The notes under the pieces were generated by a model. That model saw nothing but the letters and a program-made list of their open reading frames with translations. It was not told the DNA's origin and did no database searches. A DNA stretch of 35,290 nucleotides from a virus. The position numbers and the translations under genes were made by a program. The DNA lies in the IMG/VR virus record IMGVR_UViG_3300042866_001908, positions 1 through 35,290 of that record, one strand, 5' to 3'. Shown in pieces: positions 1-35,290 of the stretch. Each line of letters opens with the position of its first letter. Position 1 is the stretch's first letter.

Positions 1-127
1 AATCTGGCGGCAGTACCAGTTCCGTCGGAGCCGCCAGAATTACCAGCCAATCCGGCCAGCGTGGTCACCACACCAGCACTGGTGACTTTTCGAATGTTAC
101 GGTTTTCAAAGTCAGCCACAAAAACAT
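1..127. repeat. Terminal direct repeat, left copy (assembly overlap of a circular genome)
   Basis: These 127 bases are identical to 35164-35290. A coding frame runs through the join without interruption, and 127 is a common assembler k-mer length. The simplest reading is that the contig is a closed circle of 35,163 bp written with a k-mer-sized overlap. A true short terminal repeat of a linear virion genome is less likely, because it would lie inside a gene. Confidence 0.93.
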
Positions 128-764
128 TTCCAAGATTATCTACTGCGACTCCATACGGCAGCCCAAATCTTGCGGCAGATCCGGTCGCATCGGTGCTGCC
201 GGAGGATCCTGCCGTACCCGCCAGTGTGGTCACCACGCCCGCGCTGGTCACCTTTCTAATGGTTCGATTGTTGGTGTCCGCCACATAAACGCTTCCAGCC
301 GTATCAACAGCAATTCCCCGGGGGTTTCTAAATAGTGCGGCTGTGCCAGTTCCGTCAGCAGAACCATTGCCTCGGACGTCTGATCCGGCCAAGATGGTGA
401 CATAGCCCGCCGTGGTAATTTTGCGGATACAACCGTTGCCGCTGTCGGAAACATAGACAACCCCGGCCGAATCCACGGCCACTCCCCAAGGGTTGTAAAA
501 CTCAGCGGCCGTTCCGGTTGCGGCCGTGGGAAGCAGAAATTCGCCATTGCGGTTGCCGGCAAAAGTTGTCACCACACCCGCGGTCGTCACCTTGCGAATG
601 ACGCCTGCAGGGGTGTTGATTCCTTGATTTTCCACGGCGAACAAAGCGCCATCCGGCCCGGCCGCAATGCCTGTGGGCAGGGTAAATCGCGCGGCAGATC
701 CGGTTGCGTCTGTTGACCCTCTTACCCCCGGGCTGCCCGCCAGCGTGCCGAAATACAGGCTCAT
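1..764 (-). CDS. NHL-repeat tail protein, N-terminal part (gene continues across the circular join)
   Basis: The reverse strand opens with ATG at 764-762 and stays open to position 1. It then continues at 35163 and ends at 33615, giving 2313 nt and 770 residues. This part encodes residues 1 to about 254: four NHL-type units of 55-70 residues, each ending in a form of VVTTLAG and carrying G(V/I)AVD..G.(V/L)(Y/F)VAD. The whole gene has six such units, the number needed for a closed six-bladed beta-propeller, a fold used for ligand or glycan binding. The start overlaps the stop of the preceding tail gene as ATGA (761-764), so it is translationally coupled and belongs to the tail-tip operon. A receptor-binding or adhesive role is inferred from position and fold only. 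Confidence 0.85.
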   Translation of the reverse strand, partial: MSLYFGTLAGSPGVRGSTDATGSAARFTLPTGIAAGPDGALFAVENQGINTPAGVIRKVTTAGVVTTFAGNRNGEFLLPTAATGTAAEFYNPWGVAVDSAGVVYVSDSGNGCIRKITTAGYVTILAGSDVRGNGSADGTGTAALFRNPRGIAVDTAGSVYVADTNNRTIRKVTSAGVVTTLAGTAGSSGSTDATGSAARFGLPYGVAVDNLGNVFVADFENRNIRKVTSAGVVTTLAGLAGNSGGSDGTGTAAR

Positions 765-3136
765 GTGAACTTCACCTCGATGTCGCCGCCCACCTGGTTG
801 TCCGTGACGCCCGCCAGGCGGTAGCCCACCCAGCCGCGGACGTCCCCGCCCGCCTCGGCGATGTCAAAGTTGATCAGCCGGGCCCGCAGGATGAAATCCC
901 CGGTGGCGGGTGCGCCGCCGGTGCCGGTGTAGGTGCCGTAGAGATTTTTATTGGCGGTGACCTGCACGTTGCCGTTCACCAGCCGGCGCAAAATCTGCAC
1001 GCCGAAGATGTGGGGCGTGAGCGCCTGGGTGAGCAGGACGCGGTGATCCAGCATGGCGATCTGGTTGTAGTCCGCCGCGGAAAGATTCAGCCCCTGGTCG
1101 GCCGGGCTGCTGACTTGCGAAAGATTAGCCGCGTCCACCACGATGCGCCACTGGGCGTCCGTCTCCGCCAGCATCTGCAGCACCAGGCCAAACTGCACCT
1201 CCAGTGTGCGGCCCACGCGCAGCTGCTCGCCGTTAACCGGCACGCGGAAAAGCTCTACCTCGTACGGCACGGGGAACCAAGTGGTCTTACCCAGCTCCTG
1301 CCGCACCTGATAGATCCGGCCGCCCTCATAGGCCACGGCTCCTCCTAGCGGAACGCTTTGGGCGGGGATGTAGCCCATGGGCGCCAGATCCACGCCGCCG
1401 CTATACAGCCACACGCCGGCCGCCGTGGGCGCGGTGGCGATCGGACTGTTTTGGGCGGTCTCGTGCCGGGCGCGCAGCAGGCTGGGCCCGCGGCGGGGCA
1501 GCTTGGCGGCTGCAATGCCTTTGTCTCCCCAGGCTCCCTCCACCTCGGCAAACAGCACTGCGGACCGTTCGGCCACGGTGATGGTTAGCGGGGTGGTGTC
1601 CACGCCGGCCTGATTGATGACGCCCACATTGTTGGGCAGCACGTTTTCCAGATTACCCACGCGGTTGCCCAAGCTGCTTAAGGTGTCCTGCAGGTCTATA
1701 ATCTGGGCGATGGTGTGGGTATGGGACAAAAAGGCGCTGGTGGGTCCGGCGCTGGAGATCATCACGGCCCAGCCAGCGGTGGGCGTGCCATTAAAATTTT
1801 TATCGGTTAAAATAATGGATTGGCTTGTGCTGGTTTGTATCTGGTAGTGACCAAGATCTGCCGGATCCACAATAGAAAGAATTTTGCCACCTGAGTAATT
1901 TTCCCGCACGGTGACGTGGATCGCCTCCGTGCCTAAGTTATGGGCGATAGTCCACGGGCCGGCCCCAGTGACGACGGCGGTGAAGCTCTGGATGCCGGTG
2001 ATGACCTGATCGGTGGTGAAAGGGATGTAGTTGACCGGTTGGGGCGGGTTTAGCCAGTTGATGCGCTGGGCGGCGGCCAGGCCGGTCCAGGCGCCATCGG
2101 CCTGCACGGTCATATTCTGCTGAAAGACGGTGACGTATTTGATATTGGGGGTGGTTACGGTGCCATAGTTAATGCCCACCTCGCACGTCAGCGGATGGGT
2201 GACCTCAAAGTTATCCCGCAGGCTGGCCAGCATGCCTTGGGTGTTGAGATCCAGATCAAAAGTCAGATCGCCCTGCAGGCTTTCCGGAACGACTACCGTA
2301 AGCAGATCCTGCGGCGTGCCACCCAAATCCCCGGAAAATTCGATGTCCGCCGTGTTGTTTTTGGGATTGGTCACGACAAAGGTTTCCCCAGATCCCTTGG
2401 TCGTGCAGCCGGCGATCAGGGCGGACTGAATCTCGGCGGATCCATCCTCCCGGTCCAGCAGCTGGGTGCGGGCGGGGCCCTTGTAGATCTGGAAGGCGCC
2501 GTCAAACTGGGGCGGAACGTAGAGGCGCTGCACCTCGTTTACCTTCACGCCGGTGGCGGCATCGGAGTAGCCGGTGACCACGCGGATGATGGTGGGCGCG
2601 GGCGGGACGATCAGGGAAAACGCGCTGGTGTAGGCCAGCGGGCTCTGCATGGGCCGAAGCTCCTGCACGAACTGGTCCGCGCGGGAGTAGCTGGTGACGC
2701 GGACAAAGCTTTCCGGCTCCAGCCGGTTGTCCGCAATGGTAAGGCCGCTGGTGGCCGTCCAGGCGTTGGTACGGGAGACGATGTAGCTGTCCCGGTCCAG
2801 AGCCACGGACCAGCCGGTGGCCGGGGTGGCCATGGCGTTGAGCACGGCGGCCACGCTGGCGGCGGAGGAGCCGATCGTCACCACGCCGCTGGTGACGCCG
2901 CCCACCACCAGCTTAAAGGTGCCGCTGGTGGGGGCCACGTCGATCGGGCCGTAGGAGAGCCGGGCGTAGGAAAGGGTGGGCCGGGTGACGACGGTGACGT
3001 TGTCGGCCGTTTCGGTCAGCCGCACGGCCAGGGCGAAATCGTCCCCCTGCACCACCTTGGGCAGCTCGATCGATCCCGGCTCGATGCTGTAGCTGGCGGT
3101 CTTGGTGGAAAGGTTGCCGAAAAGGAACGTGGCCAT
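761..3136 (-). CDS. Large tail-tip / fibre protein (791 aa)
   Basis: This 791-residue protein is rich in Ser, Thr, Val and Gly, as beta-structured phage tail proteins are. Near the N-terminus (about residues 22-45) is a VVQGDDFALAVRL segment. It resembles the QG.D.....L element in two neighbouring tail genes and in BppU-type baseplate N-termini. Around residue 475 a SHTHTIAQIIDLQDTL segment resembles the His-Thr linker and short coiled coil common in fibre proteins. It lies between a 71-aa gene and the NHL-repeat gene, and its stop overlaps the next start as ATGA. It is probably a distal tail or baseplate-associated fibre component. The exact role and receptor are unknown. Confidence 0.75.
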   Translation of the reverse strand: MATFLFGNLSTKTASYSIEPGSIELPKVVQGDDFALAVRLTETADNVTVVTRPTLSYARLSYGPIDVAPTSGTFKLVVGGVTSGVVTIGSSAASVAAVLNAMATPATGWSVALDRDSYIVSRTNAWTATSGLTIADNRLEPESFVRVTSYSRADQFVQELRPMQSPLAYTSAFSLIVPPAPTIIRVVTGYSDAATGVKVNEVQRLYVPPQFDGAFQIYKGPARTQLLDREDGSAEIQSALIAGCTTKGSGETFVVTNPKNNTADIEFSGDLGGTPQDLLTVVVPESLQGDLTFDLDLNTQGMLASLRDNFEVTHPLTCEVGINYGTVTTPNIKYVTVFQQNMTVQADGAWTGLAAAQRINWLNPPQPVNYIPFTTDQVITGIQSFTAVVTGAGPWTIAHNLGTEAIHVTVRENYSGGKILSIVDPADLGHYQIQTSTSQSIILTDKNFNGTPTAGWAVMISSAGPTSAFLSHTHTIAQIIDLQDTLSSLGNRVGNLENVLPNNVGVINQAGVDTTPLTITVAERSAVLFAEVEGAWGDKGIAAAKLPRRGPSLLRARHETAQNSPIATAPTAAGVWLYSGGVDLAPMGYIPAQSVPLGGAVAYEGGRIYQVRQELGKTTWFPVPYEVELFRVPVNGEQLRVGRTLEVQFGLVLQMLAETDAQWRIVVDAANLSQVSSPADQGLNLSAADYNQIAMLDHRVLLTQALTPHIFGVQILRRLVNGNVQVTANKNLYGTYTGTGGAPATGDFILRARLINFDIAEAGGDVRGWVGYRLAGVTDNQVGGDIEVKFT

Positions 3137-3162
3137 GGGTTCTCGCCTAAAGGGATGTCAAA

Positions 3163-3378
3163 TCAGCTTTTCGGCTGGGCCACGTCGCCGATGAAGTTTT
3201 TATCCTGGGGCGGATCGGAGGCCAGCAGGCCGGGAAAAAAGGAGGGCTGAAACTGGAACGGCAGGGTGATGAAAAACCACGGGCCGGGCTCACCCAGAAA
3301 CACCAGCCCCTGCGAGCGCAGGCGGCGGTTAATCTCCCTCACCTTTTCCTTGCGGCGGGCGGATTTGTCCAGGCTCAT
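3163..3378 (-). CDS. Small tail-region protein (71 aa), function unknown
   Basis: A 71-residue protein with a very basic N-terminus (residues 6-20 rich in Arg and Lys) followed by an aromatic, Pro-rich C-terminal half containing PGPWFFITLPFQFQPSFF. Its ATG at 3378-3376 overlaps the stop of the upstream 342-aa gene (ATGA), which fixes the start and supports expression. I do not recognise a family. Its position between tail-tip genes suggests a small tail component or assembly factor. Confidence 0.6.
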   Translation of the reverse strand: MSLDKSARRKEKVREINRRLRSQGLVFLGEPGPWFFITLPFQFQPSFFPGLLASDPPQDKNFIGDVAQPKS

Positions 3379-4403
3379 ACGGCGTAGAAGATCCCGCCCA
3401 GCTTGGTCTGCTGGAACAGGTCCAGCATGGCCTGCGAAAAATCGTTGTTTTGGGAAAGGATTTCCCCGATCTGTAGGTTGAGCAGGCCAGCCGCCAAGGG
3501 CGTCACAAAGGTGATACGGGGCAGCTCCTGCCGGGGCCGGATCCGCTGGCCGGCGTGCGCCAGGTTCCAGTGTGTGTAGTAACGCACAAAGATGTTCCAG
3601 CCACCGCGCACCAGCGTGTCGTCCGGAAAGGCCGGGGACAGGGCGTAGACGGTGGCCAAGAGCACCTGGTCAAACGGCAGGTCCGCAAAGCGCTGGGAAA
3701 GGAAACTTTCCAGCGTGGGCGGCAGCGGGGCCACAAACTTGGCCTGCGCCGTCACCATGGGCTGCTCGTCCTCCGGCACCAGAAAGGTGGGGTTGGCGGA
3801 AAGAATCGATCCGTCCACCACCGCGCCTACGGTGACCTCGTTGGCCAAGGCCACGCGTGGCTGGGTGAGCACGATGTCGCAAGCGCGCAGGTAGCGCTCC
3901 GTCTCCGCCTGCGGTCCCAGCAGGTCAGGGTTGGCATCGGCCACGCCGCGGATCCGGAAAAACTCCGGCACGGGCTCAAAGCTGGCCCTTACCTCCCCCG
4001 TGTCCGCGTTGCCGGTGGCCGATCCCTCCGGCGCCGCATCCGCGCCGATCGCCCGCCAGCGCAGCTCCACGGACGCTTGCTCGTCCAGAAACACTTTCAC
4101 GGGCTGCTTCCCGGAAGGCTGCGGCTTTTTGGCCGCCCTAGCCTCGGCCTTCAGCCGCTCCTGCACTGCGGGCGGGGTGTGGGAGAACGGCATGGTGATG
4201 GCCGCCGGCTGGCCGTTGACCAGTCCGGGATTGACCGTGGCGGTCCAGTACCCCCCGGCGGGGTGAGTTTTCAGTTCCACCCACTGTGGGCGGATCTGCC
4301 AGGGGTGGGCCCGGCCGGGCGCCTGCTCCTCCGCCACGCGGATGGGGTACATGCCGGCCGCGCGGGCAGCCAGCTCGTTGTGGCGGCGGGCGGGAAAAAA
4401 CAT
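3375..4403 (-). CDS. Tail-tip region structural protein (342 aa)
   Basis: The open frame extends upstream to 4919, but the real start is almost certainly ATG 4403-4401. It overlaps the previous gene's stop as TGATG, and the upstream extension is only the shadow of that gene. The protein begins MFFPARRHNE and has 342 residues. It has a Lys/Pro-rich linker near residues 85-100 and a C-terminal region rich in hydrophobic and aromatic residues. No catalytic motif is visible. Its position downstream of the tape measure and two other tail genes suggests a distal tail, hub or baseplate protein in the place where lambda-type phages carry M/L/I/J genes, but I cannot assign it to any of them. Confidence 0.65.
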   Translation of the reverse strand: MFFPARRHNELAARAAGMYPIRVAEEQAPGRAHPWQIRPQWVELKTHPAGGYWTATVNPGLVNGQPAAITMPFSHTPPAVQERLKAEARAAKKPQPSGKQPVKVFLDEQASVELRWRAIGADAAPEGSATGNADTGEVRASFEPVPEFFRIRGVADANPDLLGPQAETERYLRACDIVLTQPRVALANEVTVGAVVDGSILSANPTFLVPEDEQPMVTAQAKFVAPLPPTLESFLSQRFADLPFDQVLLATVYALSPAFPDDTLVRGGWNIFVRYYTHWNLAHAGQRIRPRQELPRITFVTPLAAGLLNLQIGEILSQNNDFSQAMLDLFQQTKLGGIFYAV

Positions 4404-4990
4404 CAGCCGGGCCAGTAGATGACGCGCGGGCGGCCGTTGTCTGTAAACGCGCGCGCCTGCAGGTTGTGCAGGGTAAACTGGATGAACTGCCCGCCCCGGG
4501 TGAACGCCAGGGGGATGTGGCCCCTGATGCCTCCCTCCCCGCTGACGTCGGCCGTGCCGGTGCGCAACAGCTCGTTGGGCCGCTTGGTGGTGATAAGCAC
4601 CTTTTTCAGATTTTGCGCGTTGGTAAAGGTGACCTCCGCCACCACCAGAATCGGCCGGTCCGTTGGAAGGCGGGCGGCCGGGTGGGGCACGCCGTCCTCG
4701 TCCACCAGCGGCTTTTCGCCTTGCTGCGTCTGAATCAGCGGCAAGCGGCCGTTCACGTAGCCCTCCCGCACACTGTAAAAATTGGCGCCGGCCGGGTTGA
4801 CCTGCAGCGGCGTGACGATGCTGGGTGGCCGCTGCACCAGCGTGACGTGCTGGCCGTTGCCAGTCTGATGGATGTGGACGCGGTCGTCTCGGGAAAGCAG
4901 CTTTTGCGCGTCCAGCCACTGGGTCAGCTGGCTATAGCGGGCGCGGATTTCATCCCCCGGCTGGGCCATCAGCTCCTTGGGGACGGCCAT
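4403..4990 (-). CDS. Tail-tip region protein (195 aa), function unknown
   Basis: This 195-residue protein begins MAVPKELMAQPGDEIR. It contains mixed beta-type sequence with several Val- and Thr-rich stretches (for example VAEVTFTNAQNLKKVLITTK). No enzymatic motif is seen. It starts four bases after the preceding tail gene and overlaps the following one by one base (TGATG), so the three are translated together. I infer a structural tail role from the operon position alone. Confidence 0.62.
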   Translation of the reverse strand: MAVPKELMAQPGDEIRARYSQLTQWLDAQKLLSRDDRVHIHQTGNGQHVTLVQRPPSIVTPLQVNPAGANFYSVREGYVNGRLPLIQTQQGEKPLVDEDGVPHPAARLPTDRPILVVAEVTFTNAQNLKKVLITTKRPNELLRTGTADVSGEGGIRGHIPLAFTRGGQFIQFTLHNLQARAFTDNGRPRVIYWPG

Positions 4991-4993
4991 GGC

Positions 4994-5785
4994 TTACACC
5001 TGTCCGGGCGTGCTGGTCACCTCGTAGAGCCCATCGGCCACGCCGGAGGTGTCCAGCAGCACATACTCCTGCACCACGCGGTAGGCGCTGCCCTCCCGGC
5101 TGGTGGCGGGCATCTGCATCATCCAGCGGCGTTTAATTTCTTTGCCGTCCTTGTCCCTGGGCCCCGGCGGCGTGGGATAGCCGGCCGGCAGGCTAGTGAC
5201 AATCTTACCGGCTTTTTCATAGATGCCTCGGCTCAGCCCGTTCACAAAATAGGTATGGCGTAGGATCATGTTGACCTCCTTGTAGCGGGTGACGCCAAAC
5301 ATAGGGTTACGCACCTGCCTGCCGGAGCCCAGCCCGCCGCCGCTGGTGGGCGTGTAGAACGGCGGCCATTTGGCAAACCCGTCCGGGGTAAAGTATCCGC
5401 CAAAATCCACGGACAGCTTGTCGATGCGCGGATGCAACTCGATCGGGTGGCTTTCGTAGCTGGTAAACATTTCAAACGTGCCCGAGACGCCCTGTAGGGT
5501 CTCCACCAGGCCGGGGGCCTGTTGCGCATCCACCTGCGCCTGATAGTCCACGGACTGCTCGTACATCCCATCGGCCAGCTTCTGGTTGCTGACACTGGTG
5601 GGGCGGTAGCCGGCGATTTCCTCCGGCTTTTCCAGATCCGCGGCGGAGGTCGTCTGCAGGAAATATTTTTTGCGCAGGGTCTTTTTGCCGGTGTTTTCAA
5701 TGCCCAGCGCCTCGCCGGCCATGCCGATGCGCGTGCCGGCAATTTCAGTGGAGCCGGAGCCGGACGAGGAGGAGCCGCGGGCCAT
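4994..5785 (-). CDS. Tail protein (263 aa), Ser/Gly-rich N-terminus
   Basis: A 263-residue protein whose first 15 residues are a low-complexity Ser/Gly stretch, followed by a mostly beta-type, aromatic-rich domain (YESHPIELHPRIDKL, FGGYFTPDGFAKWPPFY). It lies immediately downstream of the tape measure gene with two bases between the codons. In siphophages this slot is usually filled by the distal tail protein or another tail-tip adaptor. That role is plausible but not shown by any motif I can see. Confidence 0.65.
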   Translation of the reverse strand: MARGSSSSGSGSTEIAGTRIGMAGEALGIENTGKKTLRKKYFLQTTSAADLEKPEEIAGYRPTSVSNQKLADGMYEQSVDYQAQVDAQQAPGLVETLQGVSGTFEMFTSYESHPIELHPRIDKLSVDFGGYFTPDGFAKWPPFYTPTSGGGLGSGRQVRNPMFGVTRYKEVNMILRHTYFVNGLSRGIYEKAGKIVTSLPAGYPTPPGPRDKDGKEIKRRWMMQMPATSREGSAYRVVQEYVLLDTSGVADGLYEVTSTPGQV

Positions 5786-5787
5786 GG

Positions 5788-7065
5788 CTAGCTGAACCTC
5801 CCGGCGGAGCGGATCAGATCGTCCAGCTTGCCGATCACGGTGGCGATCTTGCCGTCAATGCCCTGTACGGTGGTGTTTTTCACGGTGTCCTGCAGGGCGG
5901 CCGGTGTCATGCCACTGCCCATGCCGTGCATCCGTTTGATGAGAACCTCCCGCGGGTCAAAATCCGGCGCGTTGCCGCGCAGCCGGTTCATCTCCTGCAA
6001 TCGATCACGGCGGGCGGCCTCAAACGCCTCCGACCCTGGCGTGGCATCGCGGATCCGCGCCGCCTCGCGGACCAGCTGCCTGTTTTCGGCGCGAGCGGCG
6101 GTGATTTCTTCTTGCTGATCCAGCTCCTGCATTTTTTCCATGGCCGCGGCCCAGCGCTTGGCGCTGTCCTCCTTGGCCTTGGCTTCCCGGTCATACTGCT
6201 GCACACGAGCTTCCGTGTTGCGAACTGTCTGCTCCGTCATGTTTTTCTCAACGTTGCTTCTGCCAAGCAGGGAATCGGCAATCTTGCGGCTGGATTCCTC
6301 CATCAGGTCGGCCCGGCCAGCGGAGTCCAGATTGGGGTTAAAGCGCGCTTGGGCGGCCAAAACCACTGCCTGCACAAAATCCTGATATCTTTCAATGGCC
6401 TTGGAGAGCAAGGGCACAACCGCTCCCAGTCCAAGTGTAATTTGATTTTGAAAGGTCTTGATGGCATCGGATGCACGGCTCAGGGCGGCAATCGTTTCGT
6501 CACTCCAAACCCCCATCGCCTGGCCGTTGGCAATGATCTGATCTTTTCCCATGCGAAAGGTTTCCATCAAAATGGCCGCTCCACGGCCAGCCAGGTCCTG
6601 GGCTACAGCAAAATCCTCCATTCCAAGAGAACCGGAGGCCACGGCATTGGACAAAGCAAAAAACAAATCTTGCGGACTCATGCCCATCAGCTCTTGGGTG
6701 GATAGTCCGATTTTAGCAAACGACTCCTGCAGTTTCTCATTTCCTCCAATGGCTTCACCGGCGTTGCGCGCGAGCTTGTTCATTGCGGCCGCCACATCCT
6801 CCACCGATCCACCGGACAAACTGGCGGCGTTGCCGATCTCCTGGATGGCGCTGGCGGCCACGCCGAAACGGTTGGCCAGATCCTGCAGCTGATCCCCTTG
6901 GTCAATCGCCCGTGAAATGCCGGCCCCAATGGCCGCAAAGCTAAAGGATCCGGCCAGCACCCCGGTCAGGCGATTGCCAAACTTACCCACCGCATTTTCC
7001 ATCGCCGCCAGGCCGGTCTGAAAACCGGAACGGTCCAGCCCCACTTTGACATTTAGATCGGACAT
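5788..7065 (-). CDS. Tail tape measure protein, short
   Basis: The protein has 425 residues. It opens with MSDLNVKVGLDRSGFQTGLA, typical of tape measure proteins (a short beta segment, then S.F..gl..m). There follow a Gly/Ala-rich hydrophobic stretch (about residues 31-56, LTGVLAGSFSFAAIGAGISRA) and long amphipathic helices with Ala/Glu/Lys/Arg (residues 270-370). Tape measure proteins fix tail length and are ejected into the host. At roughly 0.15 nm per residue this would give a short tail of about 60 nm. It follows the chaperone and a 270-aa gene, the normal tail-gene order. No peptidase or lytic transglycosylase motif is visible. Confidence 0.85.
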   Translation of the reverse strand: MSDLNVKVGLDRSGFQTGLAAMENAVGKFGNRLTGVLAGSFSFAAIGAGISRAIDQGDQLQDLANRFGVAASAIQEIGNAASLSGGSVEDVAAAMNKLARNAGEAIGGNEKLQESFAKIGLSTQELMGMSPQDLFFALSNAVASGSLGMEDFAVAQDLAGRGAAILMETFRMGKDQIIANGQAMGVWSDETIAALSRASDAIKTFQNQITLGLGAVVPLLSKAIERYQDFVQAVVLAAQARFNPNLDSAGRADLMEESSRKIADSLLGRSNVEKNMTEQTVRNTEARVQQYDREAKAKEDSAKRWAAAMEKMQELDQQEEITAARAENRQLVREAARIRDATPGSEAFEAARRDRLQEMNRLRGNAPDFDPREVLIKRMHGMGSGMTPAALQDTVKNTTVQGIDGKIATVIGKLDDLIRSAGRFS

Positions 7066-7067
7066 GG

Positions 7068-7880
7068 TTACCTCGCCTTGCTGAGCGCGATCCGGATCGC
7101 GTTCGTCATCTTGCCCCTCTGGATGTCAAGGGCGCGCTGGATCTGGCCGGGGTTGAGGCACTTGTCGATCCACGGCACATGGTTCGTCATCCGCACGTAC
7201 TGGCTGGACCCGTTGCCGCCGGTGGCGTCGTAGACGTTGCCAAGGCTTTGCCCCCGGGCGTGGCGCGTCACCCAGCCCGGAATCCCGCGCCATCCTCCCA
7301 ACTGCTGGGCACAGCTGGCCCAGCCTGCCTTGGCGGTGCCCACGCGCTGCGTGATTTTCTTGACGTAACTGCGCGCCGCCTGCGGATTGATGACGGCCAG
7401 CTTGGTGAAGATGTTGCTGGGCACCTTGCGGCGCGCGCCATGCCTCGACCTTGCGTGCTCCCGTCCTCCGTCAAACCGCCCCACGTCCGTGCTGAAATAA
7501 GGGTCGATGCGCAGTGCGTTTAACAGCTCCCGCGCCTTGTCATATTGGCCAGCACGAATCAAGCGCACAAAAGCCGCTTCGGCCTGCGGGGCGCTCTTAA
7601 CACGGGGCAGATCAAAACTTCCGCCACTGTTTTTTACCCTGCCTGCCGCTTGGGGCACATCGTCATACACACGGCCAATTTCCGTGGTCACTGCGCCCTC
7701 CCCCTGCTTTCTGGCGTCAGTTCCAGAGCCGAACGGCTGGGTCTGGTGAGCCAGATTGACGGCGACCAGCCTGGCCTGCCTCAAAATCGCCTCCGCAAAA
7801 CTGATCCGCGTGGCTAGAGCGTAACGACGCAACTGGGCTGAAAACGCCCGATCGTCTACGGAAACCTTGATGTCGTTCAT
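7068..7880 (-). CDS. Tail-region protein upstream of the tape measure (270 aa)
   Basis: A basic 270-residue protein. Its N-terminal 60 residues (MNDIKVSVDDRAFSAQLRRY, then an Ala/Arg-rich helix ending near TQPFGSG) faintly resemble the start of HK97 gp10-like tail-completion proteins. Residues 140-190 are strongly basic. It overlaps the putative chaperone by ATGA and ends two bases before the tape measure start. The gene order fits a tail assembly or tail-completion factor. The family assignment is tentative, and the protein is longer than typical gp10-like proteins. Confidence 0.6.
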   Translation of the reverse strand: MNDIKVSVDDRAFSAQLRRYALATRISFAEAILRQARLVAVNLAHQTQPFGSGTDARKQGEGAVTTEIGRVYDDVPQAAGRVKNSGGSFDLPRVKSAPQAEAAFVRLIRAGQYDKARELLNALRIDPYFSTDVGRFDGGREHARSRHGARRKVPSNIFTKLAVINPQAARSYVKKITQRVGTAKAGWASCAQQLGGWRGIPGWVTRHARGQSLGNVYDATGGNGSSQYVRMTNHVPWIDKCLNPGQIQRALDIQRGKMTNAIRIALSKAR

Positions 7881-8446
7881 TTTGCCGCCGCCCTTCTGGC
7901 TCTTACCTTCTCAATCGCCAGTATCTCCCCTTCCGAAAGCAGATCCACGCTGCACCCCTTCTGCATGGCGAAGGCCACGTGGTACCAGTACGCCTGCCCC
8001 ACGGGTAGATTCCAGGCCGTCTCCGCGCTCCAGCCGGTGGATCCACAGATCCCGCTCACAATCGCCAGCGCCCACGGCAAGCCCACCGGTTCCCTGCTAC
8101 CCGGGCTGCGCTTCTGCTCCTCCCGCCACAGTTGCGGCAGGGCGTTAAAATCCTCCAGGTAGGCGCGGAACTTTGCCGTCTCAACCAAAAATTTACAGCT
8201 CCACGTCCGCATCCAGTCTAGCACCAGCCGGCGGCCGGATAGGTCGGGCAACTGCGGGAACGGCGTGGTGCATACCGCCACGGCCAGCCGCAAATCCTTG
8301 GCCGTGGGAAAGCAGCCGCCCAGAAAATATGGGCTGCCGGCAATCTCCAAATTAAGCAGGTGCCAGAGAGACAACGGCCGCAGCCGCCGGCGCAGGACGA
8401 CGTGGTCGTCCCGGTTGAGGAAACTTTCGGCGAAAAGGCGGTTCAC
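7877..8446 (-). CDS. Putative tail assembly chaperone (189 aa)
   Basis: A 189-residue, Trp-rich, mostly helical protein encoded between the putative tail tube and the tape measure, where tail assembly chaperones lie in siphophages. The C-terminal part (WNLPVGQAYWYHVAFAMQKG) resembles the W..p....w.y..a segment seen in several chaperone families. It starts with GTG at 8446-8444, directly at the foot of a perfect 8-bp hairpin and with no free Shine-Dalgarno sequence, so translation is probably weak. I saw no programmed frameshift signal of the lambda G/GT type. The call rests mainly on position. Confidence 0.55.
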   Translation of the reverse strand: MNRLFAESFLNRDDHVVLRRRLRPLSLWHLLNLEIAGSPYFLGGCFPTAKDLRLAVAVCTTPFPQLPDLSGRRLVLDWMRTWSCKFLVETAKFRAYLEDFNALPQLWREEQKRSPGSREPVGLPWALAIVSGICGSTGWSAETAWNLPVGQAYWYHVAFAMQKGCSVDLLSEGEILAIEKVRARRAAAK

Positions 8447-8466
8447 GCCGGCGGTGTGCCGCCGGC
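8447..8466 (-). promoter_or_regulatory. Perfect 8-bp GC hairpin between tail tube and chaperone genes
   Basis: The arms GCCGGCGG and CCGCCGGC are perfectly complementary around a 4-base loop. The hairpin occupies all the space between the TAA stop of the 107-aa gene (8469-8467) and the GTG start of the next gene. It lacks a U-tract, so it is more likely a translation brake, RNA-stabilising element or attenuator than a classical terminator. A similar but longer hairpin follows the major capsid gene. Confidence 0.75.
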
Positions 8467-8790
8467 TTAGCTGCCTAGCGAGCTATCGGGGTTGTAAACT
8501 CCGCTGGCTGATACCTTGACCACATCCCCAACCGTCTTGGCGTAATTTTCAGATGTCTTAACGAACTCCTGACCGGCAACGGTAAAAGATGCTGGCACGC
8601 TTACCCCGCTGCTAATCCCCTCAATGGAAATGCTGTAGCGCGGATTGTAGTAGGTGGTGACGGTGGGAGCGGTATTAACGATGCCCGGATCAATGACGAT
8701 CTCATCCTGCTCTCCGGTAATGGATAGGCTGATCAGCTCCTCAATTCCGGTAATGGTCGGCGGGGTGGCTCCAAATCCTTTGAACGGCAT
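8467..8790 (-). CDS. Putative major tail (tube) protein, small (107 aa)
   Basis: A 107-residue acidic, Thr/Val/Ser-rich beta-type protein. It contains TTYYNPRYSISIEGISSG and a C-terminal GDVVKVSASGVYNPDSS, reminiscent of the closing strands of tail tube subunits. It sits between the head-tail completion genes and the chaperone/tape measure pair, the standard position for the tube gene. The strong hairpin right after its stop matches the one after the capsid gene and suggests a highly expressed structural product. At 107 residues it is smaller than most tube proteins, so the neighbouring 88-aa protein could instead be, or contribute to, the tube. Confidence 0.55.
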   Translation of the reverse strand: MPFKGFGATPPTITGIEELISLSITGEQDEIVIDPGIVNTAPTVTTYYNPRYSISIEGISSGVSVPASFTVAGQEFVKTSENYAKTVGDVVKVSASGVYNPDSSLGS

Positions 8791-8800
8791 GGCGGCTCCT

Positions 8801-9067
8801 TTAGGCGATGGTGCTGAACGTCACGGCGGTGGTGGATAGCCGTGCAAAATCCGTGTTGGAGCAGCGCAATTCCTTACGGAACGCGGTGGGGCCGGACACG
8901 GTGGGCAGGGTAAAGCTGTCGGGCAGGGTCTCCGTCACGGTCTCGATCCGGCGGTATTTCTTGAAATGTTTGACCACGGTGCCGTCCTCTCCGGTGACAA
9001 AGAGGTAATCGTCCGTGTTATTGACGTTCTGGCTGATGCCAGCCGTCACTCCGTAGGTCATCGCCAT
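8801..9067 (-). CDS. Small tail or tail-completion protein (88 aa)
   Basis: An 88-residue beta-type protein starting MAMTYGVTAGISQNV, with GEDGTVVKHFKKYRRIETVTE in the middle. It is encoded 10 bases upstream of the putative tube gene and 25 bases after the 132-aa gene. No diagnostic motif is recognised. From gene order it is a tail-terminator, tube or connector component. Confidence 0.55.
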   Translation of the reverse strand: MAMTYGVTAGISQNVNNTDDYLFVTGEDGTVVKHFKKYRRIETVTETLPDSFTLPTVSGPTAFRKELRCSNTDFARLSTTAVTFSTIA

Positions 9068-9092
9068 ATAGTCGCTCTCCCGCTGTCAACCC

Positions 9093-9491
9093 CTACGGGC
9101 GCACGAAGGCGGTGAAGGTCACACCGTCCTGCATCACTTTCTCGTTGGTGCCGGTCTGCTCCGCCCCGGGATAGCCGCCCATGAACGTCACGGAGGAAAG
9201 CACCGTGGTGGCCGCCAGGGCCGTGTTGAGCCAATCAAACGCGCTGCGGTGAGTGGTGGCTACGCTGGCGGTTTCCAGCGGGGTCATGACGGAAAAATTC
9301 AGCGTCACCTTGCGTTCTCCAGACACGCTACCCTCCACCACGGGATCGCTCTGCTCCGCGTGCACCACCACGGCCGGCAGCTCCAGATCCGCAATCCGGT
9401 GCCCGGCCTGCACCACGTAACCGGACGGCTTGGCCGTGGCGGCGGAAAGGTAGGTGGCGAAAGCGTCCTCGGTCTTTAGGCGCAGGCTCAT
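9093..9491 (-). CDS. Putative tail terminator / tail completion protein (132 aa)
   Basis: A 132-residue protein with an N-terminal helix (MSLRLKTEDAFATYLSAA). Its alternating beta segments include LELPAVVVHAEQSDPVVEGS and RKVTLNFSVMTPLE, and it ends in a helix and strand. This layout is typical of small tail-terminator and tail-completion proteins (gpU/gp37-like), which have an alpha-beta fold of about 130-140 residues. Its start overlaps the stop of the putative head-tail joining gene by 4 bases. The call is based on layout and position, not on a decisive motif. Confidence 0.58.
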   Translation of the reverse strand: MSLRLKTEDAFATYLSAATAKPSGYVVQAGHRIADLELPAVVVHAEQSDPVVEGSVSGERKVTLNFSVMTPLETASVATTHRSAFDWLNTALAATTVLSSVTFMGGYPGAEQTGTNEKVMQDGVTFTAFVRP

Positions 9492-9799
9492 CGCACGTCC
9501 TCGGGATCGCCCAGAGTCAGCGAAATCATCCCGGCATCCTCCGTCACGCCAAACACCCGCTTGCGCGTGCCGGAGACGGTGACCACGCCCAAAAGTGATG
9601 GAGCCGAGGCTGCGGTAGCAATGTAGACAAACTCCGCCGGGGCGGGATTAACCAGACCGCCAAGGCCCAGCTCCGCAGTTTCCTCCCCTGGGCTGTAGAT
9701 GCCGGTGACGGCCGTGGAGCCGATGGTGCAGGTGGCGGATCCGGCCCCGGCCACCATGTCCTCGATCCCGTCCCGCATGATTTGCTCCAGCTCGGTCAC
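9488..9799 (-). CDS. Putative head-tail joining protein (103 aa)
   Basis: A 103-residue protein starting with GTG at 9799-9797, preceded by AAGGCG as a ribosome site. It has an N-terminal helix (TELEQIMRDGIEDMVAG) followed by beta strands, and a C-terminal pattern resembling small head-tail attachment proteins of the lambda FII type (about 117 residues). It is the first morphogenesis gene after the glycosyltransferase/methyltransferase cassette and is coupled to the tail-terminator candidate. The family is not certain. Confidence 0.55.
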   Translation of the reverse strand: MTELEQIMRDGIEDMVAGAGSATCTIGSTAVTGIYSPGEETAELGLGGLVNPAPAEFVYIATAASAPSLLGVVTVSGTRKRVFGVTEDAGMISLTLGDPEDVR

Positions 9800-9809
9800 G
9801 GTCAGCGCC

Positions 9810-10364
9810 TTATGTCAAAGTGACAAGCCAACAGGATTCTCCGGCTTCAACTTGGCCAAAGATTTCAGTCACAGCCAGATCCACGCCCGGCCAGCCGGCC
9901 CCAAAGTCATGGCCGGCCAAAATCCCGCCTCGTCTCACCTTGGGGCGCCAAGCCAGGATGTCCGCCCTGACGGGCTCGTACTCATGTGCGGCATCAATAA
10001 AAACCGCGTCTAGGCTTCCATCGGCAAACAGGTCGGCGGCCTGCAGGCTGGGCATTTTCAGCGGGGTCAGCCGCTCGGCCACGGGCGCCACATTGCTCAT
10101 GAAGTTTTCAAACAAAGTGCCGCATTGCACGCACGGATGATCGGCGTGCTCCGGACTCCCCTCCCAAGTATCCACGGCAAAAACCTCGATTTTTGGGCTG
10201 TGGTTATAGGCTTCCACCAAAAGGAAAGCCGTGGAGCGCCCGCGCCAGCAGCCCACCTCAACAAGTTTCCCGTCCGGCCGGCAGTTGCGAACCATCCGGC
10301 GGTAAATGCCCTCACCACTGAACCAGTTCTCTCCAAACTGCGGGCCGTTATGGATGTGATTCAT
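9810..10364 (-). CDS. Class I SAM-dependent methyltransferase (184 aa)
   Basis: The true start is ATG 10364-10362, which overlaps the stop of the upstream glycosyltransferase gene as ATGA. The longer upstream frame is only that gene's shadow. Seen in the 184 residues: motif I EVGCWRGRS (36-44), the acidic residue ending strand 2 (VFAVD, D65), VFIDAAHEYEPVRADI (121-136) and GGILAGHDF (147-154). This is the pattern of the Methyltransf_24/TylF-like group, which often O-methylates sugars. Translation is coupled to two glycosyltransferase genes, so the likely substrate is a glycan built by them, on the virion or on the host surface. It has no features of a DNA methyltransferase (no DPPY or NPPF). 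Confidence 0.82.
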   Translation of the reverse strand: MNHIHNGPQFGENWFSGEGIYRRMVRNCRPDGKLVEVGCWRGRSTAFLLVEAYNHSPKIEVFAVDTWEGSPEHADHPCVQCGTLFENFMSNVAPVAERLTPLKMPSLQAADLFADGSLDAVFIDAAHEYEPVRADILAWRPKVRRGGILAGHDFGAGWPGVDLAVTEIFGQVEAGESCWLVTLT

Positions 10365-11035
10365 GTCAGAATCCATCTTTCGGTTTTGTTTTTTCCGTCG
10401 GCCACGCGGGTCGCGTGGTGGTTTTCCCGGTGGAAATCCTCGCTGGGGCAGAAAGCCCCGCGGGTGGCGCCGATGTTTTGGATCCGGCTGACGCGGGGAA
10501 ACATCTCTCCCATGCCCAGGTTGTCCCGGATCCGCTGCACCCCGCCGTCCCAGAAAGACGTGTCCCATGCCGGCAAAAGATATTTTTCCCAGTGCTCCCG
10601 CCAGGTGGCCCAGCCCCAAGGGGTGAACCATTTACGCCAGGCGGCCATGTTGGGCGCGGCTTCGCCGCCGTGCTGGTTGTAGCCGGAGACGGTCAGCGTC
10701 ATCGGGCTGGCGTTCCGGCCGGCCCACTCAAACCAGCGCAGTGCATCCGGGCTGGGGACGGTGTCGTCCTCCAAATGAATGTGGTAATCGGAAGCCTTAA
10801 AGCCCAGCTCCATGCAGTGCCGGATGGTGGCTCCGCAGCCGTAATGGGAGGGCAAAAGGCAAACTTGCACACCACGCTGGTGGGCGATGTGAGCGATATC
10901 TTCCGTCAGCTCGTGGGGATCTAAAACCGCGGTGACGATGTATTCCCCGACCCCGTCACACCAGGCCAAGGCATCCAGCACCCTAGCAAAATAGTCCGGC
11001 CTGCGGTGGGCCGAAACCGTCAGCGTCCTAGTCAT
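10361..11035 (-). CDS. Glycosyltransferase, GT-A type (224 aa)
   Basis: A 224-residue protein opening MTRTLTVSAHRRPDYFARVL, the nucleotide-sugar-binding strand and helix of a GT-A fold (TVS.HRRP). At 87-91 is HLEDD, the metal-binding acidic motif, and at 140-145 is WGWATW, a motif seen in bacterial glycosyltransferases related to the GNT-I group. It overlaps the upstream large glycosyltransferase gene and the downstream methyltransferase gene by ATGA on both sides. Sugar donor and acceptor cannot be read from the sequence. The context (between capsid and connector genes) suggests modification of a virion protein or of the host envelope during infection. Confidence 0.82.
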   Translation of the reverse strand: MTRTLTVSAHRRPDYFARVLDALAWCDGVGEYIVTAVLDPHELTEDIAHIAHQRGVQVCLLPSHYGCGATIRHCMELGFKASDYHIHLEDDTVPSPDALRWFEWAGRNASPMTLTVSGYNQHGGEAAPNMAAWRKWFTPWGWATWREHWEKYLLPAWDTSFWDGGVQRIRDNLGMGEMFPRVSRIQNIGATRGAFCPSEDFHRENHHATRVADGKNKTERWILT

Positions 11036-13179
11036 CCCTTCAGCAGATTGTAGGCAGCAAGGTTTCCGCCCGTGCCCTTGTTGTTCTGCAGGGCATCCTC
11101 GCCCAGCCCTTCCGGCCGGATCCGGATGCCGTTGGTTCGGTTAAAGTCCGGCGTGGCGCAGACCAGGGTTTTTGTGCCTAGCTCCCGCAGGCGGTAGGAC
11201 ATCACAAAATCGTCCGCCATGAACCGCGCTCGGCCCTTGTCGTCCAGCTGGGCAAACTCCTTGGGCGTCAGGCTGGGGAACTTGGCCATGTCGGGCATGT
11301 CCTTAAGCCGGCAGGCAATCGCCCCAAAGCCCTCCAGAATCTCCGCGTGGCCGAGGTGGTCGGGTGCGATGGCGTAGCCCTTGGGCCCGGTCATAAAAAA
11401 GCCGCACAGGCCCAAGGCCGACTTGTCGGGGCAATTTTCCACCAGCGTCTGCACCATCCGCGGGCTGTAAAGGATGTCGTCATCGCACCAGACGATAAAA
11501 TCGTCCGGCGTGCCGGATTCGTCCGCCGCCCAGGCCGCTCCAATAAATTTTGTGGCCGGGCCGTGATCGTGCGTGCGGGCAATATGGATTCGCCCGTCAT
11601 CCGCCAGCTTTTGTAGGGCGGGCGGGATTTCCGGGAACTGCTCGCCGGTGCGGGCCAACTTCTCCGGTACTGATAAAATTATTTCATCCGCTGGCATGGA
11701 CTGCGCCAGCAGGCTCTCGATCGTGGGCAGGACGGTGTGTATCCGTTTCGGGGTAGTGGTCAGGCCAATCACGACCCGGCTTTTTTTGTCGATAGGGCTG
11801 GGCAACCGCTCCGCCCCGGGGGGCACGGTGCCATCCTCCAGCAGGGCCGCATCCCACATCAGCGGCGGGATGGGCGTCTCCGCCTCCGCCTTCACGGTCA
11901 GCAGAATATGGCCCAGTGCCTTTTCGATTGCCTCGGTGGCATCCTTGACGATATTGAGCCGCTTGGCTCCGGGGTCATCCGTCGTCGGCGTGATGAACAG
12001 GTGCTGGATCCCCGCCGGATTGTCCGAGGTATCCATAAACAGCTTGTGGGCGCGGACGCAGTGCGCCAGTTCCCCGGCGTAGATGATGGTGATTTTTCCC
12101 CAGGCGGCGCGGAACGCCTCCCGCTCGCAGCGATCCGCGTCCTCTTTTTGTCCGGCCGCCCGGAGGCATTGCGACAAAAGCATCTTGGGCAGGTGGCCGT
12201 ACCACTTGGCGTCTAGGTTCCAGATGACGCCGGCCGGGCGTGGCAGGCTGTCCACCACCTGCAGCAGGCGGCTGGCCTCGTGCAGGTTCCCCTCATCCAT
12301 CAGCTGGCAGGCCAGATGGCCGTGCGCTTCCTTGCGGGTGGGATGCAGGGTGATGGCTTGGCCAAAGTATTTGCGCTTCTTGTCCGGGGCGGCGCACATC
12401 ACGCCCGCCATGCACAGCAGCTGGTAGCGCTCCGTGGCGCCCACGTCCGGGTGTTCCAGCGCCAGCAGGCACGGGCCGATGGCTTTCTGGTACTGCCCGC
12501 GCAGAAAATCCTCCATGGCGATGTAGTACCAGTTCATCCCGGCTCCCTCGGTCTCGGCCGCCAGGATGCGCTTGTTGCGCTCTCCGCTGCCGGTCTTGTT
12601 GGTCTTGGGCACGTGGGTGATGCACAGGCCGTCGGCCAGGCCCACGGCCGCCTTCTCGTCCGGCTTGACCCGCTCATGGATGGCCCGCTCCCAGTGGGCC
12701 GGCAGGGTGCCATCTGCCTTGCGGCGAAAAACCCGTTCCCGGCGGTTGTCCCGCATGCCGCTGTTCTGCACGTCGTACCGGGTCACCAAGACGTCCCAGC
12801 CCTCCGCCTGCTTGTCTCGCTCCTCAATCACGCCGCGGTGCAGTGCGGCTTGGTTACCCAGAAACAGATCGTCGCAGTCCGCCCAGATGACGTACTTGCC
12901 CTGGGCCAGGCTGAACGCCTGGTTGCGGGCGGCGGCAAAATTATCAATATGCGGCCAGCCGGAATTTTCCGGTGCGTTGTGATAGACGGCAAACGTGCCG
13001 GCATCGCCGGCGGCGTCCTCCACGGCTTTCTTAAGATCGTCATGCTGCTGGGATCCGGTGGCGGCCACCACAATGACCTCGTCCCACAGGCCTTTGGCCG
13101 ATTGAATGAGCCGAAAAAGAATCTCGCCCTCCGCCGGGCCGGCGATAAGGGCGAGAGACACAAGGGGGGTGTTTTTCAT
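11032..13179 (-). CDS. Two-domain glycosyltransferase with central TPR-like region (715 aa)
   Basis: The start is most likely ATG 13179-13177 (MKNTPLVSLA). The longer frame would begin inside a hairpin that follows the capsid gene. Residues 1-220 form a GT2-like domain with VSLALIAGPAEGEILFRLI, a repeated (V/I)IVVAATGS strand and an acidic motif WADCDD (99-104). Residues from about 225 to 420 contain helical, TPR-like repeats. From about 468 a second GT-A-like domain begins (RVVIGLTTTPKRI), with WCDDD at 564-568 as its metal-binding motif. Two catalytic domains joined by TPRs resemble polymerising or protein-directed glycosyltransferases. The stop is coupled to the next glycosyltransferase gene. 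The target is unknown. No Shine-Dalgarno sequence is evident, so expression may be low. Confidence 0.8.
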   Translation of the reverse strand: MKNTPLVSLALIAGPAEGEILFRLIQSAKGLWDEVIVVAATGSQQHDDLKKAVEDAAGDAGTFAVYHNAPENSGWPHIDNFAAARNQAFSLAQGKYVIWADCDDLFLGNQAALHRGVIEERDKQAEGWDVLVTRYDVQNSGMRDNRRERVFRRKADGTLPAHWERAIHERVKPDEKAAVGLADGLCITHVPKTNKTGSGERNKRILAAETEGAGMNWYYIAMEDFLRGQYQKAIGPCLLALEHPDVGATERYQLLCMAGVMCAAPDKKRKYFGQAITLHPTRKEAHGHLACQLMDEGNLHEASRLLQVVDSLPRPAGVIWNLDAKWYGHLPKMLLSQCLRAAGQKEDADRCEREAFRAAWGKITIIYAGELAHCVRAHKLFMDTSDNPAGIQHLFITPTTDDPGAKRLNIVKDATEAIEKALGHILLTVKAEAETPIPPLMWDAALLEDGTVPPGAERLPSPIDKKSRVVIGLTTTPKRIHTVLPTIESLLAQSMPADEIILSVPEKLARTGEQFPEIPPALQKLADDGRIHIARTHDHGPATKFIGAAWAADESGTPDDFIVWCDDDILYSPRMVQTLVENCPDKSALGLCGFFMTGPKGYAIAPDHLGHAEILEGFGAIACRLKDMPDMAKFPSLTPKEFAQLDDKGRARFMADDFVMSYRLRELGTKTLVCATPDFNRTNGIRIRPEGLGEDALQNNKGTGGNLAAYNLLKG

Positions 13180-13194
13180 TTTTTTAGAGAGGAA

Positions 13195-13224
13195 GGCCGG
13201 CCGCACCCCCCGATGCGGCCGGCC
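13195..13224 (-). terminator. Strong 11-bp hairpin after the major capsid gene
   Basis: The arms GGCCGGCCGCA and TGCGGCCGGCC are perfectly complementary around an 8-base loop, 20 bases after the capsid stop. On the transcribed strand the stem is followed by TTCCTCTCT rather than a pure U-tract, so termination may be partial. Such an element would give much more capsid mRNA than mRNA for the following glycosyltransferase cassette, or would protect the capsid message from 3' decay. Confidence 0.75.
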
Positions 13225-13243
13225 CACCAGTTGGGAGTAACCC

Positions 13244-14122
13244 TTAGACGATACGAGTCAGCGAGCTGGTCTGGCCGCGGGCCACGCCGTAGATGAGGGC
13301 GTAGGTCCGCTGATGGCTGCCGAGCTTCACGTCGTAGAACTCGCGCACCTGGAGCGACAGGCCGCTCTTGGGCTCGGTCACGTTGGTGATGTCGCCCGGG
13401 ACGCTCACGCCTTCCGGCAGGGCCGGGAGACGGGCGGCCACGACGAGCGCTTCCCGCTGGGCCACGAAGCCCTTGGAAGCGGCCGAAGGCAGGCCGGTGT
13501 AGTTGTAGCACTCCACGCCCGCCACCGTGCCGATTTGGCCGGAGGCCACCACGTCGCCGCTGCGCTGCGCGTTGGCGGTGATGTTGGTGTCGTTGAGCAG
13601 GCTGGCGTAGTTGCCCGGGGACAGGACCGCAAAGCGGCCGCCCATGGGCACCTTGTTGTTGTCCAGGTTGAGGCCCAGGCTGACGACGCCGCGGAACGTC
13701 AGCGCGTCCGCCGCGATGGAGAGCGTGCTGCTGTAGTGGGTAGTGACGAGGGCGAGAACGGAATCCACCATGCTCTTGCCGATCGCGTGCGCGGCCTGTT
13801 CGGCGAAGCGCTCAATCAGGTTGATGGAGCTGGAGGTCCGTTCGTCGTCGTTGATCGCGTACGAGACGTGCTTGAAGTTGCTGAGCGCGATAGAGACGTC
13901 TGCCTGCGTGGCGGCCGAGGCAACGTAGCCGTCGGTGGCGCTGTAGTCCGAAGCGGACTGCACGGAGACGATGTGGGTGACGATGCTGTCGCCCTTCCGC
14001 GCCTGGGCGTCGGAGAAGTCCGTCACCGCGTTGCGGATGAATCCGTAATTTTCAACGAGCAATTCGAGGGCGCGCTGGGCGACCACTTTGCCGTTGGACG
14101 TTGTGCCGAGTGAGTTAGGCAT
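13244..14122 (-). CDS. Major capsid protein, HK97-like fold (292 aa)
   Basis: A 292-residue protein directly downstream of the protease-scaffold gene, preceded by AAAGGAC as a good ribosome site. The sequence begins MPNSLGTTSNGKVVAQRALELL. It then has IRNAVTDFSDAQARKGDSIVTH, where a GD...V element is typical of capsid N-arm regions of the P22/GP5-like branch. The C-terminal half is Gly/Val-rich beta sequence ending in a strand with YALIYGVARG. Codon use here is strongly C- or G-ending, fitting high expression. The hairpin after the stop and the position after prohead protease support the call. I cannot name the exact capsid subfamily. Confidence 0.82.
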   Translation of the reverse strand: MPNSLGTTSNGKVVAQRALELLVENYGFIRNAVTDFSDAQARKGDSIVTHIVSVQSASDYSATDGYVASAATQADVSIALSNFKHVSYAINDDERTSSSINLIERFAEQAAHAIGKSMVDSVLALVTTHYSSTLSIAADALTFRGVVSLGLNLDNNKVPMGGRFAVLSPGNYASLLNDTNITANAQRSGDVVASGQIGTVAGVECYNYTGLPSAASKGFVAQREALVVAARLPALPEGVSVPGDITNVTEPKSGLSLQVREFYDVKLGSHQRTYALIYGVARGQTSSLTRIV

Positions 14123-14143
14123 GGTGTTTATGTCCTTTGTGGT

Positions 14144-15070
14144 TTATCGCGCCAGCTTGATTTTATTGAAGATCTCCGCGGCGCGGCGGGGATCCTTTTC
14201 CGCGTTGAACTGAGAAATCAGCTCTGCACGCGAGAAATTTTTGGGAGCCTCGGTCTCCAGCGGTTTGGTTCCGCGGGATGCCTCCAGCTCGATTTTAAGG
14301 GTGGCCAGCTCCGCCTTGAGGGCGGCGGCCTTGTTGTCGGCGGGCGCTTCCACCACGATCTCCTCGACCTTGGCTTCCGCAGTCACCGGCTCCCGGACGG
14401 GCTCGGCCACGGGAGCCTCGTCCGCGGGAGCGGCTTCGACGACGGCGGCCTCCAGCTTGACGGTCACCAGGTCGGCGAATTGTTTGGAAAGGGCTTCAAT
14501 CTTGGCGGCGAGGGCGGCGATGGCCTCCTCGGCGTTGAAGACTGCCACCGGGGCCGCCGGGGCTGCGGGCGCCGCAGGAGCGGCTGCCTCAATCTTGGTC
14601 TCTACGACCGAAGTTTCTTTGACCATGGCCAGCTTGGCTGTGTCAACCCGGGCGCTGTATACGCCGGTGGGGTTGGCCGCCGGTGTGGTGACGAGATCGA
14701 CGGAAAACAGCGTCTGCACGTCCGCCAGCATGGTCCCATCATCGGCCATGCGTGGCACGCCGGAGAAGCTGATGGAGAAACCGATCTGGCCCGGCAGCGT
14801 GCTCAACAGCTCGCTGAAATAGGCAAAGCCCTCATGGCTCTCCAAAAGCGTCAGGTCGGCGCGAACACGGCCACCGTCCAGCCCAAAGTTTTCCAGATAG
14901 CCAATGATGTTGGAGACCGAGGACGAATGATCGGACAGGACCTTGACCTGCCCGGCTTCATTCCCCTTCTCGACAACCTGAGAAAGGGTCTCCGCGTCGA
15001 TGACCATGCCATGACCCAAGGCTGGGCCGGCTGTGATCACGGAGATGCCCTTGAATTTCTTTTCAGCCAT
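14144..15070 (-). CDS. Prohead serine protease fused to scaffold domain (308 aa)
   Basis: The first 160 residues carry the layout of prohead serine proteases: VKVLSDH with the likely catalytic His48, GYLENFGLDGGRVRADLTL, and QIGFSISF with the likely catalytic Ser99. From about 165 to 290 the protein becomes an Ala/Glu/Pro-rich, low-complexity, helical region typical of internal scaffolds (repeats of APAAPAAP, then Glu-rich coiled coil). Such fused protease-scaffolds assemble the procapsid and are then degraded. The gene lies between portal and major capsid, exactly as expected. No separate scaffold gene is seen, so this protein probably supplies both functions. Confidence 0.82.
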   Translation of the reverse strand: MAEKKFKGISVITAGPALGHGMVIDAETLSQVVEKGNEAGQVKVLSDHSSSVSNIIGYLENFGLDGGRVRADLTLLESHEGFAYFSELLSTLPGQIGFSISFSGVPRMADDGTMLADVQTLFSVDLVTTPAANPTGVYSARVDTAKLAMVKETSVVETKIEAAAPAAPAAPAAPVAVFNAEEAIAALAAKIEALSKQFADLVTVKLEAAVVEAAPADEAPVAEPVREPVTAEAKVEEIVVEAPADNKAAALKAELATLKIELEASRGTKPLETEAPKNFSRAELISQFNAEKDPRRAAEIFNKIKLAR

Positions 15071-15076
15071 GCCCCG

Positions 15077-15211
15077 TTAGGGCTTGTCAAATTCCACGCG
15101 GGCGGCATCGGCTGCCGCCCCCATATCGGAGTAAGCGGGTAAATCCTTGGGTGGCTCTACGGGCCTTTGGCATCCGGCCAGCAGCAGTGCGGCCAAGAAA
15201 AGCCGAATCAC
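15077..15211 (-). CDS. Small lipoprotein inside the head operon (44 aa)
   Basis: This 44-residue reading frame starts with GTG 15211-15209, which overlaps the portal stop as GTGA, and ends with TAA 15079-15077, six bases before the protease-scaffold start. The product opens MIRLFLAALLLAGCQRP, a short basic-hydrophobic signal with lipobox LLAGC, so Cys14 should be lipidated and the mature 31 residues tethered to a membrane. A lipoprotein between portal and protease is unexpected. It may be a lysogenic-conversion or superinfection-exclusion protein (compare the small lipoproteins of T5-like phages), but that role is inference. The coupling and lipobox make it very likely a real gene. Confidence 0.72.
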   Translation of the reverse strand: MIRLFLAALLLAGCQRPVEPPKDLPAYSDMGAAADAARVEFDKP

Positions 15212-16824
15212 TTTTTCTTTTTTAGCTTTTTGTTTTTTAGGCCGATCGCCTTGGCCACCATGTTGAGCTCCTTCTCGGTCAGCTCTAGGTCGGGCTCGTC
15301 TTTCATGGTGAAAGCCTCGGTCAGAGTGGCCGCCCGAGCGGATTCCGGCTGGGTCATCTCCACCGGCGCAGCCATGGTGACCGTCACGGTGGGCGCGGCC
15401 AGCTCGGGCTGCACGGTCTGGTCAGCTGCGGGCTGGGCGGACGGAGGCGTGACGGGTGCGGGAGCGGCTGGCTTCTGGCCGGTGTTCTGGATCTCGGTCA
15501 TGTCCACACCGGCTTCGGTGGCCTTTTGGCGGATGTAGACCTGCTCGGCCACGCGCTGGTCGACGATCTCCTGCCAATCGTAGCCGCGCTCTTGAGCGAT
15601 TGAGGCGAGGGTCTGGATGCCGAGCTTCAGGTCCTCCCGGTCGGCGGCACTGTCGCGCCCTGCGTCGATCGTGGTGCGTTTCGGAGTGTGATAGACAGCG
15701 TTCCACCAGCGGTCCATGCCCCGGGGCGGGGTCAGGTCGCCGCGCTTGATGCCCTTGGCCAAGGCCCAAAGGCGGACGCGGGAGACAAGCTGGGTGATGA
15801 TAGCCTGGCTGACCTCATCGAAACGGCGCTGGGCCTGGGCGAGGACAAACCGCTGGGACGGACCGGAGAGGTCTGCTTTCCACATATATTCGTAAGGAAG
15901 CCCCAGCCCGGCCGCAGCGGCCCGCAGAAACTGATCCATAAACTCCTGCAGGTTGGGACCGGGCCGGTCGTTTTTGATTTCCTTGAGGGTCTTGCCGGCA
16001 GGCAGATTCCAGATGGCCCCGCCGCCCATGATTTTGTCGGTGGTGATGCCGTCGTCGCTGGTGCTGTCGGGTCCGAAGAAGCCGGTGCTCCCTTGCCCCT
16101 CTAGGGCCAGTCCGATGGCTCCGGCGCGTTTGGCCCCGGCAGTTTCAAATTCCAGAATCTCCTGGCGGTCCTGCAAAAGGTTCAGGCAGGAGACCAAGCG
16201 GGAAATGCTGCGCAGCTCATCCGGGCGGTCCCGCTCAGCCAAAACAATGACGTCGGCAGCCTGCACCTCGGTGTATTTGTCGCCGTCGCCGGTACGGATG
16301 TAGTAGGAAAGCGGGCGACCCTGGGCGTTGATGCGCACGCCGTCGGAGATTCTTTTGTCGGCGCCCAGATAGGCCGGCGTCTCACAGCGGTGGGCTTCGA
16401 CAAGCTGGAGCTGTGGCCAGCCGTCGCCGTTGTCGGTCAGAATGACAAACAGCTCATTGTCCCGGAGCATTGTCCGGCAGGCCACCTGCTGGAGCGTGTT
16501 AAAATCCAAAAGCCCGCGGACGTCGCAGGCCAAGCTCCAGTTGTGAAACCATTCCTCAGTGGCTGCGTTCCAGCCCTCGTCGGAAGTGCGGGCTTGGCAT
16601 TTGATGCCCGGACCGATGGAGTTGCGGGTGATGCAGTCGATCGCGCCGCGAACGACGGGATCGTTGTAATACATATACCGCGCCAGGCCCAGCACCTGCC
16701 GGCGGCTGGCCGTGGTGACGTCCATGCGCGTGTCTTGGGGCGTGGCGTAGATGTAGCGGCGCTGGGTCTGCTGGGGTTGCCCCGCCCGCACGATCCGCCC
16801 AAACCAGCTGCCCCAGTTGGCCAT
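15208..16824 (-). CDS. Portal protein, lambda gpB type (538 aa)
   Basis: A 538-residue protein with the typical opening of lambda-family portals: a basic N-terminus, then RRYIYATPQDTRMDVTTASR, LARYMYYNDPVVRGAIDCI and NSIGPGIKCQAR. These are followed by the FHNWSLACDVRG..DF segment and EAHRCETP. The portal forms the dodecameric ring through which DNA is packaged and ejected. The C-terminal 90 residues are Pro/Ala/Thr/Glu-rich and end in a Lys tract. It follows the gpW-like gene by one base and is coupled by GTGA to the small lipoprotein gene. Confidence 0.9.
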   Translation of the reverse strand: MANWGSWFGRIVRAGQPQQTQRRYIYATPQDTRMDVTTASRRQVLGLARYMYYNDPVVRGAIDCITRNSIGPGIKCQARTSDEGWNAATEEWFHNWSLACDVRGLLDFNTLQQVACRTMLRDNELFVILTDNGDGWPQLQLVEAHRCETPAYLGADKRISDGVRINAQGRPLSYYIRTGDGDKYTEVQAADVIVLAERDRPDELRSISRLVSCLNLLQDRQEILEFETAGAKRAGAIGLALEGQGSTGFFGPDSTSDDGITTDKIMGGGAIWNLPAGKTLKEIKNDRPGPNLQEFMDQFLRAAAAGLGLPYEYMWKADLSGPSQRFVLAQAQRRFDEVSQAIITQLVSRVRLWALAKGIKRGDLTPPRGMDRWWNAVYHTPKRTTIDAGRDSAADREDLKLGIQTLASIAQERGYDWQEIVDQRVAEQVYIRQKATEAGVDMTEIQNTGQKPAAPAPVTPPSAQPAADQTVQPELAAPTVTVTMAAPVEMTQPESARAATLTEAFTMKDEPDLELTEKELNMVAKAIGLKNKKLKKKK

Positions 16825-16825
16825 C

Positions 16826-17146
16826 TTAGTAAACCTCGGCGGTGAACCGCGGGTAGCTGACGGAGCCGGTGGATTTGGTTAGGTAGTCCTCGACTTGGGT
16901 GGACGTGGTAAAATCCTTCACGGCTTTCCAGCAGTTAAGCGCCAGCTGGGTGACGCCGGCCGGGTTAAAGCCGGGCTGCAGCTGGTAGGAAAACGATTTG
17001 CCGGCGACGGATGCGCTAACCATTACCTTGCCACCGTTGGTGAACGTGTTGGCCTGCCCGGCCGCAAGCGCTTCCAGCGCCAAGCGAAGGGCAACCGGAT
17101 CCTTCGAAGCCTGTATCCAAAGGGAAAAGATGAGCCCACGCTCCAC
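16826..17146 (-). CDS. gpW-like head-to-tail joining protein (106 aa)
   Basis: A 106-residue protein starting with GTG at 17146-17144, seven bases after the terminase stop. An N-terminal helix with LRLALEALAAGQANTFTNGG is followed by VMVSASVAGKSFSYQL. The pair of helices enclosing a beta hairpin with a G...(V/F)..GR/K...Y pattern is that of gpW-family joining proteins, which lie between large terminase and portal in lambda. It is longer than lambda gpW (68 residues) because of a C-terminal extension of about 45 residues. Confidence 0.68.
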   Translation of the reverse strand: MERGLIFSLWIQASKDPVALRLALEALAAGQANTFTNGGKVMVSASVAGKSFSYQLQPGFNPAGVTQLALNCWKAVKDFTTSTQVEDYLTKSTGSVSYPRFTAEVY

Positions 17147-17153
17147 GCGCCTT

Positions 17154-18947
17154 TCATGCTGTCAATTTAGCGGCCGCCTCCTGCGGCCGGTTTTGTTCGT
17201 GCTCCAAAAACACCAGCACCAGCTTCTCGCAATCCCCCAAGTGGTTCGCGCCCACCACTTCCCACGTCAGCTCTCTCTGCCCATAGCGCAGCTTGCGTTC
17301 TACCAGCCGTTCATTCGTCAGCTGACTGATGTAGTCGCGGCCCAAATTGCGCGGCAGCCACCAGTCCGCCCCGGTACGCTCCTTGATTTTGTTAATGTAG
17401 AGCGTGTGTTTGAAAACATTATCGTCGTACTGGACTAAGGGCAGCGTCCGGCCTAGGTGCTCGACGACCTGCTTCACCACGCTGGCCCGCATCCCGGCAC
17501 TGGCTGCACGTCCCTTGCTGGCCCAAAACTTTCCGGCCGCCCTGATCACAAACTCGTACACACCTCCGGTCCTCCGGGCCGCGTAACCAGAATCCACAAA
17601 CCCGCCCAAGCAGCTTCGGCCTTCGCCCTCCTTGCCACGCACCGGATACTTTTGCCCAAACTTTTGCAGGACTGCGTCCCAGCCGATCAGCTGGCCGTAG
17701 TCCACTAGCGCGCTCCATGGCTTCCCTGCGTTTTTGCCGTAGGCCCGGATTGTGTACCAAAGCTCCGTCTGCTGAACGTCCACCGCCATCATTAGCCCGT
17801 CCGGATCCATCGGGCACTCGCCCAGCAGATATTCCGGGCTGGCCTTGATAACGTCCTCGACGGCGCTGGGCTTGACCGTGGCCGCGGCCGGAGTCCATGG
17901 CTTGGCCAGATAGCTGTTCACAAAATGGTGCAGCCCGCGGATACTTTCTTTGTCTTGGATAAACATGACAGCCAGCTCGCCCCAGGTCTTGTGCGGGCTG
18001 TAGAGCGCGTTGAGGTGATAGCTGCGGCGCCCCGGCTCGCCTTGGGCTGTGGCCTTCCACTTGCCCTGCCGCATCATCTCATTGCGCTCGCTAAAGGGGA
18101 TTTGGCGGCGGCAGCCCGGACACTCGTAATGGGCCGTGGCCTTTAGCTTTTCAAAATTCCACGTCTCAGAATCTGCCTCAAAAGAGGACTCGTCCCACTT
18201 AATGCCCTCCCACTCCAAGTTGAACTGATGATGGCACTCGCGGCATGCGACCATGTAGTATCGCTGGTCACCGCGCTGAAACTCTGTCCAGATGTTGACC
18301 CCTTGGTCGATCGTCGGGGTGGACGCCTGAACATAAAGCCAGTGCGGAAAAGATTCCATCCGGGCGCCGATTAGCTGAAGCGGTGCGGCCTCCTTGGTGT
18401 TCCAGTCTGGAAACTTGTCGATCTCGTCGGCGATACTCATGCCGACACTGCGGCTGGAAAGATTGCTTTCGCTCCCCGCTCCCACCCACCAAACCGTGCC
18501 AGATCGAAATCTCTGCTCGTCCAGCTTCATCTCATCGTCATTGTCCGGGCAAAGCCGGCTAAGGCACGGGTTGCTCTGCACCAATTCCATCCATCGGTCA
18601 GCGCTGATGGAGCGTGCCAGCTTGAGCGACGGCAGGACCACCATGCAGGGCGTCGCCCTGTTGGTCAGTCGGTGGGCCAGCATGAGCTGCAGGGCCGTGC
18701 TTTTACCGCACTGGACCGCAAAACATAGCGTCAGCTCATGCACGCCCGGAGCCGTGGCGCTATCCAGCACCTCGCGCAGATAGGGCATGGAGTCCAAGCT
18801 GACCTTGCCTGGCTTGCTAGGACTGTACCGCTCAGAAAACCAAATGCTTTGCTCCGCCCAACGGCTCACTGAATCCATCCCCGCGGGGCGCAGAAACTTA
18901 AAAGCCGCCCCTGCCCCATGGACTGATGATGATGACGTAATGGTCAT
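17154..18947 (-). CDS. terL: Terminase large subunit, GpA family (597 aa)
   Basis: A 597-residue ATPase-nuclease of the lambda GpA type. Visible features are WSERYSPSKPGKVSLDSMPY near residue 35-55, the deviant Walker A FAVQCGKS (77-84), and Walker B SIADEID with D174-E175. Two Cys pairs, C235/C238 and C276/C279, probably bind zinc. Asp residues D390 (MMAVDVQ) and D452 (GFVDSGY) fit the RNase H-like nuclease. The enzyme cuts and pumps DNA into the prohead with the small subunit and portal. Its ATG overlaps the small terminase stop as ATGA. GpA enzymes usually act at cos sites, so packaging is probably from a cos. Confidence 0.93.
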   Translation of the reverse strand: MTITSSSSVHGAGAAFKFLRPAGMDSVSRWAEQSIWFSERYSPSKPGKVSLDSMPYLREVLDSATAPGVHELTLCFAVQCGKSTALQLMLAHRLTNRATPCMVVLPSLKLARSISADRWMELVQSNPCLSRLCPDNDDEMKLDEQRFRSGTVWWVGAGSESNLSSRSVGMSIADEIDKFPDWNTKEAAPLQLIGARMESFPHWLYVQASTPTIDQGVNIWTEFQRGDQRYYMVACRECHHQFNLEWEGIKWDESSFEADSETWNFEKLKATAHYECPGCRRQIPFSERNEMMRQGKWKATAQGEPGRRSYHLNALYSPHKTWGELAVMFIQDKESIRGLHHFVNSYLAKPWTPAAATVKPSAVEDVIKASPEYLLGECPMDPDGLMMAVDVQQTELWYTIRAYGKNAGKPWSALVDYGQLIGWDAVLQKFGQKYPVRGKEGEGRSCLGGFVDSGYAARRTGGVYEFVIRAAGKFWASKGRAASAGMRASVVKQVVEHLGRTLPLVQYDDNVFKHTLYINKIKERTGADWWLPRNLGRDYISQLTNERLVERKLRYGQRELTWEVVGANHLGDCEKLVLVFLEHEQNRPQEAAAKLTA

Positions 18948-19546
18948 GCAATCATGCGGGCCTTTATGGCCTCATAAGTACGACCAGTTTCCTCGCGCAT
19001 AATATCATGGATCTCCTCGGCGCTTTTCCCGACAAGCCGGCTGCCCTTGTTGACCAGCGCCTCTAGGCCGCGCTGAAATTCTGCGGCCAACCGCTCCACC
19101 ACTTGGGTGTGCTGGGTAACTGTCATCATAATCCCGGCAACCGCTCGGGCCTTGGACAGCTCATCTGCCGCATCCCGGGCCCGCTCTTGGGTCGTTATTA
19201 CCTTGTCCAAAGCCAGCCGGATCCCGTGAACGTCTTTGGCCTCCTTGGCTTGATCCAAAAGTTTCATGGCTTCACGCTCCGCAACCTTTGCTCGGTTGGA
19301 TCGCTCCCTTACTTCGGTCACTTCCGGCGTTTCCCCTGGTACAGCCGTCTCTAGGCTCACCGGCCCGGCCGGGTCCGTGTAAGCCGCAGCAGCTTGGACG
19401 ACCCTACATCTAGGTGCCCTCTGAGAATTTGCAGATCTCCATGCGCTGGCCTCCTCCATGCTGGTCAACGGCATACCCTTAGCAACCCACTTGGCCACGG
19501 CCTGCCGGCTGCATCCCCACTCCTTGGCTAAATCACTGGCGGTCAT
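18944..19546 (-). CDS. terS: Terminase small subunit, Nu1-like (200 aa)
   Basis: The frame is open to 19849, but the first 101 codons only translate the CATGGT repeat region. The natural start is ATG 19546-19544, giving MTASDLAKEWGCSRQAVAKWVAKGMPL, an N-terminal winged-HTH of the same layout as lambda Nu1 (LA..wG.S...V.KWv..GmP). Residues 80-190 are helical and charged, as in the oligomerisation domain of small terminases. It recognises the packaging site, which in Nu1-type systems lies immediately upstream of the gene. Here that position is occupied by 11 CATGGT/ACCATG repeats. Confidence 0.85.
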   Translation of the reverse strand: MTASDLAKEWGCSRQAVAKWVAKGMPLTSMEEASAWRSANSQRAPRCRVVQAAAAYTDPAGPVSLETAVPGETPEVTEVRERSNRAKVAEREAMKLLDQAKEAKDVHGIRLALDKVITTQERARDAADELSKARAVAGIMMTVTQHTQVVERLAAEFQRGLEALVNKGSRLVGKSAEEIHDIMREETGRTYEAIKARMIA

Positions 19547-19653
19547 AGTTAGCCGCCAACCTGTCAACCTAGACTCTGTTAAGGTTACTCTCGCAAAATG
19601 AACGGGAGTCGTCGTCACCGCAGACAACAGGCATATAAAAGATTCCTTACCCA

Positions 19654-19925
19654 CATGGTGTCCGACCATGCAGGGACCATGTCCACGACCATGTTCAGCT
19701 GTAAGCTCATACAGCAAAGCAACTACCAAACACGGCAACATGGTCAACATGGTCAGTCCGTACCCAAACGCGCGCGCGCGCCCACGCGCCCGCGCCGGAG
19801 AGCTTTGGCTGTAAGAGCAGGCGGATAGGCAACTTACCATGATGACCATGACACTTTTAATGAAATCAATTAAGCGGGAGCGGGTTGCGACTTAGCATGG
19901 TCAGCCACATGGTGGTCAACATGGT
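19654..19925. repeat. CATGGT/ACCATG iteron cluster: candidate cos/pac site or replication origin
   Basis: Eleven copies of the hexamer occur in 272 bp. CATGGT starts at 19654, 19739, 19748, 19896, 19908 and 19920; its complement ACCATG starts at 19665, 19676, 19688, 19836 and 19845. Spacings within groups are 9 to 12 bp, close to a helical turn. Chance would give about 0.1 copies. The inner pairs (19739-19755 and 19834-19851) form an inverted repeat around a GC-rich core. The cluster sits between helicase and small terminase genes in the 323-bp stretch 19547-19869, which has no other gene; the last three copies run into the helicase 3' end. Confidence 0.85.
19768..19797. other. GC-only alternating core within the iteron cluster
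   Basis: A run of alternating C and G (ACGCGCGCGCGCGC) is followed by further GC-rich sequence and lies between the inverted pairs of CATGGT repeats. GC-rich cores of this kind occur at cos cleavage sites, and alternating CG can adopt unusual DNA structure. No function is proven. Confidence 0.5.
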
Positions 19926-21498
19926 GGATCTGAATCATGCGGGCGTGGCCCTCGCCTTTTACTTCCAACCTTTTTAAGCCAAAAGTCCGGCCGTCAAACC
20001 TAGCCAAGATCTTTCCAAAAGCAGACCTTTCCCTGCGCACTTGCCGATCATCCTCACTAGGGTCCTCATCCAATACCCAAGAAAATAAACCCATTTCCCT
20101 AGACTTGGTCATCAGCTCAGCAGGACGAAACTCAAGCAAAGGCTGTGACTCGTCCACCATAACAGCACCCACTAGCTTCTCCATGTCTGCCAAAGTATCG
20201 TCAGCACTTACAAGCGGAGCCGTGCACGGGTGGATCCCGGTAACCAGCTGCACAATGCCACCAACCTGCGCCGACCATCTAGGAAAGCTACTGTGGTTTA
20301 CCGATCCTGGTGTACGGCCTTGATCGTCCCAATGCTTTACAAAAGCCCACAAAGCACCCAACAACTGCGGTCGCGCCGCCAAGATGTCCTCCTCGCTAAT
20401 CGCTCGGCTATACTTACGTTCCTCAATCTTTGCTTCTTGCACGTGAAGGGAAAGCTGAAGGCACCTGCGGCGCATATCTGCATTGACCCTTGCTGTGTTG
20501 GCGGTGACATAGATTAGGCAGGACTTTTCGACCTCAAAGTTTCGCGACTGCCCCAGCACACGACCACCCCACACGTTGGCCGTAATAAACGCCTCTAGAC
20601 TGGACGACTTGATTTCACCTCTCCAGTTATCAAATACCAGATAAGGCTCACCACTAATGGCCGCCGCGTTTAGCGCTTTAGTCAGCTCCTCACTGTCGCT
20701 TCCCTCTGGGGGTGCCGTAATCCTCATGGGACCAAACACCGGACAGACCGCCAGGCGGCAAAGCAACGTCTTGCCCGCACCTTCCGAGTTAGCTGAAAAA
20801 ATAAACGCGGGACGTGGCTCGCGAGGCGCCAGCATCAGGTCAAGATATGGTGCAAACATCGCCGCCAAGGCCACAGCCCTAGATCTAACTGCCTCGGCTT
20901 CGTTGATTGGCCATGGGAAATCAACCATCCACTGGTCAAAAACGGCCTTGGCTTGATCCAAACTCATGTCGTCTTGCAGCTCCATTTCAGACCTCGTCAG
21001 CACCTGCGTCTCCGCATCGTAGCCTTCGGGCAAAAGCTCCAGCGTCCCGTCCTTCCGAATTACCGGCAGCCTTACCGTAGCCACTCTGCGAATCGGCCTT
21101 AGTTCCCGAATAAACTGCTCACTGGCCAGCACCCCGGCCGCACACTTGTCGCTCATGCTGGCGGCTTCCTCGCCGCGCTCGCCTAGCTTGTAAGGGGAAA
21201 CGTAATCCTCAATCCAGCTGTGAAATTTCTCCGATGTCATTACCGATAGCCGGCCTCGCCGGTTGACCATCAGCACAATTCCGTCCCTCTCAAACAAATC
21301 CTGATCCCGCAACGCCTTGCCCAGATCCTCTGCCGTTTGCCCTATTCTGTGACCATTACCAGGCAGCCGGATCTTTGGCAGCACGCTGCTGACGACAGCC
21401 TGGCCGACGTCAGATTGTCCGATAAAATCAGAAACATCCGCGCTCGCCTCCCATAAAGCATCCAGCACTTGGCCGTCTTTCACGCCGACCTCCGCCAC
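19870..21498 (-). CDS. Replicative helicase / P-loop ATPase (542 aa)
   Basis: A 542-residue protein with a central ATPase module. Walker A is ANSEGAGKT (236-244), Walker B YLVFDN (286-291), a sensor-1-like strand IYVTANT is at 329-335, and an arginine cluster RRR is at 343-345. This is the organisation of phage and plasmid helicases placed after primases (superfamily 3/D5-like or related AAA+). The N-terminal 200 residues carry no recognisable primase motif, because the primase is a separate upstream gene. Its start overlaps the primase end by 19 bp. The C-terminal HHVDHHVADHA is created by the CATGGT repeats embedded in the gene end. Confidence 0.8.
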   Translation of the reverse strand: MAEVGVKDGQVLDALWEASADVSDFIGQSDVGQAVVSSVLPKIRLPGNGHRIGQTAEDLGKALRDQDLFERDGIVLMVNRRGRLSVMTSEKFHSWIEDYVSPYKLGERGEEAASMSDKCAAGVLASEQFIRELRPIRRVATVRLPVIRKDGTLELLPEGYDAETQVLTRSEMELQDDMSLDQAKAVFDQWMVDFPWPINEAEAVRSRAVALAAMFAPYLDLMLAPREPRPAFIFSANSEGAGKTLLCRLAVCPVFGPMRITAPPEGSDSEELTKALNAAAISGEPYLVFDNWRGEIKSSSLEAFITANVWGGRVLGQSRNFEVEKSCLIYVTANTARVNADMRRRCLQLSLHVQEAKIEERKYSRAISEEDILAARPQLLGALWAFVKHWDDQGRTPGSVNHSSFPRWSAQVGGIVQLVTGIHPCTAPLVSADDTLADMEKLVGAVMVDESQPLLEFRPAELMTKSREMGLFSWVLDEDPSEDDRQVRRERSAFGKILARFDGRTFGLKRLEVKGEGHARMIQIHHVDHHVADHAKSQPAPA

Positions 21499-22346
21499 GC
21501 GTCCATCCAGTCATAAAAATCAACCTTCCCATCCATCGGGGCGGACGGCCATAGCAACTCCCAGCGCACGATGCGCACTTGGCACCCGCCCTTGTCCCGC
21601 AAAGCCTTGGCCACGGCCAGTCCGTGATCCTGTCCGGCCTTGTCCCGGTCCGGCACAATTATCACCCTCCTTTTGGCCAGGGTCTGGGTATATTCATCCC
21701 GCCACTTGCCGGCCCCCATCGGAGAGGTGGTCGCCGCAATCTTGCCATCTGCCAGAGCCGCTGCATCCGCGTCCTTTTCGCCCTCAAAAATTCCTACTAC
21801 CAGATCTGAATTGGCCAACAGCTGTGGCAATCGATACAGCAGCGGCGTGATGCCGGCCAACGTCCACAGCCACCAGTTGCCCTCCCGGTCTCGGCTGGCC
21901 TGTTTGTTGCCAGCCCTCTCGCCCTCGGCCGCCGGGCGACGCTGGCGAAACATCTTTGGATCATAGCGTAGCGTTTGATGCCTTAGCTTTCCGTCTGCAT
22001 CCAAGTAATCGTACACCTTTACGATCCTAGGCTGAGGTTTCCCATCCTTCCGGTCCTGTACCGGAGTAAGGTCACCAGCCCACTCGCGCAGCATCCGGAT
22101 TGCTTCTTTAGACGATACCCCGCGCACCTTTTCAATCAGCGTGATCTGGTCCCCGCTTTCCTTGGTTCCATGGTCTGTCCAAACCAGCCCTTTGTCCCCC
22201 TGCCAGACGGAAAAGCTGGGGTTTTCGTCCCCCTGGCGGATCGGGCTGCACATCTTCCCTGGCCCTTCGGGAAATCCAGCAATGCCCAGCCGACGGGCTG
22301 CTTCCGGAAGCGGGATTTTAGCCTTGAGATCTTCTATCGTCAGCAT
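21480..22346 (-). CDS. DNA primase with CHC2-like and TOPRIM domains (288 aa)
   Basis: The best start is ATG 22346-22344 (MLTIEDLKAKIPL), overlapping the upstream gene's stop by 7 bases (ATGCTGA). Residues 1-90 have the outline of a CHC2-type zinc-binding domain (C33-SP.R, NPSFSVWQG, WTDHGTKESGD), but only one of the usual zinc ligands (C33) is present, so it has probably lost zinc. A TOPRIM domain follows, with FEGEKDAD (E188) and VPDRDKAG (D233, D235). It makes RNA primers for phage replication, working with the adjacent helicase. Confidence 0.85.
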   Translation of the reverse strand: MLTIEDLKAKIPLPEAARRLGIAGFPEGPGKMCSPIRQGDENPSFSVWQGDKGLVWTDHGTKESGDQITLIEKVRGVSSKEAIRMLREWAGDLTPVQDRKDGKPQPRIVKVYDYLDADGKLRHQTLRYDPKMFRQRRPAAEGERAGNKQASRDREGNWWLWTLAGITPLLYRLPQLLANSDLVVGIFEGEKDADAAALADGKIAATTSPMGAGKWRDEYTQTLAKRRVIIVPDRDKAGQDHGLAVAKALRDKGGCQVRIVRWELLWPSAPMDGKVDFYDWMDAWRRSA

Positions 22347-22753
22347 GACTTGACCAAAAATCCACGCCGCTTCCCACGGATGGATGGTTTCCATCCGCAC
22401 CTTCTGGCGTTGCACACCGTGGCATGATCACAGTCCCAGGCCTTGGCGATCATGGATACCGTCATGCCCGCTTCATACTGCTTGCGCCAAAATTCCCAGC
22501 GCTGAGCTACCACGTGCGTTGTGCGATTGCGCTGCTTTTTACCGTTTTCCGGTCGATAGCTGATTTCCTTTGGCACCTCTAAGACTGGCAGGGCTAGCTC
22601 AGGCCTCTTGAGGGCAGATCGCAGCACTGCCTCTTGGCTTAGCTGCGCCAGCATTTGCCTGATCTTTTCCAGCTCCCTTTCGTAATGCTCAGACTTCTTT
22701 TCCAGCAAAGTTAGGCGGTAGTTTTTCGCCGCCTCGATTAACTTGTTGTCCAT
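22340..22753 (-). CDS. Coiled-coil plus C-terminal HTH protein (137 aa)
   Basis: A 137-residue protein preceded by a strong AGGAGG site, which fixes the start although it overlaps the upstream gene by 65 bp. Residues 1-45 form a charged coiled coil (LLEKKSEHYERELEKIRQML). Residues 92-120 read YEAGMTVSMIAKAWDCDHATV, a helix-turn-helix of the resolvase/transposase-like type. It lies just upstream of the primase and is coupled to it. It could be a replication initiator accessory or transcription regulator; nothing in the sequence decides. Confidence 0.65.
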   Translation of the reverse strand: MDNKLIEAAKNYRLTLLEKKSEHYERELEKIRQMLAQLSQEAVLRSALKRPELALPVLEVPKEISYRPENGKKQRNRTTHVVAQRWEFWRKQYEAGMTVSMIAKAWDCDHATVCNARRCGWKPSIRGKRRGFLVKSC

Positions 22754-22907
22754 TATCGTCCTCCTTTTTTGTTCCAGACATCAGTAGCAACGCATCCACC
22801 AAGGCGATGGCCGTGCGCACATCCGGGTTGGCCGTAGCTTCCCGGATGCGCACAAGCGTCCCCCGTAACGTGCCGAGCACGTCACGCCACCAAACCAGAT
22901 CCGGCAC
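22689..22907 (-). CDS. Small early protein (72 aa), function unknown
   Basis: A 72-residue frame starting with GTG 22907-22905, immediately after the TAG stop of the 210-aa gene (no bases between). The N-terminal 45 residues form a hydrophobic helical region (WWRDVLGTLRGTLVRIREA, TAIALVDALLLMSG) and the C-terminus is charged. Its last 65 bp overlap the next gene in another frame. It is probably a real member of the early operon but has no recognisable family. Confidence 0.5.
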   Translation of the reverse strand: MPDLVWWRDVLGTLRGTLVRIREATANPDVRTAIALVDALLLMSGTKKEDDNGQQVNRGGEKLPPNFAGKEV

Positions 22908-23540
22908 CTAGTCCTTGGCTTTTACGGTTTCGACAAACTCAATCACCGGCTTAATCCAGTCCCGGACCATCCGGTGCCAGCTTGCGTCATGCTGCCATCC
23001 TTCCGGCAGATCCCGTTTCCAGATTTCAAACTCCGTCACCCAGGCTTGCAGCGTCCAGATTCCGCTGGATCTTTCGTCCGAGCCGCGCACCACCTCACCA
23101 GAAGCAATGGATCGCTTTAGATCGTTAGGAGTTAGTTTTTCCGCCACCGCCAGCTTGGCCCACTTGTCCTGATCTTTCGTTGTTTTAAGTTTCTGCAGCT
23201 CTAGGTAGTGCGCCGCCGTCAGTTCCGGCCGCCGCTTCTCAATTGGCACTGTTCCCAACGCCACCAACGCCTCTTTCTTGGGTCCAAAGTTAAACTCCAG
23301 CTGATCCAAGGCCTCCTGCAGATCCTCTGCCTCGTAGGACTTCTTGCCGTAGTTTAGCCAGTCCGCGTCCAGCCAGGTCTGCGCCCGGCGACAGCTCTGC
23401 AGCCAGCGGCCCACCTCCTTCCACTGCTCAATGTTCAACGCCTTTTCAAACACCAGCCCGTTGGACGTAATCCGCACCCCGGGCACCTTTTCCACCGCCC
23501 GGCCCTCACGGTCCAAGCGCTTTAGTTCAATGATTTGCAT
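22908..23540 (-). CDS. Early DNA-associated protein of the W..DWlnyG type (210 aa)
   Basis: A 210-residue protein with a strong AGGAGGG ribosome site. The central pattern WLQSCRRAQTWLDADWLNYG, then EALDQLEFNFGPKKEALVAL and later LAVAEKLTPNDLKRSIASGE, resembles a widespread phage/plasmid family. In that family a helix ending W..gdWlnYG is followed by a ParB/KorB-like helical region. Members are usually encoded in replication or early modules, and their biochemical role is not established to my knowledge. DNA binding is inferred. It is flanked by HTH proteins in the early operon. Confidence 0.62.
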   Translation of the reverse strand: MQIIELKRLDREGRAVEKVPGVRITSNGLVFEKALNIEQWKEVGRWLQSCRRAQTWLDADWLNYGKKSYEAEDLQEALDQLEFNFGPKKEALVALGTVPIEKRRPELTAAHYLELQKLKTTKDQDKWAKLAVAEKLTPNDLKRSIASGEVVRGSDERSSGIWTLQAWVTEFEIWKRDLPEGWQHDASWHRMVRDWIKPVIEFVETVKAKD

Positions 23541-24039
23541 TTTTCCCTCCTTTTTTTCCTATTGATTGCCGTCTCCAGTGCCGCTCGCGCTGCACTGTCC
23601 TATATGACTCCACCGCCTCAGCGCTTTTGGTGTGCGCGTTGCGCCGGAATCCCAAGAAATCCAACCACCACTGCACCTGTTTGCTCACCGCCGCCCGCGT
23701 CACTCCCATTTCCTTCGCGGCAGCCGTCTGCGTCCATACCCCGTTTAACGCATCGCTGTTAATGGCAAACATCAGCGCGTAGACCCGCAGCCGCACGTTT
23801 CCAGGCTTCACCAGCATCGGAAGCACGCGGGACAAAGTTTCTATCGTCAGCTGCCTGGCTTGGTCTGCCGTTGTTACCTTGAGCCAATACTCAAAAGCGG
23901 GCAGACCCCCACCGGAGTACGATTCCGTTGCTTCCCTGTACAGGGCTTCAACGGGGTTATCGCAAAGAGCAGCCATATCGGGGGTATGGCTGGCCTCCGG
24001 CCTTTCCGCCGCATCACAGTGGGGGCCGCTCCAGCTCAT
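23527..24039 (-). CDS. HTH early regulator (170 aa)
   Basis: The start ATG 24039-24037 overlaps the stop of a 32-residue upstream frame as TGATG. The longer frame from 24069 lacks support. The 170-residue product has a helical middle and, at about 103-127, WTQTAAAKEMGVTRAAVSKQV, a clear helix-turn-helix of the sigma-70 region 4/Fis-like kind, followed by basic residues and a Lys/Gly-rich end. It is likely a DNA-binding regulator or replication protein of the early operon. Its 3' end overlaps the next gene by 14 bases. Confidence 0.68.
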   Translation of the reverse strand: MSWSGPHCDAAERPEASHTPDMAALCDNPVEALYREATESYSGGGLPAFEYWLKVTTADQARQLTIETLSRVLPMLVKPGNVRLRVYALMFAINSDALNGVWTQTAAAKEMGVTRAAVSKQVQWWLDFLGFRRNAHTKSAEAVESYRTVQRERHWRRQSIGKKGGKNANH

Positions 24040-24137
24040 CAGACGTCCCAGCTTTTGATTACCGGCCATGCAATGGCGAATATCGCCACCGCCGCGGCCG
24101 GAATAATTAGTCTTACGATTAGTTCTAGTTCACTCAC
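24039..24137 (-). CDS. Tiny membrane protein (32 aa)
   Basis: This short frame starts with GTG 24137-24135 after a strong AGGAGGG ribosome site. It overlaps the previous stop as GTGA and the next start as TGATG. The product is MSELELIVRL followed by a hydrophobic stretch (IIPAAAVAIFAIAWPVI) and a short charged end, predicting a single membrane helix. Double coupling and a strong ribosome site argue that it is translated. Its role is unknown. Confidence 0.55.
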   Translation of the reverse strand: MSELELIVRLIIPAAAVAIFAIAWPVIKSWDV

Positions 24138-24328
24138 GGTTGCCCTCCTTTTTGTTTTCTGATGAAGTCCGCCAAGACCTCCTCCAGTCGCTCCACTCTG
24201 GCGACCAGTCCTTGGATTAAGATGTCCCGCCGGGCATTGAGAAACGCGTCCTGTACCCCGGCACTCCAGCTGGCGTGACCCATCACGCCCTCCTGCTCCA
24301 AATCCCTTACGTTATTTAGCTCAATCAT
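24134..24328 (-). CDS. Small helical early protein (64 aa)
   Basis: A 64-residue protein with GGAG ahead of its ATG. The second half is an amphipathic helix (ARRDILIQGLVARVERLEEVLADFI) with coiled-coil character. It is coupled to both neighbours by 4-base overlaps. Family not recognised. Confidence 0.58.
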   Translation of the reverse strand: MIELNNVRDLEQEGVMGHASWSAGVQDAFLNARRDILIQGLVARVERLEEVLADFIRKQKGGQP

Positions 24329-24495
24329 CGGCCCTTCTCCACGTGCTTAAGTTTTTTGTAGTAGCCGCGGAGCGAATCGTGCGGTCTAAGCCGGGCGTTT
24401 TTTTTGCGCCGGTCAATGATCACGTGCACCGCCCGGCCTGTGTCTGCAATCGTCACGAATCCGGCGAAGGCCATGAGTCTTGTGGTCAGGCTCAT
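24325..24495 (-). CDS. Small basic early protein (56 aa)
   Basis: This frame starts with ATG 24495-24493 after AGGAGGG and ends with a TGA that overlaps the next ATG (ATGA). The 56-residue product begins MSLTTRLMAFAGFVTIADTG and has a very basic middle (IDRRKKNARLRPHD) and a Tyr/Lys-rich end, so nucleic-acid binding is possible. No family is recognised. Confidence 0.58.
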   Translation of the reverse strand: MSLTTRLMAFAGFVTIADTGRAVHVIIDRRKKNARLRPHDSLRGYYKKLKHVEKGR

Positions 24496-24695
24496 GCGCC
24501 CTCCTCTCGCAGGTGTTCAAAGTGTTCGTAGCCCACCGGAGCCGGCTCCTCTGGCCGCTTGGCCACCAGATCCCGCAATGCGTCTGGGTCCATGGTTTCG
24601 TGTTCATGCCGCGCCAGATCCGGCGTGGCGTTAAACTTGGCCACCAGTCCGGCGATCATGTTTTCAATGACCAGATGCTTTTCGGCCTCACTCAT
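24492..24695 (-). CDS. Small acidic early protein (67 aa)
   Basis: A 67-residue acidic, His- and Glu-rich protein (MSEAEKHLVIENMIAGLVAK, LARHEHETMDPDALRDL). It is preceded by GAGGAGG and coupled by ATGA on both sides. No motif is recognised. Confidence 0.58.
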   Translation of the reverse strand: MSEAEKHLVIENMIAGLVAKFNATPDLARHEHETMDPDALRDLVAKRPEEPAPVGYEHFEHLREEGA

Positions 24696-24844
24696 TTGCG
24701 GGCCTCCTCAATGGTTTTACGGATTGCCCAGGCGGCAAAAGAAAAGGCAAAAGCAATAAGCCCCCAAGCCGCGCCGACAATTAGGGCCCATCCCGTGGCA
24801 ATCGCCACCAGCTGGGCCATGTTTTTTATGATTTCCCACGTCAT
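24692..24844 (-). CDS. Small membrane protein (50 aa)
   Basis: This frame starts with ATG 24844-24842 after an AGGAGGT site and is coupled by ATGA on both sides. Residues 11-41 of the 50-residue product are hydrophobic and Ala/Trp/Phe-rich (VAIATGWALIVGAAWGLIAF), so it should cross the membrane once, with a basic helix at the C-terminus. Function unknown. Confidence 0.6.
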   Translation of the reverse strand: MTWEIIKNMAQLVAIATGWALIVGAAWGLIAFAFSFAAWAIRKTIEEARK

Positions 24845-25236
24845 GCTGTACCTCCTGTGGTTAGTCCGATCGTTACAGGGAAGCCCTTGGCCGGTTGGCG
24901 GCAGCGGCGCAGCGCATAGTCACCGTTAAGACGGCACAGCCCAGCCATGTCCCAGAGGGCTGGTGCAATGCGATGAACGAAATACTCCAGGTCCTTTAAG
25001 GACTCTTGCTGGATCCGGACACACGGCACCGGCTTGCGTAGGCCGAACAGGCGGCGGTCGATAAACGCGCGCGCACAGAGCGCGACGATTAAGAGGCGAA
25101 ATCCGCCGTCATGAATCTCGTTTGTTACGCTGTTGTCACGTCTCTTGCGTAACTTCCTGTCATTCCAACCGTGGCAGTGGAGGGATTTGAACCCCCGAGG
25201 ACGATGATAAGAGTTGTTTTGGTTAATTAGTTCCAT
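24841..25236 (-). CDS. First early gene, overlapping the candidate attP (up to 131 aa)
   Basis: The frame runs from ATG 25236 to a TGA overlapping the next start. Its first 22 codons read through the tRNA-like 3'-end sequence at 25172-25197, so either the N-terminus really derives from attP or translation starts further in. The start has only a weak AAGAGAA ribosome site. The 131-residue product is basic, with Arg/Lys-rich N-terminal 35 residues; no family is recognised. If integration occurs at this attP, the first codons would be replaced by host tRNA sequence in the prophage, so the gene may differ between circular phage and prophage. Confidence 0.45.
   Translation of the reverse strand: MELINQNNSYHRPRGFKSLHCHGWNDRKLRKRRDNSVTNEIHDGGFRLLIVALCARAFIDRRLFGLRKPVPCVRIQQESLKDLEYFVHRIAPALWDMAGLCRLNGDYALRRCRQPAKGFPVTIGLTTGGTA
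25124..25153. repeat. 7-bp-arm inverted repeat next to attP
   Basis: GTTACGC (25124-25130) and GCGTAAC (25147-25153) form a perfect inverted repeat with a 16-base spacer, 19 bases from the tRNA-like end. Its position fits an integrase arm site or an excisionase site, but no protein is shown to bind it. Confidence 0.45.
25169..25200 (-). other. attP: Candidate attP core: 3' end of a tRNA or tmRNA gene
   Basis: On the minus strand the sequence shows a complete T arm: GGGGG, loop TTCAAAT, then CCCTC (one G-U pair). The 7-base acceptor strand CACTGCC and a discriminator A follow directly. No 5' acceptor partner GGCAGTG, D arm or anticodon arm follows the tRNA pattern upstream, so this is only a 3' fragment. 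Phages that integrate into tRNA or tmRNA genes carry exactly such a fragment to restore the host gene. The integrase starts 88 bases away. The host gene could be a class II tRNA or tmRNA; the fragment is too short to decide. Confidence 0.78.
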
Positions 25237-25287
25237 CGGGTTCTCTTATTTATCTTGCGGATTTAAGCGATTTGATACGCTTGTCCG

Positions 25288-26448
25288 ATGGCTTCGATTT
25301 TTGCCCGGAAAGACTCGCCTTGGTACTGGCTGCGGTTCAAATCCCCGACCGGACAGTGGCGATCTAAGGGCACGCGCTGGTTGGTAGGTAATCCCCTGCA
25401 CCGGGCACGAGCCATTGAGGAAGCAGCCGGCCTCTCGGTACGCGAAAAGCGGCCGGTGGCCCGGGACGACTGGATCCTGCCGCATATTCAGAGCTACCCT
25501 GCGGTGCACTCCACCATGATCCATTACCGAAACTCCTGGCGTTGGCTGCAGCTGTTCATGACGGAGCAAGGTATCACCTCCGAGCAGTTCACCCCGGCTA
25601 TGGCAGAGATCTATATCCCGTGGCGCATCTCTCCAGACCGGCGGGTCTCCGGCCGGTCCGTCCACCGCAACCAAGCCCTGCGAGACATTAAAATCATGAA
25701 ATGGATCCACCGCCAGGGCCGGCTCTTGGGCCGCATCCATACCCGAGAGCTGGACGACTACCGCCTTAAATACGCCGAGCCGCGCCGCATTAAGCCGGTC
25801 TTTACCCCGGAGCAGATTGACCGCGTCCGCATTGCCTTGGCCAATCTGCCGGGCGGCAAGGAGTGGATGCGCGTGGCCTTCGAGATTTCCCTGGCCACAG
25901 GCTGTCGCTTGGCGGAAACCCAAATCCCCCTGCGCTGTGTAGACCTGGATAACGGCACGATCACCTTCCCCTCCCCCAAGGGTGGGGCCGCTAAATCCTT
26001 CACCGTGCCCATCCCGGCCACCTTGCGGCCGATGCTTACGGCCATGAAAAAGGCTGGGCTGCAGATCACCTGCCGTCTTCCGGCCAAGCCGTCCACCTAC
26101 TTCCGACCGGTGTTTGATAGGCTGGGGCTGTATTTGCACTGTTTTCACTGCCTCCGGGTTACGCGCGCGTCGAATCTGCGCCGGGCAGGTGTGCCAATAG
26201 GTGCGGCCATGCGGCTGTTAAACCACGGTTCAGAGCTAGTTCATGAGATGTACGTCCGGCACGAGGTAGAGGATTTGCGCCGATTTGTGGACGCCGGCCA
26301 GCCGCCTCCGCCCGCCAGCGGTCAAAATCCCCCGGCACTACCACGCCCAGTACGATGGGGAACCCAGGCTCCAATGACATCCGGCGCATCTTGCCGTAGG
26401 CAATCCCGTAAGCTGCCGCCAGCTCTTTCAGTTTCATCGCCTGGTTAA
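25288..26448 (+). CDS. int: Tyrosine recombinase integrase
   Basis: A 386-residue frame on the plus strand. An N-terminal region with a SAM-like/arm-binding layout is followed by the catalytic domain: R207 in TGCRLAET, K236 in a GGAAKS hairpin, H287-x-x-R290 in HCLRVTRAS, H313 in LLNHGS and the nucleophile Y322 in EMYVRH. All key residues are present. It would insert the circular genome at the neighbouring attP. The real domain ends near residue 338. The following 48 residues are Pro/Ser-rich and antisense to another gene, so they are probably a tail added by lack of a stop codon. No ribosome site is visible before the ATG. Confidence 0.92.
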   Translation: MASIFARKDSPWYWLRFKSPTGQWRSKGTRWLVGNPLHRARAIEEAAGLSVREKRPVARDDWILPHIQSYPAVHSTMIHYRNSWRWLQLFMTEQGITSEQFTPAMAEIYIPWRISPDRRVSGRSVHRNQALRDIKIMKWIHRQGRLLGRIHTRELDDYRLKYAEPRRIKPVFTPEQIDRVRIALANLPGGKEWMRVAFEISLATGCRLAETQIPLRCVDLDNGTITFPSPKGGAAKSFTVPIPATLRPMLTAMKKAGLQITCRLPAKPSTYFRPVFDRLGLYLHCFHCLRVTRASNLRRAGVPIGAAMRLLNHGSELVHEMYVRHEVEDLRRFVDAGQPPPPASGQNPPALPRPVRWGTQAPMTSGASCRRQSRKLPPALSVSSPG

Positions 26449-26494
26449 AGGCGCGCTTGGCCAGAGCGGCCGCAAGATACTCAGAAGCGGTCAT
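26159..26494 (-). CDS. AlpA/excisionase-like HTH protein, antisense to int (111 aa)
   Basis: The ATG at 26494-26492 overlaps the stop of the ribbon-helix-helix gene (ATGA), so the two are co-translated. Residues 20-62, MKLKELAAAYGIAYGKMRRM followed by GFPIVLGVVVPGDFDRW, have the pattern of AlpA/MerR-like excisionases (la...gi....v.r......fP...g......d.W). An excisionase or transcription regulator role is likely. The C-terminal 45 residues overlap the integrase catalytic region on the other strand and look less protein-like. The total antisense overlap with int is 290 bp. Confidence 0.65.
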   Translation of the reverse strand: MTASEYLAAALAKRAFNQAMKLKELAAAYGIAYGKMRRMSLEPGFPIVLGVVVPGDFDRWRAEAAGRRPQIGANPLPRAGRTSHELALNRGLTAAWPHLLAHLPGADSTRA

Positions 26495-26667
26495 CGCACC
26501 GGCTCCATTTCGTCCGTGCTGGTTTCCTCAATCAGCTGGGCCACCAGCTGGGAAAGCGAAAGGTTTTTTTTCTCCGCCATCTCACGGCCCAGCTTTTTAA
26601 TGCGGACCGGCAGGTACAAATTTGTGACCTCAGCGCCGCTGTTTTTCGAGTGGAATCCGCGTGGCAT
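26491..26667 (-). CDS. Ribbon-helix-helix regulator A (58 aa), leaderless
   Basis: Residues 14-47 of the 58-residue product (VTNLYLPVRIKKLGREMAEK and NLSLSQLVAQLIEE) form a ribbon-helix-helix DNA-binding domain. It is related to regulator B, whose aligned core is TNLTLPKQIKSKGMELAKR and MSLSTYVAQLI. The frame could begin at 26697, but that ATG falls in the -35 box. ATG 26667 lies 6 bases after the -10 box, the same geometry as gene B, so I choose it. It is the first gene of the minus-strand transcript, followed by the AlpA-like gene. By analogy with Cro it may act as the lytic-side repressor; this is inference. Confidence 0.78.
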   Translation of the reverse strand: MPRGFHSKNSGAEVTNLYLPVRIKKLGREMAEKKNLSLSQLVAQLIEETSTDEMEPVR

Positions 26668-26668
26668 T

Positions 26669-26685
26669 TGCGTGGTATATGCGCA
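26669..26685. promoter_or_regulatory. Operator O1 (TGCG-N9-CGCA)
   Basis: TGCG-TGGTATATG-CGCA covers the -10 box and start region of promoter A. It overlaps operator O2 by six bases. The same dyad occurs twice more in this intergenic region. Confidence 0.7.
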
Positions 26686-26702
26686 CGAAACACGCATGTC
26701 CA
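26674..26702 (-). promoter_or_regulatory. Promoter A, driving RHH gene A leaderless
   Basis: The boxes are TGGACA (26702-26697) and TATACC (26679-26674), separated by 17 bases. The ATG of gene A begins 7 bases after the last -10 base, where transcription should start, so the mRNA would have no leader. No Shine-Dalgarno sequence is present, whereas most early genes of this phage have AGGAGG. Confidence 0.7.
26680..26696. promoter_or_regulatory. Operator O2 (TGCG-N9-CGCA)
   Basis: TGCG-CACGAAACA-CGCA is 17 bp and fills exactly the spacer between the -35 and -10 boxes of promoter A. A bound protein would block RNA polymerase. Confidence 0.72.
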
Positions 26703-26703
26703 G

Positions 26704-26732
26704 AAAAATCTTTGTTTACCCTAAAGATTTTT
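26704..26732. repeat. AT-rich inverted repeat between the two divergent promoters
   Basis: AAAAATCTTT (26704-26713) and AAAGATTTTT (26723-26732) are perfect 10-base arms around a 9-base spacer. It lies centrally between promoters A and B. It could be a UP-type element for both promoters, an architectural protein site, or a bidirectional terminator-like hairpin. Confidence 0.6.
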
Positions 26733-26744
26733 TTGTAGGCAAGC

Positions 26745-26773
26745 TTGACCTGCGCATATTTTACGCATAATCT
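26745..26773 (+). promoter_or_regulatory. Promoter B, driving RHH gene B leaderless
   Basis: The boxes are TTGACC (26745-26750) and TAATCT (26768-26773), 17 bases apart. The ATG of gene B is again 7 bases after the last -10 base. As in lambda PRM, the repressor-like message would be leaderless. Confidence 0.72.
26751..26767. promoter_or_regulatory. Operator O3 (TGCG-N9-CGCA)
   Basis: TGCG-CATATTTTA-CGCA occupies exactly the 17-bp spacer of promoter B, the same placement as O2 in promoter A. O1 and O3 share the longer motif TGCGCATAT..(C/T)ACGCA when O1 is read on the minus strand. Confidence 0.74.
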
Positions 26774-26779
26774 ATAAAT

Positions 26780-26989
26780 ATGCTTAAGGTTCCCACTAAC
26801 CTTACATTGCCTAAGCAGATAAAATCTAAGGGCATGGAGCTTGCTAAGCGCGCAGGCATGAGCTTATCGACCTACGTGGCCCAGCTGATCATTAAGGAGG
26901 CAGCCAAGGATCAGGGTTTTATTGCCGAGAGCCCTGCGTTGTATGCGGTAGGACGGTCACGGGCAAAAACTAGGACAAAAGGGATATGA
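26780..26989 (+). CDS. Ribbon-helix-helix regulator B (69 aa), leaderless
   Basis: A 69-residue product with an N-terminal ribbon-helix-helix domain (VPTNLTLPKQIKSKGMELAK, then GMSLSTYVAQLI) and a basic C-terminal tail (RSRAKTRTKG). It is a paralogue of regulator A. ATG at 26780 is fixed by the promoter geometry. Its stop overlaps the next start (ATGA), forming an operon with a membrane protein and a small basic protein. It probably binds the TGCG-N9-CGCA sites and may be the lysogenic repressor, since no CI-like HTH repressor is found in the genome. It could alternatively be a plasmid-like copy or partition regulator. Confidence 0.78.
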   Translation: MLKVPTNLTLPKQIKSKGMELAKRAGMSLSTYVAQLIIKEAAKDQGFIAESPALYAVGRSRAKTRTKGI

Positions 26990-27222
26990 TTTTGGTTTCC
27001 GGATTGGGCGATTTGGCAATGGGCTTGGGTGGCACGGCTTTAGCTTTTGCCATCATCGTCCTGATTATTATGGCCATTTTTATGCCCTACTACGTTTACA
27101 AGTGCCGTCACCTTTTGCAGGATCTGCGAGGCAAGGCTGACGAGCAGCTGGTGGAGACACGCCGGACGAACATGCTTTTGCGTCAGCTTCTTAAAGCCTA
27201 CGGCCATCAACCCGAGGATTGA
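26986..27222 (+). CDS. Small membrane protein of the immunity operon (78 aa)
   Basis: Residues 10-38 of this 78-residue protein are a long hydrophobic segment (MGLGGTALAFAIIVLIIMAI, then FMPYYVY). A charged helix LLQDLRGKADEQLVETRRTN follows, probably a coiled coil in the cytoplasm. The start is coupled to regulator B by ATGA. Because it would be made together with the putative repressor, a lysogenic-conversion or superinfection-exclusion function is possible; this is inference. Confidence 0.65.
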   Translation: MILVSGLGDLAMGLGGTALAFAIIVLIIMAIFMPYYVYKCRHLLQDLRGKADEQLVETRRTNMLLRQLLKAYGHQPED

Positions 27223-27239
27223 CCCGCCTTTTTTGCGGG
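27223..27239. repeat. Short hairpin CCCGC/GCGGG with T-rich loop
   Basis: CCCGC (27223-27227) pairs with GCGGG (27235-27239) around a CTTTTTT loop, just after the stop of the membrane protein gene and before the GTG of the next gene. There is no U-tract after the stem, so it is not a standard terminator; it could affect translation of the next gene. Confidence 0.4.
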
Positions 27240-27251
27240 CAAGGATACCGC

Positions 27252-27425
27252 GTGCCCGCCAAGGTCATCTGTCCCACCTGCCAGCAGCCCGTCCCCCCGG
27301 AGCTGTTCTATCGCGCCCTCGGCCGGGTTAAGTCCAAGCGCAAGGCCAAGGCAGCGGCCCGAAACGCCCGCAAGGGCGGAGCCCCCAAGGGCAACACCAA
27401 CTGGAAGGGCCGGCTAAAGGACTAG
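27252..27425 (+). CDS. Small basic protein with CPTC knuckle (57 aa)
   Basis: I choose GTG at 27252, which has AAGGAT 6 bases upstream. A TTG at 27219 overlapping the previous stop is an alternative start, giving 68 residues. The product begins MPAKVICPTCQQPVPPEL, a half zinc knuckle. A very basic segment follows (KSKRKAKAAARNARKGGAPK) with KGNTNWKGRLK at the end, so nucleic-acid binding is likely. Its TAG stop shares the CTAG tetramer with the stop of the convergent minus-strand gene, leaving no room for a terminator. Confidence 0.6.
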   Translation: MPAKVICPTCQQPVPPELFYRALGRVKSKRKAKAAARNARKGGAPKGNTNWKGRLKD

Positions 27426-27691
27426 ATTTGCGTCGTCCAGGGGCCGAACAGGAAATAGCAAAGCAGCTTTTCCCCGTCCTCCGTCAGACGGTGGATCTCC
27501 TCGCCGTTCTCGGTTTCAATCGGATTCACCAGCTCGTAGAGGATGGCGACCTGCTCGTCGTGCGTGATGTCGTCGGGCAGGTACGACCACTTCAGCACGT
27601 AGTTGAGTACGTGCTGGAGCCTCTGCTGGGTCATGTTCCCGTAGCTCTGCGGGGTGGATGGTTGGATCAATTCCATGATGCGTTGCTTCAT
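27422..27691 (-). CDS. Small paralogue 3 of a three-gene array (89 aa)
   Basis: An 89-residue protein with an AGGAGG ribosome site. The core TQQRLQHVLNYVLKWSYLPD, then THDEQVAILYELVNPIETENGEE and HRLTEDGEKLLCYFLFG, aligns with the two genes upstream. The common pattern is L..VL..vL....lPd..t..e...v...L, a short variable loop, then h.LT..G..ll..L. It looks like a small winged-helix-like or purely structural fold ending in a strand-turn-helix. Function unknown. It is the last gene of the minus-strand chain and converges with the plus-strand operon. Confidence 0.65.
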   Translation of the reverse strand: MKQRIMELIQPSTPQSYGNMTQQRLQHVLNYVLKWSYLPDDITHDEQVAILYELVNPIETENGEEIHRLTEDGEKLLCYFLFGPWTTQI

Positions 27692-27957
27692 TTAACCGCC
27701 TCCTTCCGTTTGGTAGTTCGATTTGTATCCAGCTCCAGCAGCACCTCCTGACCCCGCCAGGTCAGGCAGTAGGTCGGGCAGCCAAAGCCGTTGCCGTGCG
27801 GCACGTGCATGACCAAGCTGCGCAGCACCAGACTGCGCTCCCGGATGGTCATAAACTCCGGCAACTCACGGCACACAAGGACATGGCTTAGAATCTCCCG
27901 GATCCGGCCAAGGTCCGCATGGCGGCGGCAGGAGCAGCGCCGGTCACCATTCCTCAT
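27688..27957 (-). CDS. Small paralogue 2 of a three-gene array (89 aa)
   Basis: An 89-residue protein with a basic, Cys-containing N-terminus (MRNGDRRCSCRRHADLG). The shared core follows: IREILSHVLVCRELPEFMTI, RSLVLRSLVMHVPHG, then YCLTWRGQEVLLEL. It overlaps paralogue 1 by 14 bases and paralogue 3 by 4 bases. The array probably arose by tandem duplication with strong divergence. No known family is recognised. Confidence 0.62.
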   Translation of the reverse strand: MRNGDRRCSCRRHADLGRIREILSHVLVCRELPEFMTIRERSLVLRSLVMHVPHGNGFGCPTYCLTWRGQEVLLELDTNRTTKRKEAVK

Positions 27958-28219
27958 GGCCGGCCTCCCACTGGCTTGCGCCCACGCTGGCCAGCAGGTC
28001 GTAGACCAGATGGCCCCGGACGCTCAGGTGGTAGGATTTCCGGCCGTCGTCTCCTTCGTATTCGTAGGCGAGGAGCCAGCGGATGATTTCCTTTTCGTGA
28101 TCCGGCGTTCCGTCCGGGATCTGATTGTTGACCAGAATCTCCCCCAACACTGCCAGGAGATGCCGATCGTCGATTCCACAGTAACCGATCTTAGGCTGTT
28201 CGATTTCTTGTGTTTTCAT
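27944..28219 (-). CDS. Small paralogue 1 of a three-gene array (91 aa), probably leaderless
   Basis: The 91-residue protein has the core DDRHLLAVLGEILVNNQIPD, HEKEIIRWLLAYEYEGDDGR and YHLSVRGHLVYDLLASVG, matching the next two genes. ATG 28219 lies 6 bases after a GATAAT -10 box and has no Shine-Dalgarno sequence, the same geometry as the two ribbon-helix-helix genes. It is therefore likely to head its own transcript. Role unknown; regulation by a dyad operator suggests expression in a particular phase, possibly lysogeny or early infection. Confidence 0.65.
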   Translation of the reverse strand: MKTQEIEQPKIGYCGIDDRHLLAVLGEILVNNQIPDGTPDHEKEIIRWLLAYEYEGDDGRKSYHLSVRGHLVYDLLASVGASQWEAGHEEW

Positions 28220-28225
28220 GGCGAC

Positions 28226-28254
28226 ATTATCAACCCAACTGATGGGTTAATTCA
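28226..28254 (-). promoter_or_regulatory. Promoter C with 17-bp dyad spacer
   Basis: The -10 box is GATAAT (28231-28226), 6 bases before the ATG. The 17 bases upstream are exactly the dyad AACCCA-N5-TGGGTT (28232-28248). The -35 position reads TGAATT, a poor match, so an activator may be needed. A TTGTGA lies three bases further upstream but at 20-base spacing. Confidence 0.5.
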
Positions 28255-28280
28255 CAAGAAATTTATACAATTTTGTGAAT
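28250..28280. promoter_or_regulatory. Inverted repeat ATTCACAA-N15-TTGTGAAT upstream of promoter C
   Basis: Perfect 8-base arms (28250-28257 and 28273-28280) enclose a 15-base AT-rich spacer directly upstream of promoter C. It may bind a regulator, perhaps an activator compensating for the weak -35 box. The binding protein is unknown. Confidence 0.5.
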
Positions 28281-28288
28281 ATACAGAG

Positions 28289-28316
28289 TAAAAACGTCCC
28301 AAACAGGACAGGCTTG
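28289..28316 (-). terminator. Weak terminator-like hairpin
   Basis: On the minus strand GTCCTGTTTGGGAC can form a 4-5-bp stem followed by GTTTTTAC. It lies after the stop of the 94-aa gene and could partly end the lysis-side transcript before the three-paralogue array. The stem is short, so confidence is low. Confidence 0.3.
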
Positions 28317-28336
28317 CGCGGATCTCCGCGGAGCTT

Positions 28337-28621
28337 TCAGGCGCTTTTTGCGCTCTTTTTTATTAGCCGATAGTGGGGACGCGGCCGCACGATCTGGCCC
28401 CACTGCACCTTGAAATCCCGCCGCTCCACCATCCCCACCTTGGCCATCTCCCGGCACTTTTGCATGGCCACCTCTTTGCAGTACCCCAGCTTTTCGGCGA
28501 TTTCTTCCGGGGTGTGCCACCCGGGCGGCACGGTCTCCACTTGGTTCTGGTTCACCTGCTTAAAGGCGGCACGCCAGGCGGCCGCTTGCAGATCCTCGGC
28601 CTTAAACTTCGGCGATTTCAT
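28337..28621 (-). CDS. Winged-helix DNA-binding protein (94 aa)
   Basis: A 94-residue basic protein. PPGWHTPEEIAEKLGYCKEV followed by QKCREMAKVGMVERRDFKVQ is a helix-turn-helix plus wing, typical of small winged-helix regulators (h.t..eia..lg......r.l..m...G.v). The C-terminus is Lys/Arg-rich. It overlaps the phosphoesterase gene by 20 bp. It could regulate promoter C, whose dyads lie just downstream; this is inference. Confidence 0.68.
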   Translation of the reverse strand: MKSPKFKAEDLQAAAWRAAFKQVNQNQVETVPPGWHTPEEIAEKLGYCKEVAMQKCREMAKVGMVERRDFKVQWGQIVRPRPHYRLIKKSAKSA

Positions 28622-29399
28622 CCTGATCGGGTGTGAATACGATTTCCGTCACTTCCGGCAGCTCTCCGTCCCGCTTGCGCCGCCAGTCCAGCACCATAGC
28701 GCTGGGCCTGGGGATTGCGTCCGGCACGACCTTCCGGCCGTAGCGGGTCAAAAACTGCCAGCCGCCGGTGACGCCAATCATCCCCTGCCCATCCGAGAAC
28801 CAGCCCCCGGTGTGCCGGTGCCCGCGGAGGTAGATCCGGGCCGGCTCCTGGCCACAGCGCATGCTGTTGAGGCGGGCGTTGCCCATGGTGATAGAGAGGC
28901 TGGTCGCCTCCAAGTAAGCGCGGCTGGTGACGCCGATATGGTGGGTGGCATCCACCAGACATCCGGCCATACGGAAAAGCCACTTGGCCTTCGCCCCCTT
29001 ACCCTCGGCCCCAATCTTCTTGGCGATGTAGTGCTCAATGAGGCCGGTATGCACTTCCGTGCCCAGAGTAACGAATGTCTTGTGGGCCTTGGCGGCCAGA
29101 CCGCCCACGGCCTCAATCGCCATGTTGGCGTGATCCTCGATCGATTGCGTAAGGCTTTCGATAGATTTGTGGTGGATGCCCTCGGTTAGGTCACCGTTGA
29201 GCAGTAGGGCGTACTTATCCTTCCCGCGGATCCGGGCAAACTGCGCTTGGAGGTCTGTCCAGCACGCCCACAGCCACTCCTGGTGCACGTTCCCGCCAAA
29301 GGAGATTTTGTTCCCGGTGCGGACGGTGGTGTCGGGCGGCATAAGCCCCACCTCGGATCCACAGTGCAGGTCACTGACGACCAGTAAAATGCGGGCCAT
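28602..29399 (-). CDS. Calcineurin-like metallophosphoesterase (265 aa)
   Basis: All main blocks of the calcineurin fold are visible in 265 residues: DLH (D10, H12), NGDLTEG (D70), LGTEVHTG (H117, in place of the usual GNHE/D), ATHHIG (H153, H154) and RGHRHTGG (H194, H196). Such enzymes hydrolyse phosphodiesters or phosphomonoesters using two metal ions; phage members include nucleases and cyclic-nucleotide phosphodiesterases. The changed GNH block makes the substrate uncertain. It is encoded in the lysis region, after a MazG-like gene. Confidence 0.83.
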   Translation of the reverse strand: MARILLVVSDLHCGSEVGLMPPDTTVRTGNKISFGGNVHQEWLWACWTDLQAQFARIRGKDKYALLLNGDLTEGIHHKSIESLTQSIEDHANMAIEAVGGLAAKAHKTFVTLGTEVHTGLIEHYIAKKIGAEGKGAKAKWLFRMAGCLVDATHHIGVTSRAYLEATSLSITMGNARLNSMRCGQEPARIYLRGHRHTGGWFSDGQGMIGVTGGWQFLTRYGRKVVPDAIPRPSAMVLDWRRKRDGELPEVTEIVFTPDQDEIAEV

Positions 29400-29435
29400 T
29401 GCTACGCCGTATGTGTCAAAGGGTTGCGGGCCTTG

Positions 29436-29777
29436 TTACTTTTTGTCCTCGTACCCGGGCATGCCTTGGAGGACTCGGAGGATTTTCACACAAGCCGCCC
29501 GGCTGTCGGCCGCCGCCACGGACGGATCCTCGGCTCCCTTAAGGGCGAGGTCGGCAATCACGGCCAGCTGCACTTTGTGGGTGTAAACGTAGCTGACCAG
29601 ATCCAGCACCTCGCTGATCGCATCGGCCCAGCATGGGCGCATCCAGAGGGCTCCGCCGTGCTCCGCTTGGCCTTTGCGGTACTTCTTGGAAAAGTCCCGG
29701 ACGAAGACTTCCAAGATGCTGGACAGGTGCAGCTCATGCTCCTTGGACATCGGGGGCGTGTTGTCCTGCGGCTTCAT
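29436..29777 (-). CDS. MazG-like helical phage protein (113 aa)
   Basis: A 113-residue helical protein. KKYRKGQAEHGGALWMRP followed by AISEVLDLVSYVYTH matches a conserved phage pattern (KY..Gq.EHGg.l......a..E..Dl..Yly) reminiscent of MazG-type nucleotide pyrophosphohydrolases, whose acidic ExxxD helix binds magnesium. Only one clear acidic helix pair is visible, so enzymatic activity is uncertain. It is coupled by ATGA to the endolysin gene. Confidence 0.55.
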   Translation of the reverse strand: MKPQDNTPPMSKEHELHLSSILEVFVRDFSKKYRKGQAEHGGALWMRPCWADAISEVLDLVSYVYTHKVQLAVIADLALKGAEDPSVAAADSRAACVKILRVLQGMPGYEDKK

Positions 29778-30274
29778 GGCTTGCGGATGGACACCTTTCG
29801 TCCGACCTTGGTTGGCTTGGCGGATTGTGGCGCGGATGTGGCCACGCCGGCCAAGGCCCGCCAGTCCTTGAATGTAGCATCCTCAAAATGAGGCAGCTCC
29901 CAGGATAACCAGCGCAGGCCGTGCTTCTCGCCTATCTTCCTCATGATTTCATAGGTGGTCGTGTCCTCCCACGCGGCTAGGTACTCGCCGGCGCTGTTAC
30001 GACTGGCGGGCACCGCATCGATCGCCCGGGCGTAGCAGTGGTACGACTGCGCCACGGGCGTGCCCTTGGCGTTGGTCACCTTACTGCCCTTCTTGGTCCG
30101 GCCTTGAGCGTAGAGCTCGTCCTGTTCCGCCGGTGTCCTGACGGAGCAGTAGATCAGCACCGGGATCCTCTTGGCCGTCAGCTCTTGATACCACTTGGCC
30201 ACCCGCTCCCGGAATCCCGGGGCCAGCTTGGCGATGTGGGCCTCGCTGCGGTCAACGATCTGCCGCCAGGTCAT
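29774..30274 (-). CDS. Endolysin, M15-type peptidase (166 aa)
   Basis: A 166-residue protein with the layout of VanY/CwlK-like peptidases: CSVRTPAEQDELYAQGRT (43-60), SYHCYARAID with H79 and D86 as zinc ligands, and WELPHFE with H129. The usual HxxGxAxD is HCYARAID here, Gly replaced by Ala. The enzyme should cut the L-Ala-D-Glu or D-Ala bond of peptidoglycan at lysis. It lacks a signal peptide and so depends on a holin. It is coupled by ATGA to the lipoprotein gene upstream and to the MazG-like gene downstream. Confidence 0.85.
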   Translation of the reverse strand: MTWRQIVDRSEAHIAKLAPGFRERVAKWYQELTAKRIPVLIYCSVRTPAEQDELYAQGRTKKGSKVTNAKGTPVAQSYHCYARAIDAVPASRNSAGEYLAAWEDTTTYEIMRKIGEKHGLRWLSWELPHFEDATFKDWRALAGVATSAPQSAKPTKVGRKVSIRKP

Positions 30275-30525
30275 TTCCTTTCGGCCCGGTGACGCCAGCG
30301 CTCTGTTTCAGCCAGGCTAGCAGATAACGCCTTAAGCGCGGAGACGTACTGGTCGCGGTAAGCGGCCGGAGCAGGGCCTTCTTTTCTTTCGATCTTGTCC
30401 CACTCGTAGATAAGCGCCTCGATCGTTTCTGGGCGCGGCGGCGGGCCGTCCGCAATCGGCGTGACCGTGGCACAGCCGGACAGACTAAGAGCCAGCAGGA
30501 GGGCGCTTAGTCCACCACGAATCAA
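30271..30525 (-). CDS. Outer-membrane spanin-like lipoprotein (84 aa)
   Basis: The likely start is TTG 30525-30523, inside the preceding gene in another frame. It gives the compact lipoprotein signal MIRGGLSALLLALSLSGC with lipobox SLSGC; a longer frame to 30651 has no convincing start. The mature part has a Pro-rich patch (PIADGPPPRP) and then charged helices (EALIYEWDKIERKEG, LAETERWRHRAERK). A lipoprotein partly overlapping a small membrane protein gene and next to the endolysin is the classic Rz/Rz1 arrangement, so an outer-membrane spanin role is likely. Confidence 0.68.
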   Translation of the reverse strand: MIRGGLSALLLALSLSGCATVTPIADGPPPRPETIEALIYEWDKIERKEGPAPAAYRDQYVSALKALSASLAETERWRHRAERK

Positions 30526-30661
30526 TCTTTTGGTCCCGCTTGCGCCGCTCGGCCTCGATGATCGCGTCCCGGTATTCGTGCCGATTTTTCCCGCGGTTCT
30601 GAACCCACCAGAGAACCAGCGCCAAGAGGGTGCCGAGGACGGTAAGGGCACCTGTGATCAT
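30485..30661 (-). CDS. Inner-membrane spanin-like protein (58 aa)
   Basis: This frame starts with ATG 30661-30659 after a purine-rich GGGGAGGGG ribosome site and ends with TAG 30487-30485. Residues 3-20 of the 58-residue product are one hydrophobic helix (TGALTVLGTLLALVLWWV), followed by a charged helix (KNRHEYRDAIIEAERRKRDQ). Its 3' end overlaps the lipoprotein gene by 41 bp in another frame. It is much shorter than lambda Rz, so a spanin role is tentative; it may be another lysis membrane protein. Confidence 0.6.
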   Translation of the reverse strand: MITGALTVLGTLLALVLWWVQNRGKNRHEYRDAIIEAERRKRDQKIDSWWTKRPPAGS

Positions 30662-30670
30662 CCCCTCCCC

Positions 30671-30835
30671 TTATTTGCGGGAGATTTGCGAAATGAAATC
30701 GACGAGCTTCTGGAGCGTCCGCTCCGGCTCGTCCCCGGGGATCAGGGTGGCGACGGCAATGGCCGCACCCAGCACGGTCGCCAAGACGCCGATGTAACTC
30801 TGCCAGTTGGTAAGGATGTGGGTGATGATTTCCAT
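30671..30835 (-). CDS. Putative holin (54 aa)
   Basis: This frame runs from ATG 30835-30833 to TAA 30673-30671. Residues 12-34 of the 54-residue product form one membrane helix (QSYIGVLATVLGAAIAVATL), followed by an acidic turn and an amphipathic, lysine-ending helix. Small size, single helix and position just before spanin-like and endolysin genes suggest a holin or pinholin. The neighbouring 74-aa protein is the other candidate. Confidence 0.58.
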   Translation of the reverse strand: MEIITHILTNWQSYIGVLATVLGAAIAVATLIPGDEPERTLQKLVDFISQISRK

Positions 30836-30867
30836 GCCGTGGCCGGCATGTCAAAAGGGCTTGAGGA

Positions 30868-31092
30868 TCAATGACCCAGCAGGCGGTTTTTAATAATTTC
30901 CCAGGCGGCGGCCAGCACCCCGAAAACGATGGTGGAGATGAGCCAGACCCGTCCCTTGATCGTGCCGGCTTCGCTCTCGAGGGCCTTCATCTTGCCCTTG
31001 TGATCCTCGAATAATTCCAGAATGTGGATCTGGCGCTGCTCAATCCTCGCCACGGCGATGCGGAGCTCGGTCAAAATATCGGAATCACTCAC
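30868..31092 (-). CDS. XhlA-like lysis membrane protein (74 aa)
   Basis: GTG 31092-31090 overlaps the upstream stop as GTGA, so I start here rather than at 31131. Residues 5-45 of the 74-residue product are a charged coiled coil (LTELRIAVARIEQRQIHILE, FEDHKGKMKALESE). Residues 49-65 are a C-terminal membrane helix (VWLISTIVFGVLAAAWEI). This layout is that of haemolysin XhlA-type proteins that assist holins. Confidence 0.65.
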   Translation of the reverse strand: MSDSDILTELRIAVARIEQRQIHILELFEDHKGKMKALESEAGTIKGRVWLISTIVFGVLAAAWEIIKNRLLGH

Positions 31093-31229
31093 ACCTCGCA
31101 CTCCTCTGCGCCTTCGCAAATGCGGACGCACTCCGCCCCGGTATCGTCAAAGAAGCGCTCGATGTAGCCCTCGGCCTCCAAATATTCAAGCGCGGCAAGA
31201 AAATCGCCGTAGGTGTAGGCGGTGGCCAT
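31089..31229 (-). CDS. Small acidic protein (46 aa)
   Basis: This frame starts with ATG 31229-31227 and ends with TGA 31091-31089, overlapping the GTG of the next gene. The 46-residue acidic product begins MATAYTYGDFLAALEYLEAE and contains three Cys near its end (ECVRICEGAEECEV). No family is recognised; the coupling to the XhlA-like gene supports translation. Confidence 0.5.
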   Translation of the reverse strand: MATAYTYGDFLAALEYLEAEGYIERFFDDTGAECVRICEGAEECEV

Positions 31230-31232
31230 AGG

Positions 31233-31583
31233 TCACAGGCCAGACGGCACGGCCGGGGCGACAAACTGGATGGCATCGGCCTCATCCCTATTTGCGACCA
31301 AAAGCCGTGATTTGTAGTCGTGGTAGGCGGCTCGAAGGCTTTTTATATAAGCCCTGCCAGCTTCCGCCTCGTCTTGTGCAATCACGCCAAGGGCGGCATT
31401 GCGTTGCCAGATTTCATCATAGCCAGCTTCGGTTATCTTTAATGTCACAAGCTCACGAATGCGAAAAAGGTTTTCTTCATGTGCTTCTTCAGTGGTTCTT
31501 GTGTCTGTAAAAACAACAGATCCATCCAAGTTTTTGTGGATAGTTTTTATTCCCATAATTTTAGGCGTATTGAAATGCAACAT
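31233..31583 (-). CDS. Small protein after the fibre genes, possible fibre-assembly factor (116 aa)
   Basis: A 116-residue helical protein. After IKTIHKNLDGSVVFTDTRTT, a short beta hairpin, come helices with Glu/Arg/Ala (EENLFRIRELVTLKITEAGY, EAEAGRAYIKSLRAAYHDYK). Position right after the tail fibre genes and a small mostly helical structure fit a tail-fibre assembly chaperone, but no motif confirms this. It overlaps the preceding gene by 23 bp. A later ATG at 31556 is possible but lacks a ribosome site. Confidence 0.5.
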   Translation of the reverse strand: MLHFNTPKIMGIKTIHKNLDGSVVFTDTRTTEEAHEENLFRIRELVTLKITEAGYDEIWQRNAALGVIAQDEAEAGRAYIKSLRAAYHDYKSRLLVANRDEADAIQFVAPAVPSGL

Positions 31584-32259
31584 GAGTTATTCCAGACGCA
31601 TCATATAAAAATGTCTCGTGAGTTGTCTGGTTGTATGTGGTTGCTGTGTAATAAGGACTTTGTGCGCTTCCAACCAATCCACCTTGCCCTCCATATATGC
31701 CTGCACCAATGCTTCCACCTGCTTGGTTAAATCCATTAAAAGACCCACCGGCGGTTTCTTGTGTGAATGAGTAAAAATAATACCCCCTTTTAACATCTGT
31801 TGCAGATACGCTTACAGAAATATCCGTATTTCCGGTTGTGCCGCTGGTTTGTGTTCCGCCAACGATTAGTGTTGATGGAATCCCAGCTTCGGAACATTCC
31901 CATAAAGCAAGATGAACATTGATGGCTGATGCTGGTGCTACGACAAGACGGCATCCAAGCGTATCAATCGTTCCGTCATCCGGGAAAAAACCTAGTCCGA
32001 ACTGCCTTCTGCGGGCGGCTGGAGCTTGAGACCCTAAAGACCCTCCAGTACCAATGGCAAAAATAACAGGCTTTAGCCATGTAGTATTTGATGCCTTAAA
32101 CTTTGGATATAGCGGCAATTCGCCAAAATTTGCATCGCTGAATAATACCCTTGTATTCTTTCCAGCCAATGGAGCGGGAACCAAGCCTGCCGTGCCTGCC
32201 TGACTTGCGGAACTTCCTGTCATGTTTGCGGGAGCCGCCCCGCCGCCAAAGAATCCCAT
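31561..32259 (-). CDS. Tail tip / fibre protein (232 aa)
   Basis: A 232-residue, Gly/Ser/Thr-rich protein starting MGFFGGGAAPANMTGSSASQ, a low-complexity opening seen in phage receptor-binding or tip proteins. A beta-rich body follows (RGYYFYSFTQETAGGSF, GSIGAGIYGGQGGLVGSA). Lower G+C and more A/T-ending codons than neighbouring genes suggest a more recently exchanged gene, as is common for host-range determinants. Function is inferred from location among fibre genes. Confidence 0.58.
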   Translation of the reverse strand: MGFFGGGAAPANMTGSSASQAGTAGLVPAPLAGKNTRVLFSDANFGELPLYPKFKASNTTWLKPVIFAIGTGGSLGSQAPAARRRQFGLGFFPDDGTIDTLGCRLVVAPASAINVHLALWECSEAGIPSTLIVGGTQTSGTTGNTDISVSVSATDVKRGYYFYSFTQETAGGSFNGFNQAGGSIGAGIYGGQGGLVGSAQSPYYTATTYNQTTHETFLYDASGITHVAFQYA

Positions 32260-32262
32260 GGC

Positions 32263-33219
32263 CTAACCTTCTAGGATCGAGAAGTTCGATCCAGTGGTGG
32301 ACGACAGCCACCACACCCCGCCGGTCGGGCAAAACGCATCGAAGGTCAGTCCGGCCCCGGCCGTCAGCTGGATGCCTTGGGTGGTCGTGGGGACAAAGCC
32401 GATCCCAATCGTCACGGTGTTTGTGGCGATGTTTTGAACAAGGAGGAATTTGCGGGAAGTATTGGTCACGCAGCTGGTCAAGGTCGCCAGATTGGCCGTG
32501 ACTATCGAACCGAACCGGGTGGTCAGTGCGCCGGAAGGCATTGCTCCCACGGTGACGGTTCCCGAAACTGGCAAAGCGTTGCTTGTGCTAATTTCATTAT
32601 AATTTGCCGCTCCGTTTTGAGAGAAAAAGGGAAGGACTCTAATTGCATCCGTTAACGCGCTATTTCCTTTGAATACAGATCCGCCAATCGGCCCGACAAT
32701 CGACCCAACCGTGACAGAGTTAGTTACATTCGCCGTGACCGTGCCGGAGATGGGGAGAGGGTTTGCCGGGCCTACTTCTTGACCTATATCGCTATTTGTA
32801 TCAACGCTCCATATTACAGTACGCACCGCATTTTGGTCGGGGCCCGGAATGCCTTGAATTATTGAGCCTCCGTTACCAATTACTGTTGGATCAATTCCGT
32901 CAATTTTTGCTGTAACCGTTCCCGCCACGGTCTGGCTGGCCGGGAAGTTGGAGATGGTGACGGACGAGATCGAAATAGCCGGCATCGTGGTCACGGCCAC
33001 GGATCCAGTCACCACCTGGCTGGCGGGGAAATTAGAGACCGATACGGCCGCCCCCACGGTCACCGTCACATTCTCAAGGGCGGACAGGCTGTTTGCGTCC
33101 AGCGCCACGGTGACGGTGTTGCCCACCGTGACGGTGGCGGCCACGGAGCTGCTGATCACGGGCTGCGACAACGTCACGACGGCGGGGGTTTCGGTAAGGC
33201 TGAGATATATATCGCTCAT
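32263..33219 (-). CDS. Repetitive tail fibre protein (318 aa)
   Basis: A 318-residue Val/Thr/Ser-rich protein. It contains two close copies of V(S/T)(V/I)SNFPASQ.V.G(T/S)V and further LPISGTV/LPVSGTV units, repeats well known from phage fibre and neck-appendage proteins that form beta-structured shafts. The C-terminal 90 residues (NLATLTSCVTNTSRKFLLVQ, GIGFVPTTTQGIQL) look like a small globular beta tip. There is no obvious ribosome site upstream of ATG 33219, where three TTAA(T/C)CCC units lie instead. Confidence 0.72.
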   Translation of the reverse strand: MSDIYLSLTETPAVVTLSQPVISSSVAATVTVGNTVTVALDANSLSALENVTVTVGAAVSVSNFPASQVVTGSVAVTTMPAISISSVTISNFPASQTVAGTVTAKIDGIDPTVIGNGGSIIQGIPGPDQNAVRTVIWSVDTNSDIGQEVGPANPLPISGTVTANVTNSVTVGSIVGPIGGSVFKGNSALTDAIRVLPFFSQNGAANYNEISTSNALPVSGTVTVGAMPSGALTTRFGSIVTANLATLTSCVTNTSRKFLLVQNIATNTVTIGIGFVPTTTQGIQLTAGAGLTFDAFCPTGGVWWLSSTTGSNFSILEG

Positions 33220-33226
33220 GGTAGAA

Positions 33227-33263
33227 GGGATTAAGGGGTTAAGGGATTAAGCATTTTGAATGC
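33227..33263. repeat. Three 8-bp repeats and a small hairpin upstream of the fibre gene
   Basis: GGGATTAA, GGGGTTAA and GGGATTAA follow each other at 33227-33250. GCATT-TTG-AATGC forms a 5-bp hairpin at 33251-33263. They fill the 58-bp gap between two tail genes. On the transcribed strand the repeats are pyrimidine-rich, so they do not form a ribosome site. Confidence 0.5.
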
Positions 33264-33277
33264 GTGACGTGTCATCC

Positions 33278-33610
33278 TTACAGCACGGTGATGCGGGGCT
33301 TGAGGGTGACGTCGCCGGTCAGGAGCTTGGTCACGGTGCCGGCGTTATTCATAAACAGATCCCACTTCGCCCCTGCGGTTGGGACGAGCAGGCTGGCTGC
33401 ACTGGTCACGCTCATCCTCACCTGCCCGCCAGCCGCGTTCACCACGCTACAGGCGATGGCGGTGGCCACGGTGCCGCTGGGGTACTGGCGGATCTCGGCC
33501 TTAAAGGTCCGGCCGGAGACGTCGATCGTGCCCTGGGTGGCGGTGGTTAGGAAAAGATCCCGGGTCCAGTCCGCCCCCTGCTCAATGATAATGTTATAGG
33601 TTGGAGCCAT
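33278..33610 (-). CDS. Small tail protein with QG.D module (110 aa)
   Basis: A 110-residue beta-type protein. The opening NIIIEQGADWTRDLFLTTA, then GRTFKAEIRQYPSG, follows the phage baseplate pattern (i.qGdd....l.l....G...dlsG.tf.a.ir) seen in BppU-like N-terminal domains. It starts four bases after the stop of the NHL-repeat gene. Probably a baseplate or fibre-attachment component consisting of this single domain. Confidence 0.65.
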   Translation of the reverse strand: MAPTYNIIIEQGADWTRDLFLTTATQGTIDVSGRTFKAEIRQYPSGTVATAIACSVVNAAGGQVRMSVTSAASLLVPTAGAKWDLFMNNAGTVTKLLTGDVTLKPRITVL

Positions 33611-33614
33611 AGGA

Positions 33615-35290
33615 TTAAACGTCGCTGATCTCCCGCTCCACTTCAGGGGTGATGTTTACGGTAAAAGGCTTGGAGCTGTAGATTTTGCCTTGGTACACCC
33701 ATTCGATCTGGCCCACGGCGGGAACGGCATCACTGTTATCGTCCGTGCCGGCAAAGGCCACAAAGCGCTGCATGGCGTCATTATCGGCCCGGAACGTGAC
33801 TAGGTAGTAGGGATCCAACCCTCCAAAATCCGCCGCGGCAAAGGCGCTGGTTTCTAGGATCACGGCCTCACGGTTTGTCTTTTCCCGCACGGTCACCTTG
33901 AGCTGGGAGGGGGCCAGAGATAGCGATGCGCCGGAGGCATCAGCAAAAAATACCGCTAAGCTGTGATCATCCCCTTGGCGGATATTCAGCACGGCGCCAT
34001 TGGCGCGGCTGGTACTCACCTGTCGGGTGACGAGATTGACCTGCAGATCGGAAAGATCCCAGCGGGTATCCAGCCAGGCGAACTGCCGCTCCACCACCAC
34101 CAGCGTCTGGGTCACCGAGGTGGCGGCGGAGTAGGCGCCATTACCGGCCTGACTGGCCACAATGCTGCAGACGCCGGGGGTGACCGGAGTGCAGATGGAT
34201 CCGACCACAGATGCCACGCCAGCGGAGGTGCTGGTAAAGGTGACGGGAAGGCCGGAGCTGGCGGTAGCCACCAGCTGGAAAGATCCGGCCGCCCGGGCGT
34301 TGGCCTGGGCCAGCGTGGTGGCATCCGCAAATGAAAGGCTTGTCGTACTGGCGACCTGCAGGGCGCGTGTATATACGTCGTTCAAGTTGGCCACCTTGCG
34401 CGGAGCCAAGGCATCAAAGGAGATGGTCTGGGCGATCGGAGTGTTTACCACGGTGAGAACCTGGGTGACAGTGGTGGCGGCGTTATAGTTGGCATCCCCT
34501 GCCTGGGCGGCGGAAATGGTGGTGGAACCGGCAGCCACGGGCGTGATAAAGCTGCCGGTAACGGTGGCTACTGCCGTGTTCGAGGAGGACAGAGCCACGG
34601 TGAGATTGGAGCTGGCGGCCGGAAACACCTGAAACGCACCCGAACCGGCAAACTTGGTTGGCATGCTGGCAAACGTAATGGTCTGGCTGGCCTTGGAGAT
34701 GGTGACGACCCCCGCCGTGCTGCCGTAATAAAAATCATTAACCACGCTGGCAGAGACGACGTAAGAGCCTGCTGATACGGGCGCGGAAAGGCTGGCGGCC
34801 GTGCCGGTGTAGACGAGCTGGACGGTCAGGCCGGAGGGGGAGACGGTGGTGGTGGGGATCTTAGCCGTGCCGTCGTAGGTGAAGGTGAGGTTGGAAAGGG
34901 TGACGGTGGCCGGGGCGGAGGCGACGGAGTTGCGGATGGTGTAATTGTAGGTATCCGCCACAAAGACATTGCCGGCTGTGTCCACAGTGATGCCTTGCGG
35001 CAAGTAAAAACTGGCGTTGGAACCTAGTCCGTTATTGGCGCCAATGGCGCCGGATCCTGCCAATGTTGAGACTATACCCAAACTGGTTACCTTGCGAATC
35101 CTGTAACCATCCGCCACAAAAACATTGCCAGCCGTGTCCACGGAAACACCCTGCGGACCATTAAATCTGGCGGCAGTACCAGTTCCGTCGGAGCCGCCAG
35201 AATTACCAGCCAATCCGGCCAGCGTGGTCACCACACCAGCACTGGTGACTTTTCGAATGTTACGGTTTTCAAAGTCAGCCACAAAAACAT
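33615..35290 (-). CDS. NHL-repeat tail protein, remaining part (residues about 212-770)
   Basis: This is the rest of the gene that begins at 764-762; the last 127 bases here duplicate positions 1-127. It encodes the end of NHL unit 4 and units 5 and 6 (to about residue 335). An MBG-type module follows (TVTLSNLTFTYDGTAKIP, about 338-415), then two Ig-like segments with VVTVTQ/SVTQTL strands (about 416-600). The C-terminal domain has LNIRQGDDHSLAVFFAD (about 645-661), the QG.D element of two other tail genes. A propeller at the N-terminus and the virion-type module at the C-terminus is an unusual polarity. NHL and MBG modules are common in secreted bacterial proteins, so capture from a host is possible. 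Confidence 0.85.
   Translation of the reverse strand, partial: VFVADFENRNIRKVTSAGVVTTLAGLAGNSGGSDGTGTAARFNGPQGVSVDTAGNVFVADGYRIRKVTSLGIVSTLAGSGAIGANNGLGSNASFYLPQGITVDTAGNVFVADTYNYTIRNSVASAPATVTLSNLTFTYDGTAKIPTTTVSPSGLTVQLVYTGTAASLSAPVSAGSYVVSASVVNDFYYGSTAGVVTISKASQTITFASMPTKFAGSGAFQVFPAASSNLTVALSSSNTAVATVTGSFITPVAAGSTTISAAQAGDANYNAATTVTQVLTVVNTPIAQTISFDALAPRKVANLNDVYTRALQVASTTSLSFADATTLAQANARAAGSFQLVATASSGLPVTFTSTSAGVASVVGSICTPVTPGVCSIVASQAGNGAYSAATSVTQTLVVVERQFAWLDTRWDLSDLQVNLVTRQVSTSRANGAVLNIRQGDDHSLAVFFADASGASLSLAPSQLKVTVREKTNREAVILETSAFAAADFGGLDPYYLVTFRADNDAMQRFVAFAGTDDNSDAVPAVGQIEWVYQGKIYSSKPFTVNITPEVEREISDV
35164..35290. repeat. Terminal direct repeat, right copy
   Basis: This is an exact copy of positions 1-127. 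It should be removed once when the genome is circularised. The NHL-repeat tail gene entering here continues at position 127 and below. Confidence 0.93.

Follow-up and report, generated by a model that had tools for sequence, protein, structure and literature searches.

What do three small, overlapping genes packed side by side on the minus strand of a phage genome encode, and do they act as one set? The window studied here is the entire IMG/VR virus record IMGVR_UViG_3300042866_001908 (35,290 nucleotides), in which an initial sequence-only reading had described an array of three divergent small paralogues of 89-91 codons. The open reading frames are present at the positions claimed (91, 89 and 89 aa), with overlaps of 14 nt between A and B and 4 nt between B and C. 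The array is real but the unit is larger: a fourth gene, Z, convergent with C such that their stop codons overlap, belongs to it too (its GTG start was inferred from an orthologue alignment). The four genes are:

27944..28219, minus strand: gene A, 91 aa, acidic (pI 4.8), predicted winged-helix-like
27688..27957, minus strand: gene B, 89 aa, basic (pI 9.8), more variable than A and C, with GGGAGG upstream of its ATG
27422..27691, minus strand: gene C, 89 aa, acidic (pI 4.7), better conserved than A and B, with AAGGAGG upstream of its ATG
27252..27425, plus strand: gene Z, 57 aa, with one CxxC and a basic C-terminal half

Orthologue sets for A, B and C were drawn from six IMG/VR contigs and then aligned. 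Profile-profile comparison by hhalign, which had been proposed as a check on the trio, relates all three pairs in a single common register, with P-values of 9.3e-5 (A-B), 2.2e-5 (B-C) and 0.0066 (A-C). Column-shuffled profiles equalled the observed score in none of 200 cases for A-B and for B-C, and in one of 200 for A-C. HMMs built from single sets were used to scan 14,382 stop-to-stop ORFs of the window and 85 loci; up to E = 1 each recovered its own set and nothing else but the remaining two paralogues, the best cross-paralogue match having an E-value of 3.7e-5. These three tests agree and, taken together, place the homology of the trio beyond chance: judged by their profiles, A, B and C are diverged paralogues of one family, as had been claimed. 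The A-C link is weak by itself, the connection running mainly via B. The adjacent winged-helix gene (28337-28621), a negative control, shows no profile relation to the trio (P 0.26 and 0.49), and the idea that the three genes arose as duplicates of it was rejected.

The sequence-only reading recognised no family for these proteins, and this holds in the libraries searched: A, B, C and Z gave nothing above cut-off against Pfam, PHROGs, NCBIfam and PADLOC, and the trio is a protein family with no significant match there. None of the four reached the cut-off of an HTH family that would mark an Aca-type autoregulator. The curated cut-offs of PadR, MarR and HTH_45 were likewise not reached: A and C have no Pfam match, and HTH_45, a winged-helix family, matches two of the six B orthologues weakly and below cut-off (E 0.068). 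Also below cut-off is a match of A to phrog_9455, a PHROG with function unassigned (E 0.0014-0.0016 over 24 residues). Isolated phages gave no match for B, C or Z, and matched A at E 4-6 only; plasmids gave none for C, a PDB sequence search returned only weak matches, and no host genome bearing the cassette was found. Two hits were set aside as chance: that of the C profile to a designed TIM barrel (PDB, E 3e-5), in which no stretch passes alone, and the sole match in genome_contigs (L017), a 23-residue stretch within a 385-aa alphaproteobacterial protein.

Structure prediction, also proposed earlier as a way to see whether the three share one fold, gave one topology for A and C, while B is placed by its profile. 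The AF2 model of A, for which only A orthologues were used, has a pLDDT of 82.8, one of five models (the best) being confident, and shows the elements H18-31, H40-50, E51-55, E61-65 and H67-88. That of C, built on an alignment of all three paralogues, has a pLDDT of 80.4, with core residues 21-80 at about 90 or higher, and shows H22-35, H44-50, E55-59, E65-69 and H71-82. The H-H-b-b-H order is identical in the two, with the register offset constant at 4. All 50 VIA matches listed for A are MarR, PadR or other winged-helix DNA-binding or regulator proteins, among them MexR (Z 8.9, 2.5 A over 75 residues), Sso10a-2 (Z 8.3) and STIV F93 (Z 7.7); for C, 49 of the 50 are regulators or winged-helix DNA-binding proteins, with a top Z of 7.2. 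For small domains, Z scores of 7-9 rank as middling; the Foldseek E-values are poor, with no PDB match at E < 0.001. The best match in a BFVD fold search, a 67-aa protein of Caulobacter phage CcrColossus (E 0.078, probability 0.99, 2.3 A), is suggestive only.

In the models only about 8 residues, with a conserved LP, separate helix 1 from helix 3, so that helix 2 is missing. Given the middling structural scores, A and C are best described as winged-helix-like on the basis of their models, of the MarR/PadR/Sso10a type minus helix 2; the profile similarity and the weak HTH_45 match suggest that B belongs with them. The PadR/MarR regulators (e.g. MexR 3ech and BC4206 4esb), the best structural matches for A and C, share with the trio helix 1, helix 3, the two-stranded wing, the C-terminal helix and a Y-x-L-T-x-x-G motif. 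The trio differs from them in the replacement of helix 2 by the LP-containing segment, in having no Pfam PadR/MarR match and in the acidic character of A and C. Sso10a (Pfam HTH_45) and F93 of STIV, from archaea and an archaeal virus, are also of about 90 aa and combine a winged helix with a C-terminal helix, but they show no significant sequence relation to the trio and are single-copy DNA-binding proteins, whereas the trio members are oppositely charged.

The trio and Z travel together. All four genes are found in seven records (the window and six from IMG/VR), each with three trio copies in the same order, and a scan of IMG/VR with the Z profile returned the same six contigs as the trio and no others. 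A scan with the 113-aa neighbour gene (29436-29777) found 80 loci of the wider phage group, and the trio was not found in 75 records of these relatives, searched whole. Single absences are weak evidence since many records are fragments, full-length ones being more telling, and the collection scans rely on short peptide patterns, which remote relatives would escape. Copy number, for which a comparison across related prophages had been suggested, does not vary: a record has either all three genes or none of them. The block and its flanks are:

27229..28364: the whole accessory cassette, about 1136 bp (1.13 kb), containing A, B, C and Z and present or absent as a block
28337..28621, minus strand: upstream winged-helix gene, MarR_2-like (Pfam E 0.0035, below cut-off), not of the trio family
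26986..27222, plus strand: small membrane-type gene of 78 aa on the other flank

The bounds are given by a natural empty site in the phage L041. Relative to the cassette-bearing L002, it shows 94.6% identity up to its position 8404 and 96.7% from 8392 onward, and L002 holds 1127 extra bases between these matching flanks. Projected on the window, the alignments stop at 28365 and resume at 27228, such that the flanks meet with a 13-bp alignment overlap; the 78-aa gene is retained. On the left, the boundary immediately follows the codons of a conserved HYRL in the winged-helix gene, which is the anchor where the cassette begins and is also found in cassette-free phages. Further pairs with and without the cassette have the same slot (L047 versus L045/L046; L006 versus L037). 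Elsewhere the slot holds other cargo, whose features were judged by eye: 154-aa and 96-aa proteins, apparently secreted (L039, L040), or one of 136 aa that seems to include a membrane segment (L048). The cassette thus comes or goes as a whole in phages that are nearly the same elsewhere and, given that flanks 95-97% identical join directly in L041, counts as accessory ("moron") cargo; other phages fill this slot differently. The moron status proposed at first is borne out by both the empty site and the different cargo, and the natural lack in L041 suggests that the cassette is dispensable for phage growth.

The host is probably a member of Verrucomicrobiota: the best match of TerL is Akkermansia phage Moulinsart and the highest listed portal bit score is that of verrucophage P8625, the assignment being kept at probable because the identities are 25-31%. 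The presence of an integrase gene (by Pfam) suggests a temperate phage. A divergent RHH pair (26491-26697, minus strand, and 26780-26989, plus strand), with Arc-like PHROG matches at E 0.0039 and 0.017, is conserved beside the integrase in relatives and is likely the immunity switch. The trio had been placed beside an immunity operon: it does adjoin two divergent Arc-like genes and the integrase, but the repressor role is putative and the "operon" is a divergent pair.

The stretch of 117 bp upstream of A is AT-rich, with 43% GC versus 60% for the genome, and contains the following elements:

28251..28279: 29-bp dyad TTCACAA-N15-TTGTGAA upstream of A, a candidate operator
28232..28248, minus strand: second dyad AACCCA-N5-TGGGTT, read from the sequence, just upstream of the -10-like element
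28226..28231, minus strand: -10-like GATAAT, ending 6 nt before the ATG of A
28295..28310, minus strand: conserved imperfect dyad (G/C)TCCT-N4-(A/G)GGAC, followed in the window by T5 and terminator-like

The 29-bp dyad has no second match in the window, and none arose in 100 shuffles; its arms are kept in five of six relatives, one arm being broken in L004. In the second dyad the right arm is well conserved across relatives and the left one imperfect, while GATAAT is conserved in all six aligned relatives. When upstream sequences were compared, a Shine-Dalgarno sequence was present for B and C and none before A; together with the 6-nt distance of GATAAT from the ATG, this suggests an mRNA that is leaderless at A. 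The cassette had been credited with its own regulated promoter. A promoter region with a unique dyad is present, but a sigma-70 consensus scan calls no promoter upstream of A, and a promoter of the cassette's own is best treated as putative. An intrinsic terminator at 28310-28295 was rejected: its T run is not conserved in relatives and the element was taken as a dyad.

Pairwise dN/dS values by NG86 are 0.00-0.13 for C, 0.09-0.36 for A and 0.04-0.38 for B, ratios that are approximate because several of the dS values lie above 1, at saturation. By this measure purifying selection acts on each of the three, and on C above all; the C proteins of the window and L001 are identical at a dS of 0.42. 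The B of L001 (1844-2089) has 48% identity to that of the window, versus 91% for A and 100% for C, a divergence suggesting that the middle gene has recombined or diversified.

The net charge at pH 7 is -9 for A, +6.8 for B and -7.2 for C, with signs kept across all orthologues; across the relatives the pI of A and C is about 4.5-5.7 and that of B 9.6-10.5. Read from the sequence, helix 3 carries -1 in A, +2 in B and -3 in C, the N-terminal 20 residues of B amount to +5, and the wing and helix 3 of A and C are negative. The trio is hydrophilic overall and no transmembrane segment is evident.

The computed basis of any interpretation is thus the paralogy, the predicted fold shared by A and C, the cassette bounds, the purifying selection, the charge split, the conserved dyads and the gene overlaps. 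It leads to a tentative proposal, the one that we favor: a mobile moron cassette of a presumably temperate phage, whose charge-split, hetero-oligomeric winged-helix trio modulates transcription and is autoregulated. Three paralogous mini winged-helix proteins would be co-translated from a locally regulated, apparently leaderless promoter. The strict co-inheritance (all three trio genes in 7 of 7 records, never one or two), the gene overlaps and the opposite charges together argue that the proteins act jointly, we think as a hetero-oligomer whose subunits would pair via the wing and the C-terminal helix, as in PadR/Sso10a-type proteins. The basic B would supply the surface contacting nucleic acid, possibly DNA, or another target, with the acidic A and C as partner subunits modulating it; in these two, the absence of helix 2 and the acidic helix 3 and wing disfavor DNA binding. 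The complex might modulate transcription in an infected cell or a lysogen or, alternatively, act on a host or rival-phage factor. One member of the trio may repress the cassette's own dyad promoter; B is probably not the reader of the 29-bp dyad, since the arms are unchanged in L001 despite its diverged B. A narrower formulation, in which a helix-2-less trio of acidic, basic and acidic winged-helix proteins forms a heterotrimeric regulator or decoy, always paired with the convergent CxxC protein, and represents an undescribed family, is one we regard as possible rather than likely.

The main rival, close behind the hetero-oligomer and not separated from it by any result here, is an anti-defence operon of the acr-aca type, which we consider possible though less so: A and B, and perhaps Z, would inhibit host immunity as duplicated inhibitors diverged to different targets, with C acting as a repressor via the inverted repeat in the promoter. 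Published operons of this type encode an HTH autoregulator, with inverted repeats lying within their core promoter (PMC9410906). The anatomy here fits, with small genes in a moron slot, patchily distributed, behind a promoter of their own, although that core promoter is putative; two dyads lie upstream of A. The conservation gradient, with C well below the upper dN/dS values of A and B, suits this reading, and uncharacterised Acr paralogues within one viral genome are on record (PMC11065993). However, C is acidic and its model has no complete helix-turn-helix, unlike Aca; PADLOC, Pfam and NCBIfam yielded no match, including to any known Acr or Aca; and no HTH autoregulator was recognised. Moreover, the inhibitor and regulator of acr-aca operons are unrelated, whereas here all are paralogues of one family.

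An unlikely alternative is superinfection exclusion or prophage immunity, in which the proteins halt related phages after entry, for example if they poison phage repressors or activators that work as dimers, in the way that Id proteins act on bHLH dimers. A winged helix that is truncated but retains its dimer helix could give rise to such dead heterodimers, and the accessory, single-block distribution would suit this role. So would the location beside the Arc-like pair and the integrase, which recalls the immI region of P22 with arc, mnt and sieA, where accessory genes likewise adjoin a pair of Arc-like RHH proteins. Unlike immI, the trio includes no membrane protein, and the two are not known to be related in sequence; a membrane mechanism is improbable given the hydrophilic trio with no evident transmembrane segment. 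Profile comparison also fails to connect the trio with the winged-helix gene that this phage carries itself.

Three separate homodimeric regulators, neighbors by chance and each with its own DNA site, are less probable still. Winged-helix homologues are mostly homodimeric regulators and duplication followed by divergence is common, but this reading runs against the opposite charges, the overlapping genes, the all-or-none co-inheritance, the acidic helix 3 of A and C and the single matching dyad in the genome. That the genes are degenerate leftovers or spurious ORFs with no functional set, as their small size and want of a recognised domain might suggest, is hardly credible: the selection test contradicts it, dN/dS being well below 1 for all three across many pairs, with C unchanged between the window and L001, and the trio is intact in all seven records.

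Accessory genes at such positions have yielded many anti-defence, immunity and host-takeover functions, and phages of the likely host phylum, Verrucomicrobiota, are poorly covered in this respect. As the cassette is precisely bounded, strongly selected and absent from a phage with near-identical flanks, its function is testable in a near-isogenic pair. Moron cassettes and small winged-helix proteins are known in kind; for a three-paralogue, charge-split and helix-2-less version we found no description. If the trio indeed forms a charge-split complex, it would illustrate an unusual route of labor division among duplicated winged-helix proteins.

Other parts of the window merit mention. The 113-aa protein (29436-29777, minus strand) has weak Pfam/PHROG matches only and is 55-98% identical in the 80 phage loci, its most constant part being a KYRKGQAEHGG motif. 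The gene after it comes in two quite different versions at the same position (28602-29399 in the window, 6342-7079 in L006 and 7361-8098 in L037): a metallophosphoesterase-like protein of 265 aa (window, L040, L041) and one of 245 aa (L005, L006, L037). At 33615-35282 (minus strand) a 555-aa protein combines NHL beta-propeller repeats with an MBG domain and is probably a tail or adhesin protein. Finally, the region 9810-13227 (minus strand) encodes a Glycos_transf_2 protein of 731 aa, a GNT-I-like protein and a Methyltransf_24 protein, placed between a structural gene (13244-14122) and the genes after it, and these might perhaps act in virion glycosylation.
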